From a virus: a stretch of DNA of 42,150 bases. The position numbers were made by a program, and so were the translations under genes. Shown here piece by piece: positions 1 to 42,150 of this stretch (the stretch's first letter is position 1; the number at the start of each line of letters is the position of its first letter). The stretch spans positions 1 through 42,150 of IMG/VR virus record IMGVR_UViG_3300012926_000009. The stretch is one strand, 5' to 3'. The notes below the pieces were generated by a model. It saw only the letters and a program-made list of their open reading frames with translations, made no database searches and was not told the DNA's origin.

Positions 1-39
1 CCACTTCTCCCATAAACCTTCCTTTTGCCGCATAGCACC

Positions 40-468
40 ATGGGCACTCGTGGGAGGACATCGGCGGCGGCTCTTTCGGTCGTTGCGCCGGCGTCCCCGC
101 AGGCGGTTGCGGCCCATCCGCAGGGTTTGACGCCTGCCCAGGCAAGGATTTGGGATTCGGTGATCGGCTCGCGGGGCGCCGATTTGATAGCGCCCGAGGC
201 TTACCCGGTGCTGGTCGAATATTGCCGCGTCGCAGCGCTGGCCAACCAGATCGCGGCCGAGCTCACCAAGTTCGACACCGGGCGCACCAAGAACACGACG
301 ACCATGCGGCGCTGGGCTGCGCTGCAGGCGATGCAGGAGCGGGCCGCGCGCAGTGTGGCGCTACTGGCCGGCAAGCTGCGTCTGACGCCATCTTCGCGGG
401 CCGCGCCGGGAACGGTGGGGCGCAACGCCGACAAGGGCGCCAAGTTCAAGCCGTGGCAGGCCGAATGA
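40..468 (+). CDS. terS: Terminase small subunit
   Basis: A 142-aa protein that probably recognises the packaging site and recruits the large terminase. The call rests on position (first gene, overlapping terL by ATGA), size, and a central helical segment rich in A, R and Q followed by a basic proline-containing tail, as in P27-like small terminases. No catalytic motif is expected. I use the ATG at 40; an in-frame TTG at 25 would add five residues, and neither start has a clear ribosome binding site. Only 39 bases precede the gene here, so upstream signals probably lie at the other end of the window if the genome is circular. Confidence 0.8.
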   Translation: MGTRGRTSAAALSVVAPASPQAVAAHPQGLTPAQARIWDSVIGSRGADLIAPEAYPVLVEYCRVAALANQIAAELTKFDTGRTKNTTTMRRWAALQAMQERAARSVALLAGKLRLTPSSRAAPGTVGRNADKGAKFKPWQAE

Positions 469-1991
469 AACGCCGCGGCAAGCCGTCCAGAGCCGAGCGC
501 AATATCGCCTGGTGCGAGCGCTACCTCGTCATTCCGGAGGGCCGATTCGTCGGCCGCAAGCTCAAGCTGGCCGAGTTCATGCGCGATGACTTCCGGGCCA
601 TTTATGACAACCCGGTGGGTACGCGGCGCGCCATCATTTCGCGGGGCCGCAAGAACGCCAAGACGACCGAATCGGCCATGATCCTGCTGCTGCACCTGTG
701 TGGGCCTGAGGCACGCCAGAACAGCCAGCTGTTTAGCGCCGCGCAGTCGCGCGAGCAGGCAGCGATCCTGTTCTCGCTGGCCGCCAAGATGGTGCGCATG
801 TCGATCGAGCTGCAAAGCTGCGTGGTGATCCGCGACACGAACAAGCAGCTGTTCTGCCCTGACCTTGGCACGCTGTACCGCGCGCTTTCGGCCGAGGCCG
901 CGACCGCCTTCGGTATTTCGCCGTCGCTGCTCGTGCACGACGAGCTGGGCAAGGTGCGTGGCCCGCGCAGCGAGCTGTACGAGGCGCTCGAAACGGCCAC
1001 TGCGGCGCAGGAAGAGCCGCTATCGATCGTGATATCGACTCAGGCGCCCAAGGACGACGACCTGCTGAGCATCCTGATCGACGATGCGCGCGCCGGCCAC
1101 GATCCGCGCACCGTGCTGCGCTTTCAATCGGCCCCGGAGGACATCGAGGATCCGTTCTCCGACGAGGCGATCCGGGCCGCCAACCCGGCCTTCGACCTGT
1201 TCATGAATCAGGCCGAGGTACGGGCCATGGCGCAGGATGCCAAGCGCATGGCCTCGCGCCAGCCGGAATATGAAAATCTGGTGCTGAACCGGCGGGTCGA
1301 GATGCGCTCGCCCTTCGTCTCGCGTGGCGTGTGGGCCATGAACGAGGCCGATCCGGGCGAGCTCACCGACCGCAAGGTCTGGTGCGGGCTGGACCTCTCC
1401 AGCGTGAACGATCTGACCGCGTTCGTCAGTGTCGACGATACCGGCGGGGTACATTGCACCTTCTGGCTGCCGCGCGAGGGCTTGGCCGATAAGGCGCGGC
1501 GGGACCGGGTGCCCTATGACCTGTGGGCCAAGGAGGGCCTGCTGCAGACGACGCCGGGCAGCGCGATCGAGTATGAGTTCGTGGCCGAGCACCTGCGCGG
1601 ATTTTTCGACCGCTACAACGTGCAGGCGATCGGCTTTGACCGCTACAACATGAAGCACCTGCGCGCGTGGCTGGTCAAGGCCGGGTTTTCCGAGGCCGAG
1701 CTCGCCAAGTTCGAGGACTTCGGGCAGGGCACAGTAAGCATGACGCCGGCGCTGCGCGAGCTCGAGGTCATGCTGCTCAACGGCCGGCTGCGCCACGGCA
1801 ATCATCCGATTTTGCGCATGTGCGCGGCCAACGCGAAGATCGTGGGCGAATCGGGCGCGCGCAAGTTCGACAAGCACCAGATGACGGGCCGTATCGACGG
1901 CATGGTGGCCCTGGCCATGGCGGTGGGCGTGATGCCGAGTCAGAGCGCCGGCCGCAGCGTGTACGAAGAGCGCGGAGTGCTGAGCGTATGA
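465..1991 (+). CDS. terL: Terminase large subunit
   Basis: Packaging motor, 508 aa: N-terminal ATPase and C-terminal nuclease. The segment SRGRKNAKTT (about residues 59-68) sits where the Walker A loop lies in HK97-type terminases, and LLVHDE (about 155-160) is the Walker B with catalytic Glu. The nuclease half begins near residue 307 with CGLDLSSVNDLTAF, giving a first metal-binding Asp, and ends near IDGMVALAMA (about 477), supplying another acidic residue. The frame is open upstream to 150, but the ATG at 465 overlapping the terS stop gives the normal family length. Its stop overlaps the next gene by ATGA. Confidence 0.95.
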   Translation: MKRRGKPSRAERNIAWCERYLVIPEGRFVGRKLKLAEFMRDDFRAIYDNPVGTRRAIISRGRKNAKTTESAMILLLHLCGPEARQNSQLFSAAQSREQAAILFSLAAKMVRMSIELQSCVVIRDTNKQLFCPDLGTLYRALSAEAATAFGISPSLLVHDELGKVRGPRSELYEALETATAAQEEPLSIVISTQAPKDDDLLSILIDDARAGHDPRTVLRFQSAPEDIEDPFSDEAIRAANPAFDLFMNQAEVRAMAQDAKRMASRQPEYENLVLNRRVEMRSPFVSRGVWAMNEADPGELTDRKVWCGLDLSSVNDLTAFVSVDDTGGVHCTFWLPREGLADKARRDRVPYDLWAKEGLLQTTPGSAIEYEFVAEHLRGFFDRYNVQAIGFDRYNMKHLRAWLVKAGFSEAELAKFEDFGQGTVSMTPALRELEVMLLNGRLRHGNHPILRMCAANAKIVGESGARKFDKHQMTGRIDGMVALAMAVGVMPSQSAGRSVYEERGVLSV

Positions 1992-2452
1992 CCCCCGAAC
2001 GCTATCAGCAAAGGCTGGCCGATAATCGTGCGCGGTGGCACACGAAGAAGACGGATTATTGGAAAACTCAAAAAGCTTGGCGCGATGCCAATCCTGAACA
2101 TGAGCGCAAACGATATCAAAAGAATCCTGGCCGTCGCATGTTTGAGCTAGTCAGGTCACGCGCGAAAGCTGCCAATCAAGAATTTGATCTGGATTGTGCT
2201 GACATCGTTGCTCGCGTCGCGGCTGGCCGCTGCGAGATGACGGGGATTCAATTCGTCGTTCGATTCGGCACGCGCAAGAACAAAAATTTCTACAATCCAT
2301 CAATCGATCGCATCGATTCGACTAGAGGCTATACGCGAGATAACGTGCGCATCGTGCTTTATGGATTAAACGTGATGATGAATACGTGGGGTGCGGAGAA
2401 AATACACGAGATTTCAAATGCGCTCAAACAACACGCGGCAGGAACGAACTGA
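1988..2452 (+). CDS. HNH-like free-standing endonuclease
   Basis: A 154-aa basic protein. Its C-terminal half carries CEMTG (about 82-86) and SIDRIDSTRGYTRDN (about 105-119), a pattern typical of small HNH-like nucleases that come as solitary genes in phages. The N-terminal half (residues 1-60) is very rich in R, K, W and Q and probably binds DNA. Base composition is visibly more A/T-rich than terL and the portal gene, suggesting recent arrival. It is wedged between terL and portal with overlaps on both sides, so both neighbours stay translationally linked. Catalytic residues are not all certain from reading alone; a role in terminase function is possible, but a second HNH near terS fits that role better. 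Confidence 0.7.
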   Translation: MTPERYQQRLADNRARWHTKKTDYWKTQKAWRDANPEHERKRYQKNPGRRMFELVRSRAKAANQEFDLDCADIVARVAAGRCEMTGIQFVVRFGTRKNKNFYNPSIDRIDSTRGYTRDNVRIVLYGLNVMMNTWGAEKIHEISNALKQHAAGTN

Positions 2453-3960
2453 TGAGTTTCGCTGGGAAAATCGCTGCGTGGTTGAAAAAAAGCAGTTCCC
2501 CTGATTGGGGCACTTTAGAAAGATATTTGGCTTGGGCATTTGGCGGAGGGGCGGCCTCTTCTGGGGTCATCGTGAATCCTCAAACCGCCCTTCAGTCCGC
2601 CGCCGTGTTCGCCTGCGTCAAGGTGCTGGCCGAGTCGATCGCGATGCTCCCATGCACGGTCTACCAGCAGGGCGCCGGCGCCAAACGCACTCCGGCGCTC
2701 GATCATTCGCTCTACGATCTGTTGCGCTACCAGCCGAACGAATGGCAGACCTCGGTCGAATTCTTCGAAATGCTGGTCGCCGCTTTATGCCTGCGCGGCA
2801 ACGGCTATGCATGGATCAACAAGACGCGCTCTGGCGATGTGGCCGAGCTTTTGCCGCTACATCCGGACATGGTGAACGTGACCATGAAGACAGGCTTTGC
2901 CCTGAACTACCAGATCACGATGCCGGACGGCTCGTTCAAGGACATGGGGCCCGGCGAGCTGTTCCATGTGCGCGGACTGACCCTGAACGGCTGGCTCGGT
3001 ATCTCGCCGATCGCCTACGCGCGCGAATCGATAGGACTGGCGCTCGCTGCGGAGAAATTTGGCGGGCAGCTCTTCCGCAACGGCGCCAAGATGAGCGGCG
3101 TCCTCGAAGTCCCGATGAAGCTGTCGGACGAGGCGCTCAAGCGCATGAAGGAATCGTTTGACCTGGCAAGCAGTGGAGAGAACGCGCACAAGACGGCGAT
3201 CCTTGAAGAAGGCACGAAGTACACCAAAATAGGCATCACGCCGGAGGACTCTCAGTTTCTCGAAACCCGCAAGTATCAGCGTAGCGAGATCGCGGCCATC
3301 TATCGCGTGCCGGCGCACTTGATCAACGATCTGGAGAAGGCGACCTTCTCCAACATCGAGCAGTTAGGGCTTGAATTTGTGACGCTGTGCCTGATGCCGT
3401 GGTTCACGCGCATAGAGCAGGCGATCCGGCGCGATCTGATCACGCGCGAAGAGCGCAAAACCTACGGCGTGTCGTTCGACATATCCGCCATGTTCCGTGG
3501 GGACGCTGCGGCACGCTCGGCGTATTACAAGGACGGCATTCTGACAGGCTGGTTGACCCGCAACGAGGCGCGCGCCATCGAATCCTCGCTTGGTATCCTG
3601 CTCAACCCAATTGTTGGCCTTGACATTCCGATGATGCCGCTCAATATGACCGATGGCACGAAAATGCCGGTGCCACAGCCTGCGAAGCCCGACACGGCTC
3701 CGATCAAGAGCGAACCGCCCTCGGATGCGGTCGCAAAACTCACCGATTCGATGCAAAGCGTGGAGCGCAAGCTCGCTTTGGTGCACAGTTTCCCGTCGCA
3801 ACCTGTCGTGAACGTCCATTCGGAGCCTGCTCCGGTGACGATTCACGTGACCAAGGAGCTGAACGAAGACGAGTCGCGCCAGCGTTTGGAGTTCGTTTTT
3901 GACGAAAATCGCGAAATTATCGGCGCAGAAATCGTGCGCGAGCCGGTCGCAAGTGCCTAA
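2452..3960 (+). CDS. Portal protein (HK97 family)
   Basis: A 502-aa portal subunit; twelve copies form the DNA channel at one capsid vertex and dock the terminase. It has hallmark features: ALQSAAVFACVKVLAESIA near residues 45-63, the arm region with GNGYAWINKTRSGDV, LFHVRGLTLNGWLGISPI, and the late helix with RKYQRSEIAAIYRVPAHLI. The C-terminal 100 residues are proline-rich and low complexity (PVPQPAKPDTAPIKSEPPSD), then a short acidic segment. The start overlaps the HNH stop (TGATG). Length is slightly above the usual HK97-type range because of that tail. Confidence 0.94.
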   Translation: MSFAGKIAAWLKKSSSPDWGTLERYLAWAFGGGAASSGVIVNPQTALQSAAVFACVKVLAESIAMLPCTVYQQGAGAKRTPALDHSLYDLLRYQPNEWQTSVEFFEMLVAALCLRGNGYAWINKTRSGDVAELLPLHPDMVNVTMKTGFALNYQITMPDGSFKDMGPGELFHVRGLTLNGWLGISPIAYARESIGLALAAEKFGGQLFRNGAKMSGVLEVPMKLSDEALKRMKESFDLASSGENAHKTAILEEGTKYTKIGITPEDSQFLETRKYQRSEIAAIYRVPAHLINDLEKATFSNIEQLGLEFVTLCLMPWFTRIEQAIRRDLITREERKTYGVSFDISAMFRGDAAARSAYYKDGILTGWLTRNEARAIESSLGILLNPIVGLDIPMMPLNMTDGTKMPVPQPAKPDTAPIKSEPPSDAVAKLTDSMQSVERKLALVHSFPSQPVVNVHSEPAPVTIHVTKELNEDESRQRLEFVFDENREIIGAEIVREPVASA

Positions 3961-4369
3961 AAACAGCCAATTGAGCAGTGCCGCGGTCAATATGCAGGCT
4001 GATGCGCTCGCCGCGATGCTCAACGACGGCTATTTGTGCATTTTTACCGGTTCTCAGCCCGCTAATGCCGATTCGCCGTTGAATGGCACGCTGCTTGCGA
4101 AATTACGCTTCGATTCTGTCGCCGCCAGGCAATCATCCGACGGAAGAGTCCAATTCAAGGCATTGAAGACGGCGGAAGCGATTGCGACGGGCGAAGCCGC
4201 ATGGTTTCGCGCCTACCGCAGCGACGGCGAGACCGTCGTGCTCGACGGCACCATTGATATGCACGGCAATGGCGCCAATCTTGAGGTGAACACAACGCAC
4301 ATTGCGCTGGGGGCCAAGGTGAGCATAGGAAATTTCGTCCATTCTGTTCCCAAGGCCGCCCGTGGCTGA
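3953..4369 (+). CDS. Conserved phage structural-like protein
   Basis: A 138-aa protein of a type common in tailed-phage structural clusters. LSSAAVNMQADALAAMLNDG near the N-terminus, then YLCIFTGSQPANADSPLNG and alternating beta segments, resembles small proteins found near head or tail genes whose function is not established. I chose the GTG at 3953 (8-base overlap with the portal gene) because it keeps the N-terminal LSSAAVN segment; an ATG at 3992 would remove it. It starts the block of appendage-like genes between portal and protease. Confidence 0.65.
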   Translation: MPKNSQLSSAAVNMQADALAAMLNDGYLCIFTGSQPANADSPLNGTLLAKLRFDSVAARQSSDGRVQFKALKTAEAIATGEAAWFRAYRSDGETVVLDGTIDMHGNGANLEVNTTHIALGAKVSIGNFVHSVPKAARG

Positions 4370-4547
4370 ATTCAACACGAAGCAGGCTCAGTCGGCGACC
4401 CTGTCGGCGGTCGTGATCCGCGCCGACGGCAGTCGTGAGGACCTTGGAGTTATCTCCTATTGGCACCGTAACCCGCTCATGCGCCTGTGGTATCGCTGGG
4501 TGCGCGGTGTCAAGGGCCGTTATTATCCGCCGTCAGGCGAAAGGTAG
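4362..4547 (+). CDS. Small basic protein, unknown
   Basis: A 61-aa protein starting at GTG 4362, overlapping the previous stop by 8 bases. Two beta-like stretches (ATLSAVVIRADG, REDLGVISYWHR) precede a basic aromatic C-terminus (LWYRWVRGVKGRYYP). I do not recognise a family. The tight overlap and the next gene four bases downstream support translation as part of the structural operon. Confidence 0.6.
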   Translation: MAEFNTKQAQSATLSAVVIRADGSREDLGVISYWHRNPLMRLWYRWVRGVKGRYYPPSGER

Positions 4548-4550
4548 CCC

Positions 4551-5192
4551 ATGGCTAACGCGATCACCAGCAAGGCGAAGGAGATTTACACCGGCCGCAT
4601 GATCGGCGCCTCGCCCACTCAAGCCGAGCCGAAGATCGTGACGTGGGGCTTAAATCCATCGGCGCTCACCGCCGCCGCGACCGATATCGCGATGTTTCAG
4701 GAATCCGGAGAGGCGCGTGTCACGGCGACTAGCTCGCAGGTGACCACGACCACCAGCAACGACACCTACCAGCTGGTCGGCACCATCACCGCGAGCACCA
4801 CGCGCGCGATCACCGAGTTCGGCGCCTTCGATTCGGCCACGCAGCCGGCGGTGGCGGCAGTCGCGGCTGGCGGAGTAGTCGCATCCAACTCGGCCACGAC
4901 GCTGAACACCGCCGCGACCTTCACGCCTGGCAACAACAACTACATCCAGATCCGCACCGAGGTCATGAAGGTTACGGCCGGCAGCGGGACGACCGCGCTG
5001 ACCGTAACACGGGCGCAGAACGGATCCTCCGCTATCTCGACCATCGCAGTGTCGGATACGGTGACGCCTGGCAATCCGCCCGGGCAGAGCGGCATCACGG
5101 GCGGCAACATGTTTGTGCACTCGGATTTCTCGGTGATCAATTTGAACGCATCGGACTCGATCGCCTTTACGCACAAGGTGCAGTTCTCATGA
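4551..5192 (+). CDS. Beta-rich structural protein (appendage or decoration)
   Basis: A 213-aa protein with high Thr, Ser and Ala, predicted mostly beta. The segment NNNYIQIRTEVMKVTAGSG followed by TTALTVTRAQNGSS matches a beta module that recurs in phage structural proteins (an I-x-I-x-x-E-x-M-x-V turn followed by LTVTR-x-x-x-G). The N-terminus contains TSKAKEIYTGRMIG and TWGLNP. It is probably an external virion protein; whether it belongs to head, neck or fibre cannot be read from sequence. Its stop overlaps the next ATG. Confidence 0.6.
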   Translation: MANAITSKAKEIYTGRMIGASPTQAEPKIVTWGLNPSALTAAATDIAMFQESGEARVTATSSQVTTTTSNDTYQLVGTITASTTRAITEFGAFDSATQPAVAAVAAGGVVASNSATTLNTAATFTPGNNNYIQIRTEVMKVTAGSGTTALTVTRAQNGSSAISTIAVSDTVTPGNPPGQSGITGGNMFVHSDFSVINLNASDSIAFTHKVQFS

Positions 5193-5752
5193 GCCAGGGC
5201 TACGTCGAATGCCCACTCGCAACAGGCGAGGATGGTGCGGCGCTCAGCAACACGACTACGCCGACGAGCATTTTGCCGGCTGCGCGCAAGATCACGCTGC
5301 CGCCGTACTTCTTCAACGCGATCGGCAAGATGCTGCGCGTGTTCGCCTCCGGCCGCATCAGCACGCTCACCGCCGCGCCAGGCACGCTTACGCTCGATAT
5401 CCGCTTCGGCTCGGTGATCGTGTTCACGACGGGCGCGATGAATTTGAACGTGACGGCTCAGACGAATGCAAGCTGGCGCTTCAATGCAGAAATGACATGC
5501 CGGGCGATCGGATCCGGCACCAGTGCCAACATGCTGAGCACAGCAGAATGGAAAACACGCGCGATTATCGGAAGTGCAGCCGTCGCAACTGGAGGCGATA
5601 ACGTGGATGTGCTGCCAGATACAGCACCCGCTGTCGGTACAGGCTTTGATTCCACAGCGCTGCAACAGGTCGATTTCTTCGCTACGTGGTCGGTCGCAAG
5701 CGCCTCCAATTCGATCCTGTGCCATCAGTTCGCGCTTGAATTGATGAACTGA
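5189..5752 (+). CDS. Beta-rich structural protein, unknown
   Basis: A 187-aa protein translationally coupled to its upstream neighbour by ATGA. The middle is beta-rich with small residues (ISTLTAAPGTLTLDIRFGS, FTTGAMNLNVTAQTN), and the C-terminus ends with an aromatic FFATWSVASASNS stretch. No enzyme motif is visible. Such profiles are usual for phage decoration, collar or fibre-associated proteins; the assignment is inferred from composition and neighbours. Confidence 0.55.
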   Translation: MSQGYVECPLATGEDGAALSNTTTPTSILPAARKITLPPYFFNAIGKMLRVFASGRISTLTAAPGTLTLDIRFGSVIVFTTGAMNLNVTAQTNASWRFNAEMTCRAIGSGTSANMLSTAEWKTRAIIGSAAVATGGDNVDVLPDTAPAVGTGFDSTALQQVDFFATWSVASASNSILCHQFALELMN

Positions 5753-5767
5753 GCCGCGAGGGAGCCC

Positions 5768-6130
5768 ATGCCCCTTTTCGCGGACCGGGTCAAAGACATC
5801 ACCACCACGACCGGGACCGGCTCCGTCACGCTCTCCGGCGTTCCTCCGGCTGGTTTCCAGTCGTTCGCAACCGCCTTCGGTGCTTCGCCGGTTTTTGTGA
5901 GCTATTGCATAGCCGATCAGCTCGGCGGCAACTGGGAAGTGGGCAAGGGCACCTTCAACGGCACCACGACACTAACGCGCGACATGGTGCGCGGCAGTAG
6001 CAACGCTGGTGCTTTGGTCAACTTCGAGGCCGGTATCAAGGATGTGTTTGTCACGGCAGCGGCCGAGGACGTCGATAACGCGAACATTGGATTTGTTTAC
6101 GCGCAAGCGCGCGGCTTCATGATGCCTTGA
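5768..6130 (+). CDS. Conserved phage appendage protein
   Basis: A 120-aa protein with a strong ribosome binding site (GAGGGAG). It begins PLFADRVKDITTTTGTGSV and contains SYCIADQLGGNWEVGKGTF, TTTLTRDMVRGSSN and NFEAGIKDVFVT. This arrangement is familiar from small proteins encoded near tail fibres or structural clusters in many phages. Function unknown; probably a fibre-attached or capsid-surface domain. Confidence 0.7.
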   Translation: MPLFADRVKDITTTTGTGSVTLSGVPPAGFQSFATAFGASPVFVSYCIADQLGGNWEVGKGTFNGTTTLTRDMVRGSSNAGALVNFEAGIKDVFVTAAAEDVDNANIGFVYAQARGFMMP

Positions 6131-6140
6131 GGGGAAACGC

Positions 6141-6575
6141 ATGCCCGCCAATACCGATCCAATCTTCTCCGCCAAGGGCGACGTATCTAACAATTCCGGC
6201 ACCGGGATGAACGCGCTCATTCTGACGGCCGCGAACGACTATACAGGCGCCGGGGCAAACAATTCTCTGGTGTTCACTGCCGATGCTACCAATGGCTCAT
6301 ACGTTGAGCGATTGAGATTCAAAGCAGGCGGGACCAATGTCGCGAGTGTGGCGCGCATCTTCCTAAACAACGGATCCGGCCCAACGACAGCTACCAATAA
6401 CGTCTTCTATGGCGAATTGAGTCTGCCGGCGACTACCGCGATTGCGACTGCTTCGACCATTGATCTGGACTATCCAATGGGATTCGTGCTGCCGGCCGGA
6501 TTCAGGATCTATGTCGGTCTTGGCACCACGGTTGCTGCAGGATGGGTGGTCACGGCCATCGCCGGGAGATATTGA
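6141..6575 (+). CDS. Beta-rich structural protein, unknown
   Basis: A 144-aa protein preceded by a good ribosome binding site (GAGGGG). The text reads like a jelly-roll or Ig-like chain: NSLVFTADATNGSYVERLRF, ASVARIFLNNGSGPTTATNN, YPMGFVLPAGFRIYVGLGT, GWVVTAIAGRY. The final part, an LPAGFRIYVGLG strand after a hydrophobic loop, is common in small phage virion proteins. No catalytic residues. The next gene starts on the base after its stop. Confidence 0.6.
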   Translation: MPANTDPIFSAKGDVSNNSGTGMNALILTAANDYTGAGANNSLVFTADATNGSYVERLRFKAGGTNVASVARIFLNNGSGPTTATNNVFYGELSLPATTAIATASTIDLDYPMGFVLPAGFRIYVGLGTTVAAGWVVTAIAGRY

Positions 6576-7517
6576 GTGCTTGATTTTTTTCACACTCCAT
6601 CGAAGTTCACGGGAGATGTGCAGATATTCAATGCCAACGCAGCGGCTGCTGGCGTCGGTTGGTCGATTTGGAAAAAACCGCGCGGCGTTTCCATGTGCTA
6701 CATCTTTGGCCTTGCGGGTGGGGGAGGCGGAGGAGCCGGATTCGTTGGGGCTGCCAGCGGTGCAAGTGGTGGCTCGGGAGGAGGTTCATCTGCCCAAGCC
6801 GTGCTGCAGATCCCAGCCTTTTTCCTTCCAGATGTTTTGTTTGTTAGTGTGGGAGTCGGAGGCGCTGGTGGATCGGCAGGCGGCGGCAGTGCCGGTATTG
6901 CAACACGGGTAGCGGTCTCCCCAGATACGGTCGCCAATAACACGCTTGTTCTTGTTAATGGCGGCGGAGCCGGGCTTATTGGCGTGGCATCTGGCACCGC
7001 CTCTGCAGGCAGCGGCGGTGGTGCCTTGTCCGTTACTTCCATGTGTCTAGCAGGATCAGGACTAATGCAACAAATAGGAGGATCTGGCGGCGGTGGCAGT
7101 GGAGCGGCCACGACTGCGGCAGCTGGAGGTAACAGTATCCTCTCAACTACTGGAGTATTTTTGACTGGAGGAGCGGGCGGCGGATCAATTGCCACGGCTG
7201 GAACGGGTGGGGCGGGTGGTAATGTCACTGGAGCCGGGATTTTCCCCACGCTTACAGGTGGTGCGGGCGGTGCGACGACGAATCCTGGAATAGCTGGTTC
7301 AGGCGGGTATGTGCTTAGCGGTGGTACTTGGCCGAGGGCGCATTTTGGTGGAAGTGGAGGCGGTGGCAGCGGTCCCACTGGCACTGGCGCCGGTGCTGTG
7401 GGTGGCTGTGGCGGCATCGGTTCCGGTGGCGGCGGTGGTGGCGCCATGTTCACAGGCGGCACGGGAGGTCTTGGCGGTCGCGGTGGTGATGGCATCGTAA
7501 TCATCATCTCGTGGTGA
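6576..7517 (+). CDS. Glycine-rich fibre/adhesin-like protein
   Basis: A 313-aa protein with a short N-terminal domain (FFHTPSKFTGDVQIFNANAA, then GWSIWKKPRGVSMCYIFGLA) followed by about 250 residues dominated by Gly with Ala, Ser, Thr and spaced hydrophobics. An aromatic W-x-KP-x-G segment leading into a poly-Gly core is a known architecture of phage appendage proteins, and long glycine-rich stretches can form polyglycine-II sandwiches in fibre-tip adhesins. It starts at GTG immediately after the previous TGA. The opposite-strand open frame over this region is a composition artefact. Probable surface-exposed recognition or fibre protein; the host ligand cannot be inferred. Confidence 0.65.
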   Translation: MLDFFHTPSKFTGDVQIFNANAAAAGVGWSIWKKPRGVSMCYIFGLAGGGGGGAGFVGAASGASGGSGGGSSAQAVLQIPAFFLPDVLFVSVGVGGAGGSAGGGSAGIATRVAVSPDTVANNTLVLVNGGGAGLIGVASGTASAGSGGGALSVTSMCLAGSGLMQQIGGSGGGGSGAATTAAAGGNSILSTTGVFLTGGAGGGSIATAGTGGAGGNVTGAGIFPTLTGGAGGATTNPGIAGSGGYVLSGGTWPRAHFGGSGGGGSGPTGTGAGAVGGCGGIGSGGGGGGAMFTGGTGGLGGRGGDGIVIIISW

Positions 7518-7521
7518 ACGC

Positions 7522-8595
7522 ATGGCCCTGCTCGGCCATGATGCCGTATCCGAAGTCCCAATATCCGGCACGACCGGTGCTGCGACTGCTCAGGGCATTG
7601 GAACGCAGCTCTCGCGGGTCATCTGGCCCGGCACATCTCCAGCGCGCGCCATTCCGAATCGCTTTTTGACGCCGACTTGGGCGATAGGAGGCGGCGCAGT
7701 CGCGCAGCAGTTCACATTGACCCTCACTACGACGCAGGCCACTTCCGCATCCATCGCGAAGGCTGTCTCCGCGACGAAAACCGCGACGCAGGCGAGCAGC
7801 GCCGTGATGATTCGCGCGGTGAGCGTCGCGCACTCCGCCGCACAGGCAACCGGCGCGGCCCTGGTCAAATCCGCCTCAAAAGTCATGAGCGCCGCTCAGT
7901 CAGCCGCCGCGACACTGCGAAATAGCGTCTTTTTGGTACATTCAGCGACCCAAAGCACCGCGGCGGCCTTGTCGAAATCGGCCCTGATCACCAAATCCGC
8001 GACCTCGTCGACCGTCGCGTCTCTCATTAAGTCCGTCGGCGTGGTTCGCTCCGCCGTCTCCGGTTCGACCGCCTCCCTTGTCAAGGCCGTGAGCATCACC
8101 CGCGCAGCAAGCCAGGCGAGCGCCGCCTCGATTCAGCGCGCCGTTAGCGTCGGCCTCGCCGCTGTACAGGGCTCGGCCGCCGCCCTCGCCTTTGGTCGAG
8201 CGTTCCACCTCGTCCTGACCGCCGTACAGGCCACCATTGCGACCCTAGATTGGGTGATCCATCGGGCTCCAGGCCCCACAGCTGGTGGTGGCGGTGGGGA
8301 TCGGTTTGGCCGGACATTTGGCCGTCGTCTGGCGCCCGGCGCCGGGGCAAGGCTCGCCAAGCCAGCCGTACCGGTTTACGATGTGGCCGGTTCAGCGACG
8401 AGCGCCAATGGGCAGCAGGACTTTCACGGTACGGGCACGATCGAACTCGTGTCCATCGCAGGCGAGGGCAGCACCGAGGGTGCAGCAGCGGGAATCGTCG
8501 CCTTCGCCGAAATCGACAGCCGGATTCCGACCAATCGCAAGCGCGCCGCGATCCTTTCCGCCTTGCTGGAGGCCCTTTCCAGAAAATGGCGCTGA
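7522..8595 (+). CDS. 18-residue-repeat structural protein
   Basis: A 357-aa protein in three parts: an N-terminal domain (residues 1-63, with ISGTTGAATAQGIGTQLSRV), about ten tandem 18-residue repeats (about 64-244), and a C-terminal domain including FHGTGTIELVSIAGEG and IPTNRKRAAILSALLEALSR. Repeat units follow a pattern such as AVSATKTATQASSAVMIR: small residues, a conserved Gln near position 10, and a basic residue at the end. There are no Cys and few aromatics in the array. It is probably an elongated virion appendage. Similar TATQASSA units recur in the tail tip protein at 20514-24494. Confidence 0.6.
   Translation: MALLGHDAVSEVPISGTTGAATAQGIGTQLSRVIWPGTSPARAIPNRFLTPTWAIGGGAVAQQFTLTLTTTQATSASIAKAVSATKTATQASSAVMIRAVSVAHSAAQATGAALVKSASKVMSAAQSAAATLRNSVFLVHSATQSTAAALSKSALITKSATSSTVASLIKSVGVVRSAVSGSTASLVKAVSITRAASQASAASIQRAVSVGLAAVQGSAAALAFGRAFHLVLTAVQATIATLDWVIHRAPGPTAGGGGGDRFGRTFGRRLAPGAGARLAKPAVPVYDVAGSATSANGQQDFHGTGTIELVSIAGEGSTEGAAAGIVAFAEIDSRIPTNRKRAAILSALLEALSRKWR
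7711..8253 (+). repeat. Tandem 54-bp (18-codon) repeat array
   Basis: About ten degenerate in-frame units of 54 bases encode the 18-residue repeats. The period stays 18 residues across the array, with two extra residues before the last unit. Divergence between units is substantial at DNA level, so the array looks old rather than freshly expanded. Conserved positions are the central Gln (units near the middle have Ser) and terminal K/R. Confidence 0.75.
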
Positions 8596-8611
8596 CCGCT
8601 AGGACCCGATC

Positions 8612-9346
8612 ATGAAAAACACGGATTTCGCCGATCTGGAGTTCAAAGAGGGCCGGCCGGTGCTCGAGTATCACTTCACCGAGACTGGACCTTCCACCAA
8701 AGGCGTGTTCGAGGGCTACGCGAGCGTCTTCAACCGCGAGGACGACGGCGGCGACCTGATCATTCCAGGCGCATTCAAGCAGACGCTCTCCGAGTACGAC
8801 AAGGCCGGCGACATGCCGAAAATGCTGCTGAACCACGGCGGCATGGGCGGCTTTCTGTCATCGCCGGCCCCCGAGGACCTGCTGCCCATCGGCAAGTGGA
8901 GCTCGATGAGCGAGGACTCGCACGGCTTGCAGGCCAAAGGGCGCCTGATCAATCTGGATACCGAGTCCGGCAAGCGGATCTATGGCGCCATGAAAGAGAA
9001 CGCCCTGAGCGGCCTGTCGATCGGCTACCGGGCGAAGGATTTTGTGCGCGGCACCAAGGAAAACGAGCCGCGTCGCACGCTCAAGCAGGTTCATCTGGTC
9101 GAGGTCTCCCCCGTGACGTTCCCCATGCAGGGTGCGGCCTCGATTTCTTCGGTGAAGTCTTTCGATTTCTCCGATCCGCGCACCGCCGAAAAGCTGCTAC
9201 GTGATGTGGGTGGCTTCACGGGGTCGCAAGCGCGCGAGTTCGTCTCGCGTGTGAAAGCGCTCGGGCTACGTGATGTGGGTCCGGACAAAGAGGCACAGGA
9301 CGTCATCGCTGCCATAAAACGCAGGATGGCACTTTTCAGAGCCTAA
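8612..9346 (+). CDS. Prohead protease (HK97 family, S78)
   Basis: Capsid maturation serine protease, 244 aa. Family features are VFEGYASVFNREDDGGDLI (about residues 32-50), GAFKQTL, then the His in MLLNHGG (about residue 75) and the Ser in ALSGLSIGYR (about 131-140), followed by LVEVSPVTFPMQ. It cleaves the N-terminal scaffold part of the capsid protein. The ATG follows an AGGA ribosome binding site. Its position directly before the capsid gene is standard, but its separation from the portal by eight extra genes is not. Confidence 0.92.
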   Translation: MKNTDFADLEFKEGRPVLEYHFTETGPSTKGVFEGYASVFNREDDGGDLIIPGAFKQTLSEYDKAGDMPKMLLNHGGMGGFLSSPAPEDLLPIGKWSSMSEDSHGLQAKGRLINLDTESGKRIYGAMKENALSGLSIGYRAKDFVRGTKENEPRRTLKQVHLVEVSPVTFPMQGAASISSVKSFDFSDPRTAEKLLRDVGGFTGSQAREFVSRVKALGLRDVGPDKEAQDVIAAIKRRMALFRA

Positions 9347-9367
9347 CCCACATCATGAGGGTCCAAA

Positions 9368-10699
9368 ATGTCCGATCTTTCGGAGCTGACATCCGCGATC
9401 GACGCGAGTAACCGCGCCTTCGAGGACTTCAAGAAAGCCAACGACCAGCGCATCGAGGAATTGAAGAAAAACGGCACCGTGCCGGCCGATGTGCTCGCCA
9501 AAATCGATGCCATCACCAAGGATTTCGGCGAGCAGAAAAAGCTGATCGAGGTGATGGAGGCCAAGATGAAGCGGCCTCAGTTCGGTAGCGGCGAGCGCCT
9601 TGCCGCGCCGTACTACATCAACGGCGTGGAGCTCAAGGGCTACGTCGATACCGAGGTGCAGCAAGCGCACCGCAAGGGCTTCGACACCTACATCCGCAAG
9701 AATCGCGGTACCAACGAATTATTCGACCTGGAGGTGAAAGCCTGGTCGGCGATGCTCGGCCTACCGGACGGCGAAATCAAAGCCATGAATATCAGCTCCG
9801 GCCCGGACGGCGGCTTTGCCGTGCCAAAGGTGATCGACGCGATGATCGAGGCGACGCTGGTCAATATCTCGCCGATCCGCAGCCTTGCCAGCGTGGTGCA
9901 GATCAGCACGCCGGACTATCACAAGCTCATGAACATCCACGGCACCGCCAGCGGATGGGTCGGGGAGAAAGCGGCCCGCACCTCGACCGCGACGCCGACG
10001 TTCGAGGACATCAATCCGCCGATGGGCGAGATTTATGCATTCCCGCAGGCCACGCAACAGATGCTGGACGACGTGTTTTTCAATGCGGAGTCTTGGCTTG
10101 GTGATGAAGTGACGCTCGAGTTCGCGCGGGCGGAGGGTGCGGCCTTTTGCAATGGAACGGGCGTGCAGCAGCCGAGGGGGTTCACGACCTACCCGACGGC
10201 GGCCACGGCGGATGCGACCCGCGCATTCGGAACGCTGGAGTACACGTTCACCGGCAGCAACGGGGCCTTCAAGACGACCAGCACGACGGTCAATCCGACC
10301 GACGATTTGATCACGCTGGTAGGCCGCATGAAAAAAGGCTACCGCGACGGTTGCTGGTGGGTGATGAACAAAAACACGCTATTCGCCGTCATGGCGATGA
10401 AAGATTCGGTCGGCCGCTACATTTTCAATCCGACCAGCGCTCCGGGCATCGAAGATACGATCCTTGGCTATCCGGTGACCGAGGCCGAGGACATGGCTGA
10501 TTACACGACGACCAATGCGCTCGCGATCGCGTTCGGCAACTTCAAGCGCGGCTACCTGATCGTCGATCGCATCGGCGTGCGCACGATCCGGGACCCGTTC
10601 TCGAACAAGCCCTACATCGGGTTTTACACCACGAAGCGGCTTGGTGGCTCGATCATGAACAGCGAGACCATCAAGTTCCTGAAGTTCGGCACGAGCTAA
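9368..10699 (+). CDS. Major capsid protein (HK97 fold)
   Basis: The 443-aa shell protein. The N-terminal 75 residues are charged and helical (LTSAIDASNRAFEDF, DQRIEELKKNG), matching the delta-domain scaffold that the protease removes. The body has HK97-type text: SSGPDGGFAVPKVIDAMIEA, SPIRSLASVVQISTPDYHKL, YAFPQATQQMLDDV, FCNGTGVQQPRGF, and a C-terminal GYPVTEAEDM and AFGNFKRGYLIVDR. It has a strong ribosome binding site (GAGGG) and its own short leader. Confidence 0.95.
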   Translation: MSDLSELTSAIDASNRAFEDFKKANDQRIEELKKNGTVPADVLAKIDAITKDFGEQKKLIEVMEAKMKRPQFGSGERLAAPYYINGVELKGYVDTEVQQAHRKGFDTYIRKNRGTNELFDLEVKAWSAMLGLPDGEIKAMNISSGPDGGFAVPKVIDAMIEATLVNISPIRSLASVVQISTPDYHKLMNIHGTASGWVGEKAARTSTATPTFEDINPPMGEIYAFPQATQQMLDDVFFNAESWLGDEVTLEFARAEGAAFCNGTGVQQPRGFTTYPTAATADATRAFGTLEYTFTGSNGAFKTTSTTVNPTDDLITLVGRMKKGYRDGCWWVMNKNTLFAVMAMKDSVGRYIFNPTSAPGIEDTILGYPVTEAEDMADYTTTNALAIAFGNFKRGYLIVDRIGVRTIRDPFSNKPYIGFYTTKRLGGSIMNSETIKFLKFGTS

Positions 10700-10723
10700 T
10701 CTAACCACCGAAAGGACGCAAAA

Positions 10724-11155
10724 ATGTTCGATCTTCATGCGAAAGTCCGAACGGTGGTCGGTGTGGCGCCGGTCGCTGTCGGCACCACCGGCACCGGGCA
10801 AGTCGGCAAGGTCATCGATACGCAGGGTTATGGCGGCGTCGAATTCCTGGTCGCCTACGGCACCGTGACGGCCACCACGGCTCTTTTCACGGTGCTGGTC
10901 AAAGAGGGCGACGTTACCGGCACGATGACCTCGGTCGCGGATGCCGATCTGCTCGGCACTGAATTGCTGGCCGGGTTGGCAGCTGCGGCCACGCGCACAT
11001 CCGGCGTGTCCAAGAACGTGACCAAGCGGATCGGCTACAGCGGCGCCAAGCGGTATGTGCAATGCGGAGTCAAGTCGACTACCACGGCCGGCACGCCAGT
11101 CTCGATCACGGCGTTGCTGCATCAAGCGAACGTGGCGCCGACGGCGAACCCGTAA
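10724..11155 (+). CDS. Capsid-associated / decoration-like protein
   Basis: A 143-aa protein directly after the capsid gene, Thr/Val/Gly-rich, with GGVEFLVAYGTVTATTALFT and KNVTKRIGYSGAKRYVQCGV. Proteins with a V-A-Y-G-T-V-T segment and a GYxGxKRYV ending often follow the capsid gene in HK97-like phages; their usual assignment is a minor head or decoration protein, but this is not proven. The leader CCGAAAGGACGCAAAA ahead of the ATG is nearly identical to that of the tail tube gene, suggesting high expression. Confidence 0.65.
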   Translation: MFDLHAKVRTVVGVAPVAVGTTGTGQVGKVIDTQGYGGVEFLVAYGTVTATTALFTVLVKEGDVTGTMTSVADADLLGTELLAGLAAAATRTSGVSKNVTKRIGYSGAKRYVQCGVKSTTTAGTPVSITALLHQANVAPTANP

Positions 11156-11869
11156 ATGCACGTCTCGATCGTGGGGCTAGGGCCATCGTCAGCCGTTTAT
11201 GTCAGCATTTGTAAACGGCTGGGCGATCGATGCAAGTATTCCGACCAGACCTGGGTTATCAATGGATTTGGCGGAGTCCTGGCCCACGATCTTATTTTTC
11301 ACATGGATGACGTGCGGGTACAGATGATCCGGGCGGCGGCTGCGCCTGACAGCAACATAGCGGCGATGCTGAAATGGCTTAAAAAGCCGCTAAGTCCAGT
11401 GATGACAAGTAGGGAACATCCGGATTTTCCGGCCCTCACGGCATTCCCGCTCGAAGCTATTGTGAACGAGTTTCCGCAGTGCTATTTCAACTCGACAGCG
11501 GCCTACGCGGTGGCCTATGCGATTCACAAGCGCGTCACCAAGCTAAGCCTGTTCGGCATGGACTTCACCTATCCGGACGCTCACGACGCCGAAAAGGGGC
11601 GCGCCTGTGTCGAATTCTGGCTCGGGATAGCGGTTGCGCGCGGGATCAAGCTCGCGATGCCGAAGGCGACCAGCCTGATGGACGCGCTCTACCCACAAGC
11701 GCAGCGCTTCTACGGCTACGATTGCGTAGACCTCGCGTTCACGCGCGAGAATGATCGGATCGTGGTCGGGATGACGGAGAAAGAAGCATTGCCGAGCGCC
11801 GCCGAGATCGAAGAGTCTTACCGGCACGACGTTCACCCGAACGGCATGATGATCGAGGAGGGGAGCTGA
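11156..11869 (+). CDS. DUF115-like / sialyltransferase-fold protein
   Basis: A 237-aa protein starting with VSIVGLGPSSAVYVSI, a first Rossmann-like strand and GPS loop. Later segments are VINGFGGVLAHDLIFHMDD and YFNSTAAYAVAYAIHKRV followed by TKLSLFGMDFTYP. This order (GxGPS, an asn/asp loop, an S-T/G-x-x-A-x-x-A helix, and a LxLFGMDF strand) is reminiscent of DUF115 and related sugar- or nucleotide-handling enzymes. A catalytic site cannot be assigned from reading. It lies in the head module without other carbohydrate genes. It could modify a virion or cell-surface sugar, or be a degenerate enzyme used structurally. Confidence 0.55.
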   Translation: MHVSIVGLGPSSAVYVSICKRLGDRCKYSDQTWVINGFGGVLAHDLIFHMDDVRVQMIRAAAAPDSNIAAMLKWLKKPLSPVMTSREHPDFPALTAFPLEAIVNEFPQCYFNSTAAYAVAYAIHKRVTKLSLFGMDFTYPDAHDAEKGRACVEFWLGIAVARGIKLAMPKATSLMDALYPQAQRFYGYDCVDLAFTRENDRIVVGMTEKEALPSAAEIEESYRHDVHPNGMMIEEGS

Positions 11870-12123
11870 TGTTAAGAAAATTAATTGGCGATTGGCTGGA
11901 CCGTGTGGACCGCAAGTATCCGCCGAAGATCACGATCGAATCCATAAAGACGATCGAGCCGAAAGCCGGGCAGATGCTCATAGTTTCGACGCGCGAGCAT
12001 TTATCGCAAGCGCACATAAATGTGATTCGCCGAAACCTTGAAGACTGGGCCGAAGCAAAAGGCATCAAGGTAGTTATCGTCGACCCGTGCCTGAAGATCG
12101 AGGCCATTCAATCGAATGCGTGA
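11869..12123 (+). CDS. Small protein, unknown
   Basis: An 84-aa protein beginning at the last base of the previous gene's stop (TGATG). It has an amphipathic N-terminus (LRKLIGDWLDRVDRKYPP), a beta strand (GQMLIVSTREHLS), a helix and a second strand (IKVVIVDPCL). The beta-alpha-beta pattern suggests a compact fold. I do not recognise it. Overlap with both neighbours indicates it is part of the structural operon. Confidence 0.6.
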   Translation: MLRKLIGDWLDRVDRKYPPKITIESIKTIEPKAGQMLIVSTREHLSQAHINVIRRNLEDWAEAKGIKVVIVDPCLKIEAIQSNA

Positions 12124-13021
12124 ACACCTGATCCTGCGCTCCGGGCCCACGGTCGAGCCAATCACGGTGGCTGATGCCAGGCTGCACGTGCGGCAAACAG
12201 AGACGTTCGACGATGCCGCTATCGCCGGCTGGATCGAAGCGGCGCGGCAGGACGCCGAGAACATCACGCGCCGCGCGCTGGTCGCCCAGCGGCTGAGTTA
12301 CCTGCTCGACAGCTTCCCGCGGCCCGGCCTGAACGTAGGCTCCGCGAATTGGTACGGTCCGCAGTGGGGCATCAATCCGGGCCCGATGACGGTTCTCTCG
12401 CCGGACGGCTTCACCGGCTATGAGATTTTCCTGCCGATGCCTCCTACCATCGCGATCGAGGCTGTCAAGTACGTCGACGCCGGCGGCGCGCCTCAGGTGC
12501 TGGATCCGAGCTTGTATCAGCTCGTGCCTAGCGAAAAAGCGTTGCTCGTGCCGGCCTTCGGGACCGTCTGGCCGCAGACGCAGGATCAGAAAGCGGCGGT
12601 CGAGATCCAGTTCATCGCCGGCTATGCTGCGCCGTTCACGGCTGATGCGACCACAGACAGGATCACGGTGCCGCTGCAGCCATCGCTCGTGATCGGGAGC
12701 ACGCTGCGCTTTTCGAACATCGGCGGAACGTTAGCTGCGCCGCTGGCGGCTCTGACCGACTACTACGTGCGCTCGGTGGTCTCGGCAGGCATCTACACGC
12801 TGTCGGCGACCTCTGGCGGCGCGCTGATCGACATCACGGACGCCGGTACCGGTCAGAGTTTCGTCGGCAGTGTGCCGGCCGGGATCCTGCGCTGGATGAA
12901 AATCAGGCTTGGCACCTCCTACGGCAATCATGAGGAAGTCGCGATCCTGAGTCGCGGCAAGGTCGAGCCTTTGCCATACGTCGACGGGCTGCTCGATCCG
13001 TTCCGGGTGCTGGAGTTCTGA
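12116..13021 (+). CDS. Head-tail connector (gp6-like) with inserted domain
   Basis: A 301-aa connector of the HK97 gp6/phage head-tail adaptor class, which forms a ring under the portal. The N-terminus has EPITVADARLHVRQTETFDD and IAGWIEAARQDAENITRRAL, the typical start; AVEIQFIAGYA and the end AGILRWMKIRLGTSYGNHEE complete the fold. Family members are usually about 190-230 aa. The excess lies between about residues 180 and 255, a beta-rich segment (DYYVRSVVSAGIYTLSATSG) resembling phage add-on beta domains. So this is a connector carrying an extra surface domain. Confidence 0.85.
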   Translation: MREHLILRSGPTVEPITVADARLHVRQTETFDDAAIAGWIEAARQDAENITRRALVAQRLSYLLDSFPRPGLNVGSANWYGPQWGINPGPMTVLSPDGFTGYEIFLPMPPTIAIEAVKYVDAGGAPQVLDPSLYQLVPSEKALLVPAFGTVWPQTQDQKAAVEIQFIAGYAAPFTADATTDRITVPLQPSLVIGSTLRFSNIGGTLAAPLAALTDYYVRSVVSAGIYTLSATSGGALIDITDAGTGQSFVGSVPAGILRWMKIRLGTSYGNHEEVAILSRGKVEPLPYVDGLLDPFRVLEF

Positions 13022-13022
13022 G

Positions 13023-13367
13023 ATGCGTGCCGGGGACCTGCGCCATACGATCGTGATCGAACAGAAGGGCGCGACGCTGGACAGTTTCGGCGGCGAGTCG
13101 ACCACCTGGAGCACGGTCAAGACAATGTATGGTGAGGTGATGCCGCTTTCCGGGCGAGAGCGCGAGGCTGCGCAGGCGATTCATCCGGACATCTCGCATC
13201 AGGTAACGGTGCGCTACCAGCCGCTGTTCGCCAATCCGGTGAGCGTTGCCAATATGCGGCTGCGCTTTGGCTCGCGCATCTTCAACATTCTTGCACCGCT
13301 GAACGTGGACGAACGCGGCGAGTGGGTGCAGATCATGGCCAGCGAAGGAATGGCGGTGGCTGGCTGA
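13023..13367 (+). CDS. Head closure / head-tail joining protein
   Basis: A 114-aa protein of the phage head-tail joining family (SPP1 gp16-like). It starts with AGDLRHTIVIEQKGATLDS and then STVKTMYGEVMPLSGRER, HPDISHQVTVRYQPL, FGSRIFNILAPLNVDERGEW, all hallmarks of this six-stranded beta barrel. It follows the connector by one base, the normal order. Length is normal for the family. Confidence 0.88.
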   Translation: MRAGDLRHTIVIEQKGATLDSFGGESTTWSTVKTMYGEVMPLSGREREAAQAIHPDISHQVTVRYQPLFANPVSVANMRLRFGSRIFNILAPLNVDERGEWVQIMASEGMAVAG

Positions 13368-13388
13368 TCCTGGAAAGGAGAACGTGTT

Positions 13389-13628
13389 ATGCGAACGGTC
13401 CATTTCGTGAAAGAAAGCGGTCCCTACGCGGCCGGCACCACGGTCAGCATCGAGGATCAGGAAGCATCGAGCGCCATCGCTGGCGGCTTTGCCGTGCCGG
13501 ATCCGGGCCATGTGTTCGGAGCGCCGGCTGCCATCTCTCCTGAGATAACGGCAGTGGTCATCGAGACGGAACAGGAAACATCTGCCAATTTAAAATGGTC
13601 GGTGACAAAAGGATTGACCAGTGGCTGA
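13389..13628 (+). CDS. Small protein, unknown
   Basis: A 79-aa protein preceded by a strong ribosome binding site (AAAGGAG). It has a beta-like N-terminus (RTVHFVKESGPYAAGTTVSI) and a flexible acidic middle. Proteins of this size with a GTxVxI segment and a V-P-D-P turn occur between head-closure and gp10-type genes in related phages. Function unknown. It overlaps the next start by eight bases. Confidence 0.6.
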   Translation: MRTVHFVKESGPYAAGTTVSIEDQEASSAIAGGFAVPDPGHVFGAPAAISPEITAVVIETEQETSANLKWSVTKGLTSG

Positions 13629-14109
13629 GTTTCAGAACATCCAGATTCACGGCTTCGAGGATTTCAAGCGGCAGCTCGCGGAACTCCCGGGTCGGGTCGG
13701 TCGCAACGTGCTCCGGGGCGCGGTGAACGCGGGCGCCAGCGTAATCCGTAAGGAGGCTGTCTTACGGGCGCCCCAGTACACAGGCTCTGTGCAGGCAGGC
13801 CACCCACCTCCCGGGACTTTGAAGAAGTCGATTTATCAGAAGCAGATCGCGGAGCTATCGAGTGCTATTCAGCAGACGTTTTTCGTGGGCTGGCGGCAGG
13901 GACGCGCGGTTCAGGCGGTGAAACGTGGAAAGAGCGTTGTCAATTTGGATGCGTACTACGGGCACATGGTTGAATTCGGAACCTCGAAGATGCCAGCTAA
14001 GCCTTTCTTGCGTCCTGCGTTCGAGGCGAAGAAGGAAGCGGCGATCGAGGCGATGCGCGCGTACATGACCGAACGCATCCCGAAAGAGGTCACAAAGGCG
14101 GGCGGATGA
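13621..14109 (+). CDS. HK97 gp10-family neck/tail protein
   Basis: A 162-aa protein that caps or completes the tail top. Characteristic text: FEDFKRQLAELPGRVGRNVL, GASVIRKEAVLRAP, GTLKKSIYQKQ, and the ending YYGHMVEFGTSKMPAKPFLR then PAFEAKKEAA. The FGTSKMPAKPFLRPAF motif is diagnostic of HK97 gp10-like proteins. The start is GTG at 13621. Confidence 0.9.
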   Translation: MAEFQNIQIHGFEDFKRQLAELPGRVGRNVLRGAVNAGASVIRKEAVLRAPQYTGSVQAGHPPPGTLKKSIYQKQIAELSSAIQQTFFVGWRQGRAVQAVKRGKSVVNLDAYYGHMVEFGTSKMPAKPFLRPAFEAKKEAAIEAMRAYMTERIPKEVTKAGG

Positions 14110-14309
14110 TGGATTCGCATATCACAATGCGAATTGAGCTTTCTCCTATTGCTCGCGAATCTCTTGGGAAATTGACCGCTGAAATATGCGCATTGCGCGA
14201 TCGGCTTGAGCAATTGGAAATAGAAAACGTTGATCAAATTGGCAAGGCGATTCAAAACTGCATTTATCATTTACTCGTTTTGCAGAATGGATTGAAAACG
14301 CGAACGTGA
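14106..14309 (+). CDS. Small coiled-coil protein, unknown
   Basis: A 67-aa protein, translationally coupled on both sides by four-base overlaps. Residues 15-60 form one continuous helix with heptad-like hydrophobics (LGKLTAEICALRDRLEQLEI). The DNA is clearly more A/T-rich than its neighbours, hinting at separate origin. It interrupts the usual gp10 / tail-completion pair. Role unknown. Confidence 0.6.
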   Translation: MMDSHITMRIELSPIARESLGKLTAEICALRDRLEQLEIENVDQIGKAIQNCIYHLLVLQNGLKTRT

Positions 14310-14656
14310 TCCAGGAAGACTTGGTTACGCTGCTAGGTCCGGCCGTCGCAAGCCGGGTCTACGGCGCCATCGCAGCGCAGGGCACGCTGATGCCGTACAT
14401 CGTCTACCAGCGCGTCATCTCGCAAGTCGAGAACATCCTGGACGGCAACGGCAATCCGCCGATCAACAGCACACGCATGCAGATCGACGTGTGGTCAAAC
14501 TCCTATGCCAGCGCGCAGGCCACTGCGGCGGCCGTGCGAACGCTGATGCTCGGCTGGAGCAAGCAGAACGTGAACAACGGCGAGCAGGATCTGTATGAGC
14601 AGGACACGCGGATGCATCGCGTGATGATGGATTACTCGATCGCGCACTATAACTAG
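14306..14656 (+). CDS. Tail completion protein (DUF3168-like)
   Basis: A 116-aa protein starting at GTG. VTLLGPAVASRVYGAIAAQG, MPYIVYQRVISQVENILDGN, MQIDVWSNSYASAQATAAAV and a C-terminal YEQDTRMHRVMMDYSI follow the DUF3168/gp17-like plan, proteins that form the interface between the neck and the tail tube. Length and position before the tail tube gene are standard. Confidence 0.88.
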   Translation: MIQEDLVTLLGPAVASRVYGAIAAQGTLMPYIVYQRVISQVENILDGNGNPPINSTRMQIDVWSNSYASAQATAAAVRTLMLGWSKQNVNNGEQDLYEQDTRMHRVMMDYSIAHYN

Positions 14657-14697
14657 CTCTACCCAGCAAGACCACGCACTAACCGAAAGGACGAAAA

Positions 14698-15345
14698 ATG
14701 CCATCAACCGCAATCAGCGCGCAAGGCACGCAGATCATGATTGCCACTGGGACGGGCGGCGCCAAGACTATTTCAGGCGTCGCCGTCGGCAATCCGACCA
14801 TTTTGACCGCAACCGCGCATGGCTTCAGTAACGGGGATCTCGTCGCTATCGCCGCCTTGACCGGCGCCGACGCAGCGACCCTGAACGGCCTGAGCTTCAC
14901 CGTCACGAACAAAACGACCAATACGTTCGCGGTTCAGGTCGATACCACCGGCAAAACGATCACGGCCGGCGCCGGCACTGCGACCCCGACCACGTACACG
15001 CTCATCGGCAACTGCCGCACCTTCACCGGACTGGACGGCACTGCGACCGAGCTCGACAAGACGAACCTGCAGAGCACGGCCAAGGAAATCGCGCTTGGCC
15101 TGGTGGACTTCGGGCAATTCAGCTTCGAGTGCGATCACGACAACGGTGACGCCGGGCAGGCCGCTTTGCTGGCCGCCTACAATGCAGGCACCTCGCGCAC
15201 GATGAAAGTCGTATTGCCAGCTGGCACCACGCCGACAGCAGCCTTTACCGCCTACATCAAGAAATTCACACTGGTCGGTGGGATCGATGCAATCGCGCGG
15301 CGCAATGTGGATGCGAGGATCTCCGGTTCGGTCGTCTGGTCGTGA
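14698..15345 (+). CDS. Major tail tube protein with extra beta domain
   Basis: A 215-aa tail tube subunit. The canonical part is the C-terminal two thirds: GNCRTFTGLDGTATELDKTN, LGLVDFGQFSFECDHDND-like text, TMKVVLPAGTTPTAAFTAY and GGIDAIARRNVDARISGSVV. Between residues about 25 and 98 lies an inserted beta domain (NPTILTATAHGFSNGDLVAI, FTVTNKTTNTFAVQVDTTG) typical of add-on modules in tail proteins. The leader CCGAAAGGACGAAAA gives a strong ribosome binding site, consistent with high output. Confidence 0.88.
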   Translation: MPSTAISAQGTQIMIATGTGGAKTISGVAVGNPTILTATAHGFSNGDLVAIAALTGADAATLNGLSFTVTNKTTNTFAVQVDTTGKTITAGAGTATPTTYTLIGNCRTFTGLDGTATELDKTNLQSTAKEIALGLVDFGQFSFECDHDNGDAGQAALLAAYNAGTSRTMKVVLPAGTTPTAAFTAYIKKFTLVGGIDAIARRNVDARISGSVVWS

Positions 15346-15348
15346 GCC

Positions 15349-15753
15349 ATGAAGATCCTGACGCGGCAAGACATCATCGCCGCCCAGGACATCGAAACCG
15401 AAACCGTCGAGGTCCCGGAATGGGGCGGCGCGGTGATCGTGCGGATGATGTCCGGTGCGGAACGCGGTCGATTCGTTCAATCCTCCACCACAGTGCGACC
15501 TGATGGTGGGCGCGAAACTGATCTGGTGAACATACAATCGCGGCTCGTCGTTATGTGCGCCGTAGACGAGCAGGGCAATCTGCTATTTGGCGAGGATGAG
15601 GTTGACCATTTAGCGAAGAAGTCCGCAACAGCGATCGGACGCGTCTTCACCGTGGCGCAGCGGCTCAATGGTCTCGCATCCGACGATGTAGGAGCGGCAG
15701 CAAAAAACTCCGCGCCCGGCCCGAACGGCGCTTCGCCTTCCGTCTCGCCCTAG
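15349..15753 (+). CDS. Tail assembly chaperone gpG-like
   Basis: A 134-aa chaperone that coats the tape measure protein during tail assembly, then leaves. N-terminal KILTRQDIIAAQDIETETVE, VPEWGGAVIVRMMSGAERGR and VMCAVDEQGNLLFGEDEVDH are typical of this class. Near codon 118 the reading frame meets A AAA AAC, where a fraction of ribosomes should shift -1 into the downstream frame. The unshifted product ends in a low-complexity Pro/Ser tail, as expected for sequence constrained by another frame. Confidence 0.88.
   Translation: MKILTRQDIIAAQDIETETVEVPEWGGAVIVRMMSGAERGRFVQSSTTVRPDGGRETDLVNIQSRLVVMCAVDEQGNLLFGEDEVDHLAKKSATAIGRVFTVAQRLNGLASDDVGAAAKNSAPGPNGASPSVSP
15702..15708 (+). promoter_or_regulatory. 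-1 programmed frameshift slippery site
   Basis: The heptamer A AAA AAC is read in the gpG frame as GCA AAA AAC, a perfect X XXY YYZ site. After a -1 shift the next codon is CTC at 15708, and that frame stays open through the downstream gene, giving a predicted gpGT fusion of about 237 aa. This copies the lambda G/GT arrangement, where the two products are made at a fixed ratio. Confidence 0.9.
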
Positions 15754-16061
15754 CGCTCGGGATGACGGTGAGCGAACTGCTGGCGCGCATCAGCAGCGCC
15801 GAGCTGACCGAATGGATGGCATTCGATGCCATCGATCCATTCGGCGAGCAGCGCGCTGATCTTCGGACCGGGATCCTCGCTGCGGTCACGGCGAATCATT
15901 CCTTTGCACCTCCGACTGAGCCGCGGCGCCCATCGGACTATATGCTGTTCAGCGAGAAGCCAGGAGATGATGACGGCATTCTGCTAGCCGATCCAGTAGA
16001 GCAGGCGCGACTGATAAAGCAGCTCATCGATCCTCGTCCCGGTACATCATATCGAGCATGA
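15708..16061 (+). CDS. gpT-like extension of gpGT (made by frameshift)
   Basis: C-terminal T domain of the GT tail assembly chaperone. In the -1 frame it reads LRARPERRFAFRLALALG then MTVSELLARISSAELTEWMA, matching DUF4035-type minor tail T domains. An internal ATG at 15762 could start a 99-aa protein, but the region from 15708 to 15762 encodes the conserved RFAFRLALALGM segment, so the fusion is the natural product. The C-terminus ends just before the tape measure gene. Confidence 0.85.
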   Translation, partial: LRARPERRFAFRLALALGMTVSELLARISSAELTEWMAFDAIDPFGEQRADLRTGILAAVTANHSFAPPTEPRRPSDYMLFSEKPGDDDGILLADPVEQARLIKQLIDPRPGTSYRA

Positions 16062-16072
16062 AGGACGCATAG

Positions 16073-18583
16073 ATGGCATCCTCGCTTGGCTCACTCGTCG
16101 TTGACATTTCTGCCAATGTAGCCAAGTTTTCGGCGGATATGACTGCGGTCCGCAAAAGCGCAGAGGATAGCGCGCAGCGGATGGACAGCGCATTCAAGTC
16201 GGTTGTCGGGACACTCAAGACAATCGGCGAGGCCCTCGCAATAGCCGAAGGCTTCAATATTCTAAAAGATCATATCGAAGCAGCAATCGAAGCCGCTGCC
16301 GGCCTCGAAAATCTCGCCGCGCGCACAGGTGCAACCGTCGAGGGCCTGTCGTCATTAGCTGCGGTCGCGCGCCTATCAGGCACGGATACGGAAACGCTTG
16401 CCACCGGCATAACCAAGCTTGATAAATCAATCTCGGCGCTTAACGCGGATAGCCCGAAGTCGGTTGCTGCTTTCAAAGCGATCGGCTTGTCCGCGCGTGA
16501 TTTCATCGGCTTGTCCGCTGATCAGGCGTTCCAAAAGGTCGCAGTCGCCCTTGGTGGTTATGCAGATGGCATCGAAAAGAGCGCCGCGCTACAACTCATC
16601 TTCGGCAAAGGTGGGACGCAGCTAGCTGCAACATTGCGCGATACGGCCGAGGCCGGCGACTTGGTTGCGGTCGTCACAGGCAAGCAGGCGCACGAAGCGG
16701 AGCAATACGAAAAGACGCTGCGGCAATTGCAGCTCGCGACCGAAAGTGTCTTTCGGCAAATCGGCCTCGCGGTCCTCCCCACCATGCAAGCCTTTGCGTC
16801 GGCGATGCTGGAGGCGGCGCGCGGTGCTGATGGTTTGAGCGGAAGCGTTAAAGAACTGTCGGCTGATGGCTCTATAAATGCATGGGCTGAAGGTGCGGCG
16901 AAAACGGTCGCTTTCGTAGTCGATGCATTTCAAGGACTGTCGCGCGTCATATCGCTCATCGGCCATAGCCTCGGAGCTACCGCCGCGCAGGCGGTAGCGC
17001 TTGTTCACGGCGACTTCGCGGCGATTGCGGAAATAGAGCGAGCGGATAAAGAGTATGGAGAGAGTCTCGTCAACAAGCCGCTATTTTCTGACATCTTGGC
17101 GCGGAAATTAGAAGATGCACGGCGAGCGGCAGCACAGCAAGGACCACCCGCCTTTCTCGCGGCCAAACCGACGATAGTCGGGGCCACGGCCGGTGGCGAT
17201 GACAAGTCAGTTCTGGATCAGCAACTCAAGACCTTGCAGGCGTTCATCACGTCAGAGAATGATTTGCTCAAGACGCGTGACGCACAACTTAAACGGCTGT
17301 ACGACGACAATCGGCTGTCGATCAATGATTACTTCAGTGGCTTGCGCGCTTCGCAAGATAACCATCTCGGGACGGTGACGGCCTATTACAGCGCCGAAAT
17401 CGCGGCTGTCGAAAAATATATAGCCAGCGCTGAAACGAAGAAGGAAAAGGAATCCGGAGAACTAAAGATACTGGAACTGCAAGCGCAACTCAGCCGCGCT
17501 GTGCAGGCTGAGGGCGCCGCACTGGCGAAGATCACCGATGACGATGCAAAAGCAGTCGAGGGCTACACCGATAAACTGATGCATCTGAACGCGCAATTAT
17601 TGATTCAGCAAGGGCGTACGGAGGAGGCGGCGAGGATTCAGCTAGAAGCCTCGGATCGCGTGTTCAGGGCGCGATTGATCAAAGAAGGGAACATCACAGG
17701 ATTGGGTCAACTGGGTCAAGTGGAAGGATTCGAGGTCGCGCAGAAGCGGCTGAACGATCTTCGCAGCGAGGCCGCAACGATCGAAGAAAACCTGAATACG
17801 CAGATCGGTTATGTGAATCTAGCCGTTAAGACTGGACAAATCGGCGAATTGGACGGCCTCGCGCGGATCGATGCAGCAAGGCGTGCGCAAATCGATCAGC
17901 TCGAAAGAATTGCTGACGAGCAAATCCGTATTGCGAAGACCGTTGATGATGGTGGCCGGTCGGTCGCTGCGGCGGAAGCCTTCAAACTCAAGATCGATGA
18001 ACTCGCTGCCTCGACTGATGCACTTGGGAAGAAATTGACGGACATATTCGAAACTGCATTCGCCGACAACTTCGCCAAAGTAATCGATGGGACAGAATCC
18101 GTGCGACAGGCCTTCAGCAACATGGTCAATTCGATCTTCAGCGAGCTGTCGAAGCTTGCCGCCCATGACATTGCGGAGAAAATCTTCGGCGGTGGGGCAA
18201 ACGCGGGTGGTGGCGCAGGGCTATTTGGTGCGCTTGCTGGCCTGCTAGGAGGAGGCGGGAATGGGTTGTCGGCAGGGCAAGCCGGGCCTCCCGCTAATCT
18301 GGCCGGAGGGGGAGGATTCTTCGGCTTTCTTGGTTCTATTTTCGGCGGTGGCAAGCAGGGCGGCGGCGACGTGAGCGGTAGCAGTGCCTATCTGGTCGGA
18401 GAGCGCGGCCCAGAGTTATTCATGCCAGGGCGTAGCGGCAGCATTGCGTCAGCCGGCAGCTTTGGCTCTATGGTGGTTCATGTGCACATGCCAGCCGGGC
18501 AGCCAGTGACGCGCGAATCGATGGCTTTGACCGGCGCCGCGGTGGCCAGGGCGATTGCAGTCTCTCACAGGCGCAATAACTGA
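16073..18583 (+). CDS. Tape measure protein
   Basis: An 836-aa protein that sets tail length and is ejected ahead of DNA. N-terminus: GSLVVDISANVAKFSADMTA, then long helical stretches (residues about 30-300 and 380-640) with LENLAARTGATVEGLSSLAA, a motif common in phage tape measures. The C-terminal 120 residues turn glycine-rich (about 700-760) and end with YLVGERGPELFMPGRSGSI, a signature of these proteins. By the rule of about 0.15 nm per residue, the tail would be roughly 125 nm. It has a ribosome binding site AAGGA. Confidence 0.92.
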   Translation: MASSLGSLVVDISANVAKFSADMTAVRKSAEDSAQRMDSAFKSVVGTLKTIGEALAIAEGFNILKDHIEAAIEAAAGLENLAARTGATVEGLSSLAAVARLSGTDTETLATGITKLDKSISALNADSPKSVAAFKAIGLSARDFIGLSADQAFQKVAVALGGYADGIEKSAALQLIFGKGGTQLAATLRDTAEAGDLVAVVTGKQAHEAEQYEKTLRQLQLATESVFRQIGLAVLPTMQAFASAMLEAARGADGLSGSVKELSADGSINAWAEGAAKTVAFVVDAFQGLSRVISLIGHSLGATAAQAVALVHGDFAAIAEIERADKEYGESLVNKPLFSDILARKLEDARRAAAQQGPPAFLAAKPTIVGATAGGDDKSVLDQQLKTLQAFITSENDLLKTRDAQLKRLYDDNRLSINDYFSGLRASQDNHLGTVTAYYSAEIAAVEKYIASAETKKEKESGELKILELQAQLSRAVQAEGAALAKITDDDAKAVEGYTDKLMHLNAQLLIQQGRTEEAARIQLEASDRVFRARLIKEGNITGLGQLGQVEGFEVAQKRLNDLRSEAATIEENLNTQIGYVNLAVKTGQIGELDGLARIDAARRAQIDQLERIADEQIRIAKTVDDGGRSVAAAEAFKLKIDELAASTDALGKKLTDIFETAFADNFAKVIDGTESVRQAFSNMVNSIFSELSKLAAHDIAEKIFGGGANAGGGAGLFGALAGLLGGGGNGLSAGQAGPPANLAGGGGFFGFLGSIFGGGKQGGGDVSGSSAYLVGERGPELFMPGRSGSIASAGSFGSMVVHVHMPAGQPVTRESMALTGAAVARAIAVSHRRNN

Positions 18584-19215
18584 TGGCGTTCATCGAGACT
18601 CCGCGCTTCCCGGAGGCCATCGCCTTTCACGCGCAAGGCGGCCCCGGCTATGCAACGGTCGTCATTAGCCTTCGTTCCGGCTTCGAGCAGCGGCTCAGCC
18701 AATGGGCCTACGGGCGTATGACGTGGGATGTGGGCCAGGTCGTGAAGACCTTGACTGAATATGGGCCGCTGATTGCCTACTTCCGCGCGATGAATGGCAA
18801 GACGCACGGATTCCGCTTCAAGGATTTCAGCGACTTCACCGATTCGATGGCTGGTGGCACGGGCGTGCTCGGGCTCTCCGGCGTTGGCGATGGCGTGACT
18901 ACCATCTTCCAGATGGTGAAGAATTACGCGACCGGCGCGCTGACAGATCAGCGTCTGATCCGCAAGCCCATTTCCGGGACGTGTGCCTTCTTCGATGCCG
19001 GCTCGCCCGTGTCGCCGACGGTCGATTACACGACTGGTCTCGTGACGTTCGGTGGGGCGCCCACTATGGCTCACGCTCTAACTTGGACTGGTCAATTTGA
19101 TGTGCCGGTCCGCTTCGATATCGACGATATGAAATACGAAATAGTAGATCGCGTTCCGGGCGGAGATTTGCTGATCCGCTGGCCGACCATTCCGATCATC
19201 GAGCTGCGCATATGA
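18583..19215 (+). CDS. DUF2460 distal-tail protein (GTA gp12-like)
   Basis: A 210-aa protein, first of a baseplate set shared with gene transfer agents. IETPRFPEAIAFHAQGGPGY, FEQRLSQWAYGRMTWDVGQ, AYFRAMNGKTHGFRFKDFSD, and the C-terminal VPVRFDIDDM are diagnostic of DUF2460. It should form the ring that attaches the hub to the tail tube. It begins within the tape measure stop (TGATG), and its own stop overlaps the next ATG. Confidence 0.92.
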   Translation: MAFIETPRFPEAIAFHAQGGPGYATVVISLRSGFEQRLSQWAYGRMTWDVGQVVKTLTEYGPLIAYFRAMNGKTHGFRFKDFSDFTDSMAGGTGVLGLSGVGDGVTTIFQMVKNYATGALTDQRLIRKPISGTCAFFDAGSPVSPTVDYTTGLVTFGGAPTMAHALTWTGQFDVPVRFDIDDMKYEIVDRVPGGDLLIRWPTIPIIELRI

Positions 19216-20093
19216 AGACTATTTCTGCTGGCCTGCTCGCCGATCTACAAGCCGAGGTGCTGACGCTGAACACGTGCCTCGCGATCACCCGCACCGACGG
19301 CGCCGCGTTCTACTTCACGGACTGCGACCAGCCAATTGTCTTCGGCGGCCACACCTACGATCCGACCGAAGGCTACTCGCCGACGCAGATGCAAAGTTCG
19401 GGCGACATGACGGTGGATCACGTCGAGGTCGTTGCCTATCTGCAAGCGGGCGTCTTCACCGAGGCCGATCTGATGGCCGGCAAGTGGGACGATGCGCAGT
19501 TCAGGATGTTCATGGTCAACCGCAAGAATCTCTCGCATGGTGCCTATGAGATGCGCAGCGGCGTGATCGGACAAGTGACAGTGACCAGTCCGAGCCAGTA
19601 TCAGGCAGAGCTGCGCGGGCTGAATCAGTATTTGCAAAAGCAGATTGGCGACGTGATCACACCGGCCTGCCGCTGGGATCTTGGCTCGACTTCGCTCACC
19701 GGCCCGCCCGGCAATCGCGGTCTATGCAATGTCAATCTGGTGCCTCTCACAGTAACCGGCGTCGCAGTAACATCGATAGCCAGTAACCAGAATTTCACCG
19801 CGTCGAGTCTGGCGCAGGCAGCCGACTATTTCGGTAACGGCAAGCTCACCTGGACCAGTGGACTGAACATCGGCCGCTCGATGGACGTGCAGGCGCACGG
19901 GGCCGGTGGCGTTCTTGTGCTGCAACTGCCTATGCTGAACAATGTGCAGGTCGGGGACCTGTTCACTATTGTCCCTGGCTGCCGCAAGCGCTTCACGCAG
20001 GATTGCGTCAACAAATTTTCGAACGGCATCAATCACGGCGGCTTTAACCGTCTGCCTGGCCTCGATAAGATGTTGCGCCCCGGAGGCGTATGA
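19212..20093 (+). CDS. DUF2163 tail hub protein (GTA gp13-like)
   Basis: A 293-aa hub protein. Family text: CLAITRTDGAAFYFTDCDQP, SSGDMTVDHVEV, YEMRSGVIGQVTVTSPSQYQ, AELRGLNQYLQKQIGDVITP. The C-terminal part has four cysteines (about 153, 172, 257 and 265: PACRWDLG, RGLCNV, PGCRKRFTQDC) followed by FNGINHGGF-like text. In lambda gpL-like and GTA hub proteins a comparable set of four cysteines binds an iron-sulfur cluster, so this one probably does too. Length is normal. Confidence 0.92.
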   Translation: MKTISAGLLADLQAEVLTLNTCLAITRTDGAAFYFTDCDQPIVFGGHTYDPTEGYSPTQMQSSGDMTVDHVEVVAYLQAGVFTEADLMAGKWDDAQFRMFMVNRKNLSHGAYEMRSGVIGQVTVTSPSQYQAELRGLNQYLQKQIGDVITPACRWDLGSTSLTGPPGNRGLCNVNLVPLTVTGVAVTSIASNQNFTASSLAQAADYFGNGKLTWTSGLNIGRSMDVQAHGAGGVLVLQLPMLNNVQVGDLFTIVPGCRKRFTQDCVNKFSNGINHGGFNRLPGLDKMLRPGGV

Positions 20094-20524
20094 GCGTCAC
20101 GCGCGCCCAGGTCGTCGCGCAGGCGCGCACATATATCGGGACGCGCTGGCAGCATCAGGGCAGGCTTAAAGGCGTCGGTGTCGATTGCGCCGGCCTGATC
20201 ATCGGGGTCGCGCGCGAGCTCGGATTGGCCGATGTGGACTTCGCCAACTATTCACGGCACCCGGACGGCACGAGCTTGCGGCACGTGTGCGGTATGCACA
20301 TGCGAAGAGTACCGCTGCATCTGGTCAAGCCGGCTGATGTGCTGATGCTGACATTCACCACTGATCCGGAACACCTGGCCATTGTCGGAGAGCTTGAGGG
20401 CCACCGTACGATCATTCATGCCTACGCATCAGCTCGCAAGGTCGTCGAGAACAATCTGGATTCTCTGTGGTTGAGCCGCATCCGCGGGGCCTATCGCATG
20501 CCAGGGGTCGAAGATGGCCGATAA
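20090..20524 (+). CDS. NlpC/P60 tail peptidase (GTA gp14-like)
   Basis: A 144-aa cysteine peptidase that likely opens peptidoglycan locally at the tail tip or forms part of the plug. The catalytic Cys is in GVDCAGLIIG (about residue 33), the His in EHLAIVGEL (about 95), and IIHAYASARKVVE follows. It starts with TRAQVVAQARTYIGTRWQHQ, the family N-terminus. Gene order between hub and tip protein is exactly as in GTAs. Confidence 0.92.
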   Translation: MSVTRAQVVAQARTYIGTRWQHQGRLKGVGVDCAGLIIGVARELGLADVDFANYSRHPDGTSLRHVCGMHMRRVPLHLVKPADVLMLTFTTDPEHLAIVGELEGHRTIIHAYASARKVVENNLDSLWLSRIRGAYRMPGVEDGR

Positions 20525-23500
20525 AGTTCTCGCAATAGCGGGCGCTGTCATCGGCTATTACATCCCCGGCGTAGGTCCGGCGCTGGGCTTTGCGATTGGC
20601 AGTCTTGCCGGCGCCGCTCTTTTCCCGCCAAAGATCGATGGGCCGCACACTCGCAATCTGGCCTCGATGAATGGCTCGTATGGCGCCATGTTGCCGATTC
20701 TGTATGGCACCGACCGAGTTACCGGGTCACTGATCGATGAGGATCCGGCCGGAATCCAGGAGGTAGGCAGCACGCAAGGCGGCAAGGGCGGCCCATCGGT
20801 CACGACGTTCGCCTATTACGGCTGGTTTGCGGTGGCGCTGTGCGAGGGGCCTATAACAGGAATCCGAAAGATATGGGCGAATCGCATTTTGATCTATGAC
20901 GTCAGCTCCACGGCGAGCGGCGGCACCATTGCAAACTCAAACACATTCGCTGCCAATTACTTGACTGTCTATCTGGGCACGACGACGCAGAATCAGGACC
21001 CGACGATGCAGAGCTGGCACGGCGCAGGCAATGTCTCGGCCTATCGAGGCACAGCTTACCTCGTGTTCCGCGGGTTACCGCTAGCGAACTTTGCCAATAT
21101 GAAGCCGTCGATCGAAGCCGAAGTGGTCACGGTCGCGGCAGTTACTACCCCGATCACCAAACTTTGGGAAAACGACTCGACCTCGTTCCCTCTTTATCCA
21201 GGCGGGTCGACCACTGGGAAATTCGTCGGCATTCCTACAGGTATCAGCGGCTCTCAGGTCAGGATCTACGATCGCAACGCCTTCTTGGTAGGAGGCGGCA
21301 CGGCTGGCAATGACGGCAATACCTATATTTTGGCACTCTCCAATGGCTCGGTGCAGGCCCCAGTAACGCCAAATTCATTCGAATCCGCCATTCAGACGAA
21401 CAATCTCGCAGTCGGCGGCCCGCCTAAATTCGGTGATGCCGGCACTTATTACGCTGGCCTCATCATGCCGCACGCCGCTGGCAATTGCGGGGTGTACTCA
21501 ACTGGCATAGGAGCAACCGACGTAATTTTGCAGAGCCCGACGCGCTCCGGGATTCTAGGCACTGGACCCGCGATGTGGGTCGAGGATTATGCGACCGGAA
21601 CACTTCAAACAGATGTTATCGCCAGCCTTAGCACACCGCCAGGATTAGTTGGCACGTGGAGGCTATACGCTGTTTTTCCTTGCGCCGATTGGCAGCACGT
21701 GTGCGCCGTCACGTATGACGGCACCAATACGAACGCCTGGCTGCACATCCTTTCGGTCGGCTCTGATTACTCGGTTGCCGAGATCGCGAGGTATAACTTC
21801 TATGCTGCCCACGGCGCGGATGCATTCGCTCAAGTCAGCGGATTTTTCAACAGTAACGGCTATACAGCGTCGAGCACTTGGAACAGCGCGATGCTTGAGT
21901 CAAACCTCTCAGCGGTCTGGCTCACCGGATCTGGCGGAGCTAATATTTTATATAGGTTCGCTATCAGCGGTGGCATCGTTACAACGCCGCAGAATTTTGG
22001 ATCACCGTTCACTGGAGCATTCGGCGCCAATACAGCAATGTTCGCCGACAATGGCTTGTGCCTCATCACGGATTTCACCCACTACGCCCTCTTTTCCGTC
22101 ACCAGCTCGAGCGGACAAATAACGCTCTCGGACATCGTGAGTGGCATCTGCCAGCGAGTCGGCCTGCAGACCGGCCAATTGAACGTCACTGGCCTGACGG
22201 ATCAGGTGTATGGATTCAAGCTCGATCGACAGATGACAGCGCGCGCCGCGATTGAAGCAATCACGCCGGCCTGGTGGTTCGATGGAGTCGAATCCGATGG
22301 GCAATTGAAATTCGTTCACCGCTCGGCCGCGCCGCTTGCGACCATCACGCTCGACGACATGGGAGCGGATACGAGCGGCAAGAACAACGCGAGCCCGCTG
22401 CAATTCGTGCGCGGCAGTGAGATGGAATTGCCATCGCAGCTCAATCTCACCTACTACGCCGTGGGCGCCGACTATCAGCCAGGCGTTCAATACGCGCGAC
22501 GCTTGATCGGACTCGAATCGAACAATATCCAGTCGATCGACACCGCGGCAGTCATGGACGATACGCAGGCCGCTGTCGCCGCTGCCATCATCATGTGGGA
22601 TACGATCGCCGGCCGCGTCTCGTTCAAGTTCTCGACGTCCTATAAATGGGCGCAGTACGAACCGACCGATATTCTCACCATCCAGACTAACAACGAATCG
22701 TACCTAGCGCGTTGCACACGCAAGACCGAGGGCGCCGGGAAGATCGACTGGGAATTCACCGCCTGCGCGCCCGTCTACACGCAATCGGCTCTAGGCGGTG
22801 CGATCAGCTCCGGGCAAATAGTCGGCGGCGCCTCGCCCACTACCGCGATCATCATGGACATCCCGCCGCTGCGCGATCCGGATGGCGCGGCAGATAACCT
22901 GTACGTCGCGATGTACGGCGAAACCGGCTGGCCTGGAGGCACGCTCTACAAATCTTCTGACGGCGGCGTCACGTTCGTTGCAGGCGTCTCGATGGGCACG
23001 CTCGCCACAGTCGGACGTGCGACGACGACGCTCGGGGCCGCGGCCGTTGGCGGCAACATGTTCGACGAGGGCAATACCGTCACGATTACGATTCTTTCCG
23101 GCCAGACGCTATCGAGCACGAGCGAGCTATCTGTGCTCAATGGTGCCAACGTCGCTCTGCTCGGCAAAGAGATATTCCAGTTCAAGAATGCCGTGCTGAC
23201 CGGCACCGACACCTACGTGCTGTCCGGCTTGCTGCGTGGTCGCTTCGGAACGGAAGGCTTCACGCATTCGGTCGGCGAGTCATTTGTGCTGCTCAGCTCG
23301 CCAGGCGTGATCGCGATCCAGGCCGCGCCTACATCGGACATCGGACAGCCGCGCATCTACGACGCAGTGACGCAGGGGCAGCCGCTCCCGACCGGTCAGC
23401 AGCAGACAATCACCGAGCAGGCCAATACGCTCGTCTGCTTCTCGCCCGTGCATTTGAATGCGGGCGGCGCAGGCTATTACAACGATATCGTTTTGACATG

Positions 23501-24494
23501 GATCCGTCGCAACCGGATTAACTGGCAATGGCTGCCGCTGGTCGACGTGCCGATGTCGGAAGCGAGCGAAGCCTATCTCGTGTCGATCTTCAGCGGTGCG
23601 AGCGTCGTTCGTACCATCAGCGTGAGCGGCGCCGGAGTGCATACCGCGACCTATACGCTTGCGCAGCAAATAACGGACTTCGGCGGTAGCGGTCTAACGA
23701 GCATCACGTTCGGCGTTCAGCAGATATCGGCGATCACCGGGCCTGGCGTGATGGCGAAAGCCACCATTGCATTAGCGCCTCAGCCGTACGTCCCGGTCAC
23801 GTACACAAAGACGATGACGGCAACGCAAGCTTCGACTGCTTCTTTGTCAGCCGGATTTATCACGCCTAAGGTGATGACGGCGACGCAGGCGAGCAGTGCG
23901 ACTCTCTCAACCACATTTATCAGCGGCAGCGGTACGACTTGGGATCCAGCAAAGACTCAATCAAATAACTCGCTTTCCAACGCAAATCTCACATTGTCCT
24001 CGACAGCGGGTGGCGCTAATTCGACACACGGCACGCAGAGTACTACCTCGCATGCTAATTCGTCAGGCAAATACTATGTGGAATTTACGGTGGATGCTTC
24101 TCACGCTGGAGCGCCTTTCCAGAATGAGATTGGGGTCGGTATCTGTGATTCGGCTTGTGCTGGTGTGCTTTCTTCGGCGGTTAATTGGACATGTGGAGGT
24201 TGGGACGGTGGATATTTGCTTCTCAACGGGGGTGTTAACTCATCTGGAACTGGCACCTACGGCAGCGGGGACGTAATCGGCCTCGCGATTGACATGAGTG
24301 GATCTAGCCCGAGCGTAAGTTGGTATAAAAACAATGTTCTTTTGACCACGGCGAGCTCAGTATCCGGTACAGGACCGTGGTTCATCTTTGGTTGGGCTAT
24401 TTCGGCAACTGGAACTAATGCACAATTGACCGCGAATTTCGGCGCGACTGCGTTCACGTACACACCACCGGCCGGATACACCGGAGGATGGTAA
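20514..24494 (+). CDS. Tail tip / host-recognition protein with SPRY-like C-terminus
   Basis: A 1326-aa protein in the place of GTA gp15 or lambda gpJ. N-terminus (IAGAVIGYYIPGVGPALGFA, PILYGTDRVTGSLIDEDPAG, YGWFAVALCEGPITGIRKIW) and LSDIVSGICQRVGLQTGQLN at about 535-560 are typical of this tail protein class. Residues about 220-530 are an additional beta-rich insertion with repeated FxG and WxHV-type strands. Residues about 1099-1135 hold two TMTATQAS units like those of the 7522-8595 protein. Residues about 1143-1326 resemble a SPRY domain: KYYVEFTVDASHAG, GDVIGLAIDMSG, SWYKNNVLLTT, TANFGATAFTYTPPAGYTGG. The C-terminus probably touches the receptor. Confidence 0.88.
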   Translation: MADKVLAIAGAVIGYYIPGVGPALGFAIGSLAGAALFPPKIDGPHTRNLASMNGSYGAMLPILYGTDRVTGSLIDEDPAGIQEVGSTQGGKGGPSVTTFAYYGWFAVALCEGPITGIRKIWANRILIYDVSSTASGGTIANSNTFAANYLTVYLGTTTQNQDPTMQSWHGAGNVSAYRGTAYLVFRGLPLANFANMKPSIEAEVVTVAAVTTPITKLWENDSTSFPLYPGGSTTGKFVGIPTGISGSQVRIYDRNAFLVGGGTAGNDGNTYILALSNGSVQAPVTPNSFESAIQTNNLAVGGPPKFGDAGTYYAGLIMPHAAGNCGVYSTGIGATDVILQSPTRSGILGTGPAMWVEDYATGTLQTDVIASLSTPPGLVGTWRLYAVFPCADWQHVCAVTYDGTNTNAWLHILSVGSDYSVAEIARYNFYAAHGADAFAQVSGFFNSNGYTASSTWNSAMLESNLSAVWLTGSGGANILYRFAISGGIVTTPQNFGSPFTGAFGANTAMFADNGLCLITDFTHYALFSVTSSSGQITLSDIVSGICQRVGLQTGQLNVTGLTDQVYGFKLDRQMTARAAIEAITPAWWFDGVESDGQLKFVHRSAAPLATITLDDMGADTSGKNNASPLQFVRGSEMELPSQLNLTYYAVGADYQPGVQYARRLIGLESNNIQSIDTAAVMDDTQAAVAAAIIMWDTIAGRVSFKFSTSYKWAQYEPTDILTIQTNNESYLARCTRKTEGAGKIDWEFTACAPVYTQSALGGAISSGQIVGGASPTTAIIMDIPPLRDPDGAADNLYVAMYGETGWPGGTLYKSSDGGVTFVAGVSMGTLATVGRATTTLGAAAVGGNMFDEGNTVTITILSGQTLSSTSELSVLNGANVALLGKEIFQFKNAVLTGTDTYVLSGLLRGRFGTEGFTHSVGESFVLLSSPGVIAIQAAPTSDIGQPRIYDAVTQGQPLPTGQQQTITEQANTLVCFSPVHLNAGGAGYYNDIVLTWIRRNRINWQWLPLVDVPMSEASEAYLVSIFSGASVVRTISVSGAGVHTATYTLAQQITDFGGSGLTSITFGVQQISAITGPGVMAKATIALAPQPYVPVTYTKTMTATQASTASLSAGFITPKVMTATQASSATLSTTFISGSGTTWDPAKTQSNNSLSNANLTLSSTAGGANSTHGTQSTTSHANSSGKYYVEFTVDASHAGAPFQNEIGVGICDSACAGVLSSAVNWTCGGWDGGYLLLNGGVNSSGTGTYGSGDVIGLAIDMSGSSPSVSWYKNNVLLTTASSVSGTGPWFIFGWAISATGTNAQLTANFGATAFTYTPPAGYTGGW

Positions 24495-24503
24495 GGAGCG
24501 ACC

Positions 24504-24890
24504 ATGGCAGACGGCCCGACCAGCATTCTCGACCAGATCGACACGGCGCAATCGCAAAAAGAGGTCACCGCCAACGCGGCCGACGATGCCGAATCGCCCG
24601 GATCATTTTGCGGCAGACACGCGAGCGCCTGCGTGGGACTCACATGGGCCTACTACGGCGGTCCATATCGCGACGGCAGCAACGTAACGCAGCGGCTTGC
24701 AAACGGCACCATCGCGATGACAGCCAGCACGGTGAACTACGTCGAGTTCAACAAGACAACGGGGCTTGTCACCACGAACACGAGCGCCTACACGTCGGGA
24801 CGCATGCCGATGGCGCGGGTCACCACCGGAGTCTCGAGCATCACGAGCTGGCTGGATGATCGCATTGCCACGTTTGCCACGACGCCATAG
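24504..24890 (+). CDS. Fibre-associated tail protein
   Basis: A 128-aa protein with an excellent ribosome binding site (AAGGAG). ESPGSFCGRHASACVGLTWA and YYGGPYRDGSNVTQRLANGT, then TVNYVEFNKTTGLVTTNTSA, resemble small fibre-tip or fibre-attachment proteins found directly after tip genes in many siphophages. Probable virion protein at the distal tail. No enzymatic motif. Confidence 0.7.
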   Translation: MADGPTSILDQIDTAQSQKEVTANAADDAESPGSFCGRHASACVGLTWAYYGGPYRDGSNVTQRLANGTIAMTASTVNYVEFNKTTGLVTTNTSAYTSGRMPMARVTTGVSSITSWLDDRIATFATTP

Positions 24891-24965
24891 CGCTTTTCGA
24901 ACGATCTGCGAGTGCTAGCCGGCGTAGTTTTCAAGCTTGCGGCGTTTCCCCAGGAGCCCTCAGAT

Positions 24966-25403
24966 ATGTCCGATTCCACCCCGGCTGCTGAGGCCCTGAC
25001 CGCCGCGACCACCGTGGACTGGTCCGGAATCGTGCCTGCCGTCTCTGCGATCATCGTGCAATGGTTTCAGCCGCTCAATGTGGTGCTGGTTGTGGCGATG
25101 ATCCTGTTCGCCCGCTTCATGCACAAGGCCAACCAGCGCTCCGACTTCAATTTGGTCGACGCGTTGCGCGGGCCGGACGATAAGGCATCGATGAAGCAGA
25201 TCGGCTATCTCGTCGGCGTGATCTTCGGAACTTGGGCGCTGATGAACACCGCCTCAAGCTGGTTGCAGCAACCGACCACCTTCCTCTACGTCTTCGGGAT
25301 CTACGTGATCGTGCTGATCGCTCCCAAGATCGCGGCCGAATGGATTCAGGCCAAGTACACCAAGCGCGATGCTGGCGACGGCAAAGATGCTGCGACGCGC
25401 TAA
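24966..25403 (+). CDS. Multi-span membrane protein, holin candidate
   Basis: A 145-aa protein with probably three membrane segments: around residues 18-50 (AVSAIIVQWFQPLNVVLVVA plus MILFARFM), 75-95 (QIGYLVGVIFGTWALM) and 105-125 (FLYVFGIYVIVLIAPKIAA). A charged loop (NQRSDFNLVDALRGPDDK) separates the first from the others. I use the ATG at 24966 because AGGAG lies upstream; a longer reading begins at 24912. Its place at the head of the lysis region makes a holin or holin regulator plausible, but I cannot name the family. Confidence 0.65.
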   Translation: MSDSTPAAEALTAATTVDWSGIVPAVSAIIVQWFQPLNVVLVVAMILFARFMHKANQRSDFNLVDALRGPDDKASMKQIGYLVGVIFGTWALMNTASSWLQQPTTFLYVFGIYVIVLIAPKIAAEWIQAKYTKRDAGDGKDAATR

Positions 25404-25456
25404 AAGGTCAAGATCGCCCACAGTACGGCGCCGAGCATGATGAGTTCAACAGTCAT
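25400..25456 (-). CDS. 18-residue membrane peptide
   Basis: ATG overlaps the stop of the leftward gene at 25453-25848 (ATGA), giving MTVELIMLGAVLWAILTF, one hydrophobic segment. Its stop codon overlaps the stop of the convergent membrane protein gene at 24966-25403. The tight coupling and hydrophobic character support translation; being so short it could also be chance. Function unknown. Confidence 0.4.
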   Translation of the reverse strand: MTVELIMLGAVLWAILTF

Positions 25457-25848
25457 CGTTTCCCGCTCCCCGTGATCCAGTGCTGAGCGCGCGTAAATAA
25501 GTCGTCTTCTTGTTTCTCCACCTTGGCCGTCACTCGGTCGACGGTGCGCTGGCGGACCGTCTCCAGGGCGGTCACTCTCTTATCCAGGTTGTCCATTTTC
25601 ACGTTCAGCACCTCGGCGTCCGAGCGGCGGTACATCTCGGTCTTGATCTCCTTGACCGACTCGACCACGTTGTCGATTTTGTCGTTCCTTTGCCCCACGA
25701 TGAAGCTGATCACCGCCGTCCCGCCAATGATGGATGCGACCACGCCAACCGGAAAAACCAGGGCCATGATCGATCTATTGCGCGACGGCGAGCCCGGAGG
25801 ATCGCCCACGTCAACGTCGACTTCTCGCAGGTGCGGCCGATCGCCCAT
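25453..25848 (-). CDS. Membrane-anchored coiled-coil protein, antisense to lysis genes
   Basis: A 131-aa protein on the strand opposite to the lysis genes. Residues about 28-52 form a membrane segment (MALVFPVGVVASIIGGTAVI), followed by a long helix with heptad pattern (DKIDNVVESVKEIKTEMYRR, LDKRVTALETVRQRTV) and a basic C-terminus. The arrangement is like small phage membrane proteins with one span and a coiled coil. Starts at ATG 25848 or ATG 25767. The amino acid pattern is more natural than either opposite-strand reading, so I consider it real. Possible roles: lysis regulator, superinfection protein. Confidence 0.65.
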   Translation of the reverse strand: MGDRPHLREVDVDVGDPPGSPSRNRSIMALVFPVGVVASIIGGTAVISFIVGQRNDKIDNVVESVKEIKTEMYRRSDAEVLNVKMDNLDKRVTALETVRQRTVDRVTAKVEKQEDDLFTRAQHWITGSGKR

Positions 25849-25919
25849 CGGCGAATTGTCACGATATTCCGGTTTCGCGGTAGCTTTAACTCCGTGGCGT
25901 TCGCGGTAGAGTTTTCGAC

Positions 25920-26165
25920 ATGGCTATGCGGTTCAGTTCAGAAATCAAACCCCCTGCGGCCGGTGTTTACGCGGTGCTGGTGACCATGGTCGACCACGTG
26001 ACGCTGGAGCCGATTGCCACCGCCGAGCGCTTCGCTAGATGGGACGGCGAGCGCTGGTGTTGCTGGTCTATCAGCGTCGAGCGCGCCAGCTGGTGCGTAT
26101 GGCCCGGGCCGCCCGCCGGCTATCCATGGCGTGCTATCCAACCATCTGAAACCGTTGTAAATTGA
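25920..26165 (+). CDS. Conserved small phage protein
   Basis: An 81-aa protein, with PPAAGVYAVLVTMVDHV, RFARWDGERWCCWSISV and WPGPPAGYPWRAIQP. The pattern GVYAVL then a R-x-A-R-W-D-G-x-x-W core and a WR-ending resembles short proteins found in late regions of several phages; function unknown. A second ATG two codons downstream could also be the start. Confidence 0.55.
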   Translation: MAMRFSSEIKPPAAGVYAVLVTMVDHVTLEPIATAERFARWDGERWCCWSISVERASWCVWPGPPAGYPWRAIQPSETVVN

Positions 26166-26176
26166 GGACATGCAAC

Positions 26177-26233
26177 ATGCTGCCGCTGGCCATCACGCTG
26201 ATTATCTTGCTGTTTTGGATAGCGTCAGCGTGA
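26177..26233 (+). CDS. 18-residue membrane peptide
   Basis: A GAGGA ribosome binding site (26164-26168) precedes the ATG by eight bases. The product MLPLAITLIILLFWIASA is one hydrophobic span. Its stop overlaps a GTG that opens the next micro-ORF (GTGA). An ATG at 26170 in the other frame lies only one base from the ribosome binding site and is less likely. Location directly before the endolysin suggests a lysis-related role. Confidence 0.45.
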   Translation: MLPLAITLIILLFWIASA

Positions 26234-26304
26234 ACCCCTACGGCCTGATTGCGCTGTTCGCGGCCGTCGTGTTCGTCCTGGTGTTCGCATCGCTCAGCCG
26301 ATGA
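26230..26304 (+). CDS. 24-residue membrane peptide
   Basis: Starts at GTG overlapping the previous micro-ORF stop and ends at a TGA overlapping the endolysin ATG (ATGA). After the N-terminus NPYGLIA it is one strongly hydrophobic segment (LFAAVVFVLVFASLS) and a terminal Arg. The same frame is open back to an ATG at 26170 (44 aa), an alternative start. Three consecutive overlapping starts suggest translational coupling into the endolysin gene. Confidence 0.45.
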   Translation: MNPYGLIALFAAVVFVLVFASLSR

Positions 26305-26735
26305 TCAGCAGTCGCAGCCTGGACGACCTTTTGCCGGTCGTTAGGGACATGGCCGAGCAGCTGATTGCAGCGTGCACAGCGGCCGATATCGACCTCCTGA
26401 TTACCAGTACCTACCGGGACAGCGAAGCCCAAGCGGCGCTCTACGCCAAGGGCCGCACCGCGCCCGGATCTGTTGTTACAAATGCCAGAGCCGGTGAATC
26501 GTTCCACAACTGGCGCGTGGCGCTGGACTTCTGTCCGATCGAAGGCGGCAAATGCGCGTGGAATGACACGGCTGCGTTAGAACGGGTTGGCGAGCTCGCT
26601 GAGGAAATCGGCTTTGAATGGGCTGGACGCTGGACAGGCACGCTGCGCGAGACCGCCCACGTGCAGTACACAGGGGGCCTCACGCTGGCCCAGCTACAGG
26701 CCGGCAGCGCCCCCGGAGCGCCCGCCGTGGCCTGA
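26301..26735 (+). CDS. Endolysin, M15 peptidase (L-alanyl-D-glutamate type)
   Basis: A 144-aa zinc peptidase that cuts peptidoglycan crosspeptides. Motifs: LLITSTYRDSEAQAALYAKG, ESFHNWRVALDF (His about 69, Asp about 76), EEIGFEWAGRW and ETAHVQY (His about 120), giving the zinc ligands His, Asp and His of VanY/M15 enzymes. No signal peptide, so it needs a holin for release. Its ATG is within the previous micro-ORF and its stop overlaps the Rz ATG. Confidence 0.93.
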   Translation: MISSRSLDDLLPVVRDMAEQLIAACTAADIDLLITSTYRDSEAQAALYAKGRTAPGSVVTNARAGESFHNWRVALDFCPIEGGKCAWNDTAALERVGELAEEIGFEWAGRWTGTLRETAHVQYTGGLTLAQLQAGSAPGAPAVA

Positions 26736-27295
26736 TGGGCCTGATCCCGTGGCAGGTCAAGGCAGTAGCCGCAGCGCTAGCTGCAGTGGCCATGTTCTCG
26801 GCTGTCTGGCATGTCGCGGGCTGGCGCGACGCCAAAGCGCTGGCCACCGAGAAAGCCGCGCACATCGCCGATGTCCAGAAGCTTAAGGATGACTGGCAGG
26901 ACAACCTCGATGCTGAGCACAAACTGCTGACCCAAGCCCAAGCCGATCTCGAGGCCGAACGGTTGGCGGATCAGATGCAACGGAAGAAAGCCGAAAATGA
27001 CCATCTGCAGACTGTCACAAAACTACGTGTTCTGGCCGATCGCAACGCTACTGACGCTCAGCGCGTGCGCGACACCCTTGCCTCCGCCCAAGCTGCCGGA
27101 CGGGCAACAGGTGGTGGCGGTTCCGTGCAACAAGCCGGAGGAGCCTCCCGCTGCAGTGGTCCGGGCGGCTTCGCAGCTTGTGGATTTCTCGAGCGAGCTA
27201 CGGAGCTTCTTGAGCGATGTGCGCGTGTGGCAGACGAGCAACACGCAGCCGTCGTCGAAGCCATAGCGTCTTGGCCGAAAAAAACCGCCCCGTAG
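26735..27295 (+). CDS. Rz: Rz-like i-spanin (DUF2514-like)
   Basis: A 186-aa inner-membrane spanin subunit. A membrane anchor at residues about 9-27 (VKAVAAALAAVAMFSAVWHV) is followed by a long helix (KALATEKAAHIADVQKLKDD to LRVLADRNATDAQRVRDTLA) in the periplasm, then a glycine-rich linker and a C-terminal helix LERATELLERCARVADEQHA. With Rz1 it fuses inner and outer membranes after the endolysin acts. I use ATG 26735, overlapping the endolysin stop; upstream frame extension lacks support. Its stop lies in the terminator hairpin. Confidence 0.9.
   Translation: MGLIPWQVKAVAAALAAVAMFSAVWHVAGWRDAKALATEKAAHIADVQKLKDDWQDNLDAEHKLLTQAQADLEAERLADQMQRKKAENDHLQTVTKLRVLADRNATDAQRVRDTLASAQAAGRATGGGGSVQQAGGASRCSGPGGFAACGFLERATELLERCARVADEQHAAVVEAIASWPKKTAP
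26997..27266 (+). CDS. Rz1: Rz1-like o-spanin lipoprotein, nested in Rz
   Basis: An 89-aa lipoprotein wholly inside Rz in a shifted frame. Its signal sequence (about residues 8-23) ends in the lipobox LSAC with Cys24, so the mature protein is an outer-membrane lipoprotein. The mature N-terminus is proline-rich (ATPLPPPKLPDG, then PEEPPAA), the mark of Rz1 proteins. The nested arrangement is that of lambda Rz/Rz1. It starts at ATG 26997; the AACGGAAGAAAG segment shortly upstream can serve as ribosome binding site. Confidence 0.88.
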   Translation: MTICRLSQNYVFWPIATLLTLSACATPLPPPKLPDGQQVVAVPCNKPEEPPAAVVRAASQLVDFSSELRSFLSDVRVWQTSNTQPSSKP

Positions 27296-27300
27296 GGCGG
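27278..27300 (-). terminator. Rho-independent terminator for leftward transcription
   Basis: CCGCCC (27285-27290), loop CGTA, GGGCGG (27295-27300) makes a strong hairpin. Seven A residues on the plus strand at 27278-27284 become the U-tract for minus-strand transcripts, so the terminator acts on the pilin gene and possibly on the whole leftward operon. There is no T-tract for the rightward direction. Confidence 0.8.
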
Positions 27301-27330
27301 CTCCGGTCGCGTACTTCCTGACCGTCAGAT

Positions 27331-27780
27331 TCAGACTCCGGTTACTGACTTGTTGCAACCGGCCGGTGCGGCCCCATTGGTGAACGTCCAGGCGATCGTC
27401 TGCGCTGTGACGGTCGGTGTCAACGTGACCACGCAGCTACCGACTGCAGCCGTTCCGGTCATCACGATAGCCGCCGTACCGGCTGTGATCGTCGGCGCAT
27501 TAGCTTCGAACGCCGTAGCAACCATCGTATAGCCCGGGGACAAATCTCCATCCGCGATCAGAAGCGCGAGCGTGTCGCAGTTGCCAGCCAGTACGCCGTT
27601 GCTGTGCTGAGAGCATTCGGCAATCGCGATTTTTACACCGTCGATCGATGAGAGGTTGTTTGACCATTTGGCGCGCGTGACATACTGCTGATACTGCGGA
27701 ATGGAAATCGCGGCTAGAATGCCGATAATCGCCACCACGATAAGCAGCTCGATCAAAGTGAAGCCAGTTTGCTTACGCAT
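27331..27780 (-). CDS. Type IV prepilin (PilA-like major pilin)
   Basis: A 149-aa class-a prepilin. The short leader MRKQTG precedes FTLIELLIVVAIIGILAAIS: the prepilin peptidase site (Gly6/Phe7), Glu5 of the mature protein, and the hydrophobic polymerisation helix are all intact. The globular domain has four cysteines (about 56, 68, 116 and 142), giving a possible small loop and the C-terminal D-region loop. I use ATG 27780 because AAGGAA lies six bases upstream; the frame extends to 27888 but would bury the leader. No other pilus genes are in the window, so the product must rely on host assembly machinery. A transduced host gene rather than a maintained phage gene is the alternative. Confidence 0.93.
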   Translation of the reverse strand: MRKQTGFTLIELLIVVAIIGILAAISIPQYQQYVTRAKWSNNLSSIDGVKIAIAECSQHSNGVLAGNCDTLALLIADGDLSPGYTMVATAFEANAPTITAGTAAIVMTGTAAVGSCVVTLTPTVTAQTIAWTFTNGAAPAGCNKSVTGV

Positions 27781-27813
27781 TTTCGATTCCTTGGTTGAAG
27801 TGAAGTAGACATC

Positions 27814-27830
27814 TGCAATTACCGCGCCAC
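27814..27830 (-). promoter_or_regulatory. Sigma-54-type promoter of the pilin gene
   Basis: Read leftward: TGGCGCG, four bases, TTGCA. The consensus for sigma-54 is TGGCACG-N4-TTGC(A/T); only one base differs, and the GG and GC dinucleotides are ten bases apart as required. Transcription should start about 12 bases further left, leaving a short leader with the AAGGAA ribosome binding site at 27787-27792. Chromosomal pilA promoters in Pseudomonas are sigma-54 dependent (established knowledge). Confidence 0.8.
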
Positions 27831-27856
27831 CCAGGATGGCAGTCCTCGGGTGGCGC
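27824..27856. repeat. Inverted repeat overlapping the pilin -24 box
   Basis: GCGCCACCC at 27824-27832 pairs with GGGTGGCGC at 27848-27856, and AGGA (27833-27836) pairs with TCCT (27843-27846), with one unpaired base. One arm contains the -24 element of the sigma-54-like promoter. It lies upstream of the predicted start point, so it acts as DNA rather than mRNA. It may be a regulator-binding site or a relic of the insertion. Confidence 0.65.
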
Positions 27857-27870
27857 ATCTGACCTTTCCG

Positions 27871-27918
27871 GTCACATTTCTTAGCCACGAATGGTCACAT
27901 GTGCCCTCCCGTGTCACA
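27871..27918. promoter_or_regulatory. Three direct repeats upstream of the pilin promoter
   Basis: GTCACA occurs at 27871, 27894 and 27913 (TGTGAC on the pilin strand), 23 and 19 bases apart, about two helical turns. The third is inside a CGTGTCACACG palindrome. They lie about 45-90 bases upstream of the -24 box, where activators of sigma-54 promoters bind. Which activator binds is not evident from sequence. Confidence 0.5.
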
Positions 27919-28000
27919 CGTCGAGCAATCGCTCGATCAGCACCGGCGCCCACATCAGCACGAGCGCGACCAACGTCCAGAATGCGGGGCGAAGGATCAT
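27914..28000 (-). CDS. 28-residue membrane peptide, last gene of leftward operon
   Basis: Starts with ATG overlapping the stop of the preceding gene (ATGA). The product is MILRPA then a hydrophobic helix (FWTLVALVLMWAPVLI) and ERLLDV, a one-span membrane peptide. Its stop codon lies within the third GTCACA repeat upstream of the pilin promoter. Function unknown. Confidence 0.5.
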   Translation of the reverse strand: MILRPAFWTLVALVLMWAPVLIERLLDV

Positions 28001-28149
28001 TGACTATCGGCCATAAAAGAAGCTCGAAAGAAAGCGTTTAAGAGCTTTAGTTCTTCATCCGTAGCTGCTCGAATGTGAATTTCCTCCCAGGGGAACCAGC
28101 CGCGAAGCCAGAAAATATTATCCGGACTCAGGTAATCCCACACGGTCAC
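27997..28149 (-). CDS. Small protein, unknown
   Basis: A 50-aa protein starting at GTG that overlaps the previous stop (GTGA). Tryptophan-rich N-terminus (TVWDYLSPDNIFWLRGWFPW) followed by an acidic helix (ATDEELKLLNAFFRAS). The ribosome binding site GAGGAAGCC is inside the end of the upstream gene. I do not recognise the family. Confidence 0.6.
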   Translation of the reverse strand: MTVWDYLSPDNIFWLRGWFPWEEIHIRAATDEELKLLNAFFRASFMADSQ

Positions 28150-28307
28150 GGCTTCCTCAGTTCCGCGGCCATCGCGCGCCGCAAATCCAGTAGTGCCTCG
28201 CGGATGGTATTTGGCCGCACGGCCTTTCCAGCCTCGATTCGCTTAATTATTCCGTACATGCGTTTTATTTCTCGACGCAATTCAGGCGTCACGCCAGCCG
28301 AGCTCAT
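28146..28307 (-). CDS. Small helical protein, unknown
   Basis: A 53-aa, charged, mainly helical protein (TPELRREIKRMYGIIKRIEA, REALLDLRRAMAAELRKP). Its ATG is preceded by GCGGAACTGAGGAAGCC, a 17-bp sequence repeated exactly at the end of this gene before the next start. Function unknown; helical basic character suggests DNA or protein binding. Confidence 0.6.
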   Translation of the reverse strand: MSSAGVTPELRREIKRMYGIIKRIEAGKAVRPNTIREALLDLRRAMAAELRKP

Positions 28308-28363
28308 GGCTTCCTCAGTTCCGCCTCATCCAGCAGCTACGGCTGCCGCTGTCATAAATGCTT

Positions 28364-28573
28364 TCATGTCTGCCGATATTCATTTGGAGTCAAATCAAAA
28401 GTGGCTTTCAACATGATCGTGTCATCGATCCGGCATGTTTGCCTATCGGCGCCTCCGACCAAAAGTGTCACGAAATAGTCTGGCTTGCCGTTATCCAGCA
28501 TTCCCTTGATCTCGACCGATTCGACGCAGATCGAAAATACTGCAGTTACTTGCCCCTGTAGCTCCTTGGTCAT
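28364..28573 (-). CDS. Small beta-rich protein, unknown
   Basis: A 69-aa protein with alternating hydrophobic strands (QGQVTAVFSICVESVEIKGM, DYFVTLLVGG, RIDDTIMLKATFDLTPNEY). The layout suggests a compact OB-like barrel, but I do not recognise it. It is coupled to the upstream gene by ATGA. Confidence 0.6.
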   Translation of the reverse strand: MTKELQGQVTAVFSICVESVEIKGMLDNGKPDYFVTLLVGGADRQTCRIDDTIMLKATFDLTPNEYRQT

Positions 28574-28794
28574 GGCGTCGGCTCTTGCCGCTGCGCCCCA
28601 TCACGCAGCTCGTCCATCCTGTGCGCCAGTTCCGCCACCGCCGCAAGCGTCAGCCCGAAGCCGTGGCGTGCCATCCACTTCATGAGCCAGGCTGCGTTGT
28701 CGGTGAGCTGATAGCCTTCGCCGGTCATGGCTTCATCCTTCGGCTCACGTTTGGGCGGATCATCTGGAGTCGAGCGGTACCAGTAGTCGTTCAC
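28570..28794 (-). CDS. Small protein, unknown
   Basis: A 74-aa protein starting at GTG 28794 with GGAG upstream. Segments are DYWYRSTPDDPPKREPKDEA, then LTDNAAWLMKWMARHGFGLT and AELAHRMDELRDGAQ. Amphipathic helices fill the C-terminal half. The N-terminal motif of aromatic residues followed by proline-rich charged sequence is unfamiliar. Confidence 0.6.
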   Translation of the reverse strand: MNDYWYRSTPDDPPKREPKDEAMTGEGYQLTDNAAWLMKWMARHGFGLTLAAVAELAHRMDELRDGAQRQEPTP

Positions 28795-28816
28795 TTAGAC
28801 AGCTCCGGCCGTTTGA

Positions 28817-29347
28817 TCATATTGCCTTCGCCTTCCGAATGATGTCTTCAGCGTGAGCTAACTGGGCGCGCAGGACGTCGCGTTCTTCCTTGATTTCATC
28901 GAGTCCGCGAACGACCCATCGCACCAGATCATCGTCCAAGAATGCACAGTTGCCGCCTAGATGCTCCTTGATAATCTTGCGGGCCTCGTGAACGGACTGA
29001 AGACACATATCGGCTTCGTTCTCCTTCTCCGACAACTCTTTCACCCGCGCCTCGGCCGCATGAGCTTTCACCGCCCAGTGATCAGAAACCTCCATGCATT
29101 CCCTGATCTTCTCGTCCCGCTGAGCTAGAGCGTTCATGGCTTCGTCTCGTGAATACTTGGCCGCCGCCACTGCGGTTTTCAGCCTCTCAATCTCCGCATC
29201 CCGCTCGGCGCGGGCGGCAAGGACCGATGCATCACGCCAGCGCAGCAATGCTCCTTCGTCTTGCCACATGACGCCGAATCGGCCTGGGTCAATACTTGTA
29301 GGCTCGGGCAACGCTGGTAACGCTGGCAGATCGTCGGCAGAGGTCAT
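28817..29347 (-). CDS. Coiled-coil protein, unknown
   Basis: A 176-aa protein. After a proline-rich start (LPALPALPEPTSIDPGRFGV), residues about 40-176 are almost all helix with coiled-coil character (AERDAEIERLKTAVAAAKYS, AAEARVKELSEKENEADMCL, EERDVLRAQLAHAEDIIRKA). Such proteins occur among small early genes of many phages. Its start overlaps the upstream stop within the EGKP-type coupling element. Confidence 0.65.
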   Translation of the reverse strand: MTSADDLPALPALPEPTSIDPGRFGVMWQDEGALLRWRDASVLAARAERDAEIERLKTAVAAAKYSRDEAMNALAQRDEKIRECMEVSDHWAVKAHAAEARVKELSEKENEADMCLQSVHEARKIIKEHLGGNCAFLDDDLVRWVVRGLDEIKEERDVLRAQLAHAEDIIRKAKAI

Positions 29348-29667
29348 GGCTTCCCCTCAGGCTTCGGCGCAGCGGCGAGCATGGCGTCCCAAGTACGAGA
29401 CCAAATATCGTCAGAGTTTCCGCCGTCCACGTACTCTCGCTTGTAGGCGTCATACCCTGCTTGCATCATCACGGTCGTCGGCTTCCTCGGCACAAGCACG
29501 AATCGCTCGCGCTTGGCGAGGGCATCAGCTACTTGCTTGCGCAATCGCTCAATTTCGTTGCGCTGTGGAAGCGCCTCGCCTACTTGTCGCAACCGCAACG
29601 AGTTATACGCCTCCTCCAGCAGCCCCCATACGTCTGGAACGTTCTGCACATCCGGTGGGGAGGTCAT
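29344..29667 (-). CDS. Early protein with LVPxKPT module
   Basis: A 107-aa protein. N-terminal helical half (VWGLLEEAYNSLRLRQVGEA, then RNEIERLRKQVADALAKRER) is followed by FVLVPRKPTTVMMQAGYDAY and WSRTWDAMLAAAPKPEGKP. The V-L-V-P-x-K-P-T stretch followed by W-x-x-x-x-x-A-A recurs in the 33258-33521 product, a known feature of small phage early proteins with no assigned function. Start ATG 29667 overlaps the upstream stop. Confidence 0.65.
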   Translation of the reverse strand: MTSPPDVQNVPDVWGLLEEAYNSLRLRQVGEALPQRNEIERLRKQVADALAKRERFVLVPRKPTTVMMQAGYDAYKREYVDGGNSDDIWSRTWDAMLAAAPKPEGKP

Positions 29668-29852
29668 GGCCTTTGTCCCAGTTTGATTCCCTGATCCATC
29701 AACTGTAGCCACGTCATTGCGAATTCGCGCATCTCCGCTGGCGTCGAATACATCGGCACTTCGATTGATGACTCGAATTTGCCGGAGCGCAAGCGCACCG
29801 ACAGGATGATCGAATCGGGCTTCGACGGATCGACTGGGCCTGATTTATCCAT
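29664..29852 (-). CDS. Small protein, unknown
   Basis: A 62-aa protein with an internal strong ribosome binding site (GGGAGGAG) within the end of its upstream neighbour. Two beta strands (DSIILSVRLRSGKFESSIEV) and a C-terminal helix (PAEMREFAMTWLQLMDQGIK). No recognised family. Confidence 0.6.
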   Translation of the reverse strand: MDKSGPVDPSKPDSIILSVRLRSGKFESSIEVPMYSTPAEMREFAMTWLQLMDQGIKLGQRP

Positions 29853-30252
29853 TGGCTCCTCCCTTCCGCTCGATGGCGGCCATGGCGTAATCTGCAGCTT
29901 CTTCCGCTGCTTTATTGCCGTACTGTTGGGTAATCCACTGAATCAACATCTCGCGCTGATGCACATATCTCGCCGCATCCCTCACCTCCGACGGGCTGTC
30001 CGGATACAGAAGTTCCTGTTGACATCGTTTGCAGTACGGCCCAGTCTCAATTCGTTCAGCAGGCGTAATCTGTTGCACAACCATTCGGCGAAATAAAACC
30101 TGCTCACCGCAAATCTTGCATTCGTAATAAGGCTCTGGTGCAGGCTCGGACAGCGCGGCGTCGATTTTGACAAGCGTGGGCTTGAGGCCGGAGTAATCGC
30201 TGCGCACGATGTCGGCGCGCACCTCTCGCAGTAATGCCCTTAGGTCGCTCAT
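29845..30252 (-). CDS. Zinc-ribbon early protein
   Basis: A 135-aa protein. N-terminal module (MSDLRALLREVRADIVRS, KIDAALSEPAPEP) resembles that of the 33258-33521 product. A zinc-binding motif follows: CKIC (about residues 47-50) and CKRC (about 74-77). The C-terminus is helical and basic. I use ATG 30252, which overlaps the upstream 30-residue ORF by ATGA; an upstream ATG at 30264 adds four residues. Function unknown, perhaps nucleic-acid binding. Confidence 0.65.
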   Translation of the reverse strand: MSDLRALLREVRADIVRSDYSGLKPTLVKIDAALSEPAPEPYYECKICGEQVLFRRMVVQQITPAERIETGPYCKRCQQELLYPDSPSEVRDAARYVHQREMLIQWITQQYGNKAAEEAADYAMAAIERKGGANG

Positions 30253-30341
30253 TTCAAATACCACAGCAGCAGCCCGCCGCCGATAACGATGAGCGCAACC
30301 GCTAGTGCGAGATCGCGCGAGGTGATCCAGGAGTCGTTCAT
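30249..30341 (-). CDS. 30-residue membrane peptide
   Basis: ATG at 30341 preceded by GGAAGG; its TGA overlaps the next ATG. The peptide has a polar start (MNDSWITSRD) and one hydrophobic span (LALAVALIVIGGGLLLWYL) ending in Lys. Coupling and composition support translation. Another member of the one-span micropeptide set of this genome. Confidence 0.5.
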   Translation of the reverse strand: MNDSWITSRDLALAVALIVIGGGLLLWYLK

Positions 30342-30371
30342 GGCAAGCCTTCCGGCGTCGGGCCGTGATGG

Positions 30372-31301
30372 TTAGAGCCCTAGCTCAGATTTGCGCGCAT
30401 CTTTGACGATAAGCAAGTGTGCGCGGGCCTCCGCATCTTTCGCCGTCTTGCAAGCCTTGTCGCAGTCGGTCCAAAGCGCCTTTAGCTGATTCGGATCAGG
30501 CGCTTCTTTGAGCAGGCGCTCCCAATCGGCGATGATGATGCCGTTTTTCTTTTCCTCCGCACCAGTAGCCCATTTGGCAATTGCACGGCCTGCGGTTTCG
30601 TCCAACATTTCGCCGGGCGGGAACATGATCCGATGCTGCTCCTGGAGTTTGATCCATTTCGGCACACCCGGATGATCTGGCATGAGCAGCGCGGAGGCGG
30701 TTAGCTCGAACGGAAGGGATTTCTCGCAAATCGGAATCCAGCCGTCGATACTCGTCATTGTCTTCTTCGGAACGATCACGGTTTTGCCGTCTTGCTTGGT
30801 GATTTCAACTTTTGGTTCGGCACGGAGGCAGATAATTATGTGAGCCTTCACGCGAAGCAGGCCATAAACCATTCTTTTATGCTCTTGTTTCGGCTCTTTC
30901 CACGAAAGTAATTTGAACGCGTCGGCTCTTTCTTCTTTGCCTTTAGTCAATCGCTCAAATTCTGCTTCCTGCATGTCCATACATCCGCCGTCCCCAGCCC
31001 ATGCGTGTGACGCGGAGTCCACGACGATGCACAGATAACCGACCTTGTCGGCTTCCTCGATCGCTTCCAGATAGCGGGCCGGAGAGAAGGGCGGTTCCAT
31101 CTCGGCCACATCGAATTTGAATTGATCGGCATAGTGCTTGGACCGCCCGCGCTCGGTATCGATCACTGCGAAAGGCGCACCGTCTGTGATGCCGGATGCC
31201 ATGCGCAGCGCCGAGTAGGTCTTGCCAGATCCGCTCGGGCCCGCCACACCGATCAGCAAGTTAACGTTGCTGCGGACCGCTCGGCCGAATGAAATGCTAA
31301 T
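30372..31301 (-). CDS. Sak4-like RecA-fold ATPase
   Basis: A 309-aa ATPase of the Sak4/AAA_24 type. Walker A is GPSGSGKT (about residues 21-28), Walker B about residue 90 (YLCIVVDSAS). Next come HIIICLRAEPKVEIT and IDGWIPICEKSLPFELTASA. These proteins act in single-strand annealing recombination with an exonuclease. The start is unusual: the family N-terminus SISFGRAVRSNVNLL begins at an ATT (31299-31301) placed seven bases after AGAGGA; the only longer option is a TTG at 31355 without a good ribosome binding site. It overlaps the exonuclease gene by 49 bases. Confidence 0.82.
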   Translation of the reverse strand: MSISFGRAVRSNVNLLIGVAGPSGSGKTYSALRMASGITDGAPFAVIDTERGRSKHYADQFKFDVAEMEPPFSPARYLEAIEEADKVGYLCIVVDSASHAWAGDGGCMDMQEAEFERLTKGKEERADAFKLLSWKEPKQEHKRMVYGLLRVKAHIIICLRAEPKVEITKQDGKTVIVPKKTMTSIDGWIPICEKSLPFELTASALLMPDHPGVPKWIKLQEQHRIMFPPGEMLDETAGRAIAKWATGAEEKKNGIIIADWERLLKEAPDPNQLKALWTDCDKACKTAKDAEARAHLLIVKDARKSELGL

Positions 31302-32194
31302 TTTGCTTTCCTCTGTTCGAAATTTTCCAATGCCCACGCTGGCGGAGCTGCCCAAGCGATTCGTCTCGGGTATCCGGGCCAGTTCCCACTAGCGAGACAT
31401 TCCCTCCAGAGTACAGACGCGAACTCGCATTTCTGCTGCCCGAGGTCCAGCATCATCGGATCGACGCCGACGAGCGAGCAGGCGAACGGTTCGGTGCGTT
31501 CTTGGACGAGAAAGCAAAAGGTCGGCGCCGTGCCAGCGGATTGGGGTCTTTCAGACTTCCATAGATATGCTGCTTCGTATGCCTCGGTGTAAAACGCGGC
31601 CTGCACGTCGTATCCCATTGCTATGATCTGGCGGGAGAACGAGAGCGGATCGGCTGACTCAGTGGATTTGTAGTCGAGCAGAATCGGCCGATCGCGCACT
31701 TGCAGATCGAACCGCGCGCGCTTCCAGATCCCGCCGGCCTGCCAGATCACCGTGCGCTCGGCGAAGCAATCTTCGATCTGCAATTCCAACTCGGATTTTG
31801 CAAGAAATGATTTCGCAATCTCGACCATCTTGCGGACGGCACCGACATGCTTTGAAAGAAGCGGTAATTTGCCCGATGCTCGAATCTCGTCACGTGCGTC
31901 CTTTGCAGCATTCGTGCGCCAATCCTTGAATTCGCACTCGACCATCCGATCGTCGCCCTCGAGCAGAAGCGAGTGCGCGGCTGAACCGCGGTCGAAGTCT
32001 TCGGACTCTTCCGGACGGTGATGAGGATTCAGCCGCGGGCTGGCAAACCAAGCGTGCATCGGACTCTGGTTAACGAGGATCTTCGCGATCGACGAGGAAA
32101 GGCTAGGCATCGGCGCTGGATCAGCGTGATAGTCGCTCGCGGGCATGTCCTCGTAAACATTCACGCCGTTGTGACAGACTGCGACAATGCTCAC
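31253..32194 (-). CDS. RecE-like PD-(D/E)XK exonuclease (DUF3799)
   Basis: A 313-aa double-strand exonuclease of the RecE/exodeoxyribonuclease VIII C-terminal type. Motifs: GSAAHSLLLEG near residue 70, KRARFDLQVRDRPILLDYKS (RFD then LLDYK, catalytic Asp and Lys) at about 160, and the QxxxY motif in DVQAAFYTEAYEAA. It would resect DNA ends for phage recombination, working with the Sak4-like ATPase next to it. It starts at GTG with GGGAG upstream. Confidence 0.88.
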   Translation of the reverse strand: MSIVAVCHNGVNVYEDMPASDYHADPAPMPSLSSSIAKILVNQSPMHAWFASPRLNPHHRPEESEDFDRGSAAHSLLLEGDDRMVECEFKDWRTNAAKDARDEIRASGKLPLLSKHVGAVRKMVEIAKSFLAKSELELQIEDCFAERTVIWQAGGIWKRARFDLQVRDRPILLDYKSTESADPLSFSRQIIAMGYDVQAAFYTEAYEAAYLWKSERPQSAGTAPTFCFLVQERTEPFACSLVGVDPMMLDLGQQKCEFASVLWRECLASGNWPGYPRRIAWAAPPAWALENFEQRKAKLAFHSAERSAATLTC

Positions 32195-32236
32195 GTCTCT
32201 CCCTTTCGAACGTTGCCGCTGCGCCCCGCGGCCGGG

Positions 32237-32476
32237 TCATCCTTTTCGTGCTTGCAGCATCGCGTCGGCCATGCCATAAGCGGCCGTGGCAAGATCACCG
32301 AAAGCCTCCACGAACTGCGCAGATGACTTTCGTCTGCTTGCCTGATCATCAAACATCGCGTGAAGCATCGCCTGCATCGCCTTGGCCGCGAAATAATCGC
32401 GCAGACTCATGCCCTCAACCCATCCATCTTTCATAAAGGCCGGAAATGCCGACCCTCCGTCGTCGCGCTCGTTCAT
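32237..32476 (-). CDS. Conserved small early protein (GMSLRDYFAAKAMQA)
   Basis: A 79-aa protein. GSAFPAFMKDGWVEGMSLRD and YFAAKAMQAMLHAMFDD form a pattern common in small proteins of phage early regions (the GMTLRDYFA family). Function unknown. Coupled to the upstream gene by ATGA. Confidence 0.7.
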   Translation of the reverse strand: MNERDDGGSAFPAFMKDGWVEGMSLRDYFAAKAMQAMLHAMFDDQASRRKSSAQFVEAFGDLATAAYGMADAMLQARKG

Positions 32477-32745
32477 CTTCTAGCCCTCCCTGATCCGCCC
32501 AGGCACACGATGCGGCCATCTTCGACTGCCACATACGCAGCATTGGCAGCGCCGCACTGCTCGGCTGCAAGAACGCGCGTCGCCCGGTCGTCGCTTCTGG
32601 ACACCCATGCCCCACATGAAAAGAGCGCGGCCAGCAGCGCCAGGATCGCGATCGCGCCAAGCAGCTGCTCGACGGTGCTGTCGTGGTTTTCTTCGTTGAT
32701 GGAGATCATGCCGTCTTCTATGGCTCTCAAAGATCGTTTAGACAT
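32473..32745 (-). CDS. Single-span membrane protein, unknown
   Basis: About 90 aa: a polar N-terminus (SKRSLRAIEDGMISINEEN), a hydrophobic span (VEQLLGAIAILALLAALFSC) and a periplasmic-like tail with two Cys (AEQCGAANAAYVAVEDGRIV). The start is uncertain: ATG 32745 (GGATGGAA upstream) and ATG 32751 overlap the previous gene; ATG 32709 is an alternative. Function unknown. Confidence 0.6.
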   Translation of the reverse strand: MSKRSLRAIEDGMISINEENHDSTVEQLLGAIAILALLAALFSCGAWVSRSDDRATRVLAAEQCGAANAAYVAVEDGRIVCLGGSGRARR

Positions 32746-32897
32746 TTCCATCCGATTAGAAACAGCCTGACCGTCGCGTGCGACATGGCGCCTAACAGAA
32801 CGCAGAAGATCCCCCAAAGCACTCCGTACACCACGACAAGGAAAAATTCAAAGAATCGGCGGCGCACACTCAATTTGATAGATGGAGAAGCAACCAT
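32727..32897 (-). CDS. Small membrane protein, unknown
   Basis: A 56-aa protein. A basic N-terminus (SIKLSVRRRFFEFFLVVV) runs into a hydrophobic segment (YGVLWGIFCVLLGAMSHATV), a likely membrane span. ATG 32897 overlaps the upstream stop (TGATG); an ATG at 32903 would add two residues. The next gene's start lies inside it. Confidence 0.55.
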   Translation of the reverse strand: MVASPSIKLSVRRRFFEFFLVVVYGVLWGIFCVLLGAMSHATVRLFLIGWKCLNDL

Positions 32898-33079
32898 CAG
32901 CATTTCATCCCATCATCCGGCAGTCTTCCAATCAGCTCATCGAAGTCCTCGACCACGACCATGTAGTCCTGATCTATCAGCCACGAAGCAAGCAGTAGCC
33001 GCTGCTCAGCCGTCAGCTTGGCCAGGCGATCGGCGATCTGGTCGCGCAGATCACGGCGGAGAAGGGAGCCTGTGGTCAA
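32897..33079 (-). CDS. Small helical protein, unknown
   Basis: A 60-aa protein, starting at TTG that overlaps the upstream stop (TTGA) behind GAGGAAGCC. Two helices (RRDLRDQIADRLAKLTAEQR) and a conserved acidic end (YMVVVEDFDELIGRLPDDG). Family not recognised. Confidence 0.6.
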   Translation of the reverse strand: MTTGSLLRRDLRDQIADRLAKLTAEQRLLLASWLIDQDYMVVVEDFDELIGRLPDDGMKC

Positions 33080-33261
33080 GGCTTCCTCGGCTCTTCAATG
33101 CGTGTGATCGTGCCGGTCGTCAGAATAATTCCGCAGCACGGCGGGCAAACCCACTCGCCACCTGAGATCGGGATCGCGTCCTCCGCGCTGAGTACAGTTG
33201 CGCACCAGTCGCATGGCCGCGGGAACTTGTCGCCGCGCAAATTATGGATCATGTCAATCAT
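33076..33261 (-). CDS. Zinc-ribbon small protein
   Basis: A 61-aa protein with CDWC (about residues 17-20) and CPPCC (about 39-43), a probable zinc ribbon, and a C-terminus ending RIEEPRKP. The last codons form the ribosome binding site of the next gene. ATG 33261 overlaps the upstream stop. Probably nucleic-acid or protein binding; not recognised further. Confidence 0.65.
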   Translation of the reverse strand: MIDMIHNLRGDKFPRPCDWCATVLSAEDAIPISGGEWVCPPCCGIILTTGTITRIEEPRKP

Positions 33262-33521
33262 GGTTTGCCCTCCTGCTTCGTCGCCGCGGTGAGTGTATCT
33301 ATCCAAACTTGCTCCCAAGTGTTGAGCAGACCAAAACTCTTACGCATGGCATTCACAATTGATAACGTCGGTTTCTTTGGCACCAATTGCCAGCCATCCG
33401 TGACAGCCAGAGCGGCGTCAATGCGCTCAACTAATCGCTTTAGGTCAGGGCTGGCCTGAATATCGAGAGTCGCGTCCAATTCATCGCGCGCCTCCCGCAG
33501 CAGCGCCATCATGTCGCTCAC
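33258..33521 (-). CDS. Early protein with LVPxKPT module
   Basis: An 87-aa protein. N-terminal part (SDMMALLREARDELDATL then VERIDAALAV) matches the zinc-ribbon protein at 29845-30252; C-terminal WQLVPKKPTLSIVNAMRKSF and WEQVWIDTLTAATKQEGKP match the product at 29344-29667. The start is GTG overlapping the previous stop. A composite of two modules seen separately elsewhere in the operon. Function unknown. Confidence 0.65.
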   Translation of the reverse strand: MSDMMALLREARDELDATLDIQASPDLKRLVERIDAALAVTDGWQLVPKKPTLSIVNAMRKSFGLLNTWEQVWIDTLTAATKQEGKP

Positions 33522-33967
33522 GTCGCCTCCTTCGTCGGAGTTTCGAGCATGGCGGCATCAATCGCGGCGTCGAGTTTGAAATTTGTCCCGTTTGAGTCGA
33601 GATAAGCCTGCCTTAATCGACCTAAATCCTTTTGCAGCCACCGGTACCGCGCCGCATCCATCGCATCGGCTGGCGGGAAGGAGTAGAGTGGCTCAACTAG
33701 ATGCCAACGCCCGTGGTCACCAGTTTCAATCCACTTGCGCACTTCGGCATAGTCTTCTTCGTATCCATAGCCGCCTGCCATCGCCTCTGACAATCGCCAC
33801 GCCACCGGCTTCGCCTCGGGCCGCGCTGCACGATCGGCAAGGATGGAGAGGCGGACGCATTCATCGCACCATGCGAGAAGCGCCGCCTCTATCTCTCCCA
33901 TCGTTGCTATTCCTTTCCATACAGGAATAGGTGGCAGCGGCGGCAGATCGACGGGGGCGGCGGTCAT
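33518..33967 (-). CDS. Hypothetical early protein
   Basis: A 149-aa protein with a proline-rich N-terminus (AAPVDLPPLPPIPVWKG), a helix with WCDECVRLSILADRAARP, VAWRLSEAMAGGYGYEEDYA and AARYRWLQKDLGRLRQAYLD. The A-x-RYRWLQ segment is common in early phage proteins; function unknown. ATG 33967 overlaps the upstream stop. Longer reading to 34225 has no support. Confidence 0.65.
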   Translation of the reverse strand: MTAAPVDLPPLPPIPVWKGIATMGEIEAALLAWCDECVRLSILADRAARPEAKPVAWRLSEAMAGGYGYEEDYAEVRKWIETGDHGRWHLVEPLYSFPPADAMDAARYRWLQKDLGRLRQAYLDSNGTNFKLDAAIDAAMLETPTKEAT

Positions 33968-34386
33968 GTTTGAAATTCCCCGAGGACTTTGCAATCCTCT
34001 GGCCCCAATCCTTTGACGCCAACGGTAATAGGCGGCGGCAATTGAATCTCGAATTCGAGCGGGCGCCAAAGATGCAAGCAGTATGGATGGTTGTTGATCC
34101 ATTGCGATCGTGGCGGGTGCAACTGAATTACGCAGTCTTCTGGCTCCCAAAACAGATCCTTGACCTTGCACATTTCGTCCCACGTCGGGTAGCGCGAGGC
34201 GAGCGATACGGAAACATGCTCCCAAGCTAGCAATGGTTCATCTGGATCGCGACCATCAGTCGCAATGATGCGAATTGCCTCCGAGCGGCGCGCGGTAGGT
34301 GGAATCAGGAACATGCCGAACGGATCGCCCCGATTGGTAGCGAACTCACCGCGCACAAGACGGTATTGCTCAGGAAAGAGCATCAT
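33964..34386 (-). CDS. Conserved phage protein (DUF7694-like)
   Basis: A 140-aa protein with the recognisable string LLAWEHVSVSLASRYPTWDE, MCKVKDLFWEPEDCVIQLHP and NNHPYCLHLWRPL, which is widespread in phage early regions but without a known function. Many aromatic and His residues suggest a compact binding domain. It starts with two Met codons in ATGATG overlapping the upstream stop. Confidence 0.75.
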   Translation of the reverse strand: MMLFPEQYRLVRGEFATNRGDPFGMFLIPPTARRSEAIRIIATDGRDPDEPLLAWEHVSVSLASRYPTWDEMCKVKDLFWEPEDCVIQLHPPRSQWINNHPYCLHLWRPLEFEIQLPPPITVGVKGLGPEDCKVLGEFQT

Positions 34387-34769
34387 TCAAGCACCACCGC
34401 AGCCTGATTCATGATCGGCGCCGGCAGCTGACGCCAGATCTCCTCGCGGCGATGCTCGATGCCGAGCCGCGGCCCCTTGCGCCGCTCGGTCAGGCACTCG
34501 GAGGCCCTGCGCCGCAGCTCGGCCACCATCAGAGCTAGGACGTCCTCAGAGCGCCTGACGTAATCGGCTGCCCCTTCCGATTCCCATATGCGCCTGCCGC
34601 GACGGCGTTCGATTTCCTGCGTTGCCTCGAATGCCGCCTGAGCTTCGGCGAGGCGCTTACGGGCGAGCTTGACCATGCCGCCTAATTTCTGGGTGTCCCA
34701 AGAAGCGAACCTGGGCGCTGGGCGGAACGGCTGCGGCTCGCCCAATTCGTAGGTGGCGATGATGTTCAT
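34383..34769 (-). CDS. Basic helical early protein
   Basis: A 128-aa protein. After NIIATYELGEPQPFRPAPRF comes a long basic helix (GGMVKLARKRLAEAQAAFEA, EIERRRGRRIWESEGAADYV, MVAELRRRASECLTERR). Heptad-like spacing suggests self-association or nucleic-acid binding. ATG 34769 overlaps the preceding stop. Not recognised by name. Confidence 0.65.
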   Translation of the reverse strand: MNIIATYELGEPQPFRPAPRFASWDTQKLGGMVKLARKRLAEAQAAFEATQEIERRRGRRIWESEGAADYVRRSEDVLALMVAELRRRASECLTERRKGPRLGIEHRREEIWRQLPAPIMNQAAVVLE

Positions 34770-35051
34770 GCGGCCTCCCTTTTCTTGGCATGCATTTCGA
34801 GCCACGCTTCCACCTTTCGCGCTGATCCAAAGCACTGCGACGGCACTTCGTTGTAAAGGTATCCGCAATAGGCGGGCAGATTGCGAATGTTGATGTGATC
34901 AGCTCGTCCGCACGCTTCCATCAGATCGTTGCAGAGGACGGCCAGCAAGAAACTGCCGGGGGTTCACGCCGCGCTCGATGTAAAGATCAAGTCCCTCGGC
35001 CATGTGGTCCGGGATGACGAAGCCGTTATATTCGTATCCAACAGCACTCAT
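34766..35051 (-). pseudogene. Frame-disrupted conserved early gene (about 94 aa if joined)
   Basis: The N-terminal part (SAVGYEYNGFVIPDHMAEGL, DLYIERGVNP) and C-terminal part (GSFLLAVLCNDLMEACGRAD, AYCGYLYNEVPSQCFGS) are in different frames. They join if one base is skipped in the five-C run (five G on the plus strand, 34958-34962). The joined text matches a common small phage protein with an ERGxxPGSFLxAVLxNDLMEAxGRAD core. Either a real frameshift mutation, a sequence error in a homopolymer, or a programmed +1 shift at CCC C. Confidence 0.65.
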
Positions 35052-35213
35052 GCCTGCTCCTTCGCTTTCGCTGCAGCGACGCCCGCATCGAACTCCGCGC
35101 TTGCCCTCTGCCCACGACGGAAACTCGTCGTCCTCGTAGTACTCCGGCGCTTCCTGGCCGTCATAGGCGGCCTGAGCGTTGTTCATCGCGCGAAGTTGAG
35201 AGTAGTAGTCCAT
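35048..35213 (-). pseudogene. Small early gene, probably frame-disrupted
   Basis: Begins MDYYSQLRAMNNAQAAYDGQ and continues EAPEYYEDDEF. In the uninterrupted frame it fuses to the next gene (to 34899). If one T of the TTT at 35121-35123 is dropped, it instead reads RRGQRASAEFDAGVAAAKAK and stops at a TGA overlapping the next ATG, exactly like the other genes here. So I infer a second one-base disturbance close to the one at 34958. Without a relative for comparison this remains tentative. Confidence 0.4.
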
Positions 35214-35423
35214 TTAACGCCTCGATGTGATGTCATGTAGGTCGTCGGCAGTCAAGGATGCCGAAACGCGAGTTCCGGGAGGAACGCCGCCGTTCAAGTA
35301 ATGAACGCGTTTCGCCGCTTCGTCGCGCAAAGAATGATCGCTGTCGCCATGCCACTTGCCGAGTGGATCGTAAAAGCCGACTGTGAACAGCCCGGGCTCC
35401 GAGATGATGTAGACGTAGCTCAT
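35214..35423 (-). CDS. Small protein, unknown
   Basis: A 69-aa protein: SYVYIISEPGLFTVGFYDPL then GKWHGDSDHSLRDEAAKRVH and YLNGG. The Y-x-Y-I-I-S-E-P-G-L-F-T-V-G-F-Y-D-P start with W-x-x-D-S-D resembles small phage proteins of unknown function. ATG 35423 overlaps the upstream stop; stop TAA abuts the next ATG. Confidence 0.65.
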   Translation of the reverse strand: MSYVYIISEPGLFTVGFYDPLGKWHGDSDHSLRDEAAKRVHYLNGGVPPGTRVSASLTADDLHDITSRR

Positions 35424-35656
35424 TTGCACAGCTCCTGTATATCCCCGATGCAATCAAAAGTGGCTTCCTCGATGCTGTCGTCGTCGTTGTCCGCATAGGC
35501 GCGCGAGAAGATGCCGATGGTGCAGCCGCCCTCGATCAGATCGACCTCGACTTGGATGCGATTGCGGGCGGCGGGATACAGCCTGATCTGATGCTCGCTG
35601 CCGTCGAACTCGATCAAGTCTTTGTCCTGGATCTGCATCGGGGAGACGAGGATCAC
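35420..35656 (-). CDS. Small beta-rich protein, unknown
   Basis: A 78-aa acidic protein with several beta strands (LIEFDGSEHQIRLYPAARNR, IQVEVDLIEGGCTIGIFSRA) and a C-terminal acidic tail. No recognised family. ATG overlaps the upstream stop. Confidence 0.6.
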   Translation of the reverse strand: MILVSPMQIQDKDLIEFDGSEHQIRLYPAARNRIQVEVDLIEGGCTIGIFSRAYADNDDDSIEEATFDCIGDIQELCK

Positions 35657-35925
35657 GAGAATTCCTCGTCAAAACTGCATGGCACGGACCGCTGCTCTCC
35701 GCACTTTGGACACTCAATTACGTCTCTGTCCGGATCGGCTTTGCAACAGTCAACAACTCTGGCTATATGGCGCTGGCATGGCTCAATGCAAAGCTCTGGA
35801 CGGTGTTCACTATGCAAAGAGTAGCCGCCCCGGATACGTGGTTCAAATGAAAGGCATTGCTTGGCTTCGACCTCCAGCGGATCGCGCTTGCCCCACGCGG
35901 GACGGTCGTTTTCTTCGTCGGTCAT
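35653..35925 (-). CDS. Cysteine-rich small protein
   Basis: A 90-aa protein with nine-residue-spaced Cys pairs, ending in CPKCGEQRSVPCSF (about residues 74-87), a probable zinc ribbon, plus earlier C...C (ELCIEP, VDCCKA). The N-terminus is acidic (TDEENDRPAWGKRDPLEVEA). ATG 35925 overlaps the upstream stop. Function unknown. Confidence 0.6.
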   Translation of the reverse strand: MTDEENDRPAWGKRDPLEVEAKQCLSFEPRIRGGYSLHSEHRPELCIEPCQRHIARVVDCCKADPDRDVIECPKCGEQRSVPCSFDEEFS

Positions 35926-36086
35926 GAGCGTTGTCCGGTTCGAGCAAGTTCGGCTTGATATTCTTGCTCGATAAGTTCGCACAAATGGACGTAGCTTTCG
36001 GCGAGACGCGTATCCATCCGCAACGTGTGCCAGTCCAGTCGATCGCCTTGATTAATCCAGTTATGAAGAATCTCAATCGAGGTCAT
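35922..36086 (-). CDS. Small protein, unknown
   Basis: A 54-aa helical protein (TSIEILHNWINQGDRLDWHT, ESYVHLCELIEQEYQAELAR). Its ATG is three bases after the preceding stop, and its TGA overlaps the next ATG. Function unknown. Confidence 0.6.
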   Translation of the reverse strand: MTSIEILHNWINQGDRLDWHTLRMDTRLAESYVHLCELIEQEYQAELARTGQRS

Positions 36087-36089
36087 CGC

Positions 36090-36260
36090 TCACACTCCGA
36101 GCAAAATCGCCCGCGCTATGCTCAGCGGTGCGCCGACCGAATGCAGATACCGCGCGGCCTCGAACACGCTCGCCGTCGCCAGCAGCGTGGCGAAGTAGGC
36201 CGCCTCCGACCACAGCGCGAGGTTCGCAGAGTTCCACAGGCGTTCGAAAGATGGCTTCAT
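36090..36260 (-). CDS. First gene of leftward operon, small hydrophobic protein
   Basis: A 56-aa protein: KPSFERLWNSANLALWSEAA then YFATLLATASVFEAARYLHS and IARAILLGV. Probably membrane-associated. ATG 36260 has CGGAG eight bases upstream; an ATG at 36299 in frame would add 13 residues but has a weak ribosome binding site. It follows the divergent control region. Confidence 0.6.
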   Translation of the reverse strand: MKPSFERLWNSANLALWSEAAYFATLLATASVFEAARYLHSVGAPLSIARAILLGV

Positions 36261-36299
36261 GGGGCGGGCTCCGGTGGGTGATGCATCCAATAACTGCAT

Positions 36300-36387
36300 C
36301 GTGCCTGAAGTCTATAGCGAAGTCAAGCTTGACTATGGTGGGTAATTCATGGTCAAATCGGAGCATCGATCTTAAGGAACTGCCAGC
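36300..36387. promoter_or_regulatory. Divergent control region with 14-bp palindrome
   Basis: This stretch separates the leftward and rightward operons. AGTCAAGCTTGACT (36321-36334) is a perfect palindrome, and GGTCAAA at 36351-36357 repeats its half-site. TTGAC hexamers on both strands are candidate -35 boxes, but I see no clean -10 for either direction. It is probably the operator/promoter region controlling both early operons, bound by a repressor or the HTH protein encoded next to it. Confidence 0.6.
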
Positions 36388-36573
36388 ATGGCTCTACCGA
36401 GGGGCGCATCGCCCGCGACGATAAAACGCCGTCAGCAGCTTGCCAAGCGACGGCAGGCGATTCTGCATCTGAAAATTAAGGGCCTGACGTTGGAAGAGAT
36501 CGGCAAGCATTTCGGCATCAGCAAGGAGCGCGTACGGCAGATCGTGCTTCGCGCCGAGACAGAGCGGCCGTGA
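36388..36573 (+). CDS. Sigma-region-4-like HTH protein
   Basis: A 61-aa DNA-binding protein. A basic N-terminus (TIKRRQQLAKRRQAILHLKI) leads to KGLTLEEIGKHFGISKERVR and QIVLRAE, a helix-turn-helix of the sigma-70 region 4 type. Its gene starts the rightward operon beside the palindrome, with AAGGA upstream. It is the only DNA-binding regulator I can recognise here and could control the divergent region. Confidence 0.75.
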   Translation: MALPRGASPATIKRRQQLAKRRQAILHLKIKGLTLEEIGKHFGISKERVRQIVLRAETERP

Positions 36574-36968
36574 TCGTGGTCTACGCGATTCGGTGCGGCC
36601 GATGTGGCAAGCAGTACGTGGGTATGACATCGCAGCCAATCGAGAAAAGGTTCAGGAATCATTTGTCGGTTGCTCGCAGCAATCGGCCGGGCGCTGGGGG
36701 TTCTTCTCTTCTATCGGAAGAGATTCGCCAATGCGGTGAGGCATCATTCGACATCAGAGTGGTCGCAGCAACAAGGTTGCGCCAGTGTGCCGAATTGCTT
36801 GAACAGCGCTTCATCTTGCAGCTCGGAACTTTGGCGCCGGCTGGCCTGAATACACAAAGTGGTGGCAAACGCAACTACCAATTGTCAGAAATTGGGCGCA
36901 AGAAAATAGGAGCCGCAATCAAAGCAGCCGAACTTCGGCGCAAACTGGCCCGCCCCAGCAAAGCGTGA
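36570..36968 (+). CDS. GIY-YIG endonuclease with NUMOD3-like tail
   Basis: A 132-aa nuclease. VVYAI (about residues 3-7) and YVGMT (about 16-20) are the GIY and YIG elements, followed by Arg27 (KRFRNH), Glu78 (LLEQRF) and Asn94 (AGLN), the expected catalytic and structural residues. The C-terminal LSEIGRKKIGAAIKAAELRR resembles the NUMOD3 DNA-binding motif of homing endonucleases. GTG start overlaps the previous stop. A free-standing, probably mobile gene. Confidence 0.78.
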   Translation: MIVVYAIRCGRCGKQYVGMTSQPIEKRFRNHLSVARSNRPGAGGSSLLSEEIRQCGEASFDIRVVAATRLRQCAELLEQRFILQLGTLAPAGLNTQSGGKRNYQLSEIGRKKIGAAIKAAELRRKLARPSKA

Positions 36969-37147
36969 TCCCGTCCCCGGCAATATAGCGCCGCTGTAGG
37001 CTTTGCCTTGCAGACGAGCCTGATTGTTTTGGTTCAGCATTTGGCTCAGAATTACGGCTAAGCGGGCTGCGCGGTCTGGCCGCCGCCGCGTGGCGCCTAA
37101 CACGTCACGCCCCGCGATTACCACCTTCCGACTTGTTAGGAGTCACC

Positions 37148-37264
37148 ATGTCCTGGCAAACCTACGAGGCCGCTAAGGCGGCCTGGATCGCTTCCCATCC
37201 CCACGCCACGCCGGAGGAGTACGCCGCTGCCATGCTGGAGCTCGCGCGAAGGCTGGGGCTATGA
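37148..37264 (+). CDS. Small protein, unknown
   Basis: A 38-aa protein with AGGAG upstream, starting SWQTYEAAKAAWIASHP, with ATPEEYAAAMLELARRLG at the end. Its TGA overlaps the ATG of the helicase gene. Similar short W-x-x-Y-E-A-A-K-x-A-W proteins occur near replication genes of other phages. Function unknown. The 179 bases before it show no gene. Confidence 0.6.
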   Translation: MSWQTYEAAKAAWIASHPHATPEEYAAAMLELARRLGL

Positions 37265-38190
37265 ACGGGCCTGGCAAGCTGGTACGTACCGACGTCCGTC
37301 TCGACCCGACCAAATGGGCACTGCCCGCCGATACCTACCGGCTGCGCTCGCCGGCCAGCTTCCTGCAAGACGTCCTGGATCTGGTGGCCGAGCCGGGCTG
37401 CCGTGGCACCGAGATGGCGGCGCCCAAGACGCATGGGCTGCTGCAGTTCAGGCCAGCCGAGGTCAGCCTGTGGGCCGGGTACAAGGGCTCCTACAAGTCG
37501 ACCTTTCTGTCCGAGCTGGCGGCGCACTGGGCGTGCACTGGCACCCGCGTGGCGATCGCCTCGCTTGAGATGCCGGGGGCGGTGCTGCTCAAAAAGATGG
37601 TGCAGCAGGCGGTGGCCAAGGAAAAGCTCGACGAGCTCGACGTGTTGCGCGCGATCGAGGCGATGGAGCAGTGCCTGACCATCTACGACTTCACCGGGCG
37701 CGCGCCGGCCAAGAACCTGCTCGCCATCATGCGATACGTGGCGCTCGAATACGGCGTGCAGCACTTCATCCTGGACAACCTGACCAAGGTGCTGTCGGTC
37801 GACAACGATCGCAGCGCCGAGCACCAGGATTTTGTCAACGATTGCTGCCTGACGGCGCAGGTGACCGGACTGCACATTCACCTGGTCGCGCACTGCGCCA
37901 AGCCTGAGAACGGCGACGAGCGCAAGATTCCTGGTGGCTACAACATTCGCGGTACGGGTGCCGTGCCTGACATGGTCGATAACGTCTTGATTTTATGGCG
38001 CAACAAGGAAAAAGAACGCCGCATGGATGCCGGCACTGCCGACTCTGCGCTGGTCAGCGAGCCCGATATCAGGCTTGTCGTGGACAAGCAGCGCAACTGG
38101 CAGTTCGAAGGGCAGTTCAACTACTGGCTGCAGCAGTCGTGCCTGCGATTTTGCGAGCATGCGAACCGGGAGTACGACGCATTCGTGTAA
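37261..38190 (+). CDS. DnaB-like replicative helicase
   Basis: A 309-aa RecA-fold helicase lacking the N-terminal DnaB domain. Walker A is GYKGSYKST (about residues 73-81), Glu103 in IASLEMPG, and Walker B FILDNL (about 169-174). Next are HLVAHCAKPENGDERKIPGG and MVDNVLILWRNKEKER, typical of DnaB/Twinkle-type proteins. It unwinds DNA at the replication fork. It is one gene before the initiator. Confidence 0.88.
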   Translation: MNGPGKLVRTDVRLDPTKWALPADTYRLRSPASFLQDVLDLVAEPGCRGTEMAAPKTHGLLQFRPAEVSLWAGYKGSYKSTFLSELAAHWACTGTRVAIASLEMPGAVLLKKMVQQAVAKEKLDELDVLRAIEAMEQCLTIYDFTGRAPAKNLLAIMRYVALEYGVQHFILDNLTKVLSVDNDRSAEHQDFVNDCCLTAQVTGLHIHLVAHCAKPENGDERKIPGGYNIRGTGAVPDMVDNVLILWRNKEKERRMDAGTADSALVSEPDIRLVVDKQRNWQFEGQFNYWLQQSCLRFCEHANREYDAFV

Positions 38191-38202
38191 GGGAGAAAAT
38201 CC

Positions 38203-39006
38203 ATGATCTACGACCGTGTGCTGAAGTCCGAGTTGATGAATTCAGATCGCTGGCTGGATTTGCCCTCGGATTCGCACCGGCTAGCCTACGTCTGTCTGCT
38301 GCCGCTGGCCGATGATTTTGGCAACTTCGAGGCCGGATCGCGCCGGATGTGGCGCTGGCTGCACGCTCGCACTCAGGTCAAAGATGATGGGCACGCCATC
38401 AAAATCCTTTCTGACCTCATGGATGCCGATTTGATCCGCCCCTACACGGTGGCCGAGGCGGACTACTGGCACATCGCCAGGTTCCAATGCGATCGTCGAT
38501 ATGTCGTTCGGAGAGTTCCAGCTAGTCCATGGGACGATCCAGAATTGGAGATCAAAGGAGGTCTGATTAGACAAACTCGCAAAGCTCGTTCCATTGATTT
38601 AAAAGAGGAAAAAGCAAAAGTTGCAGCTAAGTTGCCGCAAAGTTCCGGTCAAGTTCCCGCTAAGTTACCGTTAGGGGTTGGGGTTGGGGTTGGGGTTGGG
38701 GTAAAGACAAAGACTCGTCCAAATTTGGCTATCCAGCCGGCTTCAGGCTGGTCCGAATTCTATGCAGCCTACCCACGCAAGGAGGCCAAGCTCGACGGCC
38801 TTAAGGCTTGGAATCAGCTAAGCCCAGCGGCCGAAGTGCAGCGCAAGATCATGGCCGACATCGGTCAACGGCTCGGGCTTGATCTCTGGTCCAAAGCCGA
38901 CGTCAAGCACATTCCATTGCCAGCGACTTACCTGCGAGCTAGACGCTGGGAAGACGAACTTGAGCCGCCCATCGCCGACTATCTGCGCCACGGCAAGGTG
39001 ATCTGA
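38203..39006 (+). CDS. Replication initiator (lambda O-like arrangement)
   Basis: A 267-aa protein: N-terminal winged-helix-like domain (IYDRVLKSELMNSDRWLDLP, AYVCLLPLADDFGNFEAGSR, ILSDLMDADLIRPYTVAEAD), a variable linker at about 115-170 encoded by iterons and a GGGGTT tract, and a C-terminal domain starting WSEFYAAYPRKEAKLDGLKA. The arrangement (DNA-binding domain, intragenic repeats, C-terminal helicase-interaction part) is that of lambda-type initiators. Ribosome binding site GGGAG. Confidence 0.78.
   Translation: MIYDRVLKSELMNSDRWLDLPSDSHRLAYVCLLPLADDFGNFEAGSRRMWRWLHARTQVKDDGHAIKILSDLMDADLIRPYTVAEADYWHIARFQCDRRYVVRRVPASPWDDPELEIKGGLIRQTRKARSIDLKEEKAKVAAKLPQSSGQVPAKLPLGVGVGVGVGVKTKTRPNLAIQPASGWSEFYAAYPRKEAKLDGLKAWNQLSPAAEVQRKIMADIGQRLGLDLWSKADVKHIPLPATYLRARRWEDELEPPIADYLRHGKVI
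38590..38701 (+). other. Candidate replication origin inside the initiator gene
   Basis: Five AAGTT-headed units begin at 38618, 38629, 38640, 38651 and 38662, exactly 11 bases apart (example AAGTTGCCGCA). Directly after them five GGGG runs separated by TT (38674-38701) form a strong G-quadruplex candidate. An A-rich stretch (38590-38618) precedes. Phased iterons within the initiator gene plus an easily melted segment is the design of lambda-like origins. Confidence 0.7.
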
Positions 39007-39010
39007 GCCG

Positions 39011-39232
39011 ATGGACGTCGACGAGCCGCCAGACTTCTCGCGCAGCCTGACCGACGAGATGGCACGCATCCGCAAGGACGTGCTGCCGTTCTGGGCCGGC
39101 ACCCGCACCGCAACGATGATCATGGCCGCGATCGACGAGGCAGTCGATTCGATCATCTCCGGCGATGATGTCAAAATGATGGCCGCCCTTGCCAAGCTGC
39201 AGCGCTTCGGAGCTGCGAGCAAGCCAAAATGA
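39011..39232 (+). CDS. Small protein, unknown
   Basis: A 73-aa protein: FSRSLTDEMARIRKDVLPFW then TRTATMIMAAIDEAVDSIIS and MMAALAKLQRFG. Helical with polar ends; resembles small proteins after replication genes in other phages. Function unknown. Confidence 0.6.
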   Translation: MDVDEPPDFSRSLTDEMARIRKDVLPFWAGTRTATMIMAAIDEAVDSIISGDDVKMMAALAKLQRFGAASKPK

Positions 39233-39286
39233 GTTATATCCCGCCTGACCGAGGGCGGCCGTTACGAAGTCCGATGAGGAGCCACC

Positions 39287-39655
39287 ATGCAAGCAGACCG
39301 TTCACTGCCCAATGAATCCGCCGAGATTTCCGCTGCCTTGGCCGCAGACGAAGCTGTCGAGAAAGCGGCCCGCAAAGTGCCTGGCCGCAAGGCGAAAACG
39401 AGCGACCACCAGGAAGCGATCATCAAGCTCAAAGAGCTGCATCCACTCGCGATAGAAACCATGATCGCCGACTTCAAGCACGCACACGACGCCGCGATCG
39501 TGCTGGGCGAATCGATCAAGGCGTGGGCCGAAAAGGCCGGGATTCAGTCATCCGTGCTGCGCAAGTTCATTGCTGCTCGATCTGGCGAGAACTTCCCGGA
39601 CAAGAAGCGCGACGCTTTGCAACTCTCGCTGCTATTCGAGGAAATCGGCGAGTGA
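39287..39655 (+). CDS. Hypothetical protein
   Basis: A 122-aa protein with a strong ribosome binding site (GAGGAG). The start is acidic and low complexity; residues about 40-122 are helical (QEAIIKLKELHPLAIETMIA, DAAIVLGESIKAWAEKAGIQ, SVLRKFIAARSGENFPDKKR). The final part could be a helix-turn-helix, but I cannot confirm a family. Its stop overlaps the next GTG. Confidence 0.6.
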   Translation: MQADRSLPNESAEISAALAADEAVEKAARKVPGRKAKTSDHQEAIIKLKELHPLAIETMIADFKHAHDAAIVLGESIKAWAEKAGIQSSVLRKFIAARSGENFPDKKRDALQLSLLFEEIGE

Positions 39656-39855
39656 CGCAGATCACCCCGGAGCAGGCCCAGGAGCGCGCGCTCCCGGATA
39701 TCGAGCGCGTCGTGGCCATCATCGATCGGATCCTTGGCGAGCACGGCGGCATCGATCCGCAACTGGCCAAAGCGCTGGCAGAGGAGATCGCCGGCTGCCA
39801 GGCGCGCCTTGCTCTGCTCAGCATCGCGGCCGATGTGAAGCTGCCGAACCGATGA
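39652..39855 (+). CDS. Small helical protein, unknown
   Basis: A 67-aa protein starting at GTG (GTGA overlap) with helices ERVVAIIDRILGEHGGIDPQ and LAKALAEEIAGCQARLALLS. The TGA overlaps the resolvase ATG. Function unknown; coupled with replication/recombination genes. Confidence 0.6.
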   Translation: MTQITPEQAQERALPDIERVVAIIDRILGEHGGIDPQLAKALAEEIAGCQARLALLSIAADVKLPNR

Positions 39856-40376
39856 CGGAGGATCTGGCCAGCGAGCTCCTTGGGCAACCGTCGGCTCGCC
39901 ATCAGCCGCAGCACTGGAAACTGGCGCCATACAACGAATCGTTCGGGCCCATCGCATTCACCATCTTCGGCGAGCCGTGCAGCAAGGCGAACTCGCGGCG
40001 CATTGTGACGCTGGCCCGCGGCAAAGAGCACGAGCGCACCGCTGTGGTCAAATCCAAAGAAGCGCTCGTCTACGAACGTGACGCGCTGCGCCAGATCCCA
40101 GCCCATGCCCGCCTGCGACTCGAGGGCCCGGTGGCCGTGACGTTGCACATTTGGTACGCCAGCGAGCGCCCAGACCTCGATGAGTCGATCGTACTCGACG
40201 TGCTGCAGGACCGCTACGCCAAGGATCCGGGCGACACGCGTCGTCTGGTGCAAGCCGGCGTCTACCGCAACGATCGGCAGGTGCGCGAGAAGCACGTCTA
40301 CCACGGCATCGACCGCGCCAACCCGCGCGCCAGCGTGGTGATTCAACCCTTGGTCGCTCAGCAGCTTTCGCTATGA
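39852..40376 (+). CDS. RusA-family Holliday junction resolvase
   Basis: A 174-aa nuclease that resolves branched DNA during replication and packaging. Features: FGEPCSKANSRRIVTL (the G-x-P-x-SKxN-like N-terminus), GPVAVTLHIWYASERPDLDE (DLD acidic pair), and YRNDRQVREKHVYHGID, the RusA pattern of acidic residue, Gln and basic end. ATG 39852 overlaps the previous stop; longer readings are unlikely. Slightly longer than the usual 120-140 aa. Confidence 0.8.
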   Translation: MTEDLASELLGQPSARHQPQHWKLAPYNESFGPIAFTIFGEPCSKANSRRIVTLARGKEHERTAVVKSKEALVYERDALRQIPAHARLRLEGPVAVTLHIWYASERPDLDESIVLDVLQDRYAKDPGDTRRLVQAGVYRNDRQVREKHVYHGIDRANPRASVVIQPLVAQQLSL

Positions 40377-40385
40377 TTCGCCTCC

Positions 40386-40841
40386 ATGCTGGTGGTCACG
40401 ATTCGGCGTCACGGCCGTTCCGATGCGGGTACGCAAGGCGGCTTTGTTCTGCGCACGGCCGAGGGACGTGAAGAGCGCTTCGACACGCTCGAGCCGCGCG
40501 ATTCGATCCCGGCCGGCACGTATGCGGCCTATCTGCATAAGGTCAAGGTTCTGGGCCGCGGAGGCGAGCCGGAGAAAATGCGCCGGGTCTACGAACTGCA
40601 AGATGTCCCGGACCATGCGCACGTTGAGATCGACTCGGGCGAATTTGCGGGCGACGTGCGTCTGGGCTACTTCAACAACATGCTGGGGAAAATTGCAATC
40701 GGCTACGGCTTCGTGGTCAAACTGCCGCCAGGCGGAATGCCAAAGCCTCAGGTCGCTTTGCAGCATTCTGAGGCCGCAGTGGCGCGCTTGATGAAGCACA
40801 CGCACGGCCTTGGCATCATGGTGGAGATCATCGATCTGTGA
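40386..40841 (+). CDS. DUF5675-like protein
   Basis: A 151-aa protein: DAGTQGGFVLRTAEGREERF followed by DTLEPRDSIPAGTYAAYLHK, matching the TLE...IPAGxY core of DUF5675 proteins, which often occur in phages and may have a fold related to murein-acting or L,D-transpeptidase-like domains. I see no catalytic Cys, so enzymatic function is doubtful. Start ATG 40386 has a weak ribosome binding site. Confidence 0.65.
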   Translation: MLVVTIRRHGRSDAGTQGGFVLRTAEGREERFDTLEPRDSIPAGTYAAYLHKVKVLGRGGEPEKMRRVYELQDVPDHAHVEIDSGEFAGDVRLGYFNNMLGKIAIGYGFVVKLPPGGMPKPQVALQHSEAAVARLMKHTHGLGIMVEIIDL

Positions 40842-40885
40842 TCCCGGACCCGGACGACGATGACAACGGCGAGGACGACGATTGA
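40838..40885 (+). CDS. 15-residue acidic micro-ORF
   Basis: GTG overlaps the preceding stop (GTGA). The product is nearly all Asp, Glu, Pro and Asn (MIPDPDDDDNGEDDD). It lies just before the next gene's ATG at 40893. Only the coupling supports translation; it may be a spacer or the start of a coupled unit. Confidence 0.25.
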   Translation: MIPDPDDDDNGEDDD

Positions 40886-40892
40886 GACGCAA

Positions 40893-41138
40893 ATGAGCGC
40901 CAATCGTCCGCGCTTGCGCGGCAGAGGCATCTGCGCCGGCTGCCGGGCCGTGTTCGCCGACTACGATGCGTTTACTTTGCATGCAACCGGAAAGCTGAAC
41001 CCAGCGAGCACCGACCGGCGCAGATGCCGATCACCGGCCGAAATGCGCGCGCTCGGGATGCGCGTGACGCCGAACACGTCGGTCTGGCATGCGGCCAACA
41101 ATGGGCGCGCAAGGCCGCGCAAATCGGCTAGCGAATAG
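40893..41138 (+). CDS. Cys-His zinc-binding phage protein
   Basis: An 81-aa protein with CAGC (about residues 13-16), DAFTLHATG and RRCRSPAEMRALGM, a recurring arrangement in small phage proteins in which the two Cys, a His and a later Cys probably hold zinc. ATG 40893 is chosen because the conserved part starts there. Possibly nucleic-acid binding. Confidence 0.68.
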   Translation: MSANRPRLRGRGICAGCRAVFADYDAFTLHATGKLNPASTDRRRCRSPAEMRALGMRVTPNTSVWHAANNGRARPRKSASE

Positions 41139-41288
41139 GCCGCCATCTTGCATAGCGGTGAATCGGCGCGCATGATTCGCCGCACCCGCCCCGGAACCCT
41201 CCAGTCAAACGGCCGCTCATTGCTTCCCCTCCACCCGACGACGGAGCGGGCGTATTCCCGGGGCGGACTTTTCGAAAGGCAGGCCACG

Positions 41289-41447
41289 ATGACCGAAACC
41301 GTGCATACCGCAATGTGGGTTTTCGCTTTCCTGCTTGAAAACGTGGTCTTGGCCGTGGTTTGCGTGATGTGGGGCAAAGCGCATCCGAACATCGTCTCGA
41401 CCATCGCCGAGGCCGTCACCAAAGTCGAAAAGAAGATCGGCGGGTGA
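41289..41447 (+). CDS. Small single-span membrane protein
   Basis: A 52-aa protein: polar start (TETVHTAMW), one span (VFAFLLENVVLAVVCVMWG), then a cytosolic tail with charged helix (STIAEAVTKVEKKIGG). AGG-rich sequence precedes the ATG. The 150 bases upstream show no gene. Function unknown. Confidence 0.6.
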   Translation: MTETVHTAMWVFAFLLENVVLAVVCVMWGKAHPNIVSTIAEAVTKVEKKIGG

Positions 41448-41454
41448 GCTGGCT

Positions 41455-41470
41455 TGTTCCACGTGAAACG
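41455..41470. promoter_or_regulatory. parS-like ParB-binding site
   Basis: TGTTCCACGTGAAACG differs at only the last base from TGTTCCACGTGAAACA, a common form of the bacterial chromosomal parS site (consensus TGTTNCACGTGAAACA). It lies 8 bases after the previous stop and 6 bases before the next ATG. Whether the host ParB binds it is unknown. Confidence 0.65.
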
Positions 41471-41476
41471 TGACCG

Positions 41477-41716
41477 ATGATTACCCATGGGGCTCCGGTC
41501 TCCCTGGCTCACGAGGCTAGACGGCGCGAGCTCACGGTCGATCAGCAAGAGCGCATCGCCCACTGCGACACCGTGGAAAACAACCTGCGGCACCTCATCA
41601 AGTTCATCGAGACCGGAGGCGAGGCCGACGCCGCCTGGCTCACCATCGCTCGCACCCACCTGCAGATCGGCCTGATGTGCGCCCGCCGCGCCATTACCAG
41701 GCAGGACTTCTTCTGA
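41477..41716 (+). CDS. Small helical protein, unknown
   Basis: A 79-aa protein: LAHEARRRELTVDQQERIAH, NNLRHLIKFIETGGEADAAW and LTIARTHLQIGLMCARRAIT then RQDFF. Helix-rich; the E-x-x-L-R-H-L-I...A-R-x-H-L-Q-x-G-x-M...AR pattern occurs in small phage proteins of unknown function, often with Acb2-like or similar small helical folds. The exact relation is uncertain. The parS-like site is in its leader. Confidence 0.6.
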   Translation: MITHGAPVSLAHEARRRELTVDQQERIAHCDTVENNLRHLIKFIETGGEADAAWLTIARTHLQIGLMCARRAITRQDFF

Positions 41717-41719
41717 CCA

Positions 41720-42103
41720 GTGATTGACCTGGACGCACCACGGGCGATACCATCCGCCGCAGCCATGCAATCCTTAAGCAACGTGAAACGAATCCGCGGG
41801 CGTCGATTGCAGCGTATACGCGGCCGTCTGCTGCGAGCCGAACCGCTGTGCTGCCAGTGCTTGGAGCGCGGCCGCATCAAGCCAGCAACCCAGGTCGATC
41901 ACCGTATCCCCCTGTTCCAAGGCGGGGCAGATGACGACAGCAACCGGCAGAACCTGTGCGACGAGTGCCACCACGCCAAAAGTCTGCGGGAACGGGGCTG
42001 CACCAAGTCAGGCTACGACGCGGATGGTAACCCGCTATCCCAGGACCACTCGTGGAGCGTGTCGATCCTGGATCGATCTGATGCGTCCCAGGGCCATTCT
42101 TGA
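41720..42103 (+). CDS. HNH endonuclease of packaging region
   Basis: A 127-aa HNH nuclease. CCQC (about 44-47), VDHRIPLFQGGADDDSNRQN (His61, Asn75) and LCDECHHAKS (Cys80, Cys83, His84) form a complete zinc-supported HNH motif. HNH genes directly before terS (HK97 gp74 type) assist terminase in cos cleavage. If the window is circular, this gene stands immediately before terS. GTG 41720 is the likely start; ATG 41765 is the alternative. Confidence 0.88.
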   Translation: MIDLDAPRAIPSAAAMQSLSNVKRIRGRRLQRIRGRLLRAEPLCCQCLERGRIKPATQVDHRIPLFQGGADDDSNRQNLCDECHHAKSLRERGCTKSGYDADGNPLSQDHSWSVSILDRSDASQGHS

Positions 42104-42109
42104 GAATGG
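42094..42109. repeat. Perfect dyad at end of HNH gene
   Basis: CCATTCTTGAGAATGG is a 7-bp inverted repeat with a 2-base loop, including the HNH stop codon. GGGCCC follows at 42113-42118. It lies between HNH and the presumed terS junction. It may be a terminator without a U-tract or part of the packaging (cos) site. Confidence 0.4.
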
Positions 42110-42150
42110 GTAGGGCCCATCAAAATCCCTAGAACTGCAGCTCAGGAAAC

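Follow-up and report, generated by a model that had tools for sequence, protein, structure and literature searches.

What does a phage do with a protein built around ten copies of an 18-residue unit, and why do two related units stand in the tail tip of the same phage? The question arises in a viral stretch of 42,150 nucleotides (the whole of which we call the window), where the gene at 7522..8595 encodes P0001, a repeat protein of 357 aa. This gene, the three genes before it and the tail-tip gene all lie on the plus strand, and coordinates are given throughout as positions of the window. Taken together, our analyses indicate that P0001 probably serves as a spacer arm in binding to the host surface.

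Results

The preliminary description of this DNA had reported at 7522-8595 an open reading frame with about ten 18-residue units, each with a central Gln. The array was borne out: ten units in register span residues 64-243 of P0001 (7711..8250), and the self-similarity of the protein, measured against shuffled sequences, is strong at a lag of 18 residues (z ~10-11.0) and recurs at lags of 36 (z=8.5) and 54 (z=5.8). The central Gln holds for eight of the ten units, where it lies near the middle, and is missing from units 6 and 7, and there is a two-residue shift in unit 10. A copy of P0001 at another locus, L002, is 84% identical and also has ten units. Orthologous units of the two copies are 83% identical, as against a mean of 35% among the units within one protein, and dN/dS between the copies is 0.23 over the whole gene (0.12 in the N-terminus, 0.27 in the array and 0.15 in the C-terminus). 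From these values we conclude that the array is old, that the number of units has been stable between the window and L002, and that P0001 is under purifying selection. The C-terminal segment (8374..8592) is conserved, with 93% identity to L002, and relatives of it beyond L002 were not detected in the fetched sequence set. Another repeat of the window, at 38617-38702, combines a degenerate repeat of 11 bp with about five copies of GGGGTT after it; it falls inside the ORF 38203-39006, beside a DnaB-like gene, and encodes GVGVGVGVGV.

P0001 matched no family in Pfam, PHROGs or the PDB, and in NCBIfam it matched only a serine-rich model, with 15.8 bits where the cut-off is 650. Searches by tblastn with P0001, with the linker of the tail tip and with the N-terminus of the Gly-rich protein encoded just upstream gave zero matches in 50,697 phage records, and a search through 385 genomes from the same class as G013, run without a positive control, found no P0001-like gene. 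AlphaFold2 returned no usable model of the array (pLDDT 36), and the hydrophobic moments of the array, read for alpha against beta structure (as in the beta-spiral or beta-helix of fibre shafts), were equivocal and weakly helical.

Our results show that P0001 ends a cassette recurring in many environmental phages, in which a protein of ~120 aa, a predicted beta-sandwich of 144 aa and a Gly-rich protein precede the repeat protein. Separate scans with genes 1, 2 and 3 each led, in many phages, to the same genes in an unchanged order. Gene 1 (5768..6130; MPLFADRVKDITTTTGTG...), which has no match in Pfam, has homologues in L002 and in L015-L020, which either lead the cassette or are fused to fibre-like proteins. 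Gene 2 (6141..6575) has relatives in 147 viral stretches; with a pLDDT of 88.6 for the AlphaFold2 model, obtained from 71 homologues, its product is predicted with confidence to be a beta-sandwich, jelly-roll-like in form. The best structural neighbours of this model, the trimeric cement protein of KHP40 (Z 9.3) and the turret of HFTV1 (Z 8.2), exceed by only a little the background that orphan models usually give. Gene 2 has no sequence match to any PDB chain, and the base protein of the RcGTA head spike, Rcc01079, was absent among the matches listed for it in the PDB sequence and fold comparisons. The Pfam family Gly_rich_2 (PF21722), which comprises glycine-rich phage proteins, may be related to tail-fibre adhesin tips. 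The Gly-rich protein of 313 aa encoded by gene 3 (6576..7517), whose N-terminus has relatives at 46 viral loci, matches this family weakly, below the cut-off in the window copy and near the cut-off in its homologues. No PHROG was found for any of window genes 1-4, and nothing relevant to such a cassette came up in searches of the literature.

The last genes of the cassette have an N-terminal motif in common, MALLGHDAVSEVPISG in P0001 (7522..7569), and begin with LGHDAVSEVPIS in the window, LGHDPLSTRPLS in L067, LGFGPLATTPIS in L068 and LGHNALSEDALS in L152. When scored with a PSSM derived from other phages, the training set of which excluded both the window and L002, the LGxxxLSxxPIS that P0001 carries at its start codon reached 25.4 bits and stood at the top of the window's 42,305 13-mers, the next one scoring 14.4. 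Across all loci we found 23 cassette-end genes with LGxxxLSxxPIS, most of which have strong tandem periods, usually of 18-24 residues, with a repeat sequence that is specific to each phage. P0001 combines all three traits of this family, which is defined in the present analysis: the N-terminal motif, the place after the Gly-rich gene and a tandem period, here of 18. The repeat gene directly follows the Gly-rich gene in the window and in L002, L019, L020, L068, L076, L081 and L119. In the window the cassette is flanked by portal and prohead protease, and in L119 (Pfam-checked) by MCP and head-tail connector; as read from the sequences only, it occupies the portal/MCP interval in L068 and L081, the terminase/portal interval in L020 and a place just after the tail tip in L019. 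Its order is conserved while its genome position changes, tail loci included. Since the 213-aa gene at window 4551-5192 has a homologue downstream of the L172 tail tip, more than four genes may have been inserted between portal and protease.

The tail-tip protein P0002 (20514..24494) matches the GTA megatron in part: it shares Phage-tail_3 and the Rcc01698 C-terminal domain (Rcc01698_C) with the RcGTA megatron Rcc01698 (NF048004), and its residues 533-1084 match the NF048004 model at 420 bits, short of the equivalog cut-off of 800. Unlike the megatron, P0002 gives no match to the GTA TIM barrel and has extra repeat units and a SPRY-like C-terminal end. Two units related to those of P0001 had been described just before this end, and we confirm them at 23802-23855 and 23862-23915 (residues 1097-1114 and 1117-1134), spaced by 20 residues, as against 18 in P0001. 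The end itself (24075..24443) is weakly SPRY, its match to Pfam SPRY (22.7 bits, E 1e-4) lying below the gathering cut-off of 26.3; it also matches phrog_10080 (E 1.6e-18).

Plain blastp between P0001 and the P0002 units was weak (E=0.054), and an HMM of the P0001 units alone did not call P0002 at E<10. Since single 18-mers are too short for an HMM, PSSM ranking and shuffles were used. A PSSM built from the P0001 units placed the two P0002 units first and second of 212,994 18-mers (from the window and a set of its relatives), also when the array's own composition served as background, and the match is thus not merely one of low complexity. A 46-residue segment of P0002 compared with the P0001 array gave z=6.0, none of 1000 shuffles being as good. 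In a larger scan, of 2.06 million 18-mers, the P0002 units ranked first and third, with 28.1 and 21.2 bits. An unrelated T/A/S-rich protein stretch in L082 reached 22.5 bits with the same PSSM, which makes one unit alone unconvincing and two in tandem convincing. When viral contigs were scanned at the DNA level for ATQA[ST] units in tandem, the sole find was an unrelated low-complexity ORF in L014. The P0002 units are at most 44% identical to those of P0001, about the same distance as that of the P0001 units among themselves; a recent DNA transfer between the two genes was considered and set aside, there being no sign of recent copying at such identities.

How far does this match extend to related phages? 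The window tail linker fits only the arrays of P0001 and L002 (z about 6), and the tail linker of another cassette phage, G003, fits only the array of G003 itself (z 16.6). The tail tips of L003 and L172 have two degenerate units at the same place as those of the window (KSLSITVPTSLALTRG/KKSFSISQATALSLSKT in L003 and TKSLSASAGASAVLGSS/AVALSASVSTSASLTTG in L172), and these linkers fit that of the window (z 6.6 and 8.0, respectively) but not the P0001 array (z 0.3-0.6). The exception to this pattern is the L003 tail, which gave z 4.7 against the L002 array. As the tail tips of close relatives do not fit P0001, the match between P0001 and P0002 is genome-specific, and it may reflect either a duplication inside the genome or a contact between like repeats.

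Taking the repeat protein of each of the other cassette phages as query, we searched most or all of the contigs of that phage. In this non-random sample of possibly incomplete contigs, the repeat recurs in a second gene in four genomes (the window, G003, G546 and G547) and was not found to do so in about nine. In G003 (117 kb), the repeat protein has only one other match in the record (E=7e-11), a Phage-tail_3 tail tip in which two LamG domains come after six GYAPT-like units. G546 has a 325-aa protein with units and a C-terminal domain (E=1e-13), and a second match to a protein with weak cement-protein similarity that bears two units at its end (E=0.05). This latter protein is L183:6474-7445, and the phage cement protein that it weakly resembles is PF09956. 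In G547 the repeat recurs in a second gene (E=1e-4), and the cassette-end protein itself contains LamG domains. The 192 kb record of G547 also has a second repeat gene, L199:16559-18226, with 22-residue units bearing TTQA/TVTQA motifs that resemble the P0001 unit; against this gene the P0001 array gave z 3.0, and 3 of 300 shuffles did equally well. No second gene was counted in G006, G008, G009, G011, G012, G548, G549, G550 and G552, or in the fragments G004 and G010. Two matches were not counted: in G550 the match lies at the start of a contig whose end cuts the gene short, and in G549 it is another frame of the same DNA, again at the contig start. The shared repeat precedes a SPRY-like or LamG tail-tip end in two of the four genomes (the window and G003), LamG or SPRY-like ends follow two units in the tail tips of L172, L003 and the window, and LamG occurs inside the cassette-end gene of L063.

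The preliminary description had read the common motif as a module exchanged between appendages. Part of this idea stands: the unit is shared beyond low complexity, and the sharing seen in G003, G546 and G547, with quite different repeat sequences, fits a reused module. Co-occurrence in two genes is not general, and the pairing, which is absent from about nine phages that have a repeat protein, appears dispensable for the cassette to work.

Discussion

We favour, at slightly better than even confidence, the explanation that P0001 is an arm, held by its N-terminus, in a transferable virion adhesion cassette of four genes, the spacer unit of which is reused to present lectin-like domains. A location on the virion, anchoring, an extended, elongated shape and a role in adsorption are what we infer for P0001. 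Its N-terminal motif would anchor the protein to the particle, most likely through another cassette protein, the ten units would form a spacer arm that keeps the conserved C-terminal segment off the particle, and this segment or its partners would touch the host surface. In P0002, the two like units would be a spacer between the baseplate body and the lectin-like end. Its support lies in the repeats and the selection on the gene, the shared unit, the constant cassette order at changing positions, the 23 cassette-end genes with one N-terminal motif, the repeats found beside lectin-like domains in L063, G003, L172, L003 and the window, and the predicted likeness of gene 2 to phage cement and turret proteins. 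On the other side, with the pLDDT of 36 and the equivocal moments of P0001 the arm is no more than a proposal, the C-terminal segment has no detected relative beyond L002, and the Z of gene 2 is only a little above the orphan background.

The RcGTA head spike (base Rcc01079 and fibre Rcc01080; GhsA/GhsB) is a model for how the anchoring could work, and membership is not claimed. Rcc01080 bears DUF2793; P0001 is without this domain (Pfam) but has tandem repeats, and there is no detectable sequence relation between the head spike and the cassette. Both are alike in outline, with a jelly-roll-like partner gene, and the short hydrophobic N-terminal peptide by which the RcGTA head fibre is attached can be likened to the short N-terminal motif of P0001 (PMC7296036). 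The spacing of the two differs, being LGxxxLSxxPIS in P0001 and IALGLGLGL in the RcGTA fibre. In RcGTA, residues 2-10 of the head fibre, which serves in capsule binding, bind the jelly-roll base pentamer, and the remainder is flexible (PMC7296036). A narrower form of our explanation would make P0001 a capsid fibre that works like Rcc01080 and is inserted by its N-terminal peptide into an oligomer on the capsid, here one formed by the product of the gene at 6141. We hold it to be possible, on the doubtful side: the RcGTA binding mode, the predicted resemblance of gene 2 to cement and turret proteins and the location of the window cassette between portal and prohead protease/MCP agree with it, but the cassette or its core adjoins the tail tip in L019 and in Rhodobacter phages of cluster RcC, P0001 has no DUF2793 and gene 2 no PDB sequence match.

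The genome-specific fit of the linkers (z about 6 in the window and 16.6 in G003, as against 0.3-0.6 for L003 and L172 with P0001) is also consistent with a docking function, in which the like repeats of P0002 and P0001 would pack together and recruit the cassette fibre to the baseplate. This is unlikely, given the roughly nine phages with a repeat protein and no matching second gene, the z of 4.7 that departs from the pattern (tail of L003, array of L002), and the G546 repeat, which is common to two further genes, so that a single tail-tip partner is not the rule. That the Ala/Ser/Thr-rich linkers are alike by convergence or low complexity could be argued from the single match in the unrelated L082 protein (22.5 bits in 2.06 million 18-mers) and from the blastp value of 0.054; the two tandem units ranking first and second with a composition-matched background, the absence of an equal among 1000 shuffles, and the strong independent cases in G003 and G546 largely refute it, and we regard it as very improbable. 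We give just as little credence to P0001 being an internal or assembly protein (scaffold-like or a chaperone) instead of an appendage. Its gene does adjoin that of the prohead protease, and the array is Ala-rich with a weakly helical periodicity; against this stand the varying position of the cassette between phages, tail loci included, and the LamG lectin-like domains in at least one cassette-end homologue.

The RcC phages (RcDormio gp22-gp24) have the core of the cassette, with homologues of genes 2 and 3 adjacent to each other, and lack the repeat gene; in those in culture the pair follows a GTA-like tail tip and a DUF2793 protein, and is annotated as hypothetical. In chromosomes of Cypionkella and Pseudorhodobacter (L147, L148, L150 and L151), a homologue of gene 2 occurs together with a Gly-rich gene and a DUF2793 gene, the last confirmed by Pfam in L147. 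As far as can be read from sequence, the trio has the same flanks across genomes, transporter-like before it and sugar-nucleotide dehydrogenase and epimerase-like after it. The locus resembles a domesticated, possibly GTA-related, adhesion locus.

What does the cassette mean for the phages that carry it? Genes 2 and 3 and the repeat arm are widespread in environmental phages yet almost unannotated, and should the cassette prove to be an adhesion module, a large set of genes now called hypothetical would acquire a testable function. Genome-specific repeat matching between unlinked genes is a pattern open to survey in complete genomes, and it asks whether the repeats only space, or also decide which parts assemble together. 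In the latter case, which we think quite unlikely, the repeat would be a genome-specific assembly code, the like repeats of the cassette fibre and the tail tip (or other virion proteins) binding each other; if true, such a code would match an exchangeable adhesion cassette to the baseplate of its own phage.
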